Virus record (IMG/VR): IMGVR_UViG_3300042398_000319
Span: 1 to 64,000 of that record
Reading direction: 5' to 3' (one strand)
Source of the DNA: a virus
DNA length: 64,000 nucleotides
Numbering within the stretch: the first letter of the stretch is position 1; each line of letters begins with the position of its first letter. Of the stretch, positions 1-64,000 are shown piece after piece. Under the pieces are notes generated by a model. It did no database searches, had not been told where the DNA came from, and saw nothing but the letters and a program-made list of their open reading frames with translations. Made by a program: the position numbers and the translations under genes.

Positions 1-1
1 T

Positions 2-88
2 CGTCAAACAAAATCGGAAATTTATAGAATGCTCCCATCTATTGCTGAGGGGGTTAACTCCCACAATAGAGAGAAAGGATTAAGGTAA
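2..88 (+). CDS. C-terminal end of an upstream tail gene (partial)
   Basis: Only the last 28 codons of this reading frame are inside the window; it ends in TAA four bases before the next gene. The visible tail of the protein is basic and polar and matches no family I recognise. It is inferred to be coding because the frame is open from the window edge and the spacing to the next start is that of a tight operon. A second frame is also open here until about base 83, so the frame choice is uncertain. Confidence 0.45.
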   Translation, partial: RQTKSEIYRMLPSIAEGVNSHNREKGLR

Positions 89-92
89 AATT

Positions 93-683
93 ATGTATGG
101 TATCTATGAAAATGGAGAGGTGATTGCTAAATTTACAGCACCGCTAACAATTAAAAGCAATCAGCCAGTCTTCGTTTCAGATACCCTATCACTAAAACGA
201 TTTATTAGCCGTAGGAGTGCTCAACGTTGGGAAATCAACGCTGGCCTTGAGCCTCTTACGACTGATGCTCAGGACCTAATGGTTAATTTAGTGACTAAGG
301 GTTATTCTGAAACAGTGACAATAATTGTGCCCCAAAATTATGGAGCTAAGATGGTTAAAACAGCCACTGGAACTCCTGTAGTTTCTGGTGTAGCTGGACA
401 GAGTCAAGTTGTTATTTCAAGTGGTCTTTCTGGCTTATTGCCAAAGGGCACATTTGTAAAGTTTTCAAATCATTCTAAGGTATATATGACTACCTCTAAT
501 TTAGTAGGTAATGGTGTATTAACATTATTTCCTGCTCTTGTATCAAATGCAACCGGTACAATGACATATAGTAATGATGTGCAAATGCAATGTTTATATG
601 ACACAGACGTAGTAACAGGTATGGTATATAGTGATGGTGTTTTAATGGACACTGGAGAGATAAGGTTATTGGAGAAGTTATGA
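93..683 (+). CDS. Tail protein upstream of the J-like gene
   Basis: A 196-aa protein, beta-rich by composition (many Thr, Val, Gly), with no signal peptide or membrane segment. An AAGG ribosome site sits 7 bases before the ATG. It overlaps the next gene by ATGA and is the second-to-last small gene before a J-like tail-tip protein, the place where siphoviruses keep distal-tail or hub components. The tail role is inferred from position; I do not recognise the family from sequence. Confidence 0.6.
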   Translation: MYGIYENGEVIAKFTAPLTIKSNQPVFVSDTLSLKRFISRRSAQRWEINAGLEPLTTDAQDLMVNLVTKGYSETVTIIVPQNYGAKMVKTATGTPVVSGVAGQSQVVISSGLSGLLPKGTFVKFSNHSKVYMTTSNLVGNGVLTLFPALVSNATGTMTYSNDVQMQCLYDTDVVTGMVYSDGVLMDTGEIRLLEKL

Positions 684-1276
684 TAAAGTTTAGTCAAACA
701 GTTCAAGATATACTAGCACAACCGCTGGTAGAAGCATTTTACTTAGTAGAGGTAATAATGTCTGAAAGTGTTTCTTATAAGTCTACTACATTCTTTAGAG
801 ATGTTACTACAATGAATGGTGCAACACCTATTGCCACATATTTAAGTGATGGTAAAATTGTAAGCATTGATGCTCCCAAATTATCCTCTACAGTTGATAG
901 AGAAATTTTTAAAATTAGTTTTGCAGACCCCAATTTTACTTTTGGGGCTACAATTGATTCAGGATTAATAGGAAAGCTTGTAGACGTTAAAATAGGCTTT
1001 GTCAATCAAACAACTAAACAACCAGAGTTAGATGCAGAAAATGTAATTACAGTGTATCGTGGGAATATTGACTCAAGTGATTATGCTATTAATACTGCAG
1101 AAATAGGTGAAGTTCTTTTAAATGTTGGCTGTTCAAGCCCAATGAATGATCTTGACTTAGTAAAAGCTTTTTATACAACTAAAGATGCTGCATCAACAAG
1201 AGATTCTTCAGATACTGCTTTTGATCAAATCTATGAAGGTTCAGGTATCTTACAACTTAAGTGGGGGAAAGTATAA
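680..1276 (+). CDS. Tail hub or baseplate-like protein
   Basis: A 198-aa protein that starts inside the stop codon of the preceding gene and ends in TAATG shared with the J-like gene. The N-terminus has a short helix-forming stretch (FSQTVQDILAQPLVEAFYLV) followed by beta-rich sequence. Position and overall look resemble DUF2163-type hub proteins that precede the J or GTA gp15-like protein in siphovirus tails, but this is an analogy, not a motif match. It probably assembles with the two flanking gene products at the tail tip. Confidence 0.55.
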   Translation: MIKFSQTVQDILAQPLVEAFYLVEVIMSESVSYKSTTFFRDVTTMNGATPIATYLSDGKIVSIDAPKLSSTVDREIFKISFADPNFTFGATIDSGLIGKLVDVKIGFVNQTTKQPELDAENVITVYRGNIDSSDYAINTAEIGEVLLNVGCSSPMNDLDLVKAFYTTKDAASTRDSSDTAFDQIYEGSGILQLKWGKV

Positions 1277-4200
1277 TGGCAGAGTTTATTGCAGCTGCAA
1301 AGTTTATAGGTTCTATCCTAGCTACAGCAGCACCCTACATCACAGCCGCTTCAATTGCTTATCAAGTTACACAAGCTAGAAAGATGCGAAAAGCTGCACA
1401 AGCAGCAGCTGAAGCTAGAAAAGGTTTTGAACTTGTAATTGAAGGCGAAGGAGTGACTTTACCAATTGTTTATGGTAGAGCAAAAATTGGTGGTGTTAGA
1501 GCATACCACAACACAGCAAGTAATTACGTTTATACGACGCCAAATAGTGATAAGGCAATTGTTAGTTCAGGTTTTAATAACAGTATTAATGGAGAAAAGA
1601 ATGAATTCTTATTTTTCCAACAGGCTTTATGCCAAGGTCCAATTAGCAATGTCTATGATGTTGTTTATGATGAGTCTCGTTACTCAGACGATCCAGACCT
1701 AAATTCATCCACTACTATTACGTACGATAACGGTGATGCTGAAAATCCAAATATTTATACAGAAACTAAACTAAAGTCAGGAACTCGTATTGATTTACAC
1801 TATGGTGATTTTGCAGTTGCAGATACTATTATGGCTGCTAATCATCCTGAAAGAGTTAACTCAATCTTTACACAAGTAAAAAATGGACTTGGACTTGCAT
1901 ATGCCTCAGTAGTTATAAAACTAGATAGAGATGATCCAACTTTTAATGCTGTACCAATGTTACAATTTTTTATTGAGGGCAAGAAAGTAAAGAATATCAT
2001 TAGGTCAGGTACTGTTGGAAATTACAGTTATTCAGTAGATCCATTAAGAGCATATTCTAATAACCCTGCTTTATGTTTATTAGACTACTTGCTAGATACT
2101 ACTTCTGGTAAAAATATTGATATTTCATTGATTGACTTAGAGTCTTTCTATAATGCTAAAACTGTATGTGATCAGGTTGTATTACAAGATGCTACTGTTG
2201 GTGGCAAAATTTATTTCCCAACTAATGGGAGCACTGGTGCAGAAGGCATTACTCCTACGTCAGTAACTAGAGATGTTAAGCTTTATGAGTGTAATGCTAT
2301 TATCGATACACAAAAGCCTCTTAGAGAAAACGTAGAAGCTATTCTAGCTACTATGGGTGATGCAAGACTTATTTGGTCTGCTGGTAAATATAAGCTCAAT
2401 TTACAGTATCCAAATAATAATGCTGCAATTGTTCTTTCTGCAGATCTGACAGATGAAGATTTAGTATTAGACAATACTGTTACAATTAATTGGCCAAGCT
2501 CTAGCGAGAGACTAAACCAATGTATTGTAAGATTCCATAATGAATCTGAAAACTTTAAGGAAGATACAGTATCCTGGCCTCCAAAAGTTTCTGGTACTTC
2601 GTTAAGAGGCATTGGCGGATTTAAATACCCAGTAGCAGAAGATGATGGTTGGCCAGATAATGCTGGTGGTACTCTACTTAAGAAATATGCAGTATGGTCT
2701 GGTACAGGTTCTTCTTTTGATCAAACATGGAAATTCTTTGTAAAAGAAACTGGTACATTTAATATTGAATACACTGGTGATAACAGTGCAATAGTTACAA
2801 TAACAACTGCAGATGGCTCCCCTGTGTTCTCAGGAAGTAACTACAATTATCAAGCCGTAAATACAGGAACATTTAATTTAACTGCTAATACAGAGTATCG
2901 TATAAGAATTCAAGGTAATGATGACAATGTGGGTAACAAAGGTGTTGCTGCTAAGATTAGCAAAGGCTCTTTTATTTATTGGACCACTCGTTCGGAAAAT
3001 TACACTGGCTTTTTAACAGTTGTCAATGACGCATCTGTGTTTAATCAAATGAAAGCAGATGATAATGGTATTGACTTGGAGACTGATATCTTTGCTGATG
3101 GTGTAACAGACTACTATCATGCACTAGCAAAAGCTGAAGAACTTGTTAGAGTAAGTAGAACTGCTTTTGGTATTCAATTTAAATATGTTATCAAAGATAA
3201 GTTTTTAGAGCCAGGTGATTTTATTAGGCTAAATAGTGAAACATTAAATTTAGGTTTAGATGGTGAGCTTTACCTTCGTGTTAATGAAGTAAAAATTACA
3301 GAAGAGTCTGTATGTGAAGTAAACGCAACAAGATTTGATTCTACACAATTAGCCTGGAATGTAAATGATAACGAATACATTAGAGCACCTAATGTTTATA
3401 ACTTTGTATTTGGTACTCCTACAAGTTTAGTGTACACTCAGCAAGAAACTGAAATTCTGAATTCTTCAGGAAAATTAACTTGGAACGGAGTAGACACAAG
3501 TGCATTAGACACTTATATTACTTATTACTATATCCCAGGAAATATAGATGTAAATCAAGAGATTATTTGGACTGAACTAGGCAGAACCACAGATACCAGT
3601 TTTAATCTTCCACCATTAACAATTGACAAAACAATTTTTGGTGTTAGGGCATTATCTAAAGCAGGTAAATTGTCTAATATGGCAACTACTGCTCTTGTTG
3701 ATATTGAACCTGCAGTTGTCGTATCTCCTTATACAGTAGTATTGTCTAACGATTCATTGGTATTTACTTGTGATAAGGATGGTAATCCACTTTCTGGGCA
3801 ATTACCCAAGACAATAAATGTTTATACTTATAGGGGCCTTGATTTAGTAACTTCAGGTATTACTTATGGACTTACTCAAACAGGCTGTACTGCGGTAATA
3901 TCTAATGGTGTTATAACAATTTCTAACATTAATAATCTTTATGCAAGCATTGTTGTAACAGTTACAATTGATTCAAGAACTATAACTAAAACAGTATCTC
4001 TTGCTAAAGCAATAACGGGTGCAACAGGCTTAACTGGAGACCCTGGAAATCCTGGTATTAACGGCAATCAATATGCAACAGTAACATTGTACCAATGGTC
4101 TACTGCTACCCCAGGTAATCCAAGTAATGAAAGCGTTTACACATGGGCGACTGGAGTTAATGGGAATTATACAGGTTCAGGAAATTGGTCAACAACTATT

Positions 4201-7110
4201 CCTGCAAACCCAGGAATTCCACAATTACAATTATGGACAGCAACAAAATCTATTTCAGCTATAGCAGGTACAGCTACTACAATAGTGTCTTGGTCTAGTG
4301 GTTATAGCATATCTTCTGTAACAATAAATGGAGCTACAGGAAGCCCTGGAATTAATGGTCTACAAATTGCTAGACCTACTGTTTACCAATGGGCTTTATC
4401 AATACCTGTTTCTCCAGTAGGTACATCTACTTATACATGGGCTACAAATAGTTTTACACCTACGCCTAGTGGATGGAGCCAAGTAATCAATTCTGCACCT
4501 ACTGCTGGTTATACTTTGTGGGCAGCAGTTGTAACTATTTCGGATAATGCCTCAGCTACTACTAGTTCAATAAATTGGACTAATTCAAGTGTTATTGCTT
4601 CAGGTTATGCAGGTACAAATGGTAGTAATGGTTCTCCCGGTCAGCAAGGTGCCTCTGCTAGAGTTTCTTATACTAAAACAGCATTAACCTCTTTGGCATC
4701 TACTCCTTTTAATATTGTTACAGTAGGTAACACCTCATATCCTCCAAACACATCGTGGGGTTCAGATACAGTATGGCAAGGCACTCCTCCAACTATTAAT
4801 GCTGGTGAATCAGTTTATCAATCTGATGGTGTTTACGATCCAGTAACAAATAATACTGTTTGGAATGTACCATATCTATCAGCCTTAAAAGTAGGTAGTT
4901 TATCTGCTATTACAACTAATACAGGTAACTTGACAGTATCTGGTACAATCAAATCTAGTACAGCTGAAATCAGTGGTACAACAATGACTGGTGCTGGTGC
5001 AGTTGTGTATTCAAATGGTCAGTTTGCCGTTGGTAATACTACTAATAATATTACTTATAACGGTAGTGTTATAACACTTAATGGTCAAGTTGTAGTGCCA
5101 AGTAACATTGATACTCGTAATCTTACTATTAAGGATTCAGCAGGAAATGTAATCTTTGGTTCAGGAACTAATCTTGATTATTCAAGAATTACAGCTTCAT
5201 CGGGATGGTTGAATAGTAATATATCTATTGCATCAAATGGTAGTTTGTCTGGAGCAGGTGGAGGTACAGTTACAGCAGCTGGTATTAATGCAGTACAAAC
5301 TAGTTTAGGTAACGCACCTGCTGGTATTTTAAATAATAATATTGGGCTAACTCTCAATTCTAATGGTACATTAAGCGTTTCTGGTGGACCTGTTGCATCA
5401 GGTACAGTTACAGCTGCTGGTATTAGTGCAGTACAAACTAGCCTTGGCAATGCTCCTGCTGGAATATTAAATAGTAATATTAGTTTAAGTAGTAACGGTA
5501 CACTAAACAATGCTGGTGGTGGCACAGTAACAATCAGTGGACTTGGTTATTCAGGTGCATTAGATGCAACTAAAAACATATTTACACAAGGTGCAATTGC
5601 AAGCAGACCTACAGGTGCAGATGGTGATATCTTTTATGCAACAGATATTTTTCAGTTATATCAGAAAATTTCTGGTAGCTGGGTCTTAGCAGCTAATAAT
5701 ACATCTGTAGATGCTTCAGGTGTAATTCGTGGCACCTCTACTGGTGCTGGTACAACTGTTGCAAATAGCCAAATTACTATTTCAGGTGGTGCTATTAACG
5801 GTATTGGTGCAGGTTCAGGTACAGCTGTTGCTAATTCAGCTATTACTATTTCTTCAGGCTCAATTAATGGTATTGGTACTGGTACAGGCACGGTAGTAGC
5901 TAATAATGAAATTAATATTGTTAATGGAGCACTCTCGGGTATTGGTACTGGTACAGGCACGGTAGTAGCTAACAGTGCAATTGCTGTGTCTGGCGGTAAT
6001 ATTACTGGTATTGGAACCGGTAATAATACTGCAGTAGCTAATTCTGCAATTACTATTTCAGGAAACAATATTAATGGTATTGGAACTGGAAATGGTACAG
6101 CGGTAGCTAATAGTGCTATTTCAATTGGTTCAGATGGTACTTTATATGGTGCTGGTGGTGGTACAGTTACCGCTAGTGGTTTAGGTGCTGTTAGAACAGA
6201 CTTAGCAAATGCACCTGCTGGTATTTTAAATAGTAATGTAACACTAGGTACTCTTGGTGCTGGTGGTTTTGCTTACCTAAATACTATTACAAGCGGTAAT
6301 GTCTCTACATACATCTCAGGCGCAGCTATTGGTACGGCTCAAGTTGGTATATTGACTGCTGGAAATATTGGAGCTGGAACTATCGATGCAAGTAAAATTG
6401 CTGCAAATACAATTACTGCCGATAAAATCAATAGTGGTACTGTATTTACAAACTCTCTTCAAGTAGGTAGTTCTCCTTCCGTATCTGGTACTTCAATGAC
6501 TGGATCAGGTGGTATACTAAATAGCACTGGTACTTTTGCTTTAGGTAATAGTTCTACTAACATTAGCTATAATGGCAGTCAAATGACGCTTAATGGTAAT
6601 GTAGTTGCTACTGGAAATATCAATACTAATGCCGTTACAACAGCCGCATATGGCTCTTATAATGGATTTCACAGATGGTGGCAGGGCTCTGTAACCGGAC
6701 CTTTAGTTGACACTTTTGCATCAATCTCATTTTCTGCTAATGCAGGAGATGTGGTATTACTTGAAGCAACCTTTGATCCTAGGGTTAATACACTTTATCC
6801 CTATATTTGGGATGAGTACACCTACATTTCTGTTTTAAGAGCTCAACTTCAGTTTAATGGTGTTGTTGTTACAGAAACAAAAAGTTCTAGTATTACGAAC
6901 TTCGGTGGAATAAGCGACACTAGTCCTATTACAGCTTTAGAAGGCTGGGTAACCTCTAAGGTTATTAGGGCAACAGCAACAGTTAGTACAAGTGGTACTC
7001 AGACTTTAAGTTTAAATGGTTATTCCTATGGGTTAGCAGGTGGTTTTGGTAATGGTGGTTCCTACGCTTTTCAAAACATTGTTTTAAGTGCATTTATTCG
7101 GAGACGCTAA
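1276..7110 (+). CDS. J-like central tail-tip / host specificity protein
   Basis: About 1,944 aa. The chosen ATG shares its first base with the upstream stop and follows a GGGGGA ribosome site; a GTG 15 bases earlier is possible but less likely. The N-terminus has an Ala-rich hydrophobic helix (residues 5-35) and then the tail-tip core, including YGRAKIGGVRAY near residue 70, as in lambda J-type proteins. A fibronectin-like segment near residue 700 is followed by three short collagen-like Gly-X-Y linkers (GATGLTGDPGNPG, GATGSPG, NGSPGQQG) and a Gly/Thr/Asn-rich distal part carrying six copies of a 22-residue repeat. It probably forms the tail-tip fibre that contacts the host first. Family level is fairly sure; the receptor cannot be read. 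Confidence 0.82.
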   Translation: MAEFIAAAKFIGSILATAAPYITAASIAYQVTQARKMRKAAQAAAEARKGFELVIEGEGVTLPIVYGRAKIGGVRAYHNTASNYVYTTPNSDKAIVSSGFNNSINGEKNEFLFFQQALCQGPISNVYDVVYDESRYSDDPDLNSSTTITYDNGDAENPNIYTETKLKSGTRIDLHYGDFAVADTIMAANHPERVNSIFTQVKNGLGLAYASVVIKLDRDDPTFNAVPMLQFFIEGKKVKNIIRSGTVGNYSYSVDPLRAYSNNPALCLLDYLLDTTSGKNIDISLIDLESFYNAKTVCDQVVLQDATVGGKIYFPTNGSTGAEGITPTSVTRDVKLYECNAIIDTQKPLRENVEAILATMGDARLIWSAGKYKLNLQYPNNNAAIVLSADLTDEDLVLDNTVTINWPSSSERLNQCIVRFHNESENFKEDTVSWPPKVSGTSLRGIGGFKYPVAEDDGWPDNAGGTLLKKYAVWSGTGSSFDQTWKFFVKETGTFNIEYTGDNSAIVTITTADGSPVFSGSNYNYQAVNTGTFNLTANTEYRIRIQGNDDNVGNKGVAAKISKGSFIYWTTRSENYTGFLTVVNDASVFNQMKADDNGIDLETDIFADGVTDYYHALAKAEELVRVSRTAFGIQFKYVIKDKFLEPGDFIRLNSETLNLGLDGELYLRVNEVKITEESVCEVNATRFDSTQLAWNVNDNEYIRAPNVYNFVFGTPTSLVYTQQETEILNSSGKLTWNGVDTSALDTYITYYYIPGNIDVNQEIIWTELGRTTDTSFNLPPLTIDKTIFGVRALSKAGKLSNMATTALVDIEPAVVVSPYTVVLSNDSLVFTCDKDGNPLSGQLPKTINVYTYRGLDLVTSGITYGLTQTGCTAVISNGVITISNINNLYASIVVTVTIDSRTITKTVSLAKAITGATGLTGDPGNPGINGNQYATVTLYQWSTATPGNPSNESVYTWATGVNGNYTGSGNWSTTIPANPGIPQLQLWTATKSISAIAGTATTIVSWSSGYSISSVTINGATGSPGINGLQIARPTVYQWALSIPVSPVGTSTYTWATNSFTPTPSGWSQVINSAPTAGYTLWAAVVTISDNASATTSSINWTNSSVIASGYAGTNGSNGSPGQQGASARVSYTKTALTSLASTPFNIVTVGNTSYPPNTSWGSDTVWQGTPPTINAGESVYQSDGVYDPVTNNTVWNVPYLSALKVGSLSAITTNTGNLTVSGTIKSSTAEISGTTMTGAGAVVYSNGQFAVGNTTNNITYNGSVITLNGQVVVPSNIDTRNLTIKDSAGNVIFGSGTNLDYSRITASSGWLNSNISIASNGSLSGAGGGTVTAAGINAVQTSLGNAPAGILNNNIGLTLNSNGTLSVSGGPVASGTVTAAGISAVQTSLGNAPAGILNSNISLSSNGTLNNAGGGTVTISGLGYSGALDATKNIFTQGAIASRPTGADGDIFYATDIFQLYQKISGSWVLAANNTSVDASGVIRGTSTGAGTTVANSQITISGGAINGIGAGSGTAVANSAITISSGSINGIGTGTGTVVANNEINIVNGALSGIGTGTGTVVANSAIAVSGGNITGIGTGNNTAVANSAITISGNNINGIGTGNGTAVANSAISIGSDGTLYGAGGGTVTASGLGAVRTDLANAPAGILNSNVTLGTLGAGGFAYLNTITSGNVSTYISGAAIGTAQVGILTAGNIGAGTIDASKIAANTITADKINSGTVFTNSLQVGSSPSVSGTSMTGSGGILNSTGTFALGNSSTNISYNGSQMTLNGNVVATGNINTNAVTTAAYGSYNGFHRWWQGSVTGPLVDTFASISFSANAGDVVLLEATFDPRVNTLYPYIWDEYTYISVLRAQLQFNGVVVTETKSSSITNFGGISDTSPITALEGWVTSKVIRATATVSTSGTQTLSLNGYSYGLAGGFGNGGSYAFQNIVLSAFIRRR
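5737..6135 (+). repeat. Coding tandem repeats of about 22 codons in the J-like gene
   Basis: About six consecutive units encode variants of GIGTGTGTVVANSAI followed by a short ISGG-type spacer. Two neighbouring units share a long identical DNA stretch (around 5870 and 5938), a sign of recent copying. Regular Gly/Val/Asn spacing suggests a beta-helical or beta-prism shaft. Such repeats can change number by slippage or recombination and so change fibre length. Confidence 0.75.
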
Positions 7111-7535
7111 TGAAATTTTATGCAAGAATATCTAACAACATTTTACAACAAGGTTATGGGCTAGATGAAGATTCCTTTGAAGCAACAAAGCAAATATATC
7201 CAGAAGATACATTCTTAGAAACAGACAGTTTATGCGCACCTGATACTCATTATTTTCAGGATGGTGAAGTTATAAAGAAATCAGAAAAACCATCAAATTC
7301 TTGTTTTTGGAATGATACAACTTTTTCTTGGGTAGAAAACTCCCAGCTAAAAGAAGTTGAAGTTAAACGAAATAGACATATGTTGCTATCAAGTTCTGAC
7401 TGGACTCAATTACCTAATAATCCATTGAGTATAGAAAAACAAACAGCTTGGGCAAACTATCGTCAAGAGCTTAGGGATATAACCACACAATCAGGTTATC
7501 CTTTTGATGTTGTTTGGCCAACTAAACCAAATTAA
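7110..7535 (+). CDS. Tail fibre assembly chaperone-like protein
   Basis: A 141-aa protein whose start overlaps the J-like stop (TAATG). The C-terminal half carries the signature of phage tail assembly chaperones of the Phage_tail_APC/DUF4376 type: a basic run with RN, then LLSSSDWTQLPNNPLS, WANYRQELRDIT and a final PFDVVWPTKP. Members sit directly downstream of fibre or tip genes and help fold or trimerise the fibre. It closes the first tail operon, just before a phage-type promoter. Confidence 0.85.
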   Translation: MKFYARISNNILQQGYGLDEDSFEATKQIYPEDTFLETDSLCAPDTHYFQDGEVIKKSEKPSNSCFWNDTTFSWVENSQLKEVEVKRNRHMLLSSSDWTQLPNNPLSIEKQTAWANYRQELRDITTQSGYPFDVVWPTKPN

Positions 7536-7541
7536 TCAATT

Positions 7542-7564
7542 TACCAGGGGACGCTAAAGAGAGA
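7542..7564 (+). promoter_or_regulatory. Phage RNA polymerase promoter, copy 1 (late fibre operon)
   Basis: TACCAGGGGACGCTAAAG followed by AGAGA. The same 23 bases recur exactly at 52496. The 18-mer spans -17 to +1 if transcription starts at its last G (7559), the geometry of T7-family promoters, and the core AGGGGACGCTA resembles the SP6-group core AGGTGACACTATAG. It lies between the tail chaperone and the GNAT/fibre genes. That the phage's own RNA polymerase uses it is inference. Confidence 0.85.
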
Positions 7565-7565
7565 T

Positions 7566-7581
7566 CCTAGGCTCCCCTAGG
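7566..7581 (+). promoter_or_regulatory. 5' stem-loop of the fibre transcript
   Basis: CCTAGG-CTCC-CCTAGG gives a 6-bp stem with a 4-base loop starting at about +8 from the predicted start at 7559. There is no T-tract, so it is not a terminator. In T7-family phages such leaders stabilise the 5' end; that role is inferred here. Confidence 0.55.
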
Positions 7582-7594
7582 TAATATATTATAT

Positions 7595-8053
7595 ATGATA
7601 TTAATAGATAAAATAAGAACATTAGAAGAAATCGATAAATGCCTAGATATTTCATTAGAACTATTTAGTCATTATGAATCAAATGAAATCGGAATAGATG
7701 AAGTTTACTGTAGGGAAAACCTGATAGCTCTTGCTAAACGTGGTGATTTCTTCAGGATTGTTAAATACAATGATGAACTAGTTGGTTGGATGGCTGCAAA
7801 AGTAAGTAGTCCATATCTACACTCTAGAGAAAAAGTATTGTATCAATTATATTACCATTGTAGCTTATCTGGATATTCTGCTGTAAAAGCATTAATTCTT
7901 GTCCATGAAGCAATGATAGAGACTGCTAGAGAAAAGAATATTCGTCTAGTGGTTACGTCTAGTGAACTAGATAACTATGAAACATTCAATCGAGTGTTAC
8001 TAAAACAAGGCTGGATAAAGAGAAACAAAAGTTTAATTTATCCAATTGATTAA
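7595..8053 (+). CDS. GNAT-family N-acetyltransferase-like protein
   Basis: A 152-aa protein with the general GNAT layout: an N-terminal alpha-helical part, a beta-strand motif NDELVGWMAAKV near residue 65, a central helix, and a C-terminal strand with YETFNRVLLKQGWIKR typical of the acetyl-CoA fold end. Such proteins are common beside fibre genes in phages; the acceptor is unknown. It is the first gene after promoter copy 1. The ribosome site is weak (AGG 13 bases upstream). Confidence 0.6.
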   Translation: MILIDKIRTLEEIDKCLDISLELFSHYESNEIGIDEVYCRENLIALAKRGDFFRIVKYNDELVGWMAAKVSSPYLHSREKVLYQLYYHCSLSGYSAVKALILVHEAMIETAREKNIRLVVTSSELDNYETFNRVLLKQGWIKRNKSLIYPID

Positions 8054-8089
8054 CCTGAACTCCATCTGAGGATCGAGAAGGGAACAAAA

Positions 8090-8527
8090 ATGGCAAGAAG
8101 TAAAATTACGTCTGCATCAAAAGATTTAATATCTGATGATGGTGCAGTATTAGTGTCTGTTATCAAGGGTGAACAGATACACTTAAATTTAACCCTATCT
8201 TGGCTTACTAACATTTCGGATTATCAAATCTTTAGTAAAGTCGTAGAAGCGAATAATGACGGTTCAGGTGCAATTCCTGAAACAGTCAAACCAGGTGGTG
8301 TAATTGTGGATATCCCTTTATTGGATACCGCTGACACTAATAACCAATTTATTATGGTTATTCCAGAGACACTAATTACTGGCTGGTCAACACAACCAAC
8401 ACCAAACAAACCAGTATACGGTTACATCGATTTAGAAATTCGTGATACTGGTATTGGTACTCGTAAACAAGTGTGGAAACCTTTTAGGGGTCTAATTGAA
8501 GTAAGATATTCTCCAACAGAGGTATAA
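8090..8527 (+). CDS. Putative virion structural protein before the fibre
   Basis: A 145-aa beta-rich protein with no membrane segment or catalytic motif I recognise. It follows a GAAGGGAAC ribosome site and stops one base before the giant fibre start. It resembles the short adaptor-type proteins that sit immediately upstream of phage side-fibre genes, so a fibre attachment or baseplate role is likely but inferred. Confidence 0.55.
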   Translation: MARSKITSASKDLISDDGAVLVSVIKGEQIHLNLTLSWLTNISDYQIFSKVVEANNDGSGAIPETVKPGGVIVDIPLLDTADTNNQFIMVIPETLITGWSTQPTPNKPVYGYIDLEIRDTGIGTRKQVWKPFRGLIEVRYSPTEV

Positions 8528-8528
8528 T

Positions 8529-11500
8529 ATGGCTACACAAAATTATGAAGTTACAGTTAATCCTAATGCGATTACACTAGACTTAACAACTCAAAATAAT
8601 ATTTTAACAGTACAGACAGTTGACTACGTAATGTCTTTGTCTCGTACTGGTGGCCAAGGTGCACAAGGTTATAGTGCATACGAAATTGCTGTTCAAAATG
8701 GATATACAGGTACAGCCCAAGAGTTCTCTGATGAGTTAGCTTCAATTGCTGAAAAGTCAGCTCTAGCTGTTGCGTCTGCTGCTGCTGCAGCTACCTCAGC
8801 TACTTCCGCTACTAATAGTGCTACTGCCTCTGCCGCAAGTGCAAGCAATTCTTCTATTAGTGCAGGTGCCGCAAGTGCTAGCGCCAATGCTGCCGCTCAG
8901 AGTGCAGTCACTGCTGCTGCCCAAGCTAATGCCTCTTCACAGAGCGCAACTAACTCAGCAGCTAGTGCCTTAGAATCAAGTAACTATGCAGATGCCTCAG
9001 AAGACAGTGCTATTGACTCTGAGCTTTCTGCCGCTGATGCTGCAGCTAGTGAGGATGCTGCTGCAAGCTCAGAAGCTAATGCTTTATTGTATCGTAATGA
9101 AGCTCAAACTGCTGCAACAAGTGCAGGTACAAGTTCTACTAATGCAAATGCTCAAGCCTTAGCTGCAAGTTTAAGTGCTGCAAGTGCTGCAACAAGTGCT
9201 ACTAATGCAGACAACAGTGAAGACAATGCCGCATCTAGTGCAACATCTGCTCTTAATAGTGCTACAAGTGCCAACACAAGTGCTAACCAAGCTGCTATTT
9301 CAGCTACTACAGCTACTACACAAGCTACAAGTGCTACTAATAGTGCTACTGCAGCTGCCGCTAGTCAAGCTGATGCTTTGGTCTCAAAGAACTCAGCAAG
9401 CGCTAGTGCATCAACTGCTACAACAAAAGCCTCTGAAGCCTCTAATAGTGCTGCTACTGCTTCAACTAAAGCTACAGAAGCGTCTGCAAGTGCTGCTCAA
9501 GCAGTTCTTAGTGCTACCTCTGCATCTACCTCAGCTAGTACAGCTACATTAAAAGCCGCTGAAGCTGCTCAAAGTGCCGCTGATGCTGCCGCTGCCCAAG
9601 CTGCTGCTGAAGCTAGTTTGGCATCCTTTAGAAGTACCTACTTAGGCGAACTCAATGCTGATCCTACCTTAGACGGTAATGGTGATCCAGTAATGATTGG
9701 TGCTGAGTACTTTAATAGCGTAGCGAACAAATTAAAAGTTTACACATCTACTGGCTGGCAGTTCTATGATGCAACCGCACAAACAGCCTCTCAGAATGCT
9801 GCATTGAGTGCTTCTCAAGCCGCTTCTAGTGCTGCTACTTCACAGAGCTATGCTACTACAGCGATTAATAAAGCCGCTGAAGCCGCTACTTCTGCTAATG
9901 CCGCTGATGCAAGTGCTGATGCTGCTCTGGCCTCTGAAAATGCTGCTGAGAGCTCTGAGATTAATGCTAGTGCATCTGAGAACTATGCTCTTAATTACAA
10001 AAATGCTGCTGCAACAAGCGCTGACTTAGCTTCTTCATATGCTTCGGCTTCTGGAGTAAGTGCTACTAATGCTGCAACAAGTGCAACTACAGCAACTACA
10101 CAAGCAACTAACTCTGCTAATAGCGCTACAGCAAGTGCCACCTCAGCTACCAATTCAGCTAATAGCGCTTTAGCGTCTGCTAATTCAGCGACTAATGCTG
10201 CTAATTCAGCCGCTAGTGCCGCTACCTCTGCTAATGATGCAGGTGTCTCTGAAGCTAACGCAGATACCTCTGAAGCTAATGCTCTGGCTAGTGCAAATAC
10301 AGCAACAACCAAAGCTGCTGAAGCTTCTACAAGCGCTACTAATGCAGCCACAAGTGCTACTAACTCTGCGGCAAGTGCTACCTCATCTGCATTAAGCGAA
10401 GGATTGGCTACAACTGCTGCAGCTACTGCAACAACCAAAGCTAGTGAAGCGAGTGTATCTGCAACAAGTGCTAGTGGATCAGCCACAACAGCAACTACTA
10501 AAGCTGCTGAAGCAACTACTGCTGCAACAAGTGCAAACACAAGTGCCACTAATGCCGCAACTAGCGCAACTAATGCAGCTAATTCAGCTTCAAGTGCAAC
10601 TACAAGTTCTGCTTCGGCTAGTACAAGCGCAACTCTTGCAGGTAACTCTGCTAATGCTGCTGCTCTTAGCGAAACTAATGCTGCTACAAGCGCTAGTGCT
10701 GCAAACACATATGCGTCTAATGCCGCTACCTCAGCCAGCTCTGCTGATACTTCTGAGTCTAATGCAGAGATCTATGCAGACAACGCTTTAGCAAGTTCTA
10801 TTGCTGCTGCAAACACAGTTACTACAGTTACTGGTTATGCAAACACAGCAAGCACTAAGGCTGATGAGGCAAGCGCATCTGCTACTAGTGCGGCTAATTC
10901 TGCTACAAGCGCTACTGCATCGGCTAATATTGCAACTACACAAGCTACTAATGCAAGCAACTCAGCAACAGCTGCAAGTACCTCCGCTAGTAATGCAAGT
11001 GCTTCAGCCACAACTGCAACTACTCAAGCTAGCAATGCGGCATCCTCTGCCACCTCTGCAAGTACTTCTGCTAGTGCTGCAAATATTTCAGCTATCAATG
11101 CAGACACATCTGCCACGAATGCTGCTAGTAGTGCTAATACAGCTAACGTTGCTAAAGCTGCCGCTGAAGCTGCCCGTGATCAAGCTCTAGCTGCCTTTGA
11201 TAATTTTGATGATAAGTACTTAGGTGAAAAGGCCTCTAATCCAACATTAGACAACGATGGTAATCCTCTAGTTGTTGGTGCATTGTACTTTAACACTACT
11301 CTACAAGGAATGAGAGTTTATACAGGTACTGCATGGGTTGCCGCTTACATGTCTGGTGATGGTTATTTACTTGCTAGTAATAACCTTTCAGAGCTAACTA
11401 ACGTTGTAACAGCAAGAGCTAATTTAGGTCTTGGTACTTCGGCTTTAGCTAACGGATACAGTCTAGATGGTTTAACAGATGTAACAATCAGTTCAGCTAC

Positions 11501-14500
11501 TAATGGTCAGATCTTAGAATATGAGTCAGCCACTAATTTATGGAAAAATAAAACAATTAATGCGTTACCTGCACAGGCAACACATAATGGACAATTCTTA
11601 ACAACAGACGGAACAAATGCCTCTTGGGCTACTGTAGATGCTTTGCCTCCACAAGCTACTCATGCTGATAAGTTCTTGAGAACTGATGGCACAGCGGCTT
11701 ATTGGGCAACAGTTAATTTGCCTACAAGCGCCTACACACGCACTTCATTTACTGCTACTGCTGGACAAACTACATTTAATGTAACTTATCCGCTAGGTTC
11801 AATTCAAGTTTATGTTAACGGTGTACTGTTAAGAACTTCAGACTATACAGCAACTAATGAAACTTCATTTACATTAAATGTACCTGCTAGTGCAGGAGCG
11901 GCAGTTGATGCCTTTGTATATAATGTTTATGGTGTTGGTCAAGTACTTGCTGAAAATATTATTGGCACAGTTGCTATTGGCTCTGGTGGTACAGGTGCTA
12001 CTACTGCATCTGGCGCAAGAACCAATCTTGGATTAGGTACTGCGGCTACTACTGATAGTACAGCTTATGCTACTGCTACTCAAGGTGCTAAGGCAGATAC
12101 TGCTTTACAACCAGCAACTATTGGTGTATCTGTACAAGGCTATAATGCTAATACCGTAATTGATTCTGCTTACGTGCATACCGACAATAACTACACTACG
12201 ACTGAAAAGTCTAAGTTAGCAGGTATTGCTGCAGGTGCCGAAGTAAACGTTAATGCTGACTGGACTTCATCTTCTGGCGATTCTCAGATTCTTAACAAGC
12301 CTACTTTAGGCACTGCATCTGCTCAAGATGTAGGTTATTTTGCTACTGCTGCTCAAGGTACTCTAGCTGATAATGCAGTAAGCGCTATTACATCTAGTGA
12401 CGGTAGTGTTATCATTAGCCCTACAGGTACAATTAGAGATTTAAGCGTAGGTACAGCCGCAAGTACAGGAAATTTAATTAGCCAAGTTCGTAATGAAACT
12501 GGTGGAGTATTAACCAAAGGTACTGTGGTATACATTAGTGGTGCTGCAGGAAATAAAGCAGTAGTATCTAAAGCTATCGCTACAGGTGACTCTACCTCTG
12601 CGCAGACTTATGGTATGGTTCAGGCAGATATTCCAAATAATCAAAATGGTTATGTCGTTGTTGTAGGTTCAGTTTCTGGATTAAATACAATTGCATATCC
12701 TGATGGAACTCAGTTATATTTAAGTGGTACTACTGCAGGTGGTTATACAAACACTAAACCTTATGCACCAATTCATTTGGTATATGTTGGTGTTGTAACA
12801 TACAGCCATGCTAATCAGGGTACTATTCAGGTTAAGATCCAAAACGGTTACGAGATGGATGAGATCCATGATGTATCTGCGCAGAATCCTACAAACGGTG
12901 ATACACTAGTTTATGTAAGCTCAACTGGGTTGTGGACTAAAACTCCTCAATCTACTTTATCAGTGGCTAGTGCTGCAGCTGTTCCATTCAGTGGTGTTAC
13001 AGGTAAACCTACAACACTGTCTGGTTATGGCATTACTGATGCTTATAGTTCTAGTAATCCCTCTGGTTATATTTCTGGAATTACTTCTAGCAATGTAACA
13101 ACAGCATTAGGATATACTCCTGAGAATGCTGCTAATAAAGGAAACGCTAACGGTTATGCTAGTCTTGATGGTTCAGGTTTAGTACCTGCAAGTCAATTAC
13201 CTAGTTATGTTGATGATGTCCTTGAATACACTAACTTAGCTTCATTTCCTGGAACAGGAGCTACTGGAAAGATTTATGTAGCATTGGACACTAACAAAAC
13301 TTATCGTTGGTCTGGAAGTGCTTATATTTATATTACTAGTGGTGCTGTAGATTCAGTTGCTGGTAGGACAGGAGTTGTAACTTTAAACAGTTCAGATGTT
13401 GGCTTGGGTAGTGTAGAGAACAAGAGTTCTGCTACAATTAGAAATGAGATAACTAGTTCTAATGTAACTAATGCTTTAGGTTTTACGCCTTATAATAGTA
13501 CTAATCCAAGTGGGTATATTTCTGGAATTACTTCTAGTAATGTAACAACTGCTTTAGGGTTTACACCCTATAATGCTACTAACCCAAGTGGGTATATTAC
13601 CAGCGCTGCTTTGAGTAGCTATCTACCGCTAAGTGGCGGAACTCTAACTGGTCAACTAATTATTGGCGCAACCGGGACAGCAAATTCTCCAACTCTACGC
13701 TTAAATACATCAAGCTCTGGTGCGTTTGTGCACTCTCAAGAAAACCTTGCAGCAAACTTGACTACTGGTCAACATATTATTTCTGTTATCGGTAAAACTG
13801 GTAATACTAAAAATAGTGGATACATTGGCTATACGTGGGCTGGTGATGCGTCTAACAGTAACTTTGTAACTATCGGACACTGGGGTGCTGATGATTTACT
13901 CCGAGTTTACGGTGATGGAAATGTTACCGTTGGAAGCAATACCGTTCTTCATGCAGGTAATTACAATTCATATGCCCTACCATTAGGTGGTGGTACTGTT
14001 ACTGGACAGACTTATATTAGTACAAGTGGATACCCTTTACAACTTATTTCTACTCAGCGTTATGCTTTACAAGTACGTAATACAAATAACAATGTTAATT
14101 CTGGTTATGGATGGTGGCTGGCTCACGATGCAAACTCTAATTTTGCTCTCCATGCTGATGGAATTGGTGATATATTAACCGTTGGACGCAATGGATCTTT
14201 TACTGTTAATGGTAATACAGTTTTAAACGCTGGTAACTATACTAGTTATAGCCCATCCTTAACTGGTTCGGGTGCATCAGGTACTTGGGGTATTAATATT
14301 TCGGGTAATGCTAGCAATGCTAGTAGTGCTAATGGTGCTTATCAATTAAGTACTGATACAACCTCAAAAGCTAGTGCACTCCAATATTGGCAAGCTTATG
14401 ATCGTTCAGATATAAATCCAAACAATAATTGGCATTACGCATTACGTATGTCTCATGGTGATGCTGAAACTTATTATTCAGGAACTATTGCATTAGATTT

Positions 14501-16925
14501 TGGCTCAGATATTTTATCTTTTAGGCGCAAAACAAATGGTGTTAATGCGTCTTGGAGAACTATTTTACATGATGGTAATTATAGCTCATATGCACTACCA
14601 CTAAGTGGTGGTACTATGACAGGGCATATTGTGCATGTAAGGGGTAGCCATAACTACTTCGAACGTAGTTCTGGAGTGGCTGTAGGTGGAATGGGCTGGC
14701 ATACAAATGATTCTTTTTATGTTGCAGGTCATCCTGGATATGGGCCTGGTGCAGGAAATGATGTTCGAGTCTATGGCTTTGGAAATAGTCTACACTTAGG
14801 TAACTCAACTTATGGTGATGTTTTAACTATTGCAAATGGTTATACTCAAGGAACAGGTTCTGTTCGTGCACCAATATTTTATGACAGTAATGATACAGCT
14901 TTTTATTTGGACCCTAATGGTACCTCTGTTTTAAATGTACTTTCTAATGCTGCTCTTAGCGATTCAAAACTGTATTTACGCACTAGAGGTGACAACAACC
15001 ATTACTTGTGGAATGCAGAGGATGATTGGGAAGAGCTAGTTGCATATGCTGGTACTGGCTTTAGAGTTGGTAATAGCAATGGTACTACTGCTTCTCTGAC
15101 TTGCTATGGCAATGCTAATGGTAATTATGTGCAAGCAGCAGGGTCAATGCGTGCTCCGATCTTTTACGATAGTGAAAATACGGGTTATTATGTAGATCCA
15201 ACTTCTTCATCAACATCCTTCTATATGAATGGGGGTATGGTAACAACTGCTCCTGGTGGTGCTATATTGATGCGACACGCTGTTTCTGAGGTTGATGCTT
15301 GGTTGTTTATGGAAAACGCCACAAATTGGGGTTTATACTGGAAAAATAATCCTTCTGGAAATCATGTATTAGGAGGATATACAACAGTTGGTGCTGAGTT
15401 ATTCGGTATGTCTGCTGTTAACTCTAGTGGTAATGGAGTTGCAACTACAAATTTTGTAGGTGCTACTTCAGCGGTTGCTCAATGGATGATGTCTAATTAC
15501 ACTGGTTATATATGGTCAGCTAGTACTATATTTGCAGCTGGTGATATGAGGGCCCCAATTTTTTACGATAGCAACAACACTGCGTATTACGTAGACCCAA
15601 ACAGTACCGGCACTTCAATGAATGCCGCAGGAAATGTGACTATTGGTAATGGTAGCGCAAACACGGGCTTATTTATTAACTATGGTGGTGGAGCTGGGGA
15701 CTACGCTGTAGTTGGCCGCTGCTATCAAGCTGGCACCAATAACCAAACCATCCATGTATTTTCAACTGCATGGCAAGGCGGTACGTTACAAAGTACATCT
15801 GCCGGCTCAATCAATTTGGACGGAGCTAACGGAACTACTATTGGCGCGTGGAACAACAATGATATGTGGATTGACAAAAGCGGCAATTCCCAATCTAGAA
15901 CAAGCAGCCGAGCACCTATTTTTTACGATAGCAACAACACTGCCTATTACTCAGATCCAAATGGCACTTCAATATTTAATAGTTTACTTGTAGGCACAAC
16001 TACACGTTGGAACAATGAAATTTTCAACGTAATGCGTAGTACAGATGGCACAGTTAATACTGTACCCGCAGTTGCAAGGCTAATGAATAGTGGCTCTGGT
16101 CGTATTACAAAGTTATTGTTCACAGATAATGCAATCATTGATGGTATTATGTGTATGGTTCCTGTTAGTGCGTCAAATAGTTATTTCTCTCTTGGTTTCT
16201 CAGGTTATACAGAGCAAGGCTTTCAGGTTTATTCAGATGGCCGTACTCAAAGTTCTGCCTCTTCAAGAGCACCAATTTTCTATGATAGCAACGACACTGC
16301 CTATTATGCAGACCCTGCTTCTAGTGGGAAATCAATGTTGTTTAATGGCAATATTGAATGTACTGCCCGCAGTGAATCTTGGGCTGAGGGTATTCGTGTT
16401 AATTGTCCAGGTCCTGGTAATTGGGGTGGTTTACGGTTTACCAGAAGCGGAAGTACAAGTAATTGGGCTATTGGTTACACAGGTTTAAATAGTACCGATG
16501 ATCTTACCTTTTACAGTGGTACATACAGTGCTATTAGACTTAACTTAGATCATTCAGGTAATTTAACAGCAAGCGGTAATATTACGGCTTATTCTGATGA
16601 ACGACTTAAGACTGATTGGAAAGCTATTGAACCTAACTTTGTTGAAAAGCTTTCTAAAGTAAAATCAGGCACCTACACACGTATAGAAGATAACCAAAAA
16701 CAAGCGGGTTCTTCTGCACAAGACTGGCAAAAATTATTACCAGAAGTTGTTAGTGAAGCAGAAGATGATCTTAAAACTTTATCTCTTGCATATGGTAACG
16801 CAGCTCTTGTTTCAGCAGTAGAACTAGCTAAAGAAGTAGTAGATCTAAAGTCTAAACTAAATCAACAACAATCAGAACTAGATGAGTTAAAATCACTAGT
16901 TAAATCCTTGTTAGCAAACCGCTAA
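8529..16925 (+). CDS. Giant side tail fibre with S74 intramolecular chaperone
   Basis: A 2,798-aa fibre. The N-terminal domain (1-75) has the Gly-X-Y-like GGQGAQG and AYEIAVQNGYTGT motifs common to fibre attachment ends. Residues 75-370 and 410-880 are almost wholly Ala/Ser/Thr/Asn with regular spacing, probably long coiled-coil shafts. Each is followed by a knob module (YLGELNADPTLD and YLGEKASNPTLD) similar to T7-like fibre segments. The distal part has GFTPYNATNPSGY repeats and five copies of RAPIFYDSNxTxYYxDP. The end is a Peptidase S74 domain with SDERLKTD starting at about residue 2689, where the Ser-Lys dyad self-cleaves to release the chaperone after trimerisation. Confidence 0.93.
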   Translation: MATQNYEVTVNPNAITLDLTTQNNILTVQTVDYVMSLSRTGGQGAQGYSAYEIAVQNGYTGTAQEFSDELASIAEKSALAVASAAAAATSATSATNSATASAASASNSSISAGAASASANAAAQSAVTAAAQANASSQSATNSAASALESSNYADASEDSAIDSELSAADAAASEDAAASSEANALLYRNEAQTAATSAGTSSTNANAQALAASLSAASAATSATNADNSEDNAASSATSALNSATSANTSANQAAISATTATTQATSATNSATAAAASQADALVSKNSASASASTATTKASEASNSAATASTKATEASASAAQAVLSATSASTSASTATLKAAEAAQSAADAAAAQAAAEASLASFRSTYLGELNADPTLDGNGDPVMIGAEYFNSVANKLKVYTSTGWQFYDATAQTASQNAALSASQAASSAATSQSYATTAINKAAEAATSANAADASADAALASENAAESSEINASASENYALNYKNAAATSADLASSYASASGVSATNAATSATTATTQATNSANSATASATSATNSANSALASANSATNAANSAASAATSANDAGVSEANADTSEANALASANTATTKAAEASTSATNAATSATNSAASATSSALSEGLATTAAATATTKASEASVSATSASGSATTATTKAAEATTAATSANTSATNAATSATNAANSASSATTSSASASTSATLAGNSANAAALSETNAATSASAANTYASNAATSASSADTSESNAEIYADNALASSIAAANTVTTVTGYANTASTKADEASASATSAANSATSATASANIATTQATNASNSATAASTSASNASASATTATTQASNAASSATSASTSASAANISAINADTSATNAASSANTANVAKAAAEAARDQALAAFDNFDDKYLGEKASNPTLDNDGNPLVVGALYFNTTLQGMRVYTGTAWVAAYMSGDGYLLASNNLSELTNVVTARANLGLGTSALANGYSLDGLTDVTISSATNGQILEYESATNLWKNKTINALPAQATHNGQFLTTDGTNASWATVDALPPQATHADKFLRTDGTAAYWATVNLPTSAYTRTSFTATAGQTTFNVTYPLGSIQVYVNGVLLRTSDYTATNETSFTLNVPASAGAAVDAFVYNVYGVGQVLAENIIGTVAIGSGGTGATTASGARTNLGLGTAATTDSTAYATATQGAKADTALQPATIGVSVQGYNANTVIDSAYVHTDNNYTTTEKSKLAGIAAGAEVNVNADWTSSSGDSQILNKPTLGTASAQDVGYFATAAQGTLADNAVSAITSSDGSVIISPTGTIRDLSVGTAASTGNLISQVRNETGGVLTKGTVVYISGAAGNKAVVSKAIATGDSTSAQTYGMVQADIPNNQNGYVVVVGSVSGLNTIAYPDGTQLYLSGTTAGGYTNTKPYAPIHLVYVGVVTYSHANQGTIQVKIQNGYEMDEIHDVSAQNPTNGDTLVYVSSTGLWTKTPQSTLSVASAAAVPFSGVTGKPTTLSGYGITDAYSSSNPSGYISGITSSNVTTALGYTPENAANKGNANGYASLDGSGLVPASQLPSYVDDVLEYTNLASFPGTGATGKIYVALDTNKTYRWSGSAYIYITSGAVDSVAGRTGVVTLNSSDVGLGSVENKSSATIRNEITSSNVTNALGFTPYNSTNPSGYISGITSSNVTTALGFTPYNATNPSGYITSAALSSYLPLSGGTLTGQLIIGATGTANSPTLRLNTSSSGAFVHSQENLAANLTTGQHIISVIGKTGNTKNSGYIGYTWAGDASNSNFVTIGHWGADDLLRVYGDGNVTVGSNTVLHAGNYNSYALPLGGGTVTGQTYISTSGYPLQLISTQRYALQVRNTNNNVNSGYGWWLAHDANSNFALHADGIGDILTVGRNGSFTVNGNTVLNAGNYTSYSPSLTGSGASGTWGINISGNASNASSANGAYQLSTDTTSKASALQYWQAYDRSDINPNNNWHYALRMSHGDAETYYSGTIALDFGSDILSFRRKTNGVNASWRTILHDGNYSSYALPLSGGTMTGHIVHVRGSHNYFERSSGVAVGGMGWHTNDSFYVAGHPGYGPGAGNDVRVYGFGNSLHLGNSTYGDVLTIANGYTQGTGSVRAPIFYDSNDTAFYLDPNGTSVLNVLSNAALSDSKLYLRTRGDNNHYLWNAEDDWEELVAYAGTGFRVGNSNGTTASLTCYGNANGNYVQAAGSMRAPIFYDSENTGYYVDPTSSSTSFYMNGGMVTTAPGGAILMRHAVSEVDAWLFMENATNWGLYWKNNPSGNHVLGGYTTVGAELFGMSAVNSSGNGVATTNFVGATSAVAQWMMSNYTGYIWSASTIFAAGDMRAPIFYDSNNTAYYVDPNSTGTSMNAAGNVTIGNGSANTGLFINYGGGAGDYAVVGRCYQAGTNNQTIHVFSTAWQGGTLQSTSAGSINLDGANGTTIGAWNNNDMWIDKSGNSQSRTSSRAPIFYDSNNTAYYSDPNGTSIFNSLLVGTTTRWNNEIFNVMRSTDGTVNTVPAVARLMNSGSGRITKLLFTDNAIIDGIMCMVPVSASNSYFSLGFSGYTEQGFQVYSDGRTQSSASSRAPIFYDSNDTAYYADPASSGKSMLFNGNIECTARSESWAEGIRVNCPGPGNWGGLRFTRSGSTSNWAIGYTGLNSTDDLTFYSGTYSAIRLNLDHSGNLTASGNITAYSDERLKTDWKAIEPNFVEKLSKVKSGTYTRIEDNQKQAGSSAQDWQKLLPEVVSEAEDDLKTLSLAYGNAALVSAVELAKEVVDLKSKLNQQQSELDELKSLVKSLLANR

Positions 16926-16957
16926 CTTTTTACTATAGCCAATTTTAGGAGAAAATT

Positions 16958-17323
16958 ATGGCCGTTACATACACATGGAAAGTTACTTCCTTAAAGACAA
17001 AAACCGAAGGTGCTCATCAGAGCGCTGTTGTTCAAACTTACTGGACCAAGACTGGTGTAGATGAGGATGGACACGAGGGTACTTTCTCGGGAGCAACCCC
17101 ATTTACTTCAACAACCATGCCTGAAGGTTCAACCTTTATTCCATTTTCAGAATTGACTGAAGAGATCATTTTGAACTGGATTAAAGCAGTAGTTGTTGGC
17201 GGTTACGAAGAGCACGTAAATGCTCAAATTCAAAAGCAGATTGATGAGAAGCACAATCCAGTAACCGAGGCCCAGATGCCTTGGGCTCCTGCTCCAGAGA
17301 CACCTGCTCCAACACCCGCATAA
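16958..17323 (+). CDS. Small fibre-associated protein, copy 1
   Basis: A 121-aa protein directly after the first S74 fibre. The C-terminus MPWAPAPETPAP closely matches the end of the protein at 22480 (MPWAPAPEVPAE), and both share an N-terminal beta segment and an FxPxSxLTE block. The two are therefore paralogues, each paired with a fibre. A chaperone or fibre-tip accessory role fits; no enzymatic motif is visible. Confidence 0.75.
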   Translation: MAVTYTWKVTSLKTKTEGAHQSAVVQTYWTKTGVDEDGHEGTFSGATPFTSTTMPEGSTFIPFSELTEEIILNWIKAVVVGGYEEHVNAQIQKQIDEKHNPVTEAQMPWAPAPETPAPTPA

Positions 17324-17353
17324 GGTTAACAACAAAACCAAAAGAGGTACTTA

Positions 17354-20300
17354 ATGAGTATACCACGTAATTTATCTAAATTAGCAGAGGGCACAGATTC
17401 TAGTGGTATACTAGGCATTGCTTATGGCGGTACTGGCGGAAGCTCCCAAGCTGATGCTAAGGCCGCTCTAGGCTTACATGCTGTAGCTACAAGCGGATCT
17501 TACTCAGATCTTCTAAATAAGCCCACAACTGCTAACATTATAGAAAATACAAACTTGTACTTTACGGATGCTCGGGCTCGGGCATCTGTAAGTGCTTCTG
17601 GAAGCCTCAGTTACAATTCAGCAACTGGTGTTTTCAGCTATACAACTCCTTCGACATCAGGAATTAGTGAGGGTACTAACCTTTACTATACAGATGCTCG
17701 TGCTAGAGGTGCTTTAAGTGCCAGTACTGGGATTAGCTATAATTCTACTACTGGTGCTATTAGCACTACTATTACACAATATACGGATACTTTAGCTAGA
17801 GGTGCGGTTAGTGCCTCTGGTGACCTAAGCTATAACTCTACAACAGGTGTGTTTAGTTATACAACCCCCAGTACTTCAGGTATTGTAGAGGGAACAAATC
17901 TTTATTTTACAGATGCTCGTGCTAGAGCATCTATTAGCGTTACTGGTGCTGGTTCATACAATTCAACTACAGGTGTTATTAACATTGTTGGTGGTGTAAC
18001 TAGCTTTAACACTCGCACTGGTGCTATTACTCTGAGTTCAGCAGATGTCACTGGTGCATTAGGGTTTACGCCTTATAATGCTACTAATCCAAGTGGATAT
18101 CTGACTGGCATTACATCAAGTCAAGTTACGACTGCTCTTGGATTTACACCTTATAATGCTACTAATCCTAATGGATATATTACAGGCATTACTAGTTCAA
18201 ATGTAACTACTGCTCTTGGATTTACCCCATATAATGCTACTAACCCTAGTGGGTATATTTCAGGTATTACATCTGGAATGGTTACTACAGCCTTGGGTTA
18301 TACACCTTATAACTCTAGTAATCCAAGTGGATATATTACTAGTGCTGCTTTAGGATCTTACTTGCCACTCTCTGGTGGAACTTTAACTGGGGACTTACGT
18401 CTTTCTACAATACGGGATACTTCTGGTATTTGGATACTAGGTAAGTATGGATCAGAGATTAGTCTTGGGTCAGCAGGTGCTGTTAATGATATTCGCTTTA
18501 ATAGTTCATCTGCTGCTGCATTTGAATATCGAGGTAATTCTATTCTTCATGCGGGTAATTATACTAGTTACACGGATAGTCGCTGGGGTGGGTTTACGGT
18601 TAATCAATTTAACGACCGAAATATTCGATATTATGGCAACTCCACTGCAGATCTTGGTTTTGCAGGTCTTAATAGCAGCGGATCGTTTCGCTGGCAGTTA
18701 TATGGTAATGGCACAGACTACGGATTTTTAAGTAGTGTTTGGGGTTCTTGGGATTTACGTAAGACCATTAATGGCAATTTTCACATTAATGAAAACGTTG
18801 CACTCCACGCAGGTAACTACACAAGTTACGCTCCGACTTTAACTGGCGGGGGTGCATCCGGTACTTGGAGCATTAATGCCACTGGAACGGCTGGGTCAAT
18901 TTCTGGATACAACAACCCTACTACTGCTGCTACTGCAAACACTATTGTTTACCGAGATGGAAATGCGCACATCACGGGAAATTACATTCTTGGATCATAT
19001 TTTAATGCGTCTGCTGGCAATTCAGAAAACCCCACTATTGGTCAAGTTTGGACGCAAAGCACTGGTGATAATTATCTTCGCAAATCAACACCGGGGCACT
19101 TTATTAGTCAGCTTGGTTTAGTTACTACTAGCAATTACAGCTCTTATGCTTTGCCACTTAGTGGAGGTACGCTTACTGGTGATGTTAACACAACAGCCAA
19201 CCTTTCAATTGGTGGCAGATCTATTCGGCCATTTGAGAACAACTCGTTTATTGAGTTTTATGTAGGAGGTGATGCCAATACATATTATCCAGTACGGTTT
19301 GACGTTTATGCATTTTACCACTTTGGTCGCTGGTCAATTTCTCGTAATTATGGCGAACCTGCCCCATGGGACCCAATTGGAACAGGAGCTCACAAAGGGG
19401 GTTTAACCCTTACGTGGGAATGGTCTGGTGATGGAGCTTGGGGTGGTAATGACAAAACAATGCGGGTTGTTCAATTTGCTGAATCCTATACGACAATGGT
19501 TGGAGGTATGGCGTTGTCGGTCAACGGAATTATTGTATGGCTGCGTGGTGGTAATGCATATTATAGATTCCATGGTCCAGGAGGCATTTTAAATGGTGCC
19601 ACCCCTTACTACAGCACATATACAGCTAGTAATGGTTCTACGTTTTCGCCTCGTTCATATAACGCTAGCACAGTAACTTCAGAGGTCACAAACAGAATGC
19701 CTGTTCGTGGTGAGTCTGAGCATTGGGATGGTGGCAATCGTGTTTTACATGCTGGCAACTATAGCTCCTATGCGTTACCTTTAAGTGGTGGTACCGTAAC
19801 AGGCCATTTAATAACAAATCATCAGGGTAACGGTTCTCCAAGCATTACTGTTAATAATGGTGGATCAGAAAATTGGCGAGCAATTAAAGTTACGGCTGCT
19901 GCTGGTGAAGATAATTTTGGAATTGGCTATAGCAATACAAGTCATTCCGTTTTTAGTAGAAATAATTTGTCATTCCACTGCGGGACTGGCGATTCGGTTC
20001 GCTTCCACTCAAATGGTTGGGACACCTTGTTTGAAGTTGCTGGGGCAACAGGAAATGCATGGTTAAAAGGTGGTCTTGGTATAGGTATTATTCCTGACGT
20101 GCGGCTATCTGTTAATGGTGATAGTCATTTTTCAGGAGTAGTGCATTTAGGTGGAACTGCAGGGTCTTATAATAGTTGGGGTTCCCGTGACTACACTACT
20201 AGTGGTAACCGTTATTTCAATGCTAACTCATATAATTTTGATAATTATGGTTATGGTAGCAACTGGTCATTTACATTAAGCGGTGGAAACGGTCAAGCAT

Positions 20301-22477
20301 CTTCTTCATTACGTGCACCAATCTTCTACGACAGCAACAACACAGGTTATTACTTAGACCCAAATGGCAACAGTGCATTAACTACTGCAATATTTTATGT
20401 AAATGGGTCTTCTGATATAACGCTTACGTCAGCTGGCACAAACGCTTCTATGATAAAAGCGGGATCTGGCGATGAGTTGTATGTTGGCGGTAATAATACT
20501 TGGCAAATGCGGTTTAGTGGCGCTAATGTTTTAATGGATAACGGTGGTTATTTGTTAAATGGTGAATCTATTAGATCGCCAATCTTCTACGACAGCAACG
20601 ACACAAGCTATTATTTAGATCCAACTAGCGGCACTACATCATTAAAAGTTGGTGGCGCTTTATCTCAAGGTTCTTTAGTTTCTAGACCTTACGCTGTTTG
20701 GGGCGCAAGTGGCGATTCAACTGGTGCAGTAGTTATTAAACTTCCCGGTGGCACTGGAAATTACGGCATGATTCATGCGGTAATTGATATTTACGAATAC
20801 AACGGAAACAATGTTTCAACAATAATTATTGGCGGTCATAACTGGGCGGGTGCATGGTACAACATTGGTGCTAATGTAACGGGCTACACAAATAAGCCTG
20901 TTCGTTTATGTACTGTTGGTGGGCAATACGCAATTGTTATTGGAAGCGATAGTTCTGTTTGGTCATATGGACAAGTTGTTCTAAGAAAAATTCAGAACGG
21001 TGCGTATTACGCAGGCATTATGGATTTGGGTGGTTCATATAGTATTTATCAAACAACATCTGTTGGCGCTTCTTGGGATTCTGGCGACATAAATAATTTT
21101 AGGTCGACTACAATTACAAGTATTGGTTCTACACGTGCTCCAATTTTTTATGATTACAACGACACCAACTACTATATAGATCCAAATTCAAGTTCTTTGG
21201 TTTATGATTTAAGAGCTGCAAACAGGTTATATGTTGGTAATGGTTCTCAATTGACAATAAACTATGATCAAATCTGGAGAGCAGATGGTGGTCAATTGCA
21301 TTTGCAATACAGTTCAGCTGGTAATATTAATATGTGTAACGGAGGTGGTTATGCCTACTCTGTAACTTCATTACGTGCACCTATCTTTTACGATACTGAT
21401 AATACAGGGTATTACTCTGATCCTGCAAATACTTCTTATATGAATTATTTGATTTTATCTGGTAATTATTATTTCAGACCGAACAATTGGATTCAGATGG
21501 ATAGTGCTGCTGGTATCTACTGGCCAAATCATTATGGTGCACACCTTGAGGCTAACACAGGTAGTACTCACACTCAAATTAAGCTTCGTGGTAGCAAAAA
21601 TAGCTATGGCGGTATTTGGGATGAATACAGTGGTGTTAATATTTCAATGTTTGATAGTGCTGGTAATGGAGGTGTTTATCGTGAAGGTAATGGTAGGTGG
21701 CAAACATACTATCATATGGGTAATGATTGTATGGGTATCGGTACTTCAGGTACTAGTTCTACTTATAGTCTTTACCTAAACAAAGGCGTATATGCACAGT
21801 CTCGTATTGATGCAACAATTTTCTATGATACCAATAACACAGGTTACTATTGTGATCCAAACGATACTAGTAGTTTCTATCGTTTGAACATCAACAATAA
21901 CGTCTACTTTACAAACTATGGTAGAGGTATGGTTGGAGAGTATGCATCAACCAGATACCAAGCAGTGTTTGCTATGGGTGACTCTTATAAAATGTCGGAT
22001 GACGGTACTAGCTTATCTAACATGTACGGTATTGCTTGGTCACACCCTAACACTGGTGGTGCTGCAGGTAATTTAACTGATCATGGTATGTTAATTATTA
22101 ACAATGGTAGTTTCCGTTGTGCTATTTCAAACTCTATTGTTGCTTCTGCTAACATTACAGCTTACTCAGATGAACGACTTAAGACTAATTGGCGTGATAT
22201 GCCAGAGAATTATGTTGATCGTTTAGCTAAAGTTAAAGTTGGTATTTACGACCGTATTGATGAAGAAGACGTAACTCAGGTTGGTGTTTCAGCACAGTCA
22301 TTCCAAGAATTGCTTCCACAAGCAATTATGACGGCTAGTGATGAAATGAAAACTCTTTCGGTTAACTATGGTGGTGCTGCTTTGGCTTCCTCTGTAGAAT
22401 TAGCTAAAGAAGTTGTGGACTTAAAAGCAAGAGTGGCTCAATTAGAGACACTTATTGAAAAATTAATTAAGGAATAA
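17354..22477 (+). CDS. Second giant tail fibre with S74 chaperone
   Basis: A 1,707-aa fibre with an AAGAGG ribosome site. The first 80 residues carry LAEGTDSSGILGIAYGGTGG, a common fibre entry motif, followed by repeats of YNSTTGVFSYTTPSTSGI and GFTPYNATNPSGY. The distal half has five RAPIFYDxNxTGYYxDP copies. The Peptidase S74 domain begins at SDERLKTN (about residue 1605) and ends in a Leu-rich coiled coil. It lacks the long Ala-rich shafts of the first fibre, so the two fibres share ends and repeats but differ in stalk. Host receptor binding or glycan recognition is expected. Confidence 0.92.
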   Translation: MSIPRNLSKLAEGTDSSGILGIAYGGTGGSSQADAKAALGLHAVATSGSYSDLLNKPTTANIIENTNLYFTDARARASVSASGSLSYNSATGVFSYTTPSTSGISEGTNLYYTDARARGALSASTGISYNSTTGAISTTITQYTDTLARGAVSASGDLSYNSTTGVFSYTTPSTSGIVEGTNLYFTDARARASISVTGAGSYNSTTGVINIVGGVTSFNTRTGAITLSSADVTGALGFTPYNATNPSGYLTGITSSQVTTALGFTPYNATNPNGYITGITSSNVTTALGFTPYNATNPSGYISGITSGMVTTALGYTPYNSSNPSGYITSAALGSYLPLSGGTLTGDLRLSTIRDTSGIWILGKYGSEISLGSAGAVNDIRFNSSSAAAFEYRGNSILHAGNYTSYTDSRWGGFTVNQFNDRNIRYYGNSTADLGFAGLNSSGSFRWQLYGNGTDYGFLSSVWGSWDLRKTINGNFHINENVALHAGNYTSYAPTLTGGGASGTWSINATGTAGSISGYNNPTTAATANTIVYRDGNAHITGNYILGSYFNASAGNSENPTIGQVWTQSTGDNYLRKSTPGHFISQLGLVTTSNYSSYALPLSGGTLTGDVNTTANLSIGGRSIRPFENNSFIEFYVGGDANTYYPVRFDVYAFYHFGRWSISRNYGEPAPWDPIGTGAHKGGLTLTWEWSGDGAWGGNDKTMRVVQFAESYTTMVGGMALSVNGIIVWLRGGNAYYRFHGPGGILNGATPYYSTYTASNGSTFSPRSYNASTVTSEVTNRMPVRGESEHWDGGNRVLHAGNYSSYALPLSGGTVTGHLITNHQGNGSPSITVNNGGSENWRAIKVTAAAGEDNFGIGYSNTSHSVFSRNNLSFHCGTGDSVRFHSNGWDTLFEVAGATGNAWLKGGLGIGIIPDVRLSVNGDSHFSGVVHLGGTAGSYNSWGSRDYTTSGNRYFNANSYNFDNYGYGSNWSFTLSGGNGQASSSLRAPIFYDSNNTGYYLDPNGNSALTTAIFYVNGSSDITLTSAGTNASMIKAGSGDELYVGGNNTWQMRFSGANVLMDNGGYLLNGESIRSPIFYDSNDTSYYLDPTSGTTSLKVGGALSQGSLVSRPYAVWGASGDSTGAVVIKLPGGTGNYGMIHAVIDIYEYNGNNVSTIIIGGHNWAGAWYNIGANVTGYTNKPVRLCTVGGQYAIVIGSDSSVWSYGQVVLRKIQNGAYYAGIMDLGGSYSIYQTTSVGASWDSGDINNFRSTTITSIGSTRAPIFYDYNDTNYYIDPNSSSLVYDLRAANRLYVGNGSQLTINYDQIWRADGGQLHLQYSSAGNINMCNGGGYAYSVTSLRAPIFYDTDNTGYYSDPANTSYMNYLILSGNYYFRPNNWIQMDSAAGIYWPNHYGAHLEANTGSTHTQIKLRGSKNSYGGIWDEYSGVNISMFDSAGNGGVYREGNGRWQTYYHMGNDCMGIGTSGTSSTYSLYLNKGVYAQSRIDATIFYDTNNTGYYCDPNDTSSFYRLNINNNVYFTNYGRGMVGEYASTRYQAVFAMGDSYKMSDDGTSLSNMYGIAWSHPNTGGAAGNLTDHGMLIINNGSFRCAISNSIVASANITAYSDERLKTNWRDMPENYVDRLAKVKVGIYDRIDEEDVTQVGVSAQSFQELLPQAIMTASDEMKTLSVNYGGAALASSVELAKEVVDLKARVAQLETLIEKLIKE

Positions 22478-22479
22478 TT

Positions 22480-22827
22480 ATGGCAATTGCATTTACAATT
22501 AAAATTAACGGTATCCGTACCGCTACAGTAAACGGATTAGAAAACACAGTAAAACAAGTTGAATGGACTTTAACTGGTGAAGATGCTGGTCAGAAGTTTG
22601 AATTACCACATACAACAAATCTTGGTGATCCTGACTCTTCCAACTTTGTACCATTGAGTAGTTTGACAGAAGCTGCTGTTATGGCTTGGGTTGAAGCTAC
22701 AGATGAACGCATTCCTAATATCAAAGCACATATCCAATATGTGTTAGAAAAGGAAATTGCTAGAGCATCTCTAACCTCTACACCAATGCCTTGGGCACCA
22801 GCACCTGAAGTACCAGCTGAGGCATAA
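22480..22827 (+). CDS. Small fibre-associated protein, copy 2
   Basis: A 115-aa paralogue of the protein at 16958, again placed directly after an S74 fibre (2-base gap). Shared features are the N-terminal strand pattern, NFVPLSSLTEAAV versus TFIPFSELTEEII, and the Pro/Ala-rich end MPWAPAPE. The pairing argues for duplication of a fibre-plus-partner cassette. Function unknown. Confidence 0.75.
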   Translation: MAIAFTIKINGIRTATVNGLENTVKQVEWTLTGEDAGQKFELPHTTNLGDPDSSNFVPLSSLTEAAVMAWVEATDERIPNIKAHIQYVLEKEIARASLTSTPMPWAPAPEVPAEA

Positions 22828-22835
22828 GCTTAATC

Positions 22836-23459
22836 ATGGCTGGATACCTTCAAGGCAGTGGATCAATATCCCTGTCTCAAATTAACTCCGTCTTTGATGG
22901 CCGTGGGCTTAACATAGGGGCTTATAGAGGTACTGCTTGGTATACAGCCGGTGGTGGCTCTGGCACATTTCCAACTTCGGGATCACTTGCTTTTGATTAT
23001 TTTTATGGTAAAGGCCCAAATCCTGCATTTACAGTAGCTTATTCAAGTGGCTTTGGTAATGGTTACTTTATTGATGATGTGTTCTACTCCTTCGGAGAAC
23101 CAGCTGGCGCAGGTATTCGGTGGAATACCAATGGAACTATGGATCAATACGGGTATGATTTTGGATATCAACCTCTTGGGGAAACTTGGGGGAATCCAAC
23201 TACTTCTGGGATAGGCTCAAACTACTGGATTCGGTTTACCCGAACAGCAACAGACGGTTTTGGTGCAGCTGCTGCTTCTACTGCTTCTACTGGTTGGGTT
23301 CAATTAGATTCCCCAGGTAGAGAAATCACTATTTACCAAGCCTCAGCTACCCAAATTAGTGCTACATATACTGTAGAAATATCTTCAAGCTCTTCAGGCT
23401 CACCTGTATTAACTACACGAACTGGTATTACTATTGGACTATCTAATGGTTACCTCTAA
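22836..23459 (+). CDS. Putative virion protein, Gly/Ser/Tyr-rich
   Basis: A 207-aa protein rich in Gly, Ser, Thr and Tyr with no membrane segment. The N-terminus SGSISLSQINSVFDGRG followed by aromatic and Gly-rich sequence resembles small structural proteins near fibre genes in other phages. Its place at the end of the fibre operon suggests a tail or decoration component; this is inferred. Confidence 0.6.
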   Translation: MAGYLQGSGSISLSQINSVFDGRGLNIGAYRGTAWYTAGGGSGTFPTSGSLAFDYFYGKGPNPAFTVAYSSGFGNGYFIDDVFYSFGEPAGAGIRWNTNGTMDQYGYDFGYQPLGETWGNPTTSGIGSNYWIRFTRTATDGFGAAAASTASTGWVQLDSPGREITIYQASATQISATYTVEISSSSSGSPVLTTRTGITIGLSNGYL

Positions 23460-23490
23460 TTAAAAGATAATTAAACAAATATAACAGGAA

Positions 23491-23513
23491 GTCACTACCT
23501 GACATTTAGTGAC
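23491..23513 (+). promoter_or_regulatory. Inverted repeat before the last tail-operon gene
   Basis: GTCACTA and TAGTGAC form a perfect 7-bp inverted repeat around a 9-base loop, 20 bases before the ATG at 23534. No T-tract follows, so it is more likely an mRNA hairpin or a protein-binding site than a terminator. Confidence 0.4.
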
Positions 23514-23533
23514 AATTTAAAAAGGAAATTAAA

Positions 23534-23767
23534 ATGGGAAAAAATGAAAAGACCCCTGTAAATATCGATGGCGTAGAATACAAGTATGAGGACATGAGTC
23601 AGCAACAACAAATGTTGTTAAACCATGTTGCAGACTTAGATCGCAAAATTGACTCCTCTAAATTTAACTTGGATCAACTCCAAGTAGGTCGTAACACGTT
23701 CTTTGATATGCTTAAGAAGGCTTTGTCAGAAGAGCAACCAGCAGAGACTCAACCAGTACCTGCTTAA
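23534..23767 (+). CDS. Small coiled-coil protein, DUF6447-like
   Basis: A 77-aa protein with an AAAGGAAA ribosome site. The layout VNIDGVEYKYEDMS, then a run of helix with evenly spaced Leu/Ile (MLLNHVADLDRKI) and LQVGRNTFFDMLKKAL matches the small phage family I know as DUF6447. Function unknown; it is the last gene before a strong terminator and so belongs to the late tail operon. Confidence 0.6.
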   Translation: MGKNEKTPVNIDGVEYKYEDMSQQQQMLLNHVADLDRKIDSSKFNLDQLQVGRNTFFDMLKKALSEEQPAETQPVPA

Positions 23768-23774
23768 AGTTAAT

Positions 23775-23804
23775 GGTCACCCTGTAAAAAGGGTGGCCTT
23801 TTTT
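23775..23804 (+). terminator. Rho-independent terminator of the late tail operon
   Basis: GGTCACCCT pairs with AGGGTGGCC (9 bp, one G-U) around a 6-base loop and is followed by six T residues. It sits 8 bases after the stop of the last tail gene and just before the early leader region, separating late from early transcription. Confidence 0.9.
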
Positions 23805-23809
23805 ATCAA

Positions 23810-23873
23810 AAAAAGTGAGAAAAATGACGTATCTATAATGAAGAAATATCATAATGATAGAGTACTCAATTTA
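23810..23873 (+). promoter_or_regulatory. Early promoter-like direct repeat, copy 1
   Basis: This block begins with AAAAAGTGAGAAAAATGACG and contains a perfect -10 box TATAAT at 23834. It is repeated at 24016: the first 42 bases are identical and the block ends with the shared TACTCAATTTA. No good -35 box is seen at 16-18 bp, so activity as a sigma70 promoter is uncertain. The paired copies each lie just upstream of a small early gene. Confidence 0.55.
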
Positions 23874-23892
23874 ATAACTTTGAAAGATATTC

Positions 23893-24015
23893 ATGACACA
23901 TGTAGATAAACTGGTTATGGCTCTTGGTAATCGCATCCCTAATTCTCGAAGATTAGCTTTAAAGGACTTAACTCCTGCTGCTATTAATCGTTTATTTAGG
24001 ATGAAAAATACCTAG
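23893..24015 (+). CDS. Small basic protein (40 aa)
   Basis: A 40-codon frame from ATG to TAG lying exactly between the two promoter-like repeats. The product is Arg/Lys/Leu-rich with PNSRRLALKDLTPAAINRLF, which could form an amphipathic DNA- or RNA-binding helix. The ribosome site is weak (GAAAG). It could be an early takeover peptide; function unknown. Confidence 0.45.
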   Translation: MTHVDKLVMALGNRIPNSRRLALKDLTPAAINRLFRMKNT

Positions 24016-24080
24016 AAAAAGTGAGAAAAATGACGTATCTATAATGAAGAAATATCAATAAAGATAAAGTACTCAATTTA
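24016..24080 (+). promoter_or_regulatory. Early promoter-like direct repeat, copy 2
   Basis: Second copy of the block at 23810, with TATAAT at 24040, 57 bases before the start of the exported-protein gene at 24102. Its first bases follow directly on the stop codon of the 40-aa frame. The exact repetition of the -10 region and flanks suggests selection or recent duplication. Confidence 0.55.
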
Positions 24081-24101
24081 GTAAACTTAAGGAAAGTTAA
24101 A

Positions 24102-24365
24102 ATGTTAAAAGTATTAATTGCAGTGTCTATTGCATTATTGTCTAGTACCGCCATGGCATCTAAACATGAAAAGTATGTAGATATGTTAATAGAAGAAGGA
24201 GTTTTTAAAGTAGAAGAAAAGGCTAAAGTTATCTGTCAAATGGATGCTTTAGAGGCTTCATTCTATGCTTTCGATAAGGAATTAAAGAAAGCAAAAGACC
24301 CCTTTGCTGTTAAACCAGTAGATCCCTACAAGGTTATAGCAGTATGTAATAAGAAACACAACTGA
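24102..24365 (+). CDS. Small exported early protein 1
   Basis: An 87-aa protein with a classical signal peptide: MLKVLIAVSIALLSS then AMA-S as cleavage site near residue 19. The mature part is Lys/Glu-rich, mostly helical, with two Cys that could pair in the periplasm. Ribosome site AAGGAAAG. An early, exported, small protein in a phage is a candidate for blocking superinfection or altering the envelope; this is inference. Confidence 0.75.
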   Translation: MLKVLIAVSIALLSSTAMASKHEKYVDMLIEEGVFKVEEKAKVICQMDALEASFYAFDKELKKAKDPFAVKPVDPYKVIAVCNKKHN

Positions 24366-24384
24366 TGAGTCTTTATGAGACGAA

Positions 24385-24400
24385 ACCGCTGAGAAGCGGT
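24385..24400 (+). terminator. Weak hairpin after exported protein 1
   Basis: ACCGCT-GAGA-AGCGGT, a 6-bp stem with a GNRA-type tetraloop, followed by CTTGTGTATTTT. The T-rich tail is broken, so this is a weak terminator or an attenuator between two exported-protein genes. Confidence 0.5.
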
Positions 24401-24434
24401 CTTGTGTATTTTCCCCTTAACTATGGAGTTTAAA

Positions 24435-24923
24435 ATGAAAAAGTTCTTGATCGCAGTGTCTTTAAGTGTTGCCGCAGTATCCTCTTTTGCAGAAGAATCT
24501 TTCTGTAAACATAAAGAAGTACTTAAGGTAGGCACTTATGGTGCATTAGCAGGTGCAGCAGCATCTTTGTTAATCCCTGGTGCAGGTCCAGTAATTGCTA
24601 CAAGTATTCTTACAGGTACAGTAGTAACTACAGGTAATGTAGCAGTGTGTGCGTTTGATGAGAAGGATCGTAAGGACAAATTAGCTGCATTCAAAAAAGC
24701 TAACTCTGAACCTACATCTTTTGATAAAGCAGTGGCTAAGCCTGTAGAAGATCGTAGCATAACTGATAAAGCTGTAATCAGCCTTACTCAGGACTACGTC
24801 AATGCAGTTGTTAAGCCAGTAGAAGATCGTAGTATTAAAGAGCAAGCAGTTGTTACAATTTCACAAGGCTACACAAAAGCCCAAGAAAGTGTATCAAAAG
24901 CTTACAGTAACCTTACTAAATAA
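24435..24923 (+). CDS. Exported early protein 2 with internal repeat
   Basis: 162 aa from the ATG at 24435, which follows a GGAG site; in-frame ATGs further upstream lack one. It has a signal peptide (MKKFLIAVSLSVAAVSSFA), then a Gly/Ala-rich hydrophobic segment near residues 35-70 that could insert in a membrane. The C-terminal half holds two copies of a roughly 32-residue unit starting KPVEDRSI and ending QxYxxA. Likely periplasmic or membrane-bound. Its partner is probably the exported protein just upstream; function unknown. Confidence 0.75.
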   Translation: MKKFLIAVSLSVAAVSSFAEESFCKHKEVLKVGTYGALAGAAASLLIPGAGPVIATSILTGTVVTTGNVAVCAFDEKDRKDKLAAFKKANSEPTSFDKAVAKPVEDRSITDKAVISLTQDYVNAVVKPVEDRSIKEQAVVTISQGYTKAQESVSKAYSNLTK

Positions 24924-24931
24924 GAGGATAT

Positions 24932-25027
24932 ATGTCAGAAACTTTCTTTGATATGGTATTGGCGGTTATAATTGCACTTGTGCTTGTACTCGCTATTCTT
25001 CACGGTTTGGATGCATTAATTTACTAA
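24932..25027 (+). CDS. 31-aa single-pass membrane peptide
   Basis: ATG preceded by AAGAGGAT. The 31-codon product is mostly one hydrophobic helix (MVLAVIIALVLVLAILHGL) with short polar ends. Its placement 8 bases after the previous stop and 9 bases before the next start supports it as a real gene of the early operon. Confidence 0.6.
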   Translation: MSETFFDMVLAVIIALVLVLAILHGLDALIY

Positions 25028-25036
25028 GGATCTGTT

Positions 25037-25144
25037 ATGACATACTTTGTTTATAACAAAAAAGGTTATTTGATTACAACTACTACAAGTGTAGAAGAAC
25101 TGAATAAGTTCCTACCTGAACTAGTAGATGTAATTATTTACTAA
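25037..25144 (+). CDS. 35-aa early peptide
   Basis: ATG after AAGGATCTGTT. The product begins MTYFVYNKKGYLITTTTSVEE, with alternating hydrophobic residues, so a small beta-hairpin plus helix is plausible. No family recognised. It is held in the early operon by spacing only. Confidence 0.5.
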   Translation: MTYFVYNKKGYLITTTTSVEELNKFLPELVDVIIY

Positions 25145-25157
25145 TCCTTCTCGGATA

Positions 25158-25229
25158 GAGAGACCCTCCAGGGTATGTACTGGACTTTCTCAGCAGAGAG
25201 ACCTCTTGGGGTAAGTACCAAGTTCTTTT
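25158..25229 (+). ncRNA. Tandem covarying hairpins with GGTAWGTA loops
   Basis: Two units, 38 bases apart (25158 and 25196), each start GAGAGACC and fold the same way: a 6-bp outer stem, a 3/1 internal loop, a 5-bp inner stem and an 8-base loop. The inner stems are TCCAG/CTGGA in unit 1 and CTTGG/CCAAG in unit 2; both members of several pairs changed while pairing was kept. The loops are GGTATGTA and GGTAAGTA. In the outer stem, G-C and G-U pairs interchange between units. This is strong internal evidence for a selected RNA structure in the leader of the gene at 25246. Confidence 0.75.
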
Positions 25230-25245
25230 AATTTTTGGAGTTAAA

Positions 25246-25491
25246 ATGAGTAAATTTCTTTTGTTAAACCCGCTGTATGGAGATAACTTCGGAATTACAG
25301 CGCAAGAAATTATTGAATCATTAGAGGAATTTGGTCTTACCTACATCTTCTCAAATGACACTAAAGGTATACCGGCAATTTATGCCACAAGTAGATCTAA
25401 AGAGTTAATTGAAAGAATGTGTAATGAAGTACAACTTGATGGTTCTATCATCGAGTTTACTACAATCTATGACCAAGTAATCGAGGATTAA
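25246..25491 (+). CDS. Hypothetical early protein (81 aa)
   Basis: ATG after a TTTTTGGAG ribosome site, directly downstream of the tandem hairpins, which would sit in its 5' leader. The product is acidic and alternates strands and helices (FGLTYIFSN, PAIYATSR). Not recognised. Any control by the leader RNA is inference. Confidence 0.65.
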   Translation: MSKFLLLNPLYGDNFGITAQEIIESLEEFGLTYIFSNDTKGIPAIYATSRSKELIERMCNEVQLDGSIIEFTTIYDQVIED

Positions 25492-25494
25492 ATA

Positions 25495-25749
25495 ATGCCT
25501 AGACTAACTTTAAAAGCTGGTGATTATACCATTGAAGCCGTTCAGTACAATGCCTTTGACTCTGTTGAAGTAACTGTATATGATGACTTCTTACAAGCTG
25601 TAGTATCTCCTAAATTGTATGATGTTAAATCAGCATACATGACTGGAGAAAGTGTAGCTTCTGTTCTTACAGAATCTGCGGAAGATTTCCGTAGAATCTT
25701 TAAAGCAGTTGAAGATCTAGTCTTTGTAGATAAAAAACTTGGAGTTTAA
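25495..25749 (+). CDS. Hypothetical early protein (84 aa)
   Basis: Starts 3 bases after the previous stop. Beta-rich N-terminus (LTLKAGDYTIEAVQYN) and an acidic helical end. No family recognised and no cysteine cluster or membrane segment. It belongs to the same early operon. Confidence 0.65.
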   Translation: MPRLTLKAGDYTIEAVQYNAFDSVEVTVYDDFLQAVVSPKLYDVKSAYMTGESVASVLTESAEDFRRIFKAVEDLVFVDKKLGV

Positions 25750-25750
25750 A

Positions 25751-26005
25751 ATGTGCAATAAATGCTTATTTAATCCTTCACCAGTTAACATTTCAGATGA
25801 AGAAGGTTATGTTTATCAAGTTGGTAAAGAGATCTACAATTATGTTAAGGCTAAACACGAGCCACATTCTTTAGATTTCTTTAATCATGTTGGTAAGGAA
25901 CTTGATCTCTGGAAAGCTAACCCTTTAGCAAATGTCAATCAACGATTTAAGAGAATTGGTCATGTCAACACAATCAGGTACAGCGGGAAAGTCCAAGAAG
26001 TATAA
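25751..26005 (+). CDS. Hypothetical early protein (84 aa)
   Basis: The ATG at 25751 follows GGAG; a TTG 12 bases earlier is less likely. The N-terminus MCNKCLF has a CxxC pair that could bind metal or form a disulfide. The rest is mixed helical with aromatic residues. Overlaps the next gene. Function unknown. Confidence 0.6.
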   Translation: MCNKCLFNPSPVNISDEEGYVYQVGKEIYNYVKAKHEPHSLDFFNHVGKELDLWKANPLANVNQRFKRIGHVNTIRYSGKVQEV

Positions 26006-26162
26006 CATATTTCAAATTCTACTTGTAGAATGGTTTATGTACTTCGTAATACTAGTACTACTAGATGGAGACACTAACAGCATGGAGGAATGTGCTGGTG
26101 GTGCTTTCATGTTGTTAGCGCTAATACGAGGCTTCCTTTTTATAAAGAAACAGAAATCTTGA
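25962..26162 (+). CDS. Small membrane protein (66 aa)
   Basis: Two predicted membrane segments: FQILLVEWFMYFVILVLL, then GGAFMLLALIRGFLFI, joined by an acidic loop (DGDTNSMEEC). The ATG at 25962 gives a compact protein overlapping the previous gene by 44 bases; an ATG at 25932 would add 10 residues. The topology places it in the inner membrane. Role unknown. Confidence 0.55.
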   Translation: MSTQSGTAGKSKKYNIFQILLVEWFMYFVILVLLDGDTNSMEECAGGAFMLLALIRGFLFIKKQKS

Positions 26163-26186
26163 ACTCCCTGCCAGCGGGAGTATAAT
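26159..26186 (+). promoter_or_regulatory. Host sigma70-type promoter before the RNA polymerase gene
   Basis: TTGAAC at 26159 and a perfect TATAAT at 26181, separated by 16 bp. Start of transcription would be near 26193, about 115 bases before the RNA polymerase gene. The -35 box overlaps the preceding stop codon. Use by host RNA polymerase is inferred and fits an early, host-read gene. Confidence 0.7.
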
Positions 26187-26199
26187 CTAGCTGGCTTTT
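26164..26199 (+). terminator. Candidate pseudoknot or terminator before RNA polymerase
   Basis: CTCCC (26164) pairs with GGGAG (26176), and the loop sequence GCCAGC (26170) can pair with GCTGGC (26190), followed by TTTTCTTAT. Read together, the two stems form an H-type pseudoknot with loops of 1, 0 and 9 bases. Read separately, the GCCAGC/GCTGGC stem plus T-tract could be a terminator of read-through transcripts. It overlaps the sigma70 promoter spacer. Confidence 0.5.
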
Positions 26200-26233
26200 C
26201 TTATCAAAAATAATAATAACAATAAAGGTATTT

Positions 26234-26323
26234 ATGAACGTTTGGAAAGCATGTCTTATTGTAGGTTTAATTTATCTAGCACGTAAAGTTGTAACTTACA
26301 TGGAGAATGCGGAAGCAGAATAA
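26234..26323 (+). CDS. 29-aa membrane peptide upstream of RNA polymerase
   Basis: ATG after AAAGGTATTT. The product has one hydrophobic helix (ACLIVGLIYLA) and an acidic end. It overlaps the first codons of the RNA polymerase frame, so translation of the two may be coupled. Short, but with a good ribosome site. Confidence 0.5.
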   Translation: MNVWKACLIVGLIYLARKVVTYMENAEAE

Positions 26324-28508
26324 AGGAATGACTATAGTTAATAATATATTAGAGAATTTAGTTTCAGATCTTAGAAAAAGACAAGCAGTCTTAAGATCAG
26401 ATCGTAATATTTACACGCATTATCTTAAAGAAGTAGACCCTACTACTCTAGTTGATGTATCGTATCCACACATATTACGAGGTTTAGAAAGACAAGCTAC
26501 TCTAGTAGATATTGTAGCCACCATTGGTCGAAGAGTAAGGCAAATGCTTAATCTTCCTAATGATACTGTGTCAGATGCACAGGTTGGTTGGTTCATATGT
26601 ATTGCTTATATTGAGTGTAATATCCTTACATTCCGATTAAAGTATACCTATAAGAATGGAAAGAAAAGTAAATACAAAGCTTACTTCCTACAGGTTAAAG
26701 ACTGGAAGGCAATTGAACAACTCTGGAGTTTAATTGACCAAAGTAAAGTAGATATCTTTCCATTAAGAGAACAGACTAAGCCTTGGACATCTGCATTTAA
26801 TGTTAATGGTTCACCCATTATTAAGAAAGGCCACCCTAGTGCACTGTCAAAGTTTAGGACTTCAGACAAGCAAGCATTGTTTGATACTCTAAATAAATTA
26901 CAAGCTATTGGATGGCGAATTAACAAGGATGTGTTTACTGTGTATCAGCACTTTTTACATAATCCTTGTCACAATAGCCCTTTCAAGTTACACACAGAGA
27001 TTGATGAAGAGAAGAAACAATCACTTTTGATTGAAGCACAAGGCATTGAAAGACTAGCATTAAATCATCTTGATAATGCTTTTTATCATGTCTATAACTT
27101 TGATTTCAGAGGTCGAGTTTATGTAAATACAGCGTTTCTTCACGAACAATCTAGTGATAATGCAAAGGGCCTACTGTTGCTAGACAAATCAACACCACTA
27201 GGTGAAAACGGTCTGTTCTGGCTAAAGGTACATACGTCAAATTCTTTTGGAAATGACAAGGTGACGCTAAAGCAGAGGGCTGAGTTTGTAGATGAGAATA
27301 TTAATCTATTCTTGTCATATGCAGATAAACCTACTGTTAATCAAGGATGGATGGAAACAGATGCTCCATTTTCTTTTTTAGCTGCTTGTTATGAGCTTAA
27401 GAAAATTAAGAACTGGTTAATGGATGGTAATAACTTAGAAGATTATCCTTGTTCTTTACCTGTATATATTGATGGTTCTAATAACGGTGTCCAGCATCTA
27501 GTTGCTATGTCACAAGATGAAGAGATTGCACCACTAGTTAATTTAGTACCACAAGATACCCCAGGTGATGTGTACATGTATATTGCTAAATACGCATGGA
27601 AACGTTTAGAGGAGCTAGCAAGTCAGCTAACACAAGAGGAACGTGATCAATTTGATAGTGTATACAGTAAGGCTAAAGAGTTACAAAAAGCTTACTTTGA
27701 TGCACCTGAAAAGAGTGAACAAAAATCCTTAGCTTATGCTGCTGCCCAAGAGTGGCGTAATCAGAATCGTTCTATTAGAGAAAAGTTGTTTGCTGTTTAC
27801 TGGCTTAATATTGATAACCCAAAAGATCAACGTAAAGTAGTAAAGAGAAATGTAATGACTCTCGGTTACGGTGGTACTGCGTACGGCATGGGTCAACAAA
27901 TTATTGATGATACCCGTGATATGTCTGAGTATCTTCGTGACAAGGAACACCTCTGGGGTGCTATGTTAGGTGATTTGGTATTTGAGACTTGTTATGAAAA
28001 ACTCAAAGGGCCAGCAACAATGTTACGAATGTTTCAGGACTTAGCGGATAGATCTAATAACAAAGATGTATTCCTACAATGGACTACTCCAGTAACAAAC
28101 TTTCCTGTAGTTCAAGCATATAGAAAACCATCTATTGTTAGAACTAAATTAAAGTACGGTGAAGAAGAACTTAAAGTTCAACTTCAAACATGGGAAGAAT
28201 CAACTATTGATAAAGATTCCCAGAGAACAGGTGCAGCACCAAATATTGTTCACAGTTTTGATGCAGCACACTTGACTATGACTGTATTGTCTGCTCCATA
28301 TGAGATGACTGTTGTTCATGATTCTTTCGGTACCCTGCCTGGAAACATGGATGACTTATTTTATAGAGTAAGAGATCAGTTCGTAGAGTTTTACAAGAGT
28401 AAACCTTTAGAGAAATTACTGGCTGAACTTAATTGTGAAGACCTTATTCCTGAGAGGGGTAATCTCGATGTAAAACAAATATTGTACTCAGATTATGCTT
28501 TTTGTTAA
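26307..28508 (+). CDS. T7-type single-subunit DNA-directed RNA polymerase
   Basis: A 733-aa enzyme that transcribes from phage promoters. Visible signatures are DFRGRVYVN (near residue 266, T7 DxxGR), motif A YIDGSNNGVQH with catalytic Asp near 389, motif B VVKRNVMTLGYGG with Lys and Tyr near 511-520, and motif C VVHDSFGTLP with catalytic Asp near 671. It ends in SDYAFC, like T7 SDFAFA. The specificity-loop region lies around 605-640. The N-terminal domain is some 150 residues shorter than in T7. The start is uncertain: ATG 26307 is used; ATG 26328 would remove 7 residues. An 18-bp phage-promoter-like site lies inside at 27255. Confidence 0.96.
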   Translation: MRKQNKGMTIVNNILENLVSDLRKRQAVLRSDRNIYTHYLKEVDPTTLVDVSYPHILRGLERQATLVDIVATIGRRVRQMLNLPNDTVSDAQVGWFICIAYIECNILTFRLKYTYKNGKKSKYKAYFLQVKDWKAIEQLWSLIDQSKVDIFPLREQTKPWTSAFNVNGSPIIKKGHPSALSKFRTSDKQALFDTLNKLQAIGWRINKDVFTVYQHFLHNPCHNSPFKLHTEIDEEKKQSLLIEAQGIERLALNHLDNAFYHVYNFDFRGRVYVNTAFLHEQSSDNAKGLLLLDKSTPLGENGLFWLKVHTSNSFGNDKVTLKQRAEFVDENINLFLSYADKPTVNQGWMETDAPFSFLAACYELKKIKNWLMDGNNLEDYPCSLPVYIDGSNNGVQHLVAMSQDEEIAPLVNLVPQDTPGDVYMYIAKYAWKRLEELASQLTQEERDQFDSVYSKAKELQKAYFDAPEKSEQKSLAYAAAQEWRNQNRSIREKLFAVYWLNIDNPKDQRKVVKRNVMTLGYGGTAYGMGQQIIDDTRDMSEYLRDKEHLWGAMLGDLVFETCYEKLKGPATMLRMFQDLADRSNNKDVFLQWTTPVTNFPVVQAYRKPSIVRTKLKYGEEELKVQLQTWEESTIDKDSQRTGAAPNIVHSFDAAHLTMTVLSAPYEMTVVHDSFGTLPGNMDDLFYRVRDQFVEFYKSKPLEKLLAELNCEDLIPERGNLDVKQILYSDYAFC
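27255..27272 (+). promoter_or_regulatory. Possible internal phage promoter in the RNA polymerase gene
   Basis: GACAAGGTGACGCTAAAG matches the window's promoter 18-mer at 15 of 18 positions, including the whole GACGCTAAAG core, and has the AGGTGAC form of SP6-group promoters. It also encodes ordinary protein sequence (NDKVTLKQ) of the RNA polymerase, so a chance match is possible. Confidence 0.35.
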
Positions 28509-28511
28509 GTT

Positions 28512-28529
28512 TACCAGGGTACGCTAAAG
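28512..28529 (+). promoter_or_regulatory. Phage RNA polymerase promoter, copy 2 (replication module)
   Basis: TACCAGGGTACGCTAAAG differs from the other copies by one base (T for G at the ninth position). It lies 3 bases after the RNA polymerase stop and drives the ssDNA-binding protein and replication genes. The one-base change may mark a weaker or differently timed class, as in T7; this is inference. Confidence 0.8.
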
Positions 28530-28535
28530 CACAAT

Positions 28536-28565
28536 GGTATGCATTTTTGTGATGTATACCTTTTT
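28536..28565 (+). terminator. Hairpin with T-tract right after promoter copy 2
   Basis: GGTATGCAT pairs with ATGTATACC (9 bp, one G-U) around a 7-base loop, followed by TTTTT. It begins 7 bases after the predicted start, so it can act on two transcripts: as a terminator of host-read RNA from the early operon and as a 5' stem-loop of phage-read RNA. Confidence 0.75.
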
Positions 28566-28604
28566 ATTAAAAATTGGAAATTAAAAGTAAGGAACTAAAA
28601 AGCT

Positions 28605-29111
28605 ATGGCTATTTTGAAAAATGTTGAGTTATTCTACCCACGTCTTGATCCCAAGAAACCAAATGCTCGATTTAATAAAGAGCAACCTACATGGGAAGTT
28701 CAGATTCGAACTCGAGACAAGAAAGTTAAAAATGAGTGGGCTGCACTCAACTTGAAGCCTAAGACTGTAGAAGATGATGACGGTAAGGTATTTTATTCTG
28801 TTACTCTTCGCAAGAAGTCTAAAAAGAAAGATGGTGAAGTTAATCAACCTGTAAAGGTTATTGACGGTGGCCTAAATGATATTAACCCAATGAGCATTGG
28901 TAATGGCTCAATTGGTAATGTCCGTATCTTTCAATATGAGTATGGTGATGAGAAAAAGATTGCCTCTATGTTGATGGCAGTTCAAATTACTAAACTTAAC
29001 GAGTACATTCCAAAGGCATCTGATGATGAATTTGAAATGACTGAGACAGAGATTGTCCGTGTAGCAGATGCTGACGGTGGTGACGATGATGAGGATGACA
29101 ATCCTTATTAA
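28605..29111 (+). CDS. Single-stranded DNA-binding protein, gp2.5-like
   Basis: A 168-aa protein with an AAGGA ribosome site. The N-terminus (LKNVELFYPRLDPKKPN) and central beta-rich body, including a Lys-rich strand RKKSKKK, resemble phage ssDNA-binding proteins of the gp2.5/DUF2815 kind. The C-terminus is strongly acidic (GGDDDEDDNPY), the usual contact tail for polymerase and helicase. First gene after promoter copy 2. It would coat single strands and organise the replisome. Confidence 0.85.
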   Translation: MAILKNVELFYPRLDPKKPNARFNKEQPTWEVQIRTRDKKVKNEWAALNLKPKTVEDDDGKVFYSVTLRKKSKKKDGEVNQPVKVIDGGLNDINPMSIGNGSIGNVRIFQYEYGDEKKIASMLMAVQITKLNEYIPKASDDEFEMTETEIVRVADADGGDDDEDDNPY

Positions 29112-29119
29112 TTAAATTT

Positions 29120-29143
29120 AGGGGACTTCGGTCTCCTATTTTA
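29120..29143 (+). terminator. Terminator with TTCG tetraloop after the SSB gene
   Basis: AGGGGAC-TTCG-GTCTCCT forms a 7-bp stem with one G-U and the very stable TTCG tetraloop, followed by ATTTTAT. It would cut back transcription after the highly needed SSB, or act as a 3' stabiliser. Confidence 0.8.
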
Positions 29144-29157
29144 TCAAAGGAAATTAA

Positions 29158-29337
29158 ATGGCAAATATTATTGCAGGTTTAGTTGGTATAGCTGTTGTAG
29201 TAGCCTCTATCTACGGATGGATTGCAAACTTTATAGCTATATTAGCAATGAATGCTGATACCCCATTAGGTTGGGTTATTGGTCGTATTATCGGTGTCTT
29301 TGTACCCTTTATTGGAGCAATTCTTGGTTACTTCTGA
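29158..29337 (+). CDS. 59-aa membrane protein
   Basis: ATG after AAAGGAAATTAA. Two hydrophobic helices: IIAGLVGIAVVVASIYGW and a Gly-rich C-terminal one (VIGRIIGVFVPFIGAILGYF). Resembles small inner-membrane phage proteins, possibly holin-like in topology, but it lies in the replication module, so a role in lysis is doubtful. Confidence 0.65.
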   Translation: MANIIAGLVGIAVVVASIYGWIANFIAILAMNADTPLGWVIGRIIGVFVPFIGAILGYF

Positions 29338-29566
29338 ATACACGCTGACGTTCACTGATCCTATTAGTGAATTTGAAATGCTTCTCTTATGTAAACTTGG
29401 AGATGACTTTTCATACAATAAAGACTTTACTGTCTGCACAATTGAAACCCCAATGAGTGAAAGAGAATTCCTTAAAGAAGTCTCTGAAATTACTGTAGTA
29501 GAAAATATTGGGTTAATTCAGCATTTAGTAACAATGGAACCCGATTGGTTAACTTATAATTCATAA
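29324..29566 (+). CDS. Hypothetical protein (80 aa, TTG start)
   Basis: No ATG lies near the N-terminus. A TTG at 29324 has GGAG 6 bases upstream and gives LVTSEYTLTFTDP as the start, overlapping the membrane-protein gene by 14 bases. The product is acidic and beta-alpha in look. It shares its last base with the next start (TAATG). Not recognised. Confidence 0.55.
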   Translation: MVTSEYTLTFTDPISEFEMLLLCKLGDDFSYNKDFTVCTIETPMSEREFLKEVSEITVVENIGLIQHLVTMEPDWLTYNS

Positions 29567-29865
29567 TGATTGCATATAAACTTTTTAAGAAAAGAAAAGA
29601 TGGTACTTATGGACCATTGTTTATTAATCGAAAACAGAAAATACAATCAGGTGTATTGTATGGGGCAGAGTCTCATCCTACTGTAGGTTATGCCTATCGT
29701 CCGGGATGGCATTGCTGCTCCACACCTAATGCACCACACTTGAGCCTTAAAAATAGAGTATGGTGTAAGATTGAAATTCAAGACTATACAAGACATCAAC
29801 GACCTGAAAGTCAAGGTGGTCTCTGGTATACAGCAAATTATATGCGTATTCTAGGAGAACTATGA
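29566..29865 (+). CDS. Conserved phage hypothetical protein (99 aa)
   Basis: Begins MIAYKLFKKRKDGTYGPLFI and contains YAYRPGWHCCSTPNAPHLS, VWCKIEIQDYT and RPESQGGLWYTAN. I recognise this pattern from many phage and some prophage genomes, always annotated as unknown. His/Cys residues in the centre might bind metal. It is in the replication operon. Confidence 0.75.
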   Translation: MIAYKLFKKRKDGTYGPLFINRKQKIQSGVLYGAESHPTVGYAYRPGWHCCSTPNAPHLSLKNRVWCKIEIQDYTRHQRPESQGGLWYTANYMRILGEL

Positions 29866-30131
29866 GTAACTTAAACCAACTTGCTAAAGATTACTGGAAT
29901 GATGAACTTGAATGTGAAGTAATTGAAGAGGGTGACTGGGTTAATGATTTCAAAGACTATTACTTTCGTATAGATATCATTAAGTATCAAGACAAATATT
30001 ATCGAATTAGTATGAAAAGAACTGGAAGTTATTATACTGAATACTTCTTCAATGAAGATAGCTTTGTAGCAGAAGAAGTAACTAAAGTTGAAAAAGTAGT
30101 AACAGTAACATCATGGGAACGTGTAAAATGA
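29862..30131 (+). CDS. Hypothetical acidic protein (89 aa)
   Basis: Overlaps the previous gene by ATGA and the next by ATGA. Rich in Tyr, Glu and Asp (FKDYYFRIDIIKYQDKYYRI), suggesting a small beta-sheet domain. Not recognised. Confidence 0.65.
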   Translation: MSNLNQLAKDYWNDELECEVIEEGDWVNDFKDYYFRIDIIKYQDKYYRISMKRTGSYYTEYFFNEDSFVAEEVTKVEKVVTVTSWERVK

Positions 30132-30541
30132 AACAACGAACAATCTACCTTGCAGGTCCAATGGAACACGTATCGCTTGACGATGCAAAAGGTTGGCGTG
30201 ATATTGCTACTCAATTACTTAAGCAAGCAGATCAAAAAGTTCTTGATCCTACTCGTAGGGTTCATGAGTTTCAACCGAAGTACATGAAGAGAATCTTTGA
30301 ACTAGATCTTCGTGATATTCAAGAGTCAGACTTGATTCTTGTTAATTTAGACAATCCTAAAATTGCTAAACACGGTACTTCAATGGAAGTGTTTTATGCT
30401 TCTTATGTACTACGTAAACCAGTAATTGCATTTAAAGCGGATGCCTCTACTATTCATCCATTTTTTGAATCTTTAGTAACTGAATGGAGATCAACAGTAG
30501 ATAAAGCCTGTGACACTATTATCACGGAGTATATCGAGTAA
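30128..30541 (+). CDS. Nucleoside 2-deoxyribosyltransferase-like protein
   Basis: 137 aa from the ATG that overlaps the previous stop. The family motifs are present in order: IYLAGPM at the N-terminus, LRDIQESDLILVNLD in the middle, and KHGTSMEVFYASYVLRKPVIAF, where the Glu is the nucleophile in active members. Such enzymes exchange bases between deoxynucleosides or hydrolyse nucleotides; many phage homologues (DUF4406-type) are uncharacterised. It fits the nucleotide-salvage theme of this module. Confidence 0.75.
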   Translation: MKQRTIYLAGPMEHVSLDDAKGWRDIATQLLKQADQKVLDPTRRVHEFQPKYMKRIFELDLRDIQESDLILVNLDNPKIAKHGTSMEVFYASYVLRKPVIAFKADASTIHPFFESLVTEWRSTVDKACDTIITEYIE

Positions 30542-30732
30542 TGCCATTCTTTGTTACTTACGTAGATCCTGATGATGAGAATATAGAGCATAATATTCCT
30601 ATTAGTAAAGCAACTCAGGAGTGCGTTTTTACTAGTTTAAAACAAGTAGCAGTTAAAGTGAGAGATGTTAAAGCTCACTATCCAAAATTAAAAGTTAGGG
30701 TTTATCATGCAAGCCTTTGGGAAGAAAATTAA
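30541..30732 (+). CDS. Hypothetical protein (63 aa)
   Basis: TAATG overlaps on both sides hold it in the operon. Beta-alpha-beta in look (FFVTYVDPDDENI, LKVRVYHASLW). No family recognised. Confidence 0.6.
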   Translation: MPFFVTYVDPDDENIEHNIPISKATQECVFTSLKQVAVKVRDVKAHYPKLKVRVYHASLWEEN

Positions 30733-30995
30733 TGCCATATATTAGACAAGATTTTAAACAATTTCTACACACAAAAAGTGTAGCGGAAGTAGGTGATTTG
30801 TGTACTACTCCAGGAGAATTAAACTTTGTTATTACTTCAATTGTACGAGATTACTTCAATCGTACAGATAAAGGTAATTACCAAGCTATTAATGATATTG
30901 TAGGTGCTCTAGAAGGTGCTAAGATTGAATTTTATCGAAGGGTAGCAGCACCGTATGAAGATCTTAAAATTAAAGAAAATGGGGATGTGTATTAA
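30732..30995 (+). CDS. DUF6899-like protein (87 aa)
   Basis: Starts at the ATG overlapping the upstream stop. MPYIRQDFKQFL, GELNFVITSIVRDYF, YQAINDIVGALEGAKIEFYRRV and APYEDLKIKENGDVY are the typical blocks of a small family often found in phages and called DUF6899. All-helical by appearance. Function unknown; usually near nucleotide and replication genes. Confidence 0.75.
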   Translation: MPYIRQDFKQFLHTKSVAEVGDLCTTPGELNFVITSIVRDYFNRTDKGNYQAINDIVGALEGAKIEFYRRVAAPYEDLKIKENGDVY

Positions 30996-31156
30996 TGAAA
31001 TTCACAGTAACCACAGTAAAAGAAAATGAAGACGGTAGTGCTAATGTTGTTCTAGACTTAGATAATGAAGCACGAGAGTATTTACTAAATTATGCCTTCA
31101 TCCATATGATGAAAGATGCAATTGCTGAAGGTCAACTTTATCAGGTAAAGGATTAA
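30995..31156 (+). CDS. Hypothetical protein (53 aa)
   Basis: A 53-codon frame starting in the TAATG of the previous gene and ending one base before the next ATG. N-terminal strands (MKFTVTTVKENEDG) and an acidic helix. The tight fit between neighbours supports it. Confidence 0.6.
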   Translation: MKFTVTTVKENEDGSANVVLDLDNEAREYLLNYAFIHMMKDAIAEGQLYQVKD

Positions 31157-31157
31157 A

Positions 31158-31718
31158 ATGTATATACCAGTTTATGAAGTATACTCTTATGATGATAATA
31201 GAGGTGTAGTAGGAACATATAATGATTTTGAAAATGCTGTAGAAGCATGGAAAAATAATATGAATTTCTTTACTATTAAATGTGTGTGGCCAACTAGTGT
31301 AAAGAATCGTTCTAAGGAATTAAACACAATCCAAGCCATTAATAACTATCGTAATCTATTAAACGATTGGAGAATAGAAGATGGTGATGATGAATGGGAA
31401 GTCGATCAATTGATGAAATATCTTAAAGAAAATCCTCAAAAGAAAGATGCCATTAACCCTAGCCATTATCAAGGCTATGTAATGGATTTACAGTGGCTAG
31501 AAACTATGCAGTATCTACCAAGCTTTAGAGATCCTGCTTGCTTCAAAGCTGCAGTTGAACTACAAGTACGAAAGTATTTAGACCGCTTAGGTGGTAAAGA
31601 TGCTGAACAACAGGAATTAGGTAAAGCATTGTGGTACTTAAAGTTCCTACTTGCTTACACTAAGAATAACAATCAACCAATCCGTATTAAAGATATTGAA
31701 AAAATTTTAAATGAGTAA
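31158..31718 (+). CDS. DUF3310 family protein (nucleotide kinase-like, gp1.7-type)
   Basis: A 186-aa protein whose C-terminal half carries the DUF3310 blocks: AINPSHYQ, FKAAVELQVRKYLDRLGGKD and LGKALWYLKFLLAY. The family includes phage proteins related to T7 gp1.7, a dGMP/dTMP kinase; that activity here is an inference. The N-terminal 95 residues are an unrelated acidic part. Overlaps the DNA polymerase start by 8 bases. Confidence 0.75.
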   Translation: MYIPVYEVYSYDDNRGVVGTYNDFENAVEAWKNNMNFFTIKCVWPTSVKNRSKELNTIQAINNYRNLLNDWRIEDGDDEWEVDQLMKYLKENPQKKDAINPSHYQGYVMDLQWLETMQYLPSFRDPACFKAAVELQVRKYLDRLGGKDAEQQELGKALWYLKFLLAYTKNNNQPIRIKDIEKILNE

Positions 31719-33588
31719 TCTAGTATTTGACATCGAAAGCGATGGTCTACTAGACACCGTAAGTAAAGTTTGGATGATCGTGACAAATGACACTGTTACA
31801 GGTGAGGAATTAATCTTTACTGATTATGATTCTCAATATCCAAGCTTAGAACAAGGCTTACAACACCTATCGAAAGCAACAAGTTTAATTGGTCATAACA
31901 TTATTGGCTATGATTTACTTGTTCTCCGAAAACTATACAATTGGGCTCCGAATAAAGAGACTAAACTTTTTGATACAATGCTATTGTCTCAGGTAGTTGA
32001 CTATGATCGATTTAACGGAAAACATTCTCTAGCTGTATGGGGTGAGTACCTTGGGCAATCTAAAGTTGAGCATGAAGACTGGAGTCAGTATTCAGAAGCC
32101 ATGCTACATCGGTGTAGAGAAGACGTAAAAATTAACGTAAGAGTTTTTAAGTTCATTAACAAAGAACTAAAAGGTATGTTTGAAAAGAAACAATATCTTA
32201 AAACCTCTATTAAAAACGAACATTTAACTGCACAATTTTGTGCGGATGCAGAATATATAGGATGGCAATTTGACAAAGATGCTGCTACAAAACTATTGGC
32301 TGCTATGGAAGCTCAGATGGCAGAAGTTCAAGCTATCATTGAGCCAAGGCTTAGTGTTGAAACTAAAATCATTGATAAACAGCCTAAGTCACCACGATGG
32401 ATTAAGAACGGTAATTATGATTCCGTTACTGCTCGATATTTTAATATTGATCCTTCTAATGGCAGGGATGTACGTCTGGTAGAAGGTGAATATCAAAGGT
32501 TTGAATATGTACAACCTGATTTGGGTAACATTGACTCAGTTAAACTTTATCTACATAAAATTGGCTGGGTTCCTGACGACTGGAACTGGAAAAAACAAGG
32601 AAACGAGTTTATTAAGGTATCTGAAAAGCTAACAACTAGTTCACTTGAAAAGTTAGGTGAGATAGGTATGTTAATTGACAGGTACTACACTACTCGATCT
32701 AGACATTCTATTTTGTCTGGATGGATGGAGAACTTAGATGAGAATAATCGATTACATGGTAGTTGTTTTACTATCTCTACTCCAACTGGTCGTGCTAGAC
32801 ATAGCGGTATTGTCAATGTTCCAGGCGCTGATTCCGAGTGGGGTGCAGATATTAGAAAGTTATTTATTGCCACTCCTGGCTATACAATCATTGGCGCTGA
32901 TTCTTCTGGTAATCAATTTAGAGCTTTATGTCATTATCTAAAGAATGATGAGTATACAAATGAGGTTCTGAATGGAGATGTACACCAAAAGAATGCTGAT
33001 GTGCTTACAGCAGTAATGACTGAAGAGCAAGCAAACTTTCCTAAAATTATTAAAGATCCAACTATATCTCGTAAATTAGCAAAGCCATTCATTTATGCTT
33101 ATTTGTTTGGTGCTGGTGGTGAGAAAGTTTCTTTAATTCTAACTGGTGTTCGTAATGCTAAATTAGGTAATAAAGTTAAAGCTGAATTTGCAAAGCGTAT
33201 TCCAGGACTAACCCCATTGATCAAACGTATTAATGCAATTTATAACAAGACAGAAAATCATGGTAATCCGTGGATTCCTGCACTAGATGGCCGTAAGATT
33301 CCTTGTGAATCTGCCCATAAGTCTCTTAACTACTTACTTCAGAGTTGTGAGGCTATTACATGTAAAGCAGCTACTGCTCTTACTTATGTTCGACTCCAAG
33401 AGGAAAACATACCATTCAATCCATTGATATTCTATCATGATGAGATTGAATTTGAGGTTCCTACTGAGTATGCTGAAAGAGCCGCTGAGATTGCTAAGAA
33501 AGCTTTCCAGGATGGCCCTAAGTTATTTGGTGTGGAAATTATGGACGGTGAATCTAAAATTGGTAATAATTGGTATGATGTACACTAA
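31711..33588 (+). CDS. Family A (T7-type) DNA polymerase with 3'-5' exonuclease
   Basis: 625 aa, somewhat shorter than T7 gp5. Exonuclease motifs: Exo I FDIESDG (Asp7, Glu9), Exo II IGHNIIGYDLLV and Exo III HRCREDV. Polymerase parts: TGRARHSGIVNVPG, motif A IIGADSSGNQFRAL (Asp397), motif B RKLAKPFIYAYLFGAG with the Tyr seen in T7, and motif C FYHDEIEFEVP (Asp577). In motif A the Glu that follows DxSGx in T7 and Pol I is Gln (Gln402), unusual at the ribose steric-gate site. It replicates the phage genome with the primase-helicase and SSB. Confidence 0.96.
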   Translation: MSNLVFDIESDGLLDTVSKVWMIVTNDTVTGEELIFTDYDSQYPSLEQGLQHLSKATSLIGHNIIGYDLLVLRKLYNWAPNKETKLFDTMLLSQVVDYDRFNGKHSLAVWGEYLGQSKVEHEDWSQYSEAMLHRCREDVKINVRVFKFINKELKGMFEKKQYLKTSIKNEHLTAQFCADAEYIGWQFDKDAATKLLAAMEAQMAEVQAIIEPRLSVETKIIDKQPKSPRWIKNGNYDSVTARYFNIDPSNGRDVRLVEGEYQRFEYVQPDLGNIDSVKLYLHKIGWVPDDWNWKKQGNEFIKVSEKLTTSSLEKLGEIGMLIDRYYTTRSRHSILSGWMENLDENNRLHGSCFTISTPTGRARHSGIVNVPGADSEWGADIRKLFIATPGYTIIGADSSGNQFRALCHYLKNDEYTNEVLNGDVHQKNADVLTAVMTEEQANFPKIIKDPTISRKLAKPFIYAYLFGAGGEKVSLILTGVRNAKLGNKVKAEFAKRIPGLTPLIKRINAIYNKTENHGNPWIPALDGRKIPCESAHKSLNYLLQSCEAITCKAATALTYVRLQEENIPFNPLIFYHDEIEFEVPTEYAERAAEIAKKAFQDGPKLFGVEIMDGESKIGNNWYDVH

Positions 33589-34186
33589 TCTGAAAGACTT
33601 TATGGATAACTTATCCTTGGTTAAAACTATTGAATCACAAAAAACATGTGCAAATGCAGCATTAAATTTGTTGCATATGGTTGATCCCGACTCTTGTCTT
33701 TTAGGTGGAGCACCTAGAGATTGGGCTTTAGGTAAGGTGGCTAAAGATCTGGACGTTTACCTTCGTCCATTTCCTATGGAAAGTAAAGATAGTACTATTG
33801 CTCGTATTACTCAGGCATTAAGTCTTGAGCATAATGAGATTGAAGATGTTACTAACGACTCTTACTATATGCAGAGTAAAGACAATGGGGTTCTTGGAGT
33901 ATTAAATGTAAAGAATTGTTTTATGCCAATACAAATTGTGTTGTGTGATAGAGCACCTTTAGAGATGCTATACACTTTCCATTGTAGCTTGTCTCAGGCA
34001 TATTATGTGCGTGATCATGGTTGGGACTATCCTCTTAACTCTGATGCATATCGGTTAGAGACTACTATGGAGTTTGACATTGGTAAACAATTCCAAGTCA
34101 ATCTGATCAAGAAAAATAGCGATCCAAGATATATTGCTAAAATTCAAGCTAAATATCCTAATTATACACCAGTATACGAAGCATGA
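33578..34186 (+). CDS. CCA-adding/poly(A) polymerase-type nucleotidyltransferase head domain
   Basis: About 202 aa. The motif LLGGAPRDWALGKVAKDLDVYL has GG, RD and the catalytic DLD of class II tRNA nucleotidyltransferases and poly(A) polymerases. The RNA-binding C-terminal domain of cellular enzymes is missing, so substrate is open: tRNA end repair, oligo-nucleotide tailing or modification of a host molecule. Start is uncertain: ATG 33578 overlaps the polymerase stop, and ATG 33602 has GAAAG upstream. Confidence 0.7.
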   Translation: MYTNLKDFMDNLSLVKTIESQKTCANAALNLLHMVDPDSCLLGGAPRDWALGKVAKDLDVYLRPFPMESKDSTIARITQALSLEHNEIEDVTNDSYYMQSKDNGVLGVLNVKNCFMPIQIVLCDRAPLEMLYTFHCSLSQAYYVRDHGWDYPLNSDAYRLETTMEFDIGKQFQVNLIKKNSDPRYIAKIQAKYPNYTPVYEA

Positions 34187-34674
34187 ATGTTTTCTTCTTA
34201 GACAAAGACCCTGCAGAATGTGCTAAGGGTCACTACGATACTCATGTAGTAAAGATGATTCTAGAGTCAGCTCAGTTATTGTCTACTGCTCATCACTTGT
34301 GTGGTGATGGTGGACCATATAAAGTTACTCACCAGAATCATCCTTCAGCTGTATGGGTTAGACAATCGGTGGCTCATTATAGTTGGTTGTATATTCTTAT
34401 GCTAGAGCTAGGTAAGGAATATACACACCGATTTGGTAAAAAACATAAGACAATCCGAGAACACAAGGACTCTTTGTTCTTTACACCAAGAGACATTAAA
34501 GCACTAGGGTGGCAAGACCCACCTTTAGCTATGCCCGAGCATTGTCAATTAGATAGTGCCGTTGAATCCTATAGAAATTATTATTTAACAGAAAAGATAA
34601 ATTTAATGAAATACACAAAGAGGAATGCCCCTTGGTGGATGCAAAAACAGATCGCTACGATTCCCTCTATTTAG
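34183..34674 (+). CDS. Conserved phage protein (HVVKMILE family, 163 aa)
   Basis: Blocks FFLDKDPAECAKGHYDTHVV, KMILESAQLLSTAHH, HPSAVWVRQSVAHYSWLY, PPLAMPEHCQ and YRNYYLTEK define a family I have seen in many lytic phages without assigned function. Conserved His residues could be catalytic or metal-binding. It overlaps both neighbours inside the DNA metabolism operon. Confidence 0.75.
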   Translation: MNVFFLDKDPAECAKGHYDTHVVKMILESAQLLSTAHHLCGDGGPYKVTHQNHPSAVWVRQSVAHYSWLYILMLELGKEYTHRFGKKHKTIREHKDSLFFTPRDIKALGWQDPPLAMPEHCQLDSAVESYRNYYLTEKINLMKYTKRNAPWWMQKQIATIPSI

Positions 34675-35048
34675 ATCTAGCAAAAAGAATTGCTCTAATG
34701 TCCTATGCTGAGAAGCGTAAAGTTGGAGCAATTGCAGTAAAGAATAACAATATACTCAGTTTCGGGTTTAATGGGACACCTAAAGGCTTTCCTAATAAAT
34801 GCGAGAATGAGTATAATAAAACATTATCCTATGTAATTCATGCTGAAGCAAACCTTGTATCTAAGGCGGCTGCAGAAGGTTTGAGTTTAAAAGGATCAAC
34901 AGTATATGTAACAACTGCCCCTTGTGACAATTGTTCCTTATTACTTATCCAATCTGGTGTTGAGAGAGTTGTTTTCTCAGACAGATATAAAACAGATTCA
35001 GGTATTTTAACATTAATCCACAGTAATATAAGAGTACAACAAAAATGA
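34632..35048 (+). CDS. Deoxycytidylate (dCMP) deaminase
   Basis: 138 aa with the zinc deaminase motifs IHAEANLVSKA (His and catalytic Glu) and APCDNCSLLLIQSG (two Cys ligands). It converts dCMP to dUMP to feed dTTP synthesis. No ATG is available upstream of the core: a TTG at 34632 or GTG at 34635 follows AGAGGA at 7-10 bases. It overlaps the previous gene by 43 bases. Confidence 0.9.
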   Translation: MVDAKTDRYDSLYLDLAKRIALMSYAEKRKVGAIAVKNNNILSFGFNGTPKGFPNKCENEYNKTLSYVIHAEANLVSKAAAEGLSLKGSTVYVTTAPCDNCSLLLIQSGVERVVFSDRYKTDSGILTLIHSNIRVQQK

Positions 35049-35233
35049 AAAAATCACTAGTATATCAGGTTCCATCAGCAACATACACTTATCCTCGTGG
35101 TGATAAGTATTTGTATCTTAGTTTTGTAGATCGTCCTACAATTATTAAATACAAAGTTCGAAATAAAGTAGGTCAAAAGCTCCTTGCTCGTGTTAAAAAG
35201 TATGGCTATGAGAAAGTAACTTACCCAGTATGA
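35045..35233 (+). CDS. Small basic protein (62 aa)
   Basis: Overlaps both neighbours by ATGA. Lys/Arg/Tyr-rich with a KVRNKVGQKLLARVKKYG stretch; probably a small nucleic-acid-binding fold. The resemblance is of composition only; no family recognised. Confidence 0.65.
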   Translation: MKKSLVYQVPSATYTYPRGDKYLYLSFVDRPTIIKYKVRNKVGQKLLARVKKYGYEKVTYPV

Positions 35234-35931
35234 TTGCATTAGTAGACGGAGACGTTCTACTTTATCAGGCTATCTGGGGTACTGAAGACGTAGAAGAAGC
35301 TAAAATTAAATTAGACGAAGTTCTTCAAGCTGTTGTTGAAAACACCTTTTGCACTGATTACCTCATTGCAATTGGTGGTCCTAATAATTGGAGAGAAGAA
35401 TTTTTTTCAGAGTATAAAAAGAGTCCTTCGAGACTCGCATCTAAGAAAAATAGATCAGAATATTTTGATGAATTAAAAGAATGGTTTTGCCATCACCCTA
35501 ATGCTGTAGTTGCCCACGGATTTGAAGCAGATGACTTACTCCGAATTTGGTCACTAGAAGCTATTAGGGATGGTGATCCTTATATTGTGTGCACAATCGA
35601 CAAAGACCTAGATTGTATTCCTGGTAAACACTTTAAACCAGGACGAGATGAATATTATGAAGTAGATGAAGAGTCAGCAGACACTCACTATTGGAGACAG
35701 ATACTTACTGGCGATGCAGTAGATAATATTCCTGGACTTAATAAAGTAGGTCCAGTGAAGGCTAATAAGATCTTAGAGGGCTGTGATAATAATAAGAAAA
35801 GAAAGGCAGCAGTAATAAATGCTTACAAACAACATTATGGTGACCAGTGGAAACCTTATTTACTTGCCAATGGCAGGTTAATCCACATCTGGCGCTATAT
35901 TAATGACCACTTCCAAATCAAAGAAGGATAA
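35230..35931 (+). CDS. 5'-3' exonuclease, FEN/PIN family
   Basis: 233 aa with the FEN metal-site pattern: ALVDGDVLLYQA, EYKKSPSR, HGFEADDLLRI, CTIDKDLDCIPG and LTGDAVDNIPGLNKVGP, the last being a helix-hairpin-helix type DNA-binding motif. It corresponds to T7-like gp6-type or Pol I 5' nuclease domains, removing RNA primers and degrading 5' ends. It stands between dCMP deaminase and the GIY-YIG endonuclease. Confidence 0.93.
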   Translation: MIALVDGDVLLYQAIWGTEDVEEAKIKLDEVLQAVVENTFCTDYLIAIGGPNNWREEFFSEYKKSPSRLASKKNRSEYFDELKEWFCHHPNAVVAHGFEADDLLRIWSLEAIRDGDPYIVCTIDKDLDCIPGKHFKPGRDEYYEVDEESADTHYWRQILTGDAVDNIPGLNKVGPVKANKILEGCDNNKKRKAAVINAYKQHYGDQWKPYLLANGRLIHIWRYINDHFQIKEG

Positions 35932-36346
35932 CGGACACTGGAACTTTCCTGAGCAACTAGATCATGAAAATGCCTTTGGTTTTATCTATTTAATCAAAGA
36001 TACAACTACAGGTATGATGTATATCGGTAAAAAGATTTTCAGAGGTACTGGTAAACTCAATCGAGGTAAGCCAAGTAACTGGAGGGTCTATACAAGTTCA
36101 TCTAAGGATATTAATGCACTAATCGAAGAAAGAGGTATTAATTCCTTTGAGTTTTATGTGTTAGAACAATACTATACTAGAGGTGGTTTAAGTTGGGCAG
36201 AAACATGGTCACAATGTCATGTAGAGGTACCTACTAACAATCATATTTGGTATAACCGTTTTATTGACAAAGTTCAATGGAGATCTTCTGAGGTAGTCTC
36301 AGTGAGACATCGTAGAAGGTTAAATAAACTAGCAGGTTTAAAATAA
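35903..36346 (+). CDS. GIY-YIG-type endonuclease
   Basis: 147 aa. The N-terminal half reads GFIYLIKDTTTGMMYIGKK, a clear GIY-YIG start, followed by NWRVYTSSSKDI, the second conserved block. It may act as a junction or mismatch nuclease in the place where T7-like phages carry endonuclease I, or be of homing origin. Overlap with the exonuclease gene and position in the replication operon favour a replicative role. Confidence 0.8.
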   Translation: MTTSKSKKDNGHWNFPEQLDHENAFGFIYLIKDTTTGMMYIGKKIFRGTGKLNRGKPSNWRVYTSSSKDINALIEERGINSFEFYVLEQYYTRGGLSWAETWSQCHVEVPTNNHIWYNRFIDKVQWRSSEVVSVRHRRRLNKLAGLK

Positions 36347-36519
36347 TGAGATTAATTGGTTTTGTATTTGGTTTATGTTCTCTGGGAGTTCTTCTCACAC
36401 AGGCTATAAACTTATTGTCAACAGATGTATGGGGTTCATCAGATTTTTTGTTAATGTCTGTAGCCCTCAGTTTTATTTCAACAGGTTGTTTTGCAGTTAA
36501 TAAGGTATTAAACAATTAA
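36346..36519 (+). CDS. 57-aa membrane protein
   Basis: ATG overlapping the previous stop (TAATG) and ending one base before the primase-helicase start. Two hydrophobic helices (IGFVFGLCSLGVLL and FLLMSVALSFISTGCFAV). Resembles no family I know. Tight spacing supports it. Confidence 0.65.
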   Translation: MRLIGFVFGLCSLGVLLTQAINLLSTDVWGSSDFLLMSVALSFISTGCFAVNKVLNN

Positions 36520-36520
36520 A

Positions 36521-38149
36521 ATGGGAAAAATAGTTGTAAAGGATCAACCATGCCTAAGTGAAGACTGTGGTAGTAGTGATGCTAGACAGGTATATGAAGA
36601 TGGAACATCATACTGTTTTTCATGCAGAGGGTGGTTTCCAAATCAAGAAAAGGATACTTTTGTGTCAATTAAAAAGGAAAGTTATGGTAATGAAACACTA
36701 GGGGAAATTGCCAGTTATGCCGTAAGAGGTTTTGAAGATCGAAAGATCAAAAAGAAAATTACTGAATATTTTAATGTAAAGGTTACGGTAAATGAAAAGG
36801 GCGAAGTGGATTCGCATTATTACCCCTATGGTATTAATGAGATTACGGGCTATAAGAAACGTATTCTCCCAAAAGAGTTTACAGTTATCGGCAAGATTAA
36901 AAGTCTATTTGGACAAATGCAAGCGGGTAATGGGGGTAAACAGCTAGTAATTACCGAAGGTGAAATTGATGCATTAACAGTATCTCAAGCTTGGTTTGAT
37001 AAGTATGAAAAGATCTACCCAGTAGTATCTATTCCCTCTGCAAGCCAAACTAGTATTCTCCTTAACAATCGTGACTGGTTACGTAACTTTGACTCTGTAA
37101 TTATTTGGTTTGATAATGATGAGCCAGGCAAAGAGGCTGCTGATCGTGCTGCAAAGATTATTGGTTTTGACAAAGTAAAAATTGTTAAAAACACTAAACT
37201 TAAAGATGCTAATGAACTGTATCTTAAAGAAGGACACATGGCTGTTCTTGCACAGATTTGGGATGCACAGCCTTGGAGCCCAGTAGGTATTGTTAACTCA
37301 GCAGATACTTGGGATTTATATAAAGCAGAGTCAGAGATTGACTATGTGCCTTGGCCAGACTTTGCAGTAGAACTTAATAAAAAGATTTATGGTAGGTGCC
37401 TAGGTTCTATTACTGTACTTTGTTCAGGTACAGGTATGGGTAAGAGTTCATTCTTAAAAGAAGATCAATATCATTTACTTCAAACAACAAATGAGAAGAT
37501 TGGTATTTGTTCTTTGGAAGAAAGCGTCTCTGAAACAGTTGAAGGCATTATGGCATTACATCTAAACAAGCGTATTCAATTGCCTGATGTTGAAGTCAAT
37601 GAAGAAGAAGAGCGTACTGCTTGGTCAGAAACCATGGGTACAGGTAGAATTATGTTCCTAGACCATCAAGGTTCTATGGGAGATGATTCATTAATAGACA
37701 AGATGGAGTTTATGGCCTTAAGTGGGTGTAAATTTATTTATCTTGATCACATTACTATTGCAGTATCAGATGCTGAGGATAATGATGTAAATCGAGCTAC
37801 AGATAAGCTTATGTCAGACTTACTGAAGCTAGCTAAACGACATAGTGTGTGGATTGGTGTTGTTAGTCATTTAAGAAAGACAAACAATAACCAGAAGTCA
37901 TTTGAAGAGGGTGCTGTACCTTCAGACGATGATTTAAAAGGTTCAGGCTCATTAAAGCAAATTGGTGCACAATTAATTGCTATTAGCCGTAACAAGCTAG
38001 AGACTGACCCTATTCAACGACACACAAGTAAGTTATGGGTTTTAAAAGATCGTTGGACAGGTAGAACTGGCCCAATGGGTCAATACAGGTTTATAGAAGA
38101 TACTGGTAGATTAATTAACAGTGATTCATTTGAGGATTTAACAATATGA
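36521..38149 (+). CDS. Bifunctional DNA primase-helicase, T7 gp4-type
   Basis: 542 aa. Zinc-binding N-terminus with Cys11, Cys16, Cys32 and Cys35; Toprim domain with VITEGEIDALT (near 147) and WFDNDEPG (near 195); RecA-like helicase with Walker A GTGMGKSS (near 303), ICSLEES (H1a) and Walker B KFIYLDHITI. It unwinds the fork and lays primers for the family A polymerase. Similar in length to T7 gp4. The Cys spacing of the first pair is wider than in T7 (four residues). Confidence 0.95.
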   Translation: MGKIVVKDQPCLSEDCGSSDARQVYEDGTSYCFSCRGWFPNQEKDTFVSIKKESYGNETLGEIASYAVRGFEDRKIKKKITEYFNVKVTVNEKGEVDSHYYPYGINEITGYKKRILPKEFTVIGKIKSLFGQMQAGNGGKQLVITEGEIDALTVSQAWFDKYEKIYPVVSIPSASQTSILLNNRDWLRNFDSVIIWFDNDEPGKEAADRAAKIIGFDKVKIVKNTKLKDANELYLKEGHMAVLAQIWDAQPWSPVGIVNSADTWDLYKAESEIDYVPWPDFAVELNKKIYGRCLGSITVLCSGTGMGKSSFLKEDQYHLLQTTNEKIGICSLEESVSETVEGIMALHLNKRIQLPDVEVNEEEERTAWSETMGTGRIMFLDHQGSMGDDSLIDKMEFMALSGCKFIYLDHITIAVSDAEDNDVNRATDKLMSDLLKLAKRHSVWIGVVSHLRKTNNNQKSFEEGAVPSDDDLKGSGSLKQIGAQLIAISRNKLETDPIQRHTSKLWVLKDRWTGRTGPMGQYRFIEDTGRLINSDSFEDLTI

Positions 38150-38346
38150 GATACGCCATATTTGCCTTTGATGAATCAATTAATAAGTATAGTGAGTTTA
38201 TATATGATGATTATGAAGAATGTGAAACAGCACTAAGTATCTTTACTGATTACGAAGTTCCTGCGTTTATATGTGTTTCAGATGAGTCGATGAATGGTAA
38301 GATTGCAGAGGTGTTATTACGTCCTGGATCTTGCTTTAATGCCTAA
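38146..38346 (+). CDS. Hypothetical acidic protein (66 aa)
   Basis: Overlaps the primase-helicase stop by ATGA and the next start by 8 bases. Very acidic and Tyr/Phe-rich (YSEFIYDDYEECETALSIF). No family recognised. Confidence 0.6.
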   Translation: MRYAIFAFDESINKYSEFIYDDYEECETALSIFTDYEVPAFICVSDESMNGKIAEVLLRPGSCFNA

Positions 38347-40363
38347 CAATAAAAATAAGAAAATAATGAAATACTACGACATTGAAATTGATTTAGAAAA
38401 GGATAATCTTCTAACAGACTACGCCTTTGACATGGTCTTGGAGTTTTATGCACAGAATGCTGAAACTTCACCACAACAAGTTTATGCAAGGGCATGCCGT
38501 GCATGGAGCACATTTAAAGGTCAAACAGACTTAGCTTTAGCCCAAAGACTGTATGACTACATATCTAACAAATGGTTTATGTTTGCCTCACCAGTTTTGT
38601 CTAATGCACCTGACATCGATGGTAAAGGCAAAGGTATGCCAATCTCATGTTTTCTAACTTATGTACCTGATACTGTCCCTGGTCTTATTGATCATAGTTC
38701 TGAAATTCGCTGGCTATCAGTTATGGGTGGAGGCGTTGGCGGCCACTGGAGTGATATCCGGAGTGTGTCTGATATTGCTCCTGGTCCCATACCTTTTCTT
38801 TCAACTATTGATGCTGATATGACTGCCTACAGGCAAGGAAAAACACGCAAAGGATCTTATGCTGCATATCTCGATATTGACCACCCTGATATTCTTGAAT
38901 TTGTTAGCATTAGGGTACCCACAGGTGACAATAATCGTAAGTGCCTTAACTTACACAACGCTATTAATGTCACTGACTCTTTCATGGAAGCTGTCAAAGA
39001 AGGTAGAGAATATGAACTTGTTGATCCAAAGAAAGGACCCACAGGGGAGTTTCTCGATGCTCGAAAAGTATTTGGAAAGTTACTGGAGACTCGCTTTCGC
39101 ACAGGTGAGCCTTATCTTAATTTCATCGATACCGCTAATGATGCATTACCACAACAGCTAAAAAGCAAAGGATTAAAAATTCACGGAAGTAATCTGTGTA
39201 ATGAAATCCATTTACCTACAGCTGAGGGTCGAACTGCAGTATGTTGCCTAAGCTCTGTTAACCTAGAGTACTTTGATCAATGGAAAGACACTAGTATGGT
39301 TGCTGACTTAGTAACTATGCTAGACAATGTACTAGAATACTTTATTGAAAATGCTCCCGCAGCACTACATAGAGCTATTCTTTCAGCAAAGAGTGAGCGT
39401 TCTATTGGTCTAGGTGCAATGGGTTTCCATAACTACTTGCAAAGTAAAGCCATTCCTTTTGAGAGTGAATTGGCAAGTAAATTAAATATTGAAATCTTTA
39501 AACACATCAAAACTGAGGCAAGGAATGTATCTAATTCCCTAGCCGAAAAGCGTGGACCTGCTCCTGATATGAGTCCACTAATGATTCGTCATTCACATTT
39601 GCTAGCTATTGCTCCAAATGCCTCCTCTGGTATTTTGCTATCAACCTCACCTTCTATTGAGCCAAATAAAGCTAATGCTTACACTCATCGTACTCGTGCA
39701 GGATCTTTTCTAGTTAAAAATAAGTATCTTGAGCAATACTTAGAGGGTATCAATCATAATACGAGTGAAGTATGGTCAAACATTATTACTAATAGTGGTT
39801 CGGTTCAACACCTACCTTTCTTAGATAATAATGCAAAGGCTGTATTTAAGACTAGTTTCGAATTAGATCAGAATTGGATTGTAAAGCATGCTGGTGATCG
39901 GCAAAAATATATTTGCCAAGGTCAATCAGTAAACTTGTTCTTCCCTGCAGGTGTTGATCGCTCTGTAGTTAAGAATGCTCATATTTATGCGTGGGAAGCT
40001 GGGCTCAAAGGTCTGTATTACTTACGTACAGAGGCTAAAGTTCGTGCCGAGAATGTTTCACAAAAGGTTGAGGAAAACAAATTGAAAGAAGTTAAAGAAA
40101 CTATTATCTATGGAAAACCAAACTGCCCCCAATGCACAATGGCAAAGTCCTTGCTTGAATCAAAAGGAATTGCTTATTCTTATGTTGACATCACTACAAC
40201 AGGTAAGTCAGCAGCAGAAATTACTGGAAGAGCAGATGTCCGTTCTCTCCCACAAGTTTACCTTGATGGAACGTACGTTGGCGGATTTACGGAACTCTAC
40301 GCTAAACTCACTACCCCAAGTGAAGTTGTAGAAGATAACGAATGCAAGGCATGTGAAGGTTAA
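38339..40363 (+). CDS. nrdA: Ribonucleotide reductase large subunit fused to glutaredoxin
   Basis: About 674 aa from ATG 38339 (ATG 38366 is an alternative). Class I large-subunit features: MFASPVLSNA, GMPISCFLTYVPDT, VMGGGVGGHW, ANDALP, GSNLCNEIHLP and AVCCLSSVNL around the catalytic cysteines, and SSGILLSTSPSIEPNKANAY. No N-terminal ATP-cone is seen. After residue 590 comes a whole glutaredoxin domain with IIYGKPNCPQC (CPQC at 596-599) and RSLPQVYLDG. The very end, CKAC at 669-672, looks like the redox tail of NrdA. The enzyme therefore carries its own reducing partner. Confidence 0.95.
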   Translation: MPNNKNKKIMKYYDIEIDLEKDNLLTDYAFDMVLEFYAQNAETSPQQVYARACRAWSTFKGQTDLALAQRLYDYISNKWFMFASPVLSNAPDIDGKGKGMPISCFLTYVPDTVPGLIDHSSEIRWLSVMGGGVGGHWSDIRSVSDIAPGPIPFLSTIDADMTAYRQGKTRKGSYAAYLDIDHPDILEFVSIRVPTGDNNRKCLNLHNAINVTDSFMEAVKEGREYELVDPKKGPTGEFLDARKVFGKLLETRFRTGEPYLNFIDTANDALPQQLKSKGLKIHGSNLCNEIHLPTAEGRTAVCCLSSVNLEYFDQWKDTSMVADLVTMLDNVLEYFIENAPAALHRAILSAKSERSIGLGAMGFHNYLQSKAIPFESELASKLNIEIFKHIKTEARNVSNSLAEKRGPAPDMSPLMIRHSHLLAIAPNASSGILLSTSPSIEPNKANAYTHRTRAGSFLVKNKYLEQYLEGINHNTSEVWSNIITNSGSVQHLPFLDNNAKAVFKTSFELDQNWIVKHAGDRQKYICQGQSVNLFFPAGVDRSVVKNAHIYAWEAGLKGLYYLRTEAKVRAENVSQKVEENKLKEVKETIIYGKPNCPQCTMAKSLLESKGIAYSYVDITTTGKSAAEITGRADVRSLPQVYLDGTYVGGFTELYAKLTTPSEVVEDNECKACEG

Positions 40364-40364
40364 T

Positions 40365-41315
40365 ATGGCTACACTAACAGAGTTTAATAAAACATACAAA
40401 CCTTTCTTACATGACTGGGCAGTTGATATCACAAAGAAACATGAAGAAATTCATTGGACTGAAGATGAAGCTGACTTGTCTGAAGATGTGTCTGACTGGA
40501 AACTAAAACTTGATGAAGGCGAAAAAGAGTTTATTACAAATATTCTCCGATTGTTTACTCAAGGTGATGTTCAAGTCGGACAAAATTATTACGACTATTT
40601 AATCCCAAAGTTTAAGAACAATGAAGTACGTGTTATGCTTGGTTCCTTTGCTTCTCGTGAAGGTACACATCAACGAGCATACGCACTACTAAATGACACA
40701 CTTGGATTGCCTGATGAAGAGTATCACAAGTTTCTAGAGTATAAAGAGATGTCCGAGAAAATTGACTTTATGCAAAGTAATGATACTAATAGCCAGACAG
40801 GTGTAGCACTTGCTCTTGCTAAGGGTGTTATGAATGAAGGTGTAGCTTTGTTTGCCTCATTTGTTATGTTACTGAATTTCCAACGATTTGGTAAAATGAA
40901 AGGCATGGGTACTGTAGTAGAGTGGTCTATTCGTGATGAAACAGTGCACGTAGAGGGTGGTGCTCGATTGTTCCGAGAGTTTTGTAATGAACACCCAAGA
41001 ATTATCAATGATGAACTTAAGTCTAAGATTTATCAGATGGCAAGAGACGCAGTTGATCTTGAAGATAAATTTATTGAACTTGCCTTTGCTAATTACAAAA
41101 TTGAAGGTATTAGTAAAGAAGATGTAAAGAGTTACATTCGCTATATTAGTGATCGTAGACTACTACAACTAGGTTTAAAGACTATCTTTGACCATCGAGA
41201 CAATCCAATGCCTTGGCTAGACTGGGTTCTCTCAGGTGTCTCTCATGACAACTTCTTTGAGAAGCGTGTTACAGAGTACAGTGTTAATGGCATGAACGGA
41301 GATTGGGACTGGTAA
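40365..41315 (+). CDS. nrdB: Ribonucleotide reductase small subunit
   Basis: 316 aa from the ATG one base after the large-subunit stop, with AAGG 5 bases upstream. Iron-ligand blocks are ASREGTHQRAY (Glu, His and the radical Tyr in the E-x2-H-x3-Y pattern), GVALFASFVM and SIRDETVHVEGG. It forms the di-iron tyrosyl radical for the partner encoded just before. Supplies deoxynucleotides for phage DNA. Confidence 0.95.
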   Translation: MATLTEFNKTYKPFLHDWAVDITKKHEEIHWTEDEADLSEDVSDWKLKLDEGEKEFITNILRLFTQGDVQVGQNYYDYLIPKFKNNEVRVMLGSFASREGTHQRAYALLNDTLGLPDEEYHKFLEYKEMSEKIDFMQSNDTNSQTGVALALAKGVMNEGVALFASFVMLLNFQRFGKMKGMGTVVEWSIRDETVHVEGGARLFREFCNEHPRIINDELKSKIYQMARDAVDLEDKFIELAFANYKIEGISKEDVKSYIRYISDRRLLQLGLKTIFDHRDNPMPWLDWVLSGVSHDNFFEKRVTEYSVNGMNGDWDW

Positions 41316-41560
41316 TGACTCCATCGGATAAAATTAAACTAACAAATATGGTTGATCAAGGTGTTAACCATACACTAGCTACTTTAGATATAACAGATCG
41401 AGAAGAGATTATGAATCACTTTGAGAGAGTGGCATTGTCTATTGTAGAGGGCTCTAACCCTGAAGACTCTGAAGAGTTAGTAAAATTCTTTTCAGTGTAT
41501 CTTCAGAAAAAGGCTGATAAGTTAGGTGTTAAACGTAGTTACGCAGATGAGCAAAAATAA
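41315..41560 (+). CDS. Hypothetical helical protein (81 aa)
   Basis: Starts in the TAATG of the small-subunit gene. Acidic, alpha-helical, with repeated Leu/Val spacing and a Lys-rich end. Not recognised; co-expressed with ribonucleotide reductase. Confidence 0.65.
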   Translation: MTPSDKIKLTNMVDQGVNHTLATLDITDREEIMNHFERVALSIVEGSNPEDSEELVKFFSVYLQKKADKLGVKRSYADEQK

Positions 41561-41741
41561 TAATAATAATTGGCAGGAATTAGAACGTGAAGAAAAGCAA
41601 TTTAAAGATGAGCGAACCTCTCATTCAGACAGACACAAACGACCCTATAAGCGAGAGCGACAGCAAGGACGTTGGTGGGACGAGTACAGCTCAGAAGAAG
41701 ACGAAGATGACTCTATTGGAGGAAATCAAAACAATAGTTAG
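41547..41741 (+). CDS. Charged low-complexity protein (64 aa)
   Basis: From the ATG at 41547 the product is almost wholly charged or polar: NNNNNW, then ERERQQGRWW and SSEEDEDD. Most of this frame overlaps the next gene in another frame (155 bases), so only one of the two may be real here. Possible RNA-binding or disordered protein. Confidence 0.4.
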   Translation: MSKNNNNNWQELEREEKQFKDERTSHSDRHKRPYKRERQQGRWWDEYSSEEDEDDSIGGNQNNS

Positions 41742-42045
41742 TAAAAGCACAGTTCATGTGTCTGAGTTTAGGTTAGTTGTAGATGAAATTAATAAAACTA
41801 CTACTCAGCTTATTGAAGATCTATGGCCTACTGGTATTACATTCATTGTAAGCGGAACAGATTTAGTTGCACTAAATGAACTAAACAATAAAATTATTAA
41901 TCGGTCAGGATCTATTGGTCGATGGAAGGTAACACTTCCAGCTGATATTATTCTAGAACCCGCAGAGTTATTTATTTCAACTAAGGAATTATCACATGAG
42001 CAAACTATTCGGTTGCCAGTTCAACAAGTACTCAAGTGTGCTTAA
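41587..42045 (+). CDS. Hypothetical protein (152 aa, GTG start)
   Basis: GTG at 41587 has AGGA 8 bases upstream; ATG 41608 and ATG 41711 are alternatives. The first 40 residues are polar and overlap the previous frame. The rest is a folded beta-alpha domain (FRLVVDEINKTTTQLIEDL, TFIVSGTDLVALNEL). It also overlaps the ClpP-like gene by 50 bases. Not recognised. Confidence 0.6.
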   Translation: MKKSNLKMSEPLIQTDTNDPISESDSKDVGGTSTAQKKTKMTLLEEIKTIVSKSTVHVSEFRLVVDEINKTTTQLIEDLWPTGITFIVSGTDLVALNELNNKIINRSGSIGRWKVTLPADIILEPAELFISTKELSHEQTIRLPVQQVLKCA

Positions 42046-42679
42046 CGCTAAAGCTAAACCTAAATCGCCTGAAGCACCAGACTCCCCTAATCCACCTCAA
42101 CCTGTAACTCAGGAAGATAATGATGGGGGCTATTACTGGTTCGGTAAAAATATTATGCGTAATGGCGTAATGTATCTTATGGGAGAAATAGAAGACGATT
42201 CTGTACAGCCTATTATTATGGCTATTATGGAATATAACCTAATGGCTAAACAGGATCAACCAGATAAACTTGTATTGTTTATTAACAGTCCAGGTGGATT
42301 TGTTTCCTCAGCATACCATTTAATTGATACTATTAAACAGTCCAATATTCCAGTAGTTACTATTGGTACTGGTGAAGTAGCTTCAGCAGGTGTTATGTTG
42401 TTGATGTCAGGAAATAAGGGTATGCGCTTTATTACTGAAAATTGCTCTGTAATGTCACATCAATTCTCTCGTGGAGTTGTTGGTAAAGAACATGAGATAG
42501 CTGCAGCCTCAAAAGACTTTCATCTAGATTCGCTAAGAATGTTAAATCATTATCGCAAATGTACAGGTAAGTCTGTTACATATATTCGTAAGCATTTGTT
42601 ACAACAATCAGATTGTTTCTTCTCTCCAGATGAAGCAGTTACACATGGTATTGTAGATGAAGTAATTAAGAATCCGTAA
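41996..42679 (+). CDS. clpP: ClpP-like serine protease
   Basis: 227 aa with AAGGA before the ATG. The ClpP fold core is clear: KLVLFINSPGGFVSSAYHLID, then GEVASAGVMLLMSG with the catalytic Ser near 130, VMSHQFSRGVVG with the catalytic His near 155, and SDCFFSPDEAVTHGIVDEV with the Asp near 206. The first 45 residues are a Pro-rich extension. Phage homologues may act as prohead proteases or with host ClpX/A; its place here, far from the portal, favours the second. The partner is unknown. Confidence 0.9.
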   Translation: MSKLFGCQFNKYSSVLNAKAKPKSPEAPDSPNPPQPVTQEDNDGGYYWFGKNIMRNGVMYLMGEIEDDSVQPIIMAIMEYNLMAKQDQPDKLVLFINSPGGFVSSAYHLIDTIKQSNIPVVTIGTGEVASAGVMLLMSGNKGMRFITENCSVMSHQFSRGVVGKEHEIAAASKDFHLDSLRMLNHYRKCTGKSVTYIRKHLLQQSDCFFSPDEAVTHGIVDEVIKNP

Positions 42680-42683
42680 ACCA

Positions 42684-42715
42684 AGCCCTGACTAGAAATA
42701 GTTGGGGCTATTTTA
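42684..42715 (+). terminator. Terminator after the ClpP-like gene
   Basis: AGCCCTGACTA pairs with TAGTTGGGGCT (11 bp, two G-U) around a GAAA tetraloop, followed by ATTTTATT. It closes the replication and nucleotide module before the accessory block. Confidence 0.9.
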
Positions 42716-42726
42716 TTAAGGAACAC

Positions 42727-42918
42727 ATGATAAGTGAAAAAGATATTGAAGATTGGTTACATTATGAATTAAAAGAAGTGTCTAAAGAAATCAATGATAA
42801 CTATTGGAAATTCTCTGCCTCATTTGGCACAGATAAGGAATTACTCATGCAATACGAGAGTAGTGTAAATAGGCTAAAACGTATTTTAGAAAGACTTAAT
42901 GGTAACAATCCCAACTGA
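42727..42918 (+). CDS. Hypothetical helical protein (63 aa)
   Basis: First gene after the terminator, with AAGGAACAC before the ATG. All-helical and charged (KDIEDWLHYELKEVSKEI). Not recognised. It overlaps the next gene. Confidence 0.65.
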   Translation: MISEKDIEDWLHYELKEVSKEINDNYWKFSASFGTDKELLMQYESSVNRLKRILERLNGNNPN

Positions 42919-43117
42919 AAACTATAAACTATTGCTTAAACTTTTAGATCGATTTAAAGAGGAACGTGAAACAAATGATAAAATGAGTCAATTCGAAAAT
43001 GGATATGCTTGTGCTAGTCATTATGCTTATGACGCACTTTACGAAGCATTAGAATCATTACCTAAATTAAATAAGGTTTGTGCATTATGTAAGAAGGATG
43101 TAACAGATGGCATCTAA
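42899..43117 (+). CDS. Small protein with C-terminal CxxC (72 aa)
   Basis: Helical body and a CALCKKD motif at the end that could bind zinc together with the Cys of NGYACASHY. No family recognised. Overlaps both neighbours. Confidence 0.6.
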   Translation: MVTIPTENYKLLLKLLDRFKEERETNDKMSQFENGYACASHYAYDALYEALESLPKLNKVCALCKKDVTDGI

Positions 43118-43451
43118 TGAACTACTATATAAGTCTAATAAGATATGGAAAGAGTTTAAAGCTCTTAACTCTACTGCAAACTTTGAATGGCTTCCTGAAG
43201 AAGATAATTTTTACTTTTATAGTGATCGTATCATGAATTTAGCAATAAATGAGATCGATAAGAAACGTAAAGAAGTTATTGAAGCAAGAGGCGGTAGATT
43301 TTATTATAGTGATGGCTACAACCCTCGTTGGAATACAAAGAATCGTGTTAGAAACTTTTTAATAAGTGAAATAAAAAATGAAACAGTTAGCAGATCTAGC
43401 GTTACAAGTAATGGACGAGTTCACGGAGTTGAGCAAGGTCAACAACTTTAA
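43107..43451 (+). CDS. Hypothetical protein (114 aa)
   Basis: Starts within the previous gene (11-base overlap). Aromatic-rich N-terminus (NFYFYSDRIMNLAI) and a basic centre (KKRKEVIEARGGRFYY). Its last 74 bases overlap the next gene in another frame, which is long for this genome, so the end may be poorly conserved. Confidence 0.55.
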   Translation: MASNELLYKSNKIWKEFKALNSTANFEWLPEEDNFYFYSDRIMNLAINEIDKKRKEVIEARGGRFYYSDGYNPRWNTKNRVRNFLISEIKNETVSRSSVTSNGRVHGVEQGQQL

Positions 43452-43656
43452 TTCAGACCTAGAATTTCAACATGATGCATTTTATGTAGCTGTACGTGTA
43501 TTAAGAAACAGTCATCTGTTTTTTGAATATAACCCTTACACATGGGAAGATACAAGACTACTACAAGATACTTTAGATATACTAGAGTATGGTCCTGTAC
43601 CTAAAGCGCATTATGAAGTGTTTACTAAAATCTTAAATAGAGATGCCACGCCCTAA
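43378..43656 (+). CDS. Hypothetical helical protein (92 aa)
   Basis: Leu-rich, all-helical product (QLADLALQVMDEFTEL, FYVAVRVLRNSHLFFEY) ending over the start of the next gene. No family recognised. Confidence 0.6.
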   Translation: MKQLADLALQVMDEFTELSKVNNFNSDLEFQHDAFYVAVRVLRNSHLFFEYNPYTWEDTRLLQDTLDILEYGPVPKAHYEVFTKILNRDATP

Positions 43657-43972
43657 AAAGGTAACGATTGTTAAACCTGTTTGTTCCCCTGAATTAACAG
43701 AGTTAATAAGAAGACGAAGAGCACAAATGTTAATACATTCGTGTATCTATTATGAGCTAAATGAAAGTATAATCTCTGATCATCAGTGGCAAGCATGGGC
43801 TGATGAGCTACAACAACTACAAGAAAAACACCCAGATTGTTTAAAAATTGATTTTTACGACTGGGAATTTAGAGATTGGGATGGTGCTACTGGAGCACAC
43901 CTACCACATAGGAACCCTTGGGTTTTCCAGAAAGCAAATTATATTTTAAATCTTTCGAGAGAGAATAAATGA
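43643..43972 (+). CDS. LigA-related small protein (Ia-like domain)
   Basis: 109 aa. The stretch LIRRRRAQMLIHSCIYYELN followed by ESIISDHQWQAWADELQQLQ and HLPHRNPWVFQKA is like the N-terminal Ia domain of NAD-dependent DNA ligases, which binds the nicotinamide part of NAD. Stand-alone versions occur in phages as LigA-related proteins. It has no adenylation domain, so it cannot itself be a ligase; possibly an NAD-binding or host-ligase-linked protein. Family match from memory of the pattern. Confidence 0.6.
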   Translation: MPRPKKVTIVKPVCSPELTELIRRRRAQMLIHSCIYYELNESIISDHQWQAWADELQQLQEKHPDCLKIDFYDWEFRDWDGATGAHLPHRNPWVFQKANYILNLSRENK

Positions 43973-45312
43973 TCACAATTCAAGAATTGCAAGTTAAGTT
44001 TCCTGTAGTATTAGAGCTTCTCCGCCTGTCAAGAAATTGGCATTCACGAGAACAAAAGGCTTATGAGTTTCATCCGATTATTAAAGAGATCATGAAGACT
44101 CATGTACCCCAAGATTATCGTTTGTTAGCATTAGAATATCCTCATCAATCAATTAAAGATGCAAGTAATGTTGCGTTTACTCGTGATGAGCGTTCAGGTA
44201 TTAACGATCGTCAGACTGTTACCACCTTTGGTCGCTATGTTCGTAGAATGTTCCCTCAATTGAAGGATCATGAAATTCGTGACTATGCTACTAAATGCCG
44301 TAATGATACCTATGAGATCTGGGACACACAAGACGGTATTATCACCAGCGTACAGTTAGGTCCACGTTCTTGCATGACATGGGATTCTAGCTATACTCCT
44401 GGCCATGAGTATTATGACCCTAGCTGTAAGCATCCTTACATGGTTTATGCTCCAGAGTTAGGTTGGAAAACTGCAGTTAGGCTTGATCCAGACACACGTA
44501 CAATTAATGGTCGTGGCTTGGTATGGCACTCTGAGGATGACAAAGAAAAATACTTTGTTCGTACTTATAAGAGGGGTAACGACTATAGTTATGCTGATGA
44601 GGCATTAGAGTACTGGTTGAAAGAGTCTGGTTATAAGCATGTAGATGGCTGGCCTTATGAGACGCCATTGAAACTAATTAGTTATGGTCATGACTTTTTA
44701 GCTCCGTATATTGATGGTGAAGTACAACGAGTAAGTAAGTGTAGTACTCGTGTATATAAGGGCGCACATTACAATCTTTACATTGTTGAAGATGGTGACT
44801 ATGAGTGTACTCAAACAGACGGTGAAACATGTTCTAGTGAAACTGAGCATTGTAGCTGTTGTGATGAGTACTACCATCCTGATGATATGAGAAGTACTTA
44901 TGATGACGGTGATATCTGTGAGGGTTGTGCAGAGAATCATTATGTTAGGGCATACACAGATAGTACTCGATATACAGAGTTAGTAAGCGAAGACGAAGTA
45001 GTTGAGTATCAAGGTAATTACTATCATAGAGATAATCTGGATCATCATGAGTTAGTTGAACTTCATAATGGTGATGTCGCTAAAAGAGATCATACATATG
45101 AAACTATTTCTGGTGAGTATGTGTTAGATGAAGAAATTGGCCCAAATGGAGATTGGGTTTTGATTGATAGCCTTGCTTATCCCAAGAGCGAGTTATTTTA
45201 CTGTAATGGATCTAATGAATGGTATTTAAAGGATGATGTTACCCCAGTAGAAGTAGATGGAAAAGAATATCATCCAGAGAATGTTCCCGAAACAGAAAGT
45301 GAATCAGAATGA
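43969..45312 (+). CDS. Large Cys-rich phage protein (447 aa)
   Basis: Overlaps both neighbours by ATGA. The N-terminal half is basic and aromatic with a conserved look (RTYKRGNDYSYADEALEYWL). The second half has a Cys/His cluster around residues 279-312: CTQTDGETC, HCSCCDEYYH and DICEGC, probably one or two zinc ribbons. After that comes an acidic, Tyr-rich end repeating YxGNYYHRDNLDHHEL-type units. I do not know its function. Coupling with the zinc peptidase downstream suggests they work together. Confidence 0.75.
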   Translation: MITIQELQVKFPVVLELLRLSRNWHSREQKAYEFHPIIKEIMKTHVPQDYRLLALEYPHQSIKDASNVAFTRDERSGINDRQTVTTFGRYVRRMFPQLKDHEIRDYATKCRNDTYEIWDTQDGIITSVQLGPRSCMTWDSSYTPGHEYYDPSCKHPYMVYAPELGWKTAVRLDPDTRTINGRGLVWHSEDDKEKYFVRTYKRGNDYSYADEALEYWLKESGYKHVDGWPYETPLKLISYGHDFLAPYIDGEVQRVSKCSTRVYKGAHYNLYIVEDGDYECTQTDGETCSSETEHCSCCDEYYHPDDMRSTYDDGDICEGCAENHYVRAYTDSTRYTELVSEDEVVEYQGNYYHRDNLDHHELVELHNGDVAKRDHTYETISGEYVLDEEIGPNGDWVLIDSLAYPKSELFYCNGSNEWYLKDDVTPVEVDGKEYHPENVPETESESE

Positions 45313-46448
45313 AAACTCAATTAATTAAAGACTTGGAATTCGCATTGTCCCTGAAGAGACCACATGGTGGCACAGGTGTTACTATGCTTTGTAACTATAT
45401 CGTAGAACGTGTTGGTGAGGGAGATCTCTCAGTAGACTTTTGTGGCAATATACATGTGGACATGCGTGATGACTCATCTAATGAAACATTATTCACTGCT
45501 CACGTAGATACTGTCCACCGTGAAGATGGTGATAACGTGTTTAAATATGAAGGTCAATATCTGTTAGCTGACGGAGGTAAGCCTCTCGGTGCTGACGATG
45601 GTGCTGGCGTGGCTTTACTTCTTCATATGATTGATAACAGAGTACCTGGCTACTATGTGTTCTTTCAAGGTGAAGAAAAAGGTGGTATTGGTTCTAGCTG
45701 GCTTGCATTAAATGATCCAGGACTAGTTGGACAATTTAAACGAGCTATCACATTCGATCGTAAAGGTAATCATAGTATTATTACTCATCAAATGTGTGGT
45801 CGTACTTGTTCAGATGATTTTGCCTATGCATTGGCAGACGCTTTGAATGATGCTTGCACAGACTTTATGTTTGTACCAGATGATACAGGCGTTTACACTG
45901 ATACTGCTGAGTTTGCTGATATCATTCCTGAATGTACTAACATTAGTGCTGGTTATTACTCTGAGCATACACCAAATGAGAAGCTTGATATTTGGCATTT
46001 AAAAGATTTAGCTGAAGCTGTATTGAAAATTAACTGGGATTCTCTTGAGGCTGTTCGTGATCCAAGTGTACCTGATCCAGATGAGCTTAAGACTAATTAC
46101 ACATCTTTCCCTACTTATAACAAAGATGCGTATGGTTATAGTAATTATGGCTCTAAGTATGATTATCAATATGACTATGAAAATGATCCAGTAGGTCCAA
46201 CAACTTATACTGAAGAGGCTACAACATTAATTGACTGTTTAGCAGACGCTAAGTTTGGTTTGAAAACAGAATTATTAGAGATGGTAGCTACATTTATTCA
46301 TCCTGAGCATCCTGAGACTGCAATTAAGTTTCTTAATAGAAACGCATTGACAGAAGAAGTTATTCTTGATGCAGAAGATATGCTACGTGTAGGATATGAA
46401 GATCATCAAGTTATTGAGTATTTGTTTGACATTTTGTATAAGGAGTAA
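45309..46448 (+). CDS. Zinc aminopeptidase-like hydrolase (M20/M28/M42 type)
   Basis: 379 aa with a full two-metal site: TAHVDTVH (His65, Asp67), LGADDGAG (Asp96), FQGEEKGG (Glu122 and Glu123), ITFDRKG (Asp150) and YYSEHTPNEKLDI (His220). These are the ligands and base of co-catalytic zinc peptidases. After residue 250 there is a Tyr/Asp-rich linker (YGYSNYGSKYDYQYDYEN) and a helical C-terminal part absent from cellular enzymes. It could trim peptides or cut a host modification; substrate unknown. Coupled to the Cys-rich protein. Confidence 0.85.
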   Translation: MKTQLIKDLEFALSLKRPHGGTGVTMLCNYIVERVGEGDLSVDFCGNIHVDMRDDSSNETLFTAHVDTVHREDGDNVFKYEGQYLLADGGKPLGADDGAGVALLLHMIDNRVPGYYVFFQGEEKGGIGSSWLALNDPGLVGQFKRAITFDRKGNHSIITHQMCGRTCSDDFAYALADALNDACTDFMFVPDDTGVYTDTAEFADIIPECTNISAGYYSEHTPNEKLDIWHLKDLAEAVLKINWDSLEAVRDPSVPDPDELKTNYTSFPTYNKDAYGYSNYGSKYDYQYDYENDPVGPTTYTEEATTLIDCLADAKFGLKTELLEMVATFIHPEHPETAIKFLNRNALTEEVILDAEDMLRVGYEDHQVIEYLFDILYKE

Positions 46449-46454
46449 TTTGGA

Positions 46455-46631
46455 TTGAATAAGATAGCACATAGACTAATGAGAGAGCAGGATAAACTCG
46501 TTAAGCGTTTCTTGTTATTAAGTTTAATTCAAATATCAGGGGAAGCAACTCTTGATACACTAGATGAGTTAGCAACATTGAGAAAAGATATTTCTAGGAT
46601 AATCGAGAATGAACGCCAAGAAAAACATTAA
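46455..46631 (+). CDS. Hypothetical helical protein (58 aa, TTG start)
   Basis: TTG at 46455 follows AAGGAG by about 10 bases; an ATG at 46479 in frame is possible. The product is helical with Leu-rich centre (RFLLLSLIQIS) and charged ends. The overlap with the next gene fits the region's style. Confidence 0.5.
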   Translation: MNKIAHRLMREQDKLVKRFLLLSLIQISGEATLDTLDELATLRKDISRIIENERQEKH

Positions 46632-46863
46632 GCTAGATAATATAATTATTGCTTATAACCGTTTCAAGCCAGAAAGTGATGGGACAATTAAAGTTCAGTT
46701 ACTAGATAGAAACACACGACAAATACTTGCACAAATTTATGTCAAGAGAATTTTGTTGTCCAAAACATTTGAAGAACTTCAGGTGTTTATGAGATTTAAA
46801 TTTAAAAAAGACTTTAACTTTATTTTACCTAAAACATGGACATTCTTAGGAAACACAGTATGA
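46609..46863 (+). CDS. Hypothetical basic protein (84 aa)
   Basis: Lys/Arg-rich with strands (IKVQLLDRNTRQILAQIYVK) and a Phe/Lys C-terminus. Ends in ATGA with the next gene. Not recognised. Confidence 0.6.
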   Translation: MNAKKNIKLDNIIIAYNRFKPESDGTIKVQLLDRNTRQILAQIYVKRILLSKTFEELQVFMRFKFKKDFNFILPKTWTFLGNTV

Positions 46864-47039
46864 AAGTAGTTTATACTCTTGAAGACTTATTTGGCTACCC
46901 AATTGGAGATGTTACAGAGGATCCAGCGACAAATACATTTAGTGTTTATCACTATAACTCTGATAGAAGTTATCAGTCGTTTAAGACCAAAGAAGAAGCT
47001 GAAGTATTTTTAAATAGGATTGAATATGATCTCAGATGA
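46860..47039 (+). CDS. Hypothetical protein (59 aa)
   Basis: ATG within the previous stop. Reads as strand-rich (MKVVYTLEDLFGYPIGDV, TFSVYHYNSDRSYQSF) with a helix at the end; possibly a KTKEEAEVFL-type small fold found in phage DUFs. Unknown. Confidence 0.6.
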   Translation: MKVVYTLEDLFGYPIGDVTEDPATNTFSVYHYNSDRSYQSFKTKEEAEVFLNRIEYDLR

Positions 47040-47265
47040 AGAGCATGCAAAAGTAGTTGAGTTAGTTTATGCACATGACTATTACCTGCATATTTTTAAT
47101 GCAGTAAGAAAGTCTTATGCTGATCGTAATATGAAAACTAATACGCCATATTTCTGGCATGACTTTTGGGTTGATTTACCAGATACTCTAGCAATTCGCA
47201 GAGCACCCTTCTTTCAAATTTGTGACCTAGCAGAAAGAATTTATGACACTGAGCGAGATATGTGA
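47026..47265 (+). CDS. Hypothetical protein (79 aa)
   Basis: ATG 47026 with AGGA upstream. Helical, His/Asp-rich at the start (DEEHAKVVELVYAHDYYLH). No signature. Overlaps both neighbours. Confidence 0.55.
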   Translation: MISDEEHAKVVELVYAHDYYLHIFNAVRKSYADRNMKTNTPYFWHDFWVDLPDTLAIRRAPFFQICDLAERIYDTERDM

Positions 47266-47461
47266 AAAACATAAAGATGAAATTCCAGAGTTCTTAGAAC
47301 GTTGGGATATGTCTAGTGCGCTATTCGATGATCTCTATAACTATTACTTTGACGAAATGCCATATGGTATTAAGAAGGCTAGAACTGGAGATCCTGAAGA
47401 GTGGATCTGTGAAAGGTTTAACGATGATGTTTATTGTGAAATGGATTTAAAACTACCATGA
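47243..47461 (+). CDS. Hypothetical acidic protein (72 aa)
   Basis: Acidic, aromatic (LFDDLYNYYFDEMPYGI) with two Cys. Ends in ATGA with the next gene. Acidic mimic-like composition is common in phage inhibitor proteins, but nothing specific is seen. Confidence 0.6.
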   Translation: MTLSEICEKHKDEIPEFLERWDMSSALFDDLYNYYFDEMPYGIKKARTGDPEEWICERFNDDVYCEMDLKLP

Positions 47462-47595
47462 GTGATGTGGAAAGATTCTATGAAGCTGCTAGAGCTAAAT
47501 TCCCTGGTTCTCGACCTTGGCATCAATTAGAGCCTATGGAACAAATGCATATTGTGCAAGCAATTAATATTATTCTTGGAGTGATATCACGATGA
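47458..47595 (+). CDS. Hypothetical protein (45 aa)
   Basis: ATGA overlaps on both sides. MSDVERFYEAARAKFPGSRP then a helix ending in GVISR. Similar short phage proteins with a W-x-L-E-x-x-E-Q motif are known to me without function. Real by fit between neighbours. Confidence 0.55.
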   Translation: MSDVERFYEAARAKFPGSRPWHQLEPMEQMHIVQAINIILGVISR

Positions 47596-47873
47596 TTGAA
47601 AAATTTACTTATGATGTCTATTACAAGACAAACTATAAGCCGCTGTATTTAGAGGTAGAAGTAGAGTACATGCCTGAAGAAAAGGGTGCTGCCGAATGGA
47701 ATACTGGATTAAAAATAGACCCAGACTATGCAGAAGTTGTTTGTGTACTAAGTGCTACACTTAAAGGAGTTGATATTGTAGACATTCTTGTTGACAATAT
47801 TATTGATGATATTAAAGAGTATTACTTAGCAACACTTGAGGAAAGAAAAAATGACACAGCCTACTTTGACTAG
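47592..47873 (+). CDS. Hypothetical acidic protein (93 aa)
   Basis: Strand-rich N-terminus (FTYDVYYKTNYKPLYLEVEV) and helical acidic end. No cysteine cluster or membrane helix. Unknown. Confidence 0.6.
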   Translation: MIEKFTYDVYYKTNYKPLYLEVEVEYMPEEKGAAEWNTGLKIDPDYAEVVCVLSATLKGVDIVDILVDNIIDDIKEYYLATLEERKNDTAYFD

Positions 47874-48117
47874 AAAACATTATCAACGCTTAGAAAAGAT
47901 TATTGCAGAACAAATTAGCTTTGCTGAAGAATTTGCTGCCACAATAAAAGGATCTGAATCTTTTTATTATGAAAAAGCAGATAAGGCTGATACTAGTAGT
48001 GATAGCAAGCATGCATTTATAATGTTAAATCATGCAAAGACTAATCGTAGATTTTTTAAGAAAAAGCTTAAGACATTAGTTGAATTACAAACAGTTATTA
48101 AAAGTCAATTAAAATGA
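47851..48117 (+). CDS. Hypothetical helical protein (88 aa)
   Basis: ATG 47851 with GAGGAAAG upstream. Charged coiled-coil-like helices (YQRLEKIIAEQISFAEEFAA, FFKKKLKTLVELQTV). No family recognised. Confidence 0.6.
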   Translation: MTQPTLTRKHYQRLEKIIAEQISFAEEFAATIKGSESFYYEKADKADTSSDSKHAFIMLNHAKTNRRFFKKKLKTLVELQTVIKSQLK

Positions 48118-48338
48118 AAAACTTTAAACTACTTAATTGTATGAGGGCAGACTGCAGGTTTACTATTACTAACACATCCAGGACTGCAGGTTATAGTGCG
48201 CCTGTTTATGATAAAGAGGGAAAGAATATTGCAGTAGATTTAAGCATAACCACTGGTAATCTAAATTGTTCTGCTTGCAATCGAAAATGGTCTTTTAAAG
48301 ATACCTATGATGATACTATTTATGAGGAAATAAAATGA
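48114..48338 (+). CDS. Small putative zinc-binding protein (74 aa)
   Basis: Two Cys pairs (NCMRADC near residue 9 and NCSACNRKW near residue 51) form a possible zinc ribbon around beta-strands. Overlaps both neighbours by ATGA. Small zinc-ribbon proteins of phages often touch nucleic acid or host RNA polymerase; here unknown. Confidence 0.6.
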   Translation: MKNFKLLNCMRADCRFTITNTSRTAGYSAPVYDKEGKNIAVDLSITTGNLNCSACNRKWSFKDTYDDTIYEEIK

Positions 48339-48478
48339 GTGGTTGGTTAATTGCACTTACAGGCGCTATCTACACCTATGTAGCTGCTGAACAGTTTTAC
48401 CTAGGTAACATGGGTATGACGATTGCATACACGGGTTATGCATTTGCTAATATTGGCCTATGGATGTTAGCATCATGA
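48335..48478 (+). CDS. 47-aa membrane protein
   Basis: Two short hydrophobic helices (GWLIALTGAIYTYVAA and YTGYAFANIGLWMLA). ATGA overlap with both neighbours. The sequence pattern, with a central FYLGNMGMT, looks like small membrane proteins of other phages. Unknown. Confidence 0.6.
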   Translation: MSGWLIALTGAIYTYVAAEQFYLGNMGMTIAYTGYAFANIGLWMLAS

Positions 48479-48618
48479 AATGGCTATGTAGGACTAAGGA
48501 TAACCCTGACAAAAAGTTTAAGACCCGTAAAGAGGCTATTGAATGGGCTAAACTAAATGCTAATGGTATTTACATTATATGGAAACTAAAAAATGAACGA
48601 GAGAAAGCTACTAGCTAA
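48475..48618 (+). CDS. Hypothetical basic protein (47 aa)
   Basis: Starts in the previous stop. Lys/Trp-rich (MKWLCRTKDN, EAIEWAKLNANGIYIIW). Ends 23 bases into the next gene. Small and unassigned. Confidence 0.5.
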   Translation: MKWLCRTKDNPDKKFKTRKEAIEWAKLNANGIYIIWKLKNEREKATS

Positions 48619-49228
48619 TGTAATGCGTACACCTGACGGTACTGTACTTCAGTCATGTCATATTCACGACTATGTAGAGCATATGGATGCAAATGGTCGA
48701 TTGTATATGATTGATGGTGGTGTACAATACATTAGGCGTACTTGGTATGAAGACGACAACGGTGAAGACCTTTCAGTTTTTACTGATGATCCTCACTCTA
48801 AGATCCGTGATTGGTTCCGTTGGGGTACATATGGTAAAGAAGGTAAAGGGCCCCTTACATGGAAAAAGCTTAAGTTCTTGTCTACGGATCATATTCAAAA
48901 GATTCTTGATGAAGGTTATGCTCGTGCACACTTGACAAAAGTGTTTCAGGATGAATTAGCATTCCGTAAGGGAAAACCATTAGCTATCTTGGTTAATGGG
49001 ATTGGAGGTGAGTTCTACAAGGCTTCTCATGATAGTTTTAATTATCATCTAAGAGGCATTTGTGCTAGCCATGAAGGTAGGCCTGATCTAGTAAACCAAT
49101 GGATCTTATCAAGCGCTATTGTTGAACAGTTATCTGATAATACTTATGAGACACTTAATACAATATACAATGTTATTTCGTTAGAAGAGGCAGAAGTTGA
49201 GTCGTTACAATTTAGACTTATCAACTAA
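48593..49228 (+). CDS. Conserved phage protein (211 aa)
   Basis: The beginning NVMRTPDGTVLQSCHIHDYV, MIDGGVQYIRR and WFRWGTYGKEG match a protein family I know from many lytic phages and cyanophages as unknown. It is mixed alpha-beta and cytoplasmic. Its presence across phages suggests a basic role in takeover or replication. Confidence 0.75.
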   Translation: MNERKLLANVMRTPDGTVLQSCHIHDYVEHMDANGRLYMIDGGVQYIRRTWYEDDNGEDLSVFTDDPHSKIRDWFRWGTYGKEGKGPLTWKKLKFLSTDHIQKILDEGYARAHLTKVFQDELAFRKGKPLAILVNGIGGEFYKASHDSFNYHLRGICASHEGRPDLVNQWILSSAIVEQLSDNTYETLNTIYNVISLEEAEVESLQFRLIN

Positions 49229-49442
49229 TAGATTTACTATTCAGATTGATACAAATGGTAAGTATGGCTGGTTTGAAGACAAGATCTATGGAGATGAAAA
49301 CGGAGGTGGTCTTTGGTTTGATGAAAACATGAAACTAAAAGACTATGACGGTGTTTATTTCTTGCCTGATCATGTAAGAAACCAACTTATGAAAAACAAT
49401 TTTATCACCCAGGAGTTTTATGAAAATTCATCCGCATCATGA
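49197..49442 (+). CDS. Hypothetical protein (81 aa, TTG start)
   Basis: TTG at 49197 with AGAAGAGG 6 bases upstream; no ATG precedes the strand-rich core (NRFTIQIDTNGKYGWFED). Gly/Trp-rich loop ENGGGLWFDE. Not recognised. Confidence 0.5.
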   Translation: MSRYNLDLSTNRFTIQIDTNGKYGWFEDKIYGDENGGGLWFDENMKLKDYDGVYFLPDHVRNQLMKNNFITQEFYENSSAS

Positions 49443-49731
49443 CTTAATTATTGCTTATCTTGAAGATAAAGTAATTCAATATAAGAGTTTTACTGAGTGG
49501 GTTGATATTCCTACATTGACTGCATTTGGAGGTGCATTGCCTCCTTTTCATCATAACACGGAATATCGATTGAAGCCAGTAGTTAAGCCTAATTTTAAAT
49601 TTAAACTAAAAGCGAGGATGGTTGGCAAAGACATTGCTCTTCGTATTTCAGAGCATTGGGAGAATGACAATGTTGAATTTGAGTTTGATGGTAACACACA
49701 AGAATTAGTTTCAGTAACTTTAATTAAATAA
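49420..49731 (+). CDS. Hypothetical phage protein (103 aa)
   Basis: ATG after CAGGAGTTTT. The first half (HPHHDLIIAYLEDKVIQYKS, HNTEYRLKP) follows a pattern seen in short phage proteins with a terminal YRLKP. The second half is strand-rich. Function unknown. Confidence 0.65.
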   Translation: MKIHPHHDLIIAYLEDKVIQYKSFTEWVDIPTLTAFGGALPPFHHNTEYRLKPVVKPNFKFKLKARMVGKDIALRISEHWENDNVEFEFDGNTQELVSVTLIK

Positions 49732-49740
49732 GGAATTTAA

Positions 49741-50043
49741 ATGCGTTTAGTTAAGCAATTCACACGTTTCGTTTCTGGTAGCCGTAAAAGCTTTCAAATT
49801 TATGCTGGTTGTGTTGCTACTTCTATTGAAGAGTTTTACACCACCAATGATAAGCATATGATGAAAGTTATTGTAAATGGAAAGAGTGTAGTAGGCCAGT
49901 ACAATGAACAAATTTTTAATATCATTGAAGATAACTTAGATACACCTGCTCCATTTGTATTTTATAACCTAACAAATAAAATCACTATGATTGCATGTAT
50001 TCCCGATATGTGGGAAGACCTAGACTTAGTAAAGACAGTATGA
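49741..50043 (+). CDS. Hypothetical protein (100 aa)
   Basis: AAGGAATTTAA before the ATG. Basic N-terminus (RLVKQFTRFVSGSRKSF) and beta-rich remainder. Ends in ATGA. Unknown. Confidence 0.6.
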   Translation: MRLVKQFTRFVSGSRKSFQIYAGCVATSIEEFYTTNDKHMMKVIVNGKSVVGQYNEQIFNIIEDNLDTPAPFVFYNLTNKITMIACIPDMWEDLDLVKTV

Positions 50044-50543
50044 AAGTTTTAATTGGTGAATACCGTTACGATGACCAAGATCGAGAGATTGATGTCACAA
50101 TTGATAACTATGACATTTGGAGTCTAGACCACACACTAGCGCATATTATTCACCCTGCATTAGTTAAGTTTAGACAGAAGCTAAGCGGAGCCCCTAAGGT
50201 AGATGACGAAGATGTGCCTGATGAACTTAAAAGCACTAGCGCACCTCCTACTGAGCATTCTTGGCAAAGTGATGCAAACTACTTTAAGAGATGGGATTGG
50301 GTGCTTGATCAAATGATCTGGTCTTTTGCTCAAAAGCTAGATGATAATCATGATGCTCAATTTTACTCAGGTTCAACTGATTTTCAGTTTATTAAATCTA
50401 GAGACTATCCTTTTCATGTAGAAGCAGTAACGGGCATAGATGATACTTTCAAGATTGATATGGAAGGTCTAGAAAAACACGAGGCTCGAATTCAAAACGG
50501 ATTTAGGCTATTTGGAAAATACTATGAAGGACTATGGGACTAA
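50040..50543 (+). CDS. Conserved phage protein (167 aa, DxWSLDHTLAHII family)
   Basis: From the ATG in the previous stop: MKVLIGEYRY, then VTIDNYDIWSLDHTLAHIIH, LVKFRQKLSGAPKVDDEDVP, SWQSDANYFKRWDWVLDQMI and RIQNGFRLFGKYYEGLW. I recognise this family from cyanophages and other lytic phages, with no proven function. Conserved Asp/His/Trp suggest an enzyme or binding site. Confidence 0.75.
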   Translation: MKVLIGEYRYDDQDREIDVTIDNYDIWSLDHTLAHIIHPALVKFRQKLSGAPKVDDEDVPDELKSTSAPPTEHSWQSDANYFKRWDWVLDQMIWSFAQKLDDNHDAQFYSGSTDFQFIKSRDYPFHVEAVTGIDDTFKIDMEGLEKHEARIQNGFRLFGKYYEGLWD

Positions 50544-50544
50544 T

Positions 50545-50730
50545 ATGAGTAAAGGATCTACGCCAAGGCCATTTAGCGTGGCTCAAGAGCAGTACAATGA
50601 AAGATGGGATTTGATCTTTGGTCGTGATAAAGGTCAAAAAGAACGTGATAAAGAGTTTGATAAAGCCCAGGATGCCTTAGATGAGAAGGCTGAGAATGCT
50701 AGGCAATTAGGTTTAGACTATGACACTTGA
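50545..50730 (+). CDS. Hypothetical charged protein (61 aa)
   Basis: ATG 50545 one base after the previous stop; an ATG 33 bases earlier is less likely. Highly charged (DKGQKERDKEFDKAQDALDE), probably helical or disordered. Unknown. Confidence 0.55.
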   Translation: MSKGSTPRPFSVAQEQYNERWDLIFGRDKGQKERDKEFDKAQDALDEKAENARQLGLDYDT

Positions 50731-50902
50731 GTTTGTACCTACTAACCAAACTTGGGTTGTTCAATGTCCTAAGCATGGTGAACATTCACATGTTATTAGG
50801 AGCACTATTAAAGGTCATGAAGGACTATGGTGTCAAATTTGTTGGACTGAAAGCCTAGGTGAACCATTGCCTGGGGAATTTAAGAGGATAACTGTAGAAT
50901 GA
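50720..50902 (+). CDS. Small CPxH/CxxC protein (60 aa)
   Basis: VQCPKHGEHSHVI near residue 14 and LWCQICWTESLG near 36 form a likely zinc-binding ribbon. Overlaps both neighbours. Unknown. Confidence 0.6.
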   Translation: MTLEFVPTNQTWVVQCPKHGEHSHVIRSTIKGHEGLWCQICWTESLGEPLPGEFKRITVE

Positions 50903-51141
50903 TACACACAGATGAAGATGATGAGTTTGATCGTGTTAAAAGGGAGAACGCTATGCGTGAAGTTCAGAGGTTAGGTCAAGAAATAGAAGCTACAGGTCAA
51001 CCCTATCACTTTGAGTCTAGAGCAGAGTGGAAGAGTTTAACTGAAAAAGAAGTTGTGAATAACTTTGGTAGGTACTATGATGGAGACACTTGGTTCATTG
51101 CTAGAGACCTTGAGGCTTACATTAGGCAGAAGAATTCATGA
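50899..51141 (+). CDS. Hypothetical charged protein (80 aa)
   Basis: Acidic first third (HTDEDDEFDRVKRENAM), then mixed helices. ATGA overlaps with neighbours. Not recognised. Confidence 0.55.
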   Translation: MIHTDEDDEFDRVKRENAMREVQRLGQEIEATGQPYHFESRAEWKSLTEKEVVNNFGRYYDGDTWFIARDLEAYIRQKNS

Positions 51142-51335
51142 GGGCAATAGACGACCAAGAGACAATTGAAGTACTAGACTTTATTAAGCTAGCTATTTTA
51201 AATGAACGTGAGAAATGTGCAGGTCTCCGTAAAGAAGTAGAGTTAGTCGGTAAACACTCTAGAGACTACGAGGATGGCTTCTGGGACGGTATAGCTAAGT
51301 ATGAAGACTTAATCAGATCAAGGAAAAAACCATGA
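51138..51335 (+). CDS. Hypothetical helical protein (65 aa)
   Basis: Helical, charged, with LAILNEREKCAGLRKEVEL and a short RSRKKP end. Resembles small phage proteins with a NEREKCA block. No function known. Confidence 0.55.
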   Translation: MRAIDDQETIEVLDFIKLAILNEREKCAGLRKEVELVGKHSRDYEDGFWDGIAKYEDLIRSRKKP

Positions 51336-51562
51336 AAGTTAAAGAACTTATTGCAGAATTAAGTAAGTTAGATCCTGAGTTAATGATTGTCAAATCAGGA
51401 TACGAAGGTGGCATGGCTGAAGTGACAGGCTCAGGGTTGTGCCGTGTTAGGTTAAATGTGAATAAAGAGTGGTATTATGGACCTCATGAGTTATTGTGTG
51501 ATACCTTGGGTCCTGATGAGGCATTAACCGAAGAAGGTACTAGAGTAGTATTTATTAGTTAA
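51332..51562 (+). CDS. Conserved small phage protein (76 aa)
   Basis: MKVKELIAELSKLDPELMIV and SGYEGGMAEV are the hallmark of a common small phage protein seen in many genomes. Mixed alpha-beta. Function unknown. Last gene of the accessory run. Confidence 0.65.
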   Translation: MKVKELIAELSKLDPELMIVKSGYEGGMAEVTGSGLCRVRLNVNKEWYYGPHELLCDTLGPDEALTEEGTRVVFIS

Positions 51563-51570
51563 AGGAACAA

Positions 51571-51873
51571 ATGTTAAATTTTAAATCAGTTGTGTTAGTT
51601 GGAATGTTGAGTATTTCTACAGTCTATGCAGCTGAAGAGTATTCTAAAAGAATCCTTAATGTTTACTGTAATGATGTTAATCAAGTAGTTGATAAACTAG
51701 GTGGCGCAGGAAACATAGATACAGTATGGTTAGATCGAGATGAGAATGTATGGTTTAGTTTTAAAGGAGAAACCAATAAAGTAGCTATAAGTGTTATACC
51801 AAAGAATAACCGTAAAGAAATGTGTATTGTAAGCTATGGTATAGAGATAAAAGGTAAAAAACCTCATATCTGA
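51571..51873 (+). CDS. Exported protein (100 aa)
   Basis: Signal peptide NFKSVVLVGMLSISTVYA then AEEYSKR; cleavage near residue 20. The mature part is beta-rich with two Cys (VYCNDV, MCIVSY) that could pair. It ends right at the promoter before the SleB hydrolase, so it may belong to the end of the accessory transcript. Role in periplasm unknown. Confidence 0.7.
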   Translation: MLNFKSVVLVGMLSISTVYAAEEYSKRILNVYCNDVNQVVDKLGGAGNIDTVWLDRDENVWFSFKGETNKVAISVIPKNNRKEMCIVSYGIEIKGKKPHI

Positions 51874-51891
51874 CACCAGGGGACGCTAAAG
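51874..51891 (+). promoter_or_regulatory. Phage RNA polymerase promoter, copy 3 (wall hydrolase)
   Basis: CACCAGGGGACGCTAAAG: 17 of 18 positions equal to copies 1 and 4. It starts at the base after the exported-protein stop and ends 17 bases before the SleB-type hydrolase ATG. No hairpin follows, unlike the other copies. Confidence 0.82.
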
Positions 51892-51908
51892 AATAACAAG
51901 GTATTCAT

Positions 51909-52370
51909 ATGACAGCTAAAAAGATAGTTTTCTCTATTTTAGCATTATTCTTAGTGTTTTTTGTATTTAATACAGAAGACATAATTGATAACAGAGTAGA
52001 GATAGATAACGATGAAGTAGAGTGTTTGGCTAGAAACATTTACTTTGAAGCTAGAAACCAACCGATAGAGGGCCAAGAAGCTGTAGCTCATGTAACTTTA
52101 AACCGACTTAAGTCAGGTAAACATGGGGACAGTATTTGTCAGGTAGTATATCAACCTTATGCTTTCTCTTGGACTCTTAAGTCTAAGGCTGTAATGAAAG
52201 AGATTAAAGCAGAGGCACTAGCCAGAGATGTAGCATTTAAGACATTATTAGGTCATACAAAGGACCCTACTAACGGTGCTACCCACTATCATGCTACCTA
52301 TGTTACTCCTCACTGGAGTAAGAAATTAGAGAAGAAGGTTAAAATCTCTTCTCATATATTTTATGAATAA
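51909..52370 (+). CDS. SleB-type cell wall hydrolase with membrane anchor
   Basis: 153 aa. The N-terminal hydrophobic helix (IVFSILALFLVFFVFN) is an uncleaved anchor or signal-arrest sequence. The catalytic domain has CLARNIYFEARNQPIEGQEA with the Glu of Hydrolase_2 proteins and HVTLNRLKSG, ending in THYHATYVTPHWS. These enzymes cut peptidoglycan. It stands alone between two phage promoters and a very strong terminator, so its dose is probably set separately from the main lysis cassette. Confidence 0.88.
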   Translation: MTAKKIVFSILALFLVFFVFNTEDIIDNRVEIDNDEVECLARNIYFEARNQPIEGQEAVAHVTLNRLKSGKHGDSICQVVYQPYAFSWTLKSKAVMKEIKAEALARDVAFKTLLGHTKDPTNGATHYHATYVTPHWSKKLEKKVKISSHIFYE

Positions 52371-52402
52371 AGGTTTGTAGAGACCTTAAAACTCTACAGG
52401 CT

Positions 52403-52488
52403 CCCCTCCAGGGTACTCTTTAACTGATCTCTTCGGGGGTTGGTTAGAGGGTACTCTGGAGGGGTCATCCTTCTTTTTTTTTTTTTTT
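52403..52488 (+). terminator. 29-bp hairpin terminator with TTCG loop and T15
   Basis: Bases 52403-52431 pair with 52436-52464 without one mismatch around a TTCG tetraloop. Seven of 29 pairs are G-U in the + strand RNA; on the other strand these would be A-C mismatches. Six bases later comes TTC followed by a run of 15 T. It would stop transcription of the hydrolase unit and shield the following promoter (copy 4). It is much longer than usual phage terminators. Confidence 0.92.
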
Positions 52489-52495
52489 GAAAAAA

Positions 52496-52518
52496 TACCA
52501 GGGGACGCTAAAGAGAGA
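52496..52518 (+). promoter_or_regulatory. Phage RNA polymerase promoter, copy 4 (packaging and lysis)
   Basis: TACCAGGGGACGCTAAAG followed by AGAGA, 23 bases identical to copy 1. It lies just after the long terminator and before the packaging, lysis and head genes. From about +6 the RNA can form a small hairpin (AATCC at 52518 with GGATT at 52535). Confidence 0.85.
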
Positions 52519-52769
52519 ATCCTATCCAAAAGGGGGATTTAGGGGGTTAATATTAAAAGAGTAACTTAATAGCGGTAGCATTAAGGTACATTAATTATTG
52601 TTGTTGTTAATTAAAAATAATATTATAAAATATTTTTAAAGGAGTACTTTAAAGAGTACTTTAAAATATTATTTTAAATATCATTCTGTAACACTTGTGT
52701 AGAGACACTATCCATTTCGGATAGAAGGTGTCTCCCGGTGTCTATGGATTTATACTAAAGGAATTTAAA
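52519..52769 (+). other. AT-rich non-coding leader before the packaging genes
   Basis: Together with the terminator and promoter this forms a 399-base gene-free stretch (52371-52769), the longest in the window. It holds a direct repeat AGTACTTTAAAG/AGTACTTTAAAA at 52643 and 52655, long A/T runs, and a GC-rich patch near 52532. A strong hairpin lies at 52702-52734. Such a place, beside the terminase genes, could hold a packaging or replication start site; no direct proof is visible. Confidence 0.6.
52702..52734 (+). promoter_or_regulatory. Two-part hairpin upstream of the 52770 gene
   Basis: GAGACAC pairs with GTGTCTC and, inside, TATCC pairs with GGATA, giving 12 bp with a 4-base bulge on one side and a short ATTTC loop. 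No T-tract. It ends 35 bases before the start codon; a role in mRNA processing or translation control is possible. Confidence 0.55.
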
Positions 52770-53057
52770 ATGGAATCAATCGTACAAGTAGCTATTGTTG
52801 TGTTAAGCACAGGTGCCTTCTGGACCTATCTACATAACAAAGATAAACAGCGCCAAGAGGCCCATGATAAGCTTACTGAATTGCTTATGTCTGAAGTTAA
52901 GAAGCTTGAAGGCAAAGTTGATAAGCTTTTAAGGGACAAAGAAGAGTTGCTCACTATGATCTCTGATTTAAAGATTCAACTTCATAGCAATAACATTGTT
53001 CCTGTTGTTAAAGCCCCTGCTAAAACAGCTAAGAGAAACACTAAGGCTATCGTTTAA
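52770..53057 (+). CDS. Membrane-anchored coiled-coil protein (95 aa)
   Basis: The ATG at 52770 has AAAGGAATTT before it; a GTG upstream is not favoured. An N-terminal hydrophobic helix (SIVQVAIVVLSTGAFWTYL) is followed by a long charged coiled coil (LLMSEVKKLEGKVDKLLRD) and a basic Ala/Lys end. The layout is like small holin-like or spanin-like membrane proteins. Function unknown; it is the first gene of the packaging and lysis unit. Confidence 0.65.
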   Translation: MESIVQVAIVVLSTGAFWTYLHNKDKQRQEAHDKLTELLMSEVKKLEGKVDKLLRDKEELLTMISDLKIQLHSNNIVPVVKAPAKTAKRNTKAIV

Positions 53058-53069
53058 GAAAGTAATATT

Positions 53070-53468
53070 ATGACTACCTCAACAAACAAAGAGGTCAAAG
53101 ATACCTCAACTGGGGTAGTTCAAGACCCAAATGTGTCAGAGAGAACCCGTGGTGGACTTAGACCTGGACAGGGTCGCCCAAAGGGAACTACCACAATCTA
53201 TTCAAAAGAATCAGTTAAGAAGCTTCAAACACTAGGATTTGACCCCATTGAGAAACTTGTGGATCACTACTACAAGGTGCAGGATAAGATTAATGCTATG
53301 GAGAGTGGCCAAACAAGGTACTCTGCAGTGGCCTTAGCGAACCTCTTGAACATCCAGACAAGTGTGATGAATACGCTCATGCGATATGGTTACAGACAGG
53401 TGCCTGAGAAGAGTGAACAAGTAATTGAAGATAAAAAGCCGCTTAAGATTGTCTTCACAAATGAATAA
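53070..53468 (+). CDS. Putative terminase small subunit
   Basis: 132 aa. GGLRPGQGRPKGTTTIYSKE is a basic, Gly/Arg/Pro AT-hook-like segment seen in small terminase and related DNA-binding proteins. It is followed by helices (LGFDPIEKLVDHYYKV) and a conserved end LMRYGYRQVPE. It lies 275 bases before the large terminase gene with one small gene between. It would recognise the packaging site; assignment rests on motif and position. Confidence 0.75.
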   Translation: MTTSTNKEVKDTSTGVVQDPNVSERTRGGLRPGQGRPKGTTTIYSKESVKKLQTLGFDPIEKLVDHYYKVQDKINAMESGQTRYSAVALANLLNIQTSVMNTLMRYGYRQVPEKSEQVIEDKKPLKIVFTNE

Positions 53469-53472
53469 TTAA

Positions 53473-53518
53473 GTATACACTGAAATAAAATAAATAAAAT
53501 TATTACAGTTACGTATAC
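53473..53518 (+). promoter_or_regulatory. Imperfect inverted repeat with two GTATAC boxes
   Basis: GTATACACTG at 53473 is mirrored by CAGTTACGTATAC ending at 53518, separated by 23 A/T-rich bases. It sits between the small terminase and the next gene. It could be a binding site for the small terminase or a hairpin; the match is imperfect (3-base insertion). Confidence 0.35.
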
Positions 53519-53535
53519 AATAAAAAGGAATACAT

Positions 53536-53742
53536 ATGAGAGTACAATCAGCAGCAGAATACAGCATTGAATACTACACAGATGCTATAATAAAGCTCAA
53601 GGAAGCCTCCAATAAGATCTTTCAAGAAGGCATTCAAGCACGATACGAGTTAGCTCAGTTCAATAAGAAACTTGAAGAGCTTAGACAATGTAATAAGAAG
53701 AAGGACATCGTAACCAAAGATAAGGTTGATGTGATCGTTTAA
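53536..53742 (+). CDS. Small helical protein between terminase genes (68 aa)
   Basis: AAAAAGGAATACAT before the ATG. Helical and charged (YTDAIIKLKEASNKIFQEGI, FNKKLEELRQC). Its stop is followed at once by the large terminase start. Possibly a packaging co-factor; no family recognised. Confidence 0.6.
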   Translation: MRVQSAAEYSIEYYTDAIIKLKEASNKIFQEGIQARYELAQFNKKLEELRQCNKKKDIVTKDKVDVIV

Positions 53743-55068
53743 ATGTCAAATGAAATTAAATTACACAGAGGTCAGTCTGAAGTATTAAAGTATTTGTTCT
53801 CAGAGAAGGGTGGCACTAGATATGCTGCTACAGTAGCTTCACGAGGTTTTGGTAAGAGTTACCTTGCTAGTGTTGCCGCTACAATGGCTGTTCATGAGTT
53901 GCTAGAGATGCCTGAAGATGTTCCTAATAAGAATGTCTCGATTATCTGTCCAACATACCAACAGTCTTTAGATATTTATTGGCCTCTATTAGCCTACAAC
54001 CTAGGCTTAGAGGATTATGCTGAGAAGTCATCTCAGACAGCTGGAACATTCTGGTTTCAGAACAATGTAAAGCTTAAGCTATGGTCCTATGAAGCATCTG
54101 AGAGGATGCGGGGATCAGGTCAGTACTTTGTTGTTGGAGATGAGGTCTCTGACTGGACTGGTCAGCCAGGACTTAAAGAGTCTTGGGAATCTATCATTCA
54201 ACCCGCTATGACTACACGTTGGGCAGGTAACCATAAGGCCCTTATTATCGGTACACCTAAGGGTATGAATTACTTCTACGACATGACTAATTTTGAGTCT
54301 ATGGACAACCGTTGGAAGACCTTTAGATATACCTATAGGGACTCTCCATATCTATCTGTGGAAGAGATCGAGAGGACTAAGCGTCTGATTGACCCTATGA
54401 AGTTTGCTCGAGAGTATGAGTGTTCCTTTGAGGACTCTGGTGCTAAGGTATTCTACATGTTTGATCGTAAGACTCATGTGACTGCTGATCTACCTTACTT
54501 CAATGTAGAGACAACAAACAAAGAAGATGTCCATGTGGCTATTGACTTTAACATCGGCATTATGGCTGCTGTAGTCTTTGCTGTTAGAGCTGGACAGATT
54601 CATATCTTAGAGGACATGCAAAATGTTCTCGATACAGAACAATTAGCTAAGAAGCTTAAAGGTCAATTCAAAGATAAAGGTCATAGGGTATTTGCTTATC
54701 CAGACCCTGCGGGAAGAGCTAGGAAGACTAGTGCTGTTGCTGGGGCTACTGACTTCTCTATCTTAGAGTCTCATGGCATTATCTGTAGAGCACATAAGGC
54801 TGCTCCCCCTATTGTTGACTCTGTAGCTGCTGTTAATCGTAAGTTTAAAAATGCTCATGGAGACATAGACATGTATGTACACCCTAGGGCAGAGCATACT
54901 ATTCGTTCACTAGAGAGAACTGTATGGGTTGAGAACAATCCAAATACAGCACAGATATCTAAGGCAGAGAACGTAGAACACTGGACAGATGCTCTTCGTT
55001 ATGCTGTTGAATACTTATTTCCTGTTCGTTCAGGTACTAAGACAGTTACTAAAGGCTTTATGTTCTAA
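53743..55068 (+). CDS. terL: Terminase large subunit
   Basis: 441 aa with both enzyme domains. ATPase: Walker A SRGFGKSYLA near residues 31-40, Walker B YFVVGDEVSDW near 128-138 and coupling motif LIIGTPKGMNYF. Nuclease of RNase H fold: HVAIDFNIGIMAAVVFA with Asp, FAYPDPAGRARKTS, and the last acidic residues around HWTDALRYAVEYLF. It cuts concatemers and drives DNA into the prohead through the portal. Confidence 0.95.
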   Translation: MSNEIKLHRGQSEVLKYLFSEKGGTRYAATVASRGFGKSYLASVAATMAVHELLEMPEDVPNKNVSIICPTYQQSLDIYWPLLAYNLGLEDYAEKSSQTAGTFWFQNNVKLKLWSYEASERMRGSGQYFVVGDEVSDWTGQPGLKESWESIIQPAMTTRWAGNHKALIIGTPKGMNYFYDMTNFESMDNRWKTFRYTYRDSPYLSVEEIERTKRLIDPMKFAREYECSFEDSGAKVFYMFDRKTHVTADLPYFNVETTNKEDVHVAIDFNIGIMAAVVFAVRAGQIHILEDMQNVLDTEQLAKKLKGQFKDKGHRVFAYPDPAGRARKTSAVAGATDFSILESHGIICRAHKAAPPIVDSVAAVNRKFKNAHGDIDMYVHPRAEHTIRSLERTVWVENNPNTAQISKAENVEHWTDALRYAVEYLFPVRSGTKTVTKGFMF

Positions 55069-55083
55069 ACCAAAGGATTATAA

Positions 55084-55140
55084 ATGAAAACCAAAAAGAA
55101 ACCTCATAAAGAGAGTTATCCCAAGCGTAAAGGTAAGTAA
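55084..55140 (+). CDS. Possible 18-aa basic peptide
   Basis: An 18-codon frame after AAAGGATTATAA: Lys-rich (KTKKKPHKESYPKRKGK), 2 bases before the next ATG. The good ribosome site is suggestive, but such a short frame can arise by chance. Confidence 0.3.
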   Translation: MKTKKKPHKESYPKRKGK

Positions 55141-55142
55141 TC

Positions 55143-55433
55143 ATGGCTATTGAATATCGTGGTGAAACCTTTGAAGGTTACAATAAACCAAAGAAAACCC
55201 CAGGTAATTCAACTAACTCACATGCAGTGTTAGCCAAGGAAGGTAGCACTATTAAGCTTATTCGCTTTGGTGCTCAGGGTGTTACTGGATCTCCTCCTAA
55301 AGATGGAGAGTCAGACTCCTATCAAGCACGTAGAGAAGCCTTCTATGCTCGTCATAAGGCTGATATCCAGAAGGGTAGAATGAGTGCTGCTTACTGGGCA
55401 TGGGTAGTTAAGTGGACAAACAAATTTAAATAA
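55143..55433 (+). CDS. Conserved small phage protein (96 aa, DUF6321-like)
   Basis: GETFEGYNKPKKTPGNSTNS, HAVLAKEGSTIKLIRFGAQG, DGESDSYQARREAFYARHKA and MSAAYWAWVVKW form a pattern common in T4-like and other phages, known to me as DUF6321. Basic and likely nucleic-acid related. Function unknown; here it follows the large terminase. Confidence 0.7.
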   Translation: MAIEYRGETFEGYNKPKKTPGNSTNSHAVLAKEGSTIKLIRFGAQGVTGSPPKDGESDSYQARREAFYARHKADIQKGRMSAAYWAWVVKWTNKFK

Positions 55434-55522
55434 CAATCTGATAGTCAAGTGATTAAGTTCATGAGATATTCAGCAAGAACCCACCTTAGGGCTGTTGTCG
55501 CTACAGTAAAAGGCGTCACTAG

Positions 55523-55591
55523 AGTGGTATAGTTCAATAGGTAGAATCAGACGTTATCTCTGGAATGTGAGTTCGAGTCCCACTACCGCTC
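55523..55591 (+). tRNA. tRNA-like element with short anticodon arm
   Basis: A 69-base cloverleaf: acceptor AGTGGTA/TACCGCT (one G-U), D arm GTTC/GAAT with AATAGGTA loop, T arm GTGAG/CCCAC with the canonical TTCGAGT loop, discriminator C, no encoded CCA. Between D and T arms only 19 bases remain instead of the usual 23. The best anticodon stem is TCAGA/TCTGG, sharing one base with the D stem; its loop CGTTATC lacks the normal T33 and a purine at 37. The isotype cannot be given. It is either a degenerate tRNA or a tRNA mimic. Confidence 0.6.
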
Positions 55592-55624
55592 TTCTTATAA
55601 CTGGCGTTAGCCAAAAGGATTACA

Positions 55625-56014
55625 ATGTTTTTAATTAACTATATACCAATGTGGTTAGTATTTATTGTCTTTATGGTAGGCTTGCTAGGCTTTGTAATTA
55701 AAGAGTTCGACCGTTATAGGCCTATTGCTGTAGGCTTAATCTTTGCTGCATTGTTTATTGCAGGATATAAGTCTTGTAATAATGTCTGGGAAGCTAGGGT
55801 TAAATCACTAGAAGAACAAATAGCAGCATTAGAGGCTAAGAAGTCTGAGGTTAATACACAAATAGTAACCAAAATAGTAACTAAAGAGAAGATCGTTAAA
55901 GAGGCTGCTGATGTGCAGATCCAATACATTGACCGTGAGATTGTTAAATACAATGATCAATGCAAGATCCCTCCAGAGGTCATTACAATACACAATAAGG
56001 CGGCTACACAATGA
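55625..56014 (+). CDS. Inner-membrane spanin (Rz-like)
   Basis: 129 aa. Two hydrophobic segments at the N-terminus (MWLVFIVFMVGLLGFVI, GLIFAALFIAGY), then a periplasmic coiled coil (VKSLEEQIAALEAKKSEV) and a C-terminal linker ending in HNKAATQ. It overlaps by ATGA the lipoprotein gene that follows, the usual Rz/Rz1 order. It would fuse inner and outer membranes at lysis. The double membrane span is less usual than a single one. Confidence 0.8.
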   Translation: MFLINYIPMWLVFIVFMVGLLGFVIKEFDRYRPIAVGLIFAALFIAGYKSCNNVWEARVKSLEEQIAALEAKKSEVNTQIVTKIVTKEKIVKEAADVQIQYIDREIVKYNDQCKIPPEVITIHNKAATQ

Positions 56015-56274
56015 AGAAGCTTATACTATTGTTTACTTTAGCATTATCAGGATGCTCTACAGTAGTTCCTGTAGTGGCCAAATTCCCAGAGGCACCTAAA
56101 GAGTTACTTACTCTATGCCCTAAACTAAAGGTAGCAGACGAAAAGCCTGAGCTATCAGAACTCACAAAGACTATTGTGACTAACTATTCCGAATATCACT
56201 TATGTGCTAACCGTGTTGAAGGTTGGAGTGAGTGGTATACACAACAAAAGAAACTGTTTGAGGCGCTTAAATGA
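56011..56274 (+). CDS. Outer-membrane lipoprotein spanin (Rz1-like)
   Basis: 87 aa with a signal and lipobox (LFTLALSGC, lipid-modified Cys15), then a Pro-rich mature start (KFPEAPKELLTLCPKLK) and a helical end with conserved Trp/Tyr. Overlaps the Rz-like gene upstream and the endolysin downstream. It would sit in the outer membrane and bind the Rz-like partner. The mature part is longer than a typical Rz1. Confidence 0.8.
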   Translation: MKKLILLFTLALSGCSTVVPVVAKFPEAPKELLTLCPKLKVADEKPELSELTKTIVTNYSEYHLCANRVEGWSEWYTQQKKLFEALK

Positions 56275-56885
56275 TACTAACACTAGATCAGCTTAGACAA
56301 CTTATTCCACGTAATAAGCATGTCACATATTGGCATCATGCCTTAGAACAACTCCTACCCGACTATGGTATTGATACCGAGAAGCGTATTGCAGCATTCG
56401 TAGCTCAATGTGCTCATGAGTCAGGCGAGTTTACAATGATTAAAGAAAATCTCAACTATCGTTGGGAGACACTCCGAAGAATCTTCCCTAAGTACTTCCC
56501 TAATGATGAACTAGCAAAGCAGTTTGCAGGTAAGCCTGAAGCTATCGCTAATAAGGTTTACGCTAATCGTATGGGTAATGGAGATGAAGCTTCAGGAGAT
56601 GGATATAGGTACTCTGGTAGAGGCCTAATACAGTTAACAGGTAAAGATAATTATTTTTGGTTTGCTGAGTCTATTGGTATTTCCGCAGAGGAAGCTAGTG
56701 AGTACATGAGTACCTTTGAGGGTGCTGCACAGAGTGCTTGCTGGTTCTGGGAAACTAATAACTTAAATAAATGGGCAGATCAAGGCGATATAGAGACATT
56801 AACAAGAAAAATTAACGGAGGTACCATTGGTATCGAGGACCGTAAAAAGCACTATGCACATGCACTCCATGTACTAGGTGTGTAA
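56271..56885 (+). CDS. Endolysin, GH19 chitinase/lysozyme family
   Basis: 204 aa. FVAQCAHESGEFTMIKENLN carries the catalytic Glu pair (near 49), followed by YANRMGNGDEASGDGYRYSG and RGLIQLTGKDNYFWFAES, hallmarks of GH19. The end AALACWFWE-type block reads AAQSACWFWETNNLNKWAD. No signal peptide, so a holin is needed for release. It follows the spanins with an ATGA overlap. It cleaves the glycan strands of peptidoglycan. Confidence 0.93.
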   Translation: MILTLDQLRQLIPRNKHVTYWHHALEQLLPDYGIDTEKRIAAFVAQCAHESGEFTMIKENLNYRWETLRRIFPKYFPNDELAKQFAGKPEAIANKVYANRMGNGDEASGDGYRYSGRGLIQLTGKDNYFWFAESIGISAEEASEYMSTFEGAAQSACWFWETNNLNKWADQGDIETLTRKINGGTIGIEDRKKHYAHALHVLGV

Positions 56886-57041
56886 ATGTCTACTACTCTT
56901 CTTACCTTAGTGTTAGCTGGTTATGACCCTAAAGCCCCCGTCTGTGAGAGATGGACATGGCAGGGACCCGTTTATAACCGTAAGGTCAGTTGTTTAAAGT
57001 GGAAGAACAATGACAAAACGGATAAAGGGAAAAGAAAATGA
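56886..57041 (+). CDS. Small protein with hydrophobic N-terminus (51 aa)
   Basis: ATG at the base after the endolysin stop. MSTTLLTLVLAGYDPKAPVC then WTWQGPVYNRKVSCLKW: two Cys in the mature part, basic end. May be exported. It overlaps the next gene by ATGA. Unassigned. Confidence 0.55.
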   Translation: MSTTLLTLVLAGYDPKAPVCERWTWQGPVYNRKVSCLKWKNNDKTDKGKRK

Positions 57042-57532
57042 TTGATCCAATGACAGCTCTTGCTGGTATACAATCAGCAATTAGCATGGTTAAGAAGGCT
57101 AGTGCCGTAGCCAATGATCTGGGCTCATTAGCCCCTATGATCGGTAAAATGTTTGATGCTAAGAGTACAGCTACTAAGGCTCTTATCGAGGCTAAACAAT
57201 CTGGCAAAGGCTCTAATATGGGCACTGCACTGCAAATCGAAATGGCTCTTGAGCAAGCTCGAGCATTTGAAGAAGAGTTAAAAATGCTCTTTATGCAGAC
57301 AGGTAAGATAGATGTATGGAATAAAATTAAGTCTCGCCAAGCTGAGATGGATCGTGATGATGCCATTGCTATGCGAAAGCTTAAGGATGCAGAGAAGAAA
57401 GCTAAAGAGGATGAAGAGTATTATACACAAATAGCTATTGCTGTTGGTGCTTTATTCTTTGTACTGTTTCTCTTGTTTGTTGGTATTAACGAACTTAGCA
57501 ATCTATGTCCTCCAGGTGGGTGTGGACGATGA
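57038..57532 (+). CDS. Conserved phage protein with C-terminal membrane anchor (164 aa)
   Basis: MIDPMTALAGIQSAISMVKK, LAPMIGKMFDAKSTATKALI, ALQIEMALEQARAFEEELKM and LFMQTGKIDVWNKI belong to a family I know from many lytic phages near lysis and terminase genes. Long helices are followed by a C-terminal membrane segment (IAIAVGALFFVLFLLFVGIN) and a short NLCPPGGCGR tail. Function unknown; a part in lysis timing is possible. Confidence 0.75.
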   Translation: MIDPMTALAGIQSAISMVKKASAVANDLGSLAPMIGKMFDAKSTATKALIEAKQSGKGSNMGTALQIEMALEQARAFEEELKMLFMQTGKIDVWNKIKSRQAEMDRDDAIAMRKLKDAEKKAKEDEEYYTQIAIAVGALFFVLFLLFVGINELSNLCPPGGCGR

Positions 57533-57678
57533 ACGAGTATCAGAAGACTTTTGATTTATCTTTGAGAATCATTGTATATGGCCTAGTGGCATTATACTTC
57601 TTGGGATTTCTAAAATACCTACCAGATGATCTCGCAGAGAAACTCGTTAACCTATTACTAGGAAAGATTGGACTATGA
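57529..57678 (+). CDS. 49-aa membrane protein
   Basis: ATGA overlaps on both sides. One long hydrophobic helix (IIVYGLVALYFLGFLKYL) followed by a Leu-rich helix. Small size and neighbours make it a candidate holin partner or antiholin. Not recognised. Confidence 0.6.
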   Translation: MNEYQKTFDLSLRIIVYGLVALYFLGFLKYLPDDLAEKLVNLLLGKIGL

Positions 57679-58223
57679 CAGAAGAAAAGAAACCTCTAAG
57701 CAGAAGCGAAAGAGAAGCTCTACTAAAAGATAAGGCTGGCTGGGTTATTACAGTGCTTGCTGCATTGCTAGCTATTAACACTCTTATGGGTGGCTCTAAT
57801 AGTTCTAAAGTGTTAAACAACACAATCGAAGCAAACAACACATGGGCGTTTTATCAGTCTAAGGATATTAAAGGTCGCCTAGCTGAGATCTCTAAAGAGA
57901 ATGCTCTAGCTAAAGGTAACACCGTTAAGGCAGAAGAATTACAAAAGAAAATCGATAGATATGAGTCTGAACCTGCTACAGGCGAAGGTAAGAAAGAACT
58001 TATGGCCAAGGCTCGTAAGCTAGAGGCTGAGAGAGCAGTAGCTAAACAGCGCTCACCATTCTATACTTATGCAGGGTCACTATTCCAGATTGCTATCGTA
58101 TTATTAACCGCATCTATTCTTGCTGTTAATCGTAATCTATTCAGAGCCAGTATTGGTGTAGGTGCTGTAGCATCACTGCTAATGTCACAAGCCGTATGGT
58201 TGTGGCTACCACTAACAATTTAA
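57675..58223 (+). CDS. DUF4337-like membrane protein (182 aa)
   Basis: One membrane helix near residue 25 (WVITVLAALLAINTLM), then the DUF4337 block IEANNTWAFYQSKDIKGRLA, a charged coiled coil and two C-terminal membrane helices (LFQIAIVLLTASILAV, VASLLMSQAVWLWL). Function of the family is unknown. The coiled coil would face the cytoplasm or periplasm depending on orientation. It sits in the lysis cluster. Confidence 0.75.
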   Translation: MTEEKKPLSRSEREALLKDKAGWVITVLAALLAINTLMGGSNSSKVLNNTIEANNTWAFYQSKDIKGRLAEISKENALAKGNTVKAEELQKKIDRYESEPATGEGKKELMAKARKLEAERAVAKQRSPFYTYAGSLFQIAIVLLTASILAVNRNLFRASIGVGAVASLLMSQAVWLWLPLTI

Positions 58224-58232
58224 GGAATTCTT

Positions 58233-58676
58233 ATGTCAGAAGAAATTAAGGACGAGGCTCCTAAGAAGGAAGAAGAAAGTTGGATCCAGAAGAAGTGGCG
58301 TCCAATGATGGCAGTAATGTACATGTGTGTATGTGCCTCTGACTTTATCTTGTTTCCTATTATGTTTACAATTGTACAGTTCTGGGAAACTGCTGTTCAG
58401 AATGATGCCTTTAGACAGTGGGCTCCATTGACCCTTCAGGGTGGTGGATTATTCCATATGGCTATGGGTGCTGTACTAGGTATTACTGCATGGTCAAGAG
58501 GTCAAGAGAAGATGGCGGGAGTAGCATCAACACCAACTCCAAGTCAGCCTATGGCTACCCCTCAAAGTGCTCCTATGCAACAAGCTTCGCCACCTCCAGC
58601 ACCTGCACAACCGCAGGTAACTACAGGCTATGGCGGTAAGTTAGCTCCTCCACCCTCAGATCATCCTCCTATCTAA
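58233..58676 (+). CDS. Putative holin (membrane protein with Pro-rich tail)
   Basis: 147 aa. After an acidic start, WRPMMAVMYMCVCASDFILF and a second and third hydrophobic segment (PIMFTIVQFWETAV, GGGLFHMAMGAVLGITAW) resemble the 3TM holin type found in phages and gene transfer agents. Then comes a Pro/Gln/Ala-rich tail of 50 residues. Position after spanins, endolysin and other membrane genes supports holin. Alternative: structural membrane protein. Confidence 0.65.
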   Translation: MSEEIKDEAPKKEEESWIQKKWRPMMAVMYMCVCASDFILFPIMFTIVQFWETAVQNDAFRQWAPLTLQGGGLFHMAMGAVLGITAWSRGQEKMAGVASTPTPSQPMATPQSAPMQQASPPPAPAQPQVTTGYGGKLAPPPSDHPPI

Positions 58677-58685
58677 AGGATTAAA

Positions 58686-58868
58686 ATGAAACAATTAGTA
58701 TTACTATTTGCTCTTATGTTTATTGCTCCTACTGTTTATTCAGCAGAGCCAACAACAAAGAAGGTCTGTAAAGAGACTAAAGACCCTAAGACTGGTAAGT
58801 CTAAGGAAGTCTGTAAAGAAATTAAAGTTCATAAAAAGCTAGAGGGTACTGAAGTACCAAAGAAGTAA
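58686..58868 (+). CDS. Small exported Lys-rich protein (60 aa)
   Basis: Signal peptide LVLLFALMFIAPTVYS then AEPTTKKVC. The mature part repeats a KVCKETKDPK/EVCKEIKVHK unit with two Cys. Ribosome site AAAGGATTAAA. Likely periplasmic. Function unknown. Confidence 0.7.
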   Translation: MKQLVLLFALMFIAPTVYSAEPTTKKVCKETKDPKTGKSKEVCKEIKVHKKLEGTEVPKK

Positions 58869-58879
58869 GGATTTAGCTA

Positions 58880-59605
58880 ATGCAAAAAACCCGTAAAGTT
58901 CCACGTAAACAAGCTCAAGTATCACATATTGAGGATTACCAATCTAATGTTAAAGTTATTAAGGCCCCAAGGCCATTCCACGTTCAACCTAAGAATGACA
59001 AGCAGGACAATCTCCTTACTGCAATTCGTCACTACCCTATCACTGTCACTATTGGCTGCGCTGGTACAGGTAAAACTTATTGCTCCTCATCTATGGTAGC
59101 ATCCTTGTTCTTAACAGGCAAGTATGATAAAATAATTTTAAGTAGAGCTAACGTAGCTACGGGAAAATCTTTAGGACATTTTCCAGGGACCATCGCTGAT
59201 AAGATGGCTCCTTGGTTAATGCCTATTACTAGTGTTTTAGAGAAGTCTTTCGGGTTAGGCTTCTATCAATACTTAGTAAACAAAGGTTCAATCGAGATCC
59301 AACCACTAGAAACTATTCGTGGTCGATCTTATGAAAACTCACTTGTCATTGTAGACGAGTGTCAGAATTTAACATTTGAAGAGTTAAAGGCAATTACAAC
59401 ACGCCTTGGCGAGAACTCTAAAATGGTCCTCTGTGGCGATCCTGCCCAGAGTGATATTAACAGTGGTAAGGACATTTTAAAATTTGTCCAACTATGCAAG
59501 AAACATAACATTGACATTCCTATCATCGAGTTTGGTGTAGACGATATTGTTCGCTCAGACATCGTTGCAAAGATTGTTAGGATGCTTATGGAGGAGAAAC
59601 TTTAA
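58880..59605 (+). CDS. PhoH-like ATPase
   Basis: 241 aa. Walker A VTIGCAGTGKTYCSS near residues 56-69, Walker B SLVIVDECQNLTFEEL near 155-166, and VLCGDPAQSDIN, all typical of PhoH. Phage PhoH-like proteins are widespread in aquatic phages; their role (RNA metabolism, phosphate stress) is not settled. Its stop is followed at once by the portal start. Confidence 0.93.
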   Translation: MQKTRKVPRKQAQVSHIEDYQSNVKVIKAPRPFHVQPKNDKQDNLLTAIRHYPITVTIGCAGTGKTYCSSSMVASLFLTGKYDKIILSRANVATGKSLGHFPGTIADKMAPWLMPITSVLEKSFGLGFYQYLVNKGSIEIQPLETIRGRSYENSLVIVDECQNLTFEELKAITTRLGENSKMVLCGDPAQSDINSGKDILKFVQLCKKHNIDIPIIEFGVDDIVRSDIVAKIVRMLMEEKL

Positions 59606-61228
59606 ATGGCAAACCTAACAACGACCCCATCAAAGGCTAAGACAAAGAGCCTAGGGGATCCAAATGCAGCATACGAGTCTATGCGCCCTCTCTGGGAAAA
59701 GGCCAGAGCTGTTCTTAATGGACAACAACATGCAAGAGCATACGATGATGTAATTGATACTGCAACATACAATAACTTGCTTTTGCCTTTCTCTCCAACA
59801 ATGACTGCACAACAGTATAACTTCTATCGTGCTGAAGGTGAGCTTCCTGGACTAACCGCACAATACGCTAAAGTTCTTGTTGGTGGATTGTTACGTAAAC
59901 AAGCGGCTATCGAACTTCCAGAGAATGTATTTCCTGAAGGAACTGAAGACTGGATTCGTACTTCTTTTGGTGCTGATGGTACTTCATTACATGGCTTCTT
60001 AGATGCGGCTATTTGGGAAGAGCTACAGTCATCAAGAGCTTGGTGTTTAGTAGACTATCCTACAGTTGCTAACCCAGATGCTCTCACTATGGAAGAGGCT
60101 AAGGCTTTGTCTCCATATGTAATGCTTATTCAAGCAGAGAACATTATTAACTGGCGTAGAGGTCAAGACCGTAATACAAACAAACAAGTATTAACAAGTT
60201 TACTTTTCCGCTACTACATGGAAGACTATTCTAAAAATGAATTCCACCCAGACTATGTAGATACTGTTACTCACTATCACTTAGATGAGTCAGGACTGCT
60301 TGTTGTAGATACCTACACACGAGACACTAATGAGTCTGTAAGCGTTATTAATGGTAACGTTACATCTAAGTATCAAACAGACAATGCTAATGCAGCATGG
60401 GTAAAGACACGTACAGAAGTACCTTTGATGAACGGTGAGAGAATGAACTTTATTCCTGCCTATCCATTGAATGGTCAAATTGACCCTGTTGAGCCAATCC
60501 TGCAATCACTGATTGATCGTGAAATTGCTCTGTACAACAAGGTTAGTCGTCGTAATCACTTGCTCTATGGTGCCGCTACTTACACTCCAGTAGTCATGTC
60601 AGATATGACTGATGAAGAGTTTGAAAACATTGTAGAGGCAGGTTTAGGTTCATGGATTAAACTCCGTGCTGGAGACGATATTAAAGCCTTAGATACACCA
60701 ACAGGTGCATTAAAGGATATGGAAAAGAGTATCGAAGCTACTATTGAAGAAATGGCTCGTATGGGCATTCGGATGCTTTCACCAGAGGGTTCTTCAGGTG
60801 AGTCAGGCGTAAGTCTAGAAATCCGTAATGCTGCTCAGACTGCTCAACTAGGTATGCTTAATACACGTATCTCAGAAACAATGAGACAGATCATTGCAGT
60901 AATGCTTAAGTGGAAATATAATATCGAAGTTCTTCCAACAGATATTAAGTTCACATTAAGCGCTGACTTTAACCCTACTCCTGTAGGCGCAGACTGGATG
61001 AGACTAGTTACAGAATGGTACCAGCAAGGTATTATTCCACGTTCTACATTTATCTCTATTGCTAAATTCAATGATGTACTCCCAGCTGAATACAACGATG
61101 AAGAAGGTGTTGCAGAGATCCAGAGTGATCCTCTTGTAGACACTAAGGCAATGAGTATAGACTCTTCAATTGCGGATACAGATAATATGCGCCCTAATAA
61201 TAGGGATGATGATAACGATAACGTATAA
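59606..61228 (+). CDS. Portal protein (DUF4055-like)
   Basis: 540 aa. The order RPLWEKARAVLNGQQHARAY, YNNLLLPFSPTMTAQQYNFY, GLTAQYAKVLVGGLLRKQ and LVDYPTVANPDALT, and later SPEGSSGESGVSLEIRNAAQ, match DUF4055-type portals of siphoviruses. It ends in an acidic Asp/Asn-rich tail. As a dodecamer it forms the DNA gate in the head and binds the large terminase. The MuF gene follows, as usual. Confidence 0.85.
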   Translation: MANLTTTPSKAKTKSLGDPNAAYESMRPLWEKARAVLNGQQHARAYDDVIDTATYNNLLLPFSPTMTAQQYNFYRAEGELPGLTAQYAKVLVGGLLRKQAAIELPENVFPEGTEDWIRTSFGADGTSLHGFLDAAIWEELQSSRAWCLVDYPTVANPDALTMEEAKALSPYVMLIQAENIINWRRGQDRNTNKQVLTSLLFRYYMEDYSKNEFHPDYVDTVTHYHLDESGLLVVDTYTRDTNESVSVINGNVTSKYQTDNANAAWVKTRTEVPLMNGERMNFIPAYPLNGQIDPVEPILQSLIDREIALYNKVSRRNHLLYGAATYTPVVMSDMTDEEFENIVEAGLGSWIKLRAGDDIKALDTPTGALKDMEKSIEATIEEMARMGIRMLSPEGSSGESGVSLEIRNAAQTAQLGMLNTRISETMRQIIAVMLKWKYNIEVLPTDIKFTLSADFNPTPVGADWMRLVTEWYQQGIIPRSTFISIAKFNDVLPAEYNDEEGVAEIQSDPLVDTKAMSIDSSIADTDNMRPNNRDDDNDNV

Positions 61229-61274
61229 TAAGGACATCCTTGATGTAGTTATTATGCGACATTAAGGAGTTCAA

Positions 61275-64000
61275 ATGCCAACACCAATTAATACAGATCT
61301 TTATGATCGTATTATACAACACTTGGCTGATACAAGGCTATACGAGGCGGAAACCTCTACTAATGTAAGTAGGGGCATCCGTAGACATCAAAAAAGACTT
61401 AGAGATTTACTAAAGTCTAATATTAAAGCTGATGTTAAACCAGAAGTTACAAGGGCTACTCGTGAATTACACATGATAGTTGATAACTCTGTTACTGATT
61501 ATGCAGGAGCAGCAGTTAACTTCCATTCTAATAACCTAGATAGAAGTGCAGGTAACTTTTTTAGGGTTCAAAGGCCTAGAGCTAGTGACGCTATTCCTAA
61601 ACTAATTGGACCTAATATCAGTGCCTCTAAAACACTTAGAGAACATTTTGATACAATTGGTACAGCTGAATTAGCTAGAATTGATGGAAAAATTAAGTTA
61701 GGCCTGGCTGATGGTAAATCAACTAAACAAATCTTGGATGAGGTAATTCGTACTACTGCGCTTACTGAAGTACAGGCTAAGGTTCTTGTTAGAACAGCAA
61801 TTACCAATACTCAATCTACTGCAATGAATTTAGTAATGAGTCGTAATGAAGAGCTATTAATTGGTTACAGATTTACTGCTGTTCTTGACAATCGTACTTC
61901 TCCTATTTGTGCACACCACGATGGTCAGGTATATAAGATTAATGATTTAAGGTTTAGGCCCCCACTTCACTGGAACTGTCGTAGTTCTATGGTTCCTATT
62001 CTAAAGAATAAAGAACAACTACTAAAATCTCTTGAAGAGAAAGAGGATAGTAGACTTAAAGCTAATAAATTAAAAGAAACAAATCCAACATTACTTGATG
62101 GTAACCCACCTCCAGTAGAAACCTATAGTATTTGGCTTAAACGTCAACCTATGGCTGTGCAGGTTAAGCATTTAGGCAGTGAAGAAAAAGCTGGACTTTT
62201 ACAGAAAGGTGCACTAGAGGTAAAGGCGTTTACTACTGCTAAAGGTCAACAGCTAAGTATTGCGGCATTAAGAAAGCTTGATAATGCAAGAACACTGTGG
62301 TTTCCAACTAGACAAACTGCTGTATCTAAGGCTGAAGAAAACTTATTTCAGCTTAATGTAGCTAGACCTAATGAGTTACTACGAAATACAGAGGCTCAAA
62401 GACAATTAAGAGAGATGTATATAGCTGACTCAGATAATGTGGCTCAAGCTATTTCTTTGACAGACTATCGTGGTACTACACTAGCAGGTAAACGATCAGT
62501 TAGGATTAGATCTAACAATGAGTTTGATGAACGTAACAATAGCTTTGATCCATTTACTGGTGAACAAAGTTCTACACTATTGTATGATCCTGACTATATT
62601 ACACTTCAAGAACGACTTGACTTTGTTAAGAACTCAAAGGCTTTATCACAAGATCAAAAAGTTTGGATCAGAGACTTTGTGGAGAGTCTTGATGAGTCAG
62701 TATCTGTTAATCAACAAACCGCTGTAGCTGAAAATCTTCGTGTTGTGTTTGAACGATACAACAATAACAAAGAACCTTGGGTTAACTTCATGAACGTTGT
62801 TCGTGGAGAGATGCAGTACTCTGTTGTTAATACTAGTCGTATTCTTGATCGTAGGTCTAGAGCTAGATCTCAACAGTTTGACTCTTATGGGGTTGCCGGT
62901 GAGCCAGCTAAAGTCCAGATCTTTGGTAGATACTACACGTTTGATGAAATTACAAATAACACACTGTTAAACCAAAGATATAAAGAATCATGGGAAACTC
63001 GTCTTGGTAGACCTCTAGCCCGTAGACTTCTTTACACTGGACGTACCCCTCTTTATACATGGTTTAGAGGTCCGCTAACTAGGGATACAAAATCTTTTAG
63101 TAAACGACTTGAAACATTTGTCAGAGAAGAAATTCCGGGTGGAGCTTTATGGCTAGATCGTAATAAACCAAAAGAAGGTTTAATTGCACAGTTTATTAGA
63201 GAAAAGAAAGAAAGCTGGAGAAGAATTCTAGATTTAGAATTTTTGTACAAAGGTAATAAACAAAGTTATCTACAGCAATATATTGAAAACAAAACAAATG
63301 ATAAGTTTATTGTTGATGCATTATCAAGGGTAATTAGCGTTGTAGCAGATGGTAAATCTACTGACTATGACACATTGGCAATTAACATTGGTAAAGAACT
63401 AAGAAGCAACTGGAAGTATCCAGAGTTTCCTTTCTTTAAATCAACATTAAAAGATTATCATGAGGATGGCTCACAAATTTTAACTGCGTTAAGAGACTCA
63501 GGTTATATTAGAGTAGTTAAAAGAGGTAAGACGAGAAGATCAGTTGTAGACCTAGAGACAGGTCGTGCAAGTGGTCCGTGGAGGGATACTATCAGCCGTG
63601 AAGTTCAAATTCTAAATAAAGATATGCTTGATCTTCAACGGGTTAATAGGTCATTGATTGTAAGTCAACGTATAGGTATTGTAAACGATAGAGACCGACT
63701 CTTTGTTAGGCCTGGACAGAAAACTTATTTTGATGCTAGAGGTAGAAATACTGGGATCCCTATTATTACCCGTAGAGCTAATGCTAACTATGATAAGATA
63801 CTAATTGATAATGATTTTGCTAATATGCTTAATCATACTATGGCTACTAAATACGAAGTTGATAATGAATATGCTGGATTCATGGAAGATGTTGTGCGCT
63901 TTAGAGATCCCCGTGGGAATGTAAAGAAGTATGATGACTTAAATGACTTTAGAAAACTTATTTTAACTCGTGGTGATCAAGGCTATAGTTTTATACAAAC
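61275..64000 (+). CDS. MuF-type head morphogenesis protein, very long (partial)
   Basis: AAGGAGTTCAA before the ATG. The frame stays open to the window end: at least 908 aa. Residues about 170-242 hold the Mu gpF/SPP1 gp7 domain: VRTAITNTQSTAMN, LDNRTSPICAHHDGQVY and PPLHWNCRSSMVP with the conserved Cys, His and Asp. Usual MuF proteins are 250-500 aa; here more than 650 residues follow, helical and basic, without a family I know. LLYTGRTPLYTWFRG and TYFDARGRNTG are notable motifs. The C-terminal part could be an injected effector or an internal head protein. Confidence 0.85.
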   Translation, partial: MPTPINTDLYDRIIQHLADTRLYEAETSTNVSRGIRRHQKRLRDLLKSNIKADVKPEVTRATRELHMIVDNSVTDYAGAAVNFHSNNLDRSAGNFFRVQRPRASDAIPKLIGPNISASKTLREHFDTIGTAELARIDGKIKLGLADGKSTKQILDEVIRTTALTEVQAKVLVRTAITNTQSTAMNLVMSRNEELLIGYRFTAVLDNRTSPICAHHDGQVYKINDLRFRPPLHWNCRSSMVPILKNKEQLLKSLEEKEDSRLKANKLKETNPTLLDGNPPPVETYSIWLKRQPMAVQVKHLGSEEKAGLLQKGALEVKAFTTAKGQQLSIAALRKLDNARTLWFPTRQTAVSKAEENLFQLNVARPNELLRNTEAQRQLREMYIADSDNVAQAISLTDYRGTTLAGKRSVRIRSNNEFDERNNSFDPFTGEQSSTLLYDPDYITLQERLDFVKNSKALSQDQKVWIRDFVESLDESVSVNQQTAVAENLRVVFERYNNNKEPWVNFMNVVRGEMQYSVVNTSRILDRRSRARSQQFDSYGVAGEPAKVQIFGRYYTFDEITNNTLLNQRYKESWETRLGRPLARRLLYTGRTPLYTWFRGPLTRDTKSFSKRLETFVREEIPGGALWLDRNKPKEGLIAQFIREKKESWRRILDLEFLYKGNKQSYLQQYIENKTNDKFIVDALSRVISVVADGKSTDYDTLAINIGKELRSNWKYPEFPFFKSTLKDYHEDGSQILTALRDSGYIRVVKRGKTRRSVVDLETGRASGPWRDTISREVQILNKDMLDLQRVNRSLIVSQRIGIVNDRDRLFVRPGQKTYFDARGRNTGIPIITRRANANYDKILIDNDFANMLNHTMATKYEVDNEYAGFMEDVVRFRDPRGNVKKYDDLNDFRKLILTRGDQGYSFIQ

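Follow-up and report, generated by a model that had tools for sequence, protein, structure and literature searches.

A pseudoknot-and-hairpin RNA element conserved before early genes in two groups of uncultivated phages, a candidate translational leader

Genomic surroundings of the element

The window, meaning the whole 64,000-nt stretch of DNA analyzed here, is part of a 76,946-base IMG/VR virus record. Its structural operon closes at an intrinsic terminator, and two repeats containing TATAAT come next, around 23811 and 24017. The repeats are about 42 bp long, near-identical, and without a recognizable -35 box, and the first lies directly after the terminator. One or two copies occupy the equivalent place in the window-group relatives examined. 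The RNA element that is the subject of this work lies 1.1 kb past these repeats, flanked by a 35-aa open reading frame (ORF) and an 81-aa gene, and ORFs of 35 to 38 aa homologous to the upstream one precede most of its instances. The original prediction had assigned the repeated structure to an early gene's leader, which held: the element ends 23 nt before an ATG, and from both it and the gene that starts there the phage RNA polymerase gene is 1.1 kb further downstream. After the polymerase gene, positions 28605 to 29111 encode what we take to be a gp2.5-like homolog of a single-strand binding protein. The features around the element are as follows.

23775-23804, + strand: intrinsic terminator ending the structural-gene operon (sequence GGTCACCCTGTAAAAAGGGTGGCCTTTTTT)
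23811-23852, + strand: probable early promoter 1, a repeat with a perfect -10 hexamer (TATAAT, 23834-23839)
24017-24058, + strand: probable early promoter 2, a repeat with a perfect -10 hexamer (TATAAT, 24040-24045)
25037-25144, + strand: conserved 35-aa ORF whose stop overlaps the element; homologous ORFs in relatives
25223-25245, + strand: A+U-rich spacer with ribosome-binding site GGAG at 25237-25240, from the sequence
25246-25491, + strand: downstream early gene, 81-aa LLLNP protein, without a Pfam or PHROG match
26307-28508, + strand: T7-like single-subunit RNA polymerase (PF00940, 4.3e-82; phrog_414)

Several other observations were made along the window. Positions 23893 to 24923 form a variable cassette whose ORFs are present in relatives that carry the element but absent from those that do not; two of these ORFs have signal-peptide-like starts (24102 and 24423). 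Three widely spaced copies of ACCAGGGGACGCTAAAGA are present (7543-7561, 51875-51893, and 52497-52515), possibly a promoter or another repeated signal. A look-alike of the element, TAGAGATCCCCGTGGGAATGTA, lies at 63902-63923 inside a 1473-aa gene, three mismatches from the core. Similar sequences occur in relatives (G006:4441 and G011:43649), and the look-alike is probably coding sequence.

Predicted fold of the element

The element was originally described as two units spaced by 38 bases. Both are present, at 25158 and 25196, each with GAGAGACC, and their loops are GGTATGTA and GGTAAGTA, as claimed. The window contains the pattern GAGAGACCN{2,10}GGTANGTA twice, where dinucleotide shuffling predicts 0.00 occurrences. 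The inner stems TCCAG/CTGGA and CTTGG/CCAAG are likewise there, and they covary. What did not survive comparison was the 6-bp outer stem with a 3/1 internal loop, since six pairs in that geometry are kept in only 1 of 31 single-unit relatives. The claimed stem, GAGAGA/TTTCTC, can be drawn only in the window group (6/6 pairs, G-U included). The partner of its GAGAG arm is instead a TTCTC lying upstream, a pairing that forms in all 34 distinct instances and covaries (TTCTC/GAGAG versus TTCAC/GTGAG). The long-hairpin reading was therefore correct in its inner stem and loop and wrong in its outer stem, the better fold being a pseudoknot followed by a hairpin. Similarly, the span given as 25158-25229 located the units correctly but missed the 5' arm of the first; the tandem runs from 25144 to 25222. 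Its parts, all on the + strand, are listed below.

25144-25184, +: unit 1, pseudoknot and hairpin (cmsearch, 49.5 bits at 25142-25184; comparison)
25144-25147, +: unit 1, stem S1 5' arm ATCC, pairing with GGAT at 25153-25156; covaries in relatives
25148-25152, +: unit 1, pseudoknot strand TTCTC in the S1 loop, pairing with 25158-25162; TTCAC/GTGAG variant
25153-25156, +: unit 1, S1 3' arm GGAT (comparison)
25158-25162, +: unit 1, pseudoknot strand GAGAG (comparison)
25163-25165, +: unit 1, invariant ACC, which could pair with loop GGT at 25172-25174; never varies
25167-25184, +: unit 1, hairpin P2, TCCAG / loop GGTATGTA at 25172-25179 / CTGGA; compensatory changes
25185-25222, +: unit 2 (cmsearch, 44.0 bits; comparison)
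25185-25186 and 25192-25193, +: unit 2, S1 reduced to CT/AG
25187-25191 and 25196-25200, +: unit 2, pseudoknot strands TTCTC and GAGAG
25201-25203, +: unit 2, ACC
25205-25222, +: unit 2, P2, CTTGG at 25205-25209 / GGTAAGTA at 25210-25217 / CCAAG at 25218-25222

S1 of unit 1 begins on the final A of the TAA stop codon of the upstream ORF. In the conserved unit, the loop of a 4-bp stem S1 (NNNC/GNNN), UUC[U/A]C, pairs with a downstream G[A/U]GAG to give an H-type pseudoknot. The trinucleotide ACC follows, and after one variable base (six in a long-P2 variant) comes the 5-bp hairpin P2. The loop of P2, GGUA[A/U/G]GUA (GGUADGUA), is nearly fixed across relatives. Pairing of ACC with GGU across this loop might form a second small pseudoknot; both strands are invariant, hence this pairing gives no covariation signal. 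Units measure about 38 to 51 nt, and the commonest form is one unit of about 47 nt. Because most phages carry a single copy and not two, the tandem arrangement is not essential.

The stems vary while their pairing is kept. S1 is ATCC/GGAT in the window and elsewhere ACTC/GAGT, GCTC/GGGC, ACCC/GGGT, AACC/GGTT, or AGCT/AGCT; P2 appears as CTTGG/CCAAG, TCTAG/CTAGA, or TCCAG/CTGGA, and as CAGG/CCTG in the long variant. Compensatory changes are found in S1, in the pseudoknot, and in P2, where they affect 4 of the 5 pairs. These changes in three helices bear out the earlier claim of a selected RNA fold. In an alignment of 21 sequences, 100% of cells pair, both sides have changed at 7 pairs, and the covariation score lies far from the reach of shuffles and slid registers. 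These sequences were picked for an intact S1, and some linkers were padded with N to hold the register, the padded cells being left uncounted. A second set of 34 distinct instances was collected without requiring an intact S1; here 127 of 136 S1 pairs form, where shuffling gave at most 114. The second unit of the window group, whose S1 is reduced to CT/AG, and a few others have an incomplete S1.

The single-sequence fold energy of the region is no better than that of shuffles (z about 0). The case for structure rests on comparison, not on energy, because the plain fold is no stabler than shuffled sequence. Judged by this comparison of sequences, the repeat is real and selected as RNA, and the predicted pseudoknot-and-hairpin structure is strongly supported, to the point that we regard it as nearly certain.

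Distribution among phages and novelty

We scanned IMG/VR with GAGAGACCN6GGTAWGTA, which returned 55 contigs; 50 carried the element, and the other 5 were chance matches in which the stem did not form or the context was wrong. With further scans and a protein-guided search, the number of IMG/VR contigs with the element rose to about 65. A relaxed core, GAGACCN6GGTANGTAC, added one true instance (L125) among newly fetched matches, the others having at most 3 of 5 stem pairs. The stem TTGGGGTANGTACCAA without GAGACC, which acts as a control, gave new matches that lacked the element context and were taken as chance.

The element is common to two distantly related phage groups. Members of the window group have tandem units and RNA polymerases 83 to 93% identical to that of the window. 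The second group, for example L016, has SU10-type portal and capsid proteins and a far more distant RNA polymerase (about 29 to 42% identity over matched segments); its members mostly have a single unit and in some cases two, separated by about 380 nt. A T7-like RNA polymerase was matched in 14 of 20 element-bearing records, the six others being shorter fragments. Each element-bearing record scanned has one or two sites, all among the first early genes. The element is always on the same strand as, and immediately before, an early gene, and in several records of the second group it stands about 16 to 18 kb before the RNA polymerase gene. A close relative (G022) has no element, though its core genes are mostly 85 to 100% identical, so the element is dispensable there.

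The closest isolate by RNA polymerase is DSS3_VP1 (Naomviridae; 50% identity); its best model match, 13.6 bits and inside an annotated gene, was taken as chance. No instance of the element was found in 84,980 prokaryote genomes, in PLSDB plasmids, or in 50,697 phage records; three matches to prokaryote genomes in a relaxed scan had 2 or 3 of 5 stem pairs and were considered chance. A search of the whole window with the Rfam 15 covariance models recovered only a tRNA, and at a relaxed E-value nothing credible matched window positions 25100-25260 or L016:8840-8970. The original prediction had stated that no described RNA has this form, which agrees with the lack of an Rfam match, and had named an absence of homologs with conserved loop and stems as grounds for rejection; such homologs were found. 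As far as could be checked in the openly licensed literature and Rfam, the element has not been named previously.

Distance to the start codon and downstream genes

The spacer between P2 and the ATG is 22 to 34 nt long in 41 of 44 distinct cases (median, 32). In the three exceptions, of 50, 52, and 55 nt, a self-complementary hairpin insert of about 20 to 25 nt is present, folding at about -9 to -12 kcal/mol, so that the effective distance is kept. In loci with two copies some 380 nt from each other, every copy is followed by its own ATG at 29 to 34 nt or by a hairpin-lengthened spacer. The spacers are 69% A+U, compared with 60% in sample contigs, and have almost no predicted structure. Among the 44 distinct spacers, no conserved pairing of the element with the ribosome-binding site was found; pairing to that site, or of loop GGUAA with spacer UUACC, is seen in some loci only.

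The downstream gene varies among phages, belonging to the LLLNP family or to either of two families of about 94 to 111 aa, which may be related to each other. One of the downstream families of the second group models as an OB fold, albeit at low confidence (mean pLDDT, 63), and the model matched several OB-fold proteins, including CspA and IF-1, with E values of 0.006 to 0.2. OB folds often bind nucleic acid. The LLLNP protein models as an alpha/beta fold with weak matches only in a fold search. Element-less relatives start the LLLNP gene at an in-frame ATG farther upstream, and in some of them this ATG forms an ATGA overlap with the stop codon of the small ORF.

A second leader element

A second conserved leader element lies 0.35 to 0.8 kb upstream of the main one in the second phage group (L016:8480-8540, + strand; L074, around 1082 and 1376; L032, around 4856 and 5097). 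Its hairpin reads (N)AGC-G[A/C]TCTT-GCT(N), and an upstream AAGATC or AAGAGT can pair with the loop; a further hairpin, enclosed by this pairing, shows compensatory variation. One or two copies are present per locus, at a median of 28 nt before an ATG. The L016 copy has no credible Rfam match. The same short hairpin inserts follow both types of leader element, those of L010, L024, and L054 resembling TATGGGATGGTAACATACCATCT and those of L022 and L046 being GTGATGCATAAAGCATCAT, which suggests that the spacer inserts are a small mobile hairpin.

Proposed role and alternatives

RNA-level selection, the fold, the polarity, the position in the early operon, and the fixed distance to the start codon are all supported by comparison among the relatives. 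We propose, as a reading for which we judge the case nearly balanced, that the element is a cis-acting leader RNA controlling translation of the adjacent early gene. In the early mRNA, each unit would fold as an H-type pseudoknot joined by ACC to the hairpin with the constant GGUADGUA loop. The fold would sit about 30 nt before the start codon, beside the open A+U-rich spacer that holds the ribosome-binding site. An RNA-binding protein, either of the phage or a conserved host one, most likely recognizes the constant loop and the junction, and the bound protein would alter how readily ribosomes reach the neighboring site, in the manner of T4 gp32 at the pseudoknot of its own leader. Protein binding, the identity of the protein, and whether it represses or activates are what we infer here. 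A role in translation is favored because the distance to the start codon is fixed, which neither antitermination nor processing would need. The unstructured A+U-rich spacers, the upstream LLLNP start in element-less relatives, and the OB-fold model of a second-group downstream family also count for translational control, and the same layout in a second, unrelated pseudoknot-like leader element supports it. Against it count the changing downstream gene, the absence of the element from G022, and the lack of conserved pairing to the ribosome-binding site. When gene content was compared between element-bearing and element-less relatives, no partner gene common to both groups emerged, so that the candidate binder would be a host factor or a phage protein that is widely shared. 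The LLLNP protein was rejected as the cognate binder, since its identity in element-less relatives (88%) exceeds that in some element-bearing ones.

A role in mRNA processing or stability, in which a ribonuclease cuts at the pseudoknot or is blocked by it and the 5' end of the downstream cistron is protected, is unlikely. The element is intercistronic in an early polycistronic transcript, its pseudoknots are compact and in the window group tandem, and an open spacer follows the fold, as might suit such a site. T7 RNase III sites and exonuclease-blocking pseudoknots are comparable cases. However, a T7-type RNase III site is a long irregular duplex between early genes and the stems of 4 to 5 bp here are too short for RNase III; moreover, one or two sites per genome among the first early genes do not punctuate the whole transcript, and a tight distance to the ATG would serve no need. 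Antitermination of the kind mediated by HK022 put or a nut site, in which the nascent fold would let host RNA polymerase read through to the phage polymerase gene, fits the position before that gene (1.1 kb in the window and about 16 to 18 kb in several records of the other group), and the tandem folded units of the window group resemble the two stem-loops of put, with putR lying about 270 nt from its promoter start (PMC9378689). Yet a fixed 22 to 34 nt to the start codon would not be expected, duplicate copies precede two different genes 380 nt apart, and the solved put RNA is described as two stem-loops with no mention of a pseudoknot (PMC9378689), so that we hold antitermination to be distinctly unlikely. 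A boxA/nut site was also considered and rejected: CTCTT is not kept in the variants CCCTTCTC, GTCTTCAC, and TCCTTCTC, although the pseudoknot pairing is.

Constant unpaired nucleotides between variable stems, a compact pseudoknot, and tandem copies in the window group would suit a metabolite riboswitch with the loop and junction as its ligand pocket. This we consider improbable, since no expression platform is seen (neither conserved pairing to the ribosome-binding site nor a terminator) and the downstream genes encode small phage proteins without metabolic annotation. Nor does a signal in the DNA, whether a phage RNA polymerase promoter, a dyad protein-binding site, or an origin, seem at all probable. 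The carrier phages do encode T7-like RNA polymerases and hairpins are dyads, but changes among TCTAG/CTAGA, TCCAG/CTGGA, and CTTGG/CCAAG would ruin a half-site code, and pseudoknot pairing is meaningless in duplex DNA. A phage polymerase promoter would be expected in many copies per genome, for which one or two true sites per scanned record are too few. An intrinsic terminator, with a G+C-rich stem and a U tract, fits poorly as well; most relatives have no U tract after P2, and only the window group is U-rich there. The promoter and terminator readings are excluded or unlikely. Least probable of all, to a degree that we would call very remote, is a self-cleaving ribozyme of a new small class: the small size, the pseudoknot, and the constant core nucleotides would suit one, but the element is unlike the known Rfam classes, there is no special reason to expect cleavage, and ribozymes do not usually show a fixed link with a start codon. 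Cutting across these alternatives, and in our estimation rather unlikely, is the idea that the element represents a new class of small double-domain RNA, known only from uncultivated phages, which would time early translation by sensing a ligand or a factor of the host, or by self-cleavage.

Comparison with known systems

The preQ1-I riboswitch is a small H-type pseudoknot in leader position with constant unpaired bases, and the element shares this compact leader pseudoknot and these constant bases but has no Rfam match and no recognizable expression platform. HK022 put is likewise a folded RNA early in a phage early transcript. It is about 70 nt long with two stem-loops and no described link to a start codon (PMC9378689), whereas the element is a pseudoknot with a hairpin and is tied to the start codon. 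The T4 gene 43 operator is an 18-base hairpin that lies about 40 bases ahead of the start codon and has a conserved loop (PMC3014915). P2 likewise spans 18 bases (5 bp and an 8-nt loop) with a conserved loop; the gene 43 loop has a UAAC core and a different sequence, and that operator has no pseudoknot and serves autoregulation of one gene.

The closest layout is that of the T4 gene 32 operator. In T4 and RB69, the gene 32 leader has a small pseudoknot, an unstructured spacer, and then the ribosome-binding site of the next gene (PMC535899). In 2010, this pseudoknot was called possibly the sole viral example serving translational autoregulation (PMC3014915). The resemblance is one of layout, in that a pseudoknot precedes the ribosome-binding site and the spacer is unstructured. 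The sequence differs, the element has a second domain in the hairpin with the constant GGUADGUA loop, its spacer is 22 to 34 nt compared with more than 40 in T4, and its units are sometimes tandem. Also, the T4 leader is bound by gp32, whereas a protein partner of the element is putative. Gene 32-type operators precede a gene for a single-strand binding protein (SSB), unlike the genes downstream of the element, and the 81-aa product in the window has no family match. With a downstream gene that is not an SSB gene and binding that is putative, the element is not filed as a member of that operator type. Structured leader RNAs of uncultivated phages such as this one are missing from Rfam, and the constant loop offers a ready bait for a partner protein. 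A conserved pseudoknot leader in two distant groups of environmental phages would extend gene 32-like control well beyond T4.
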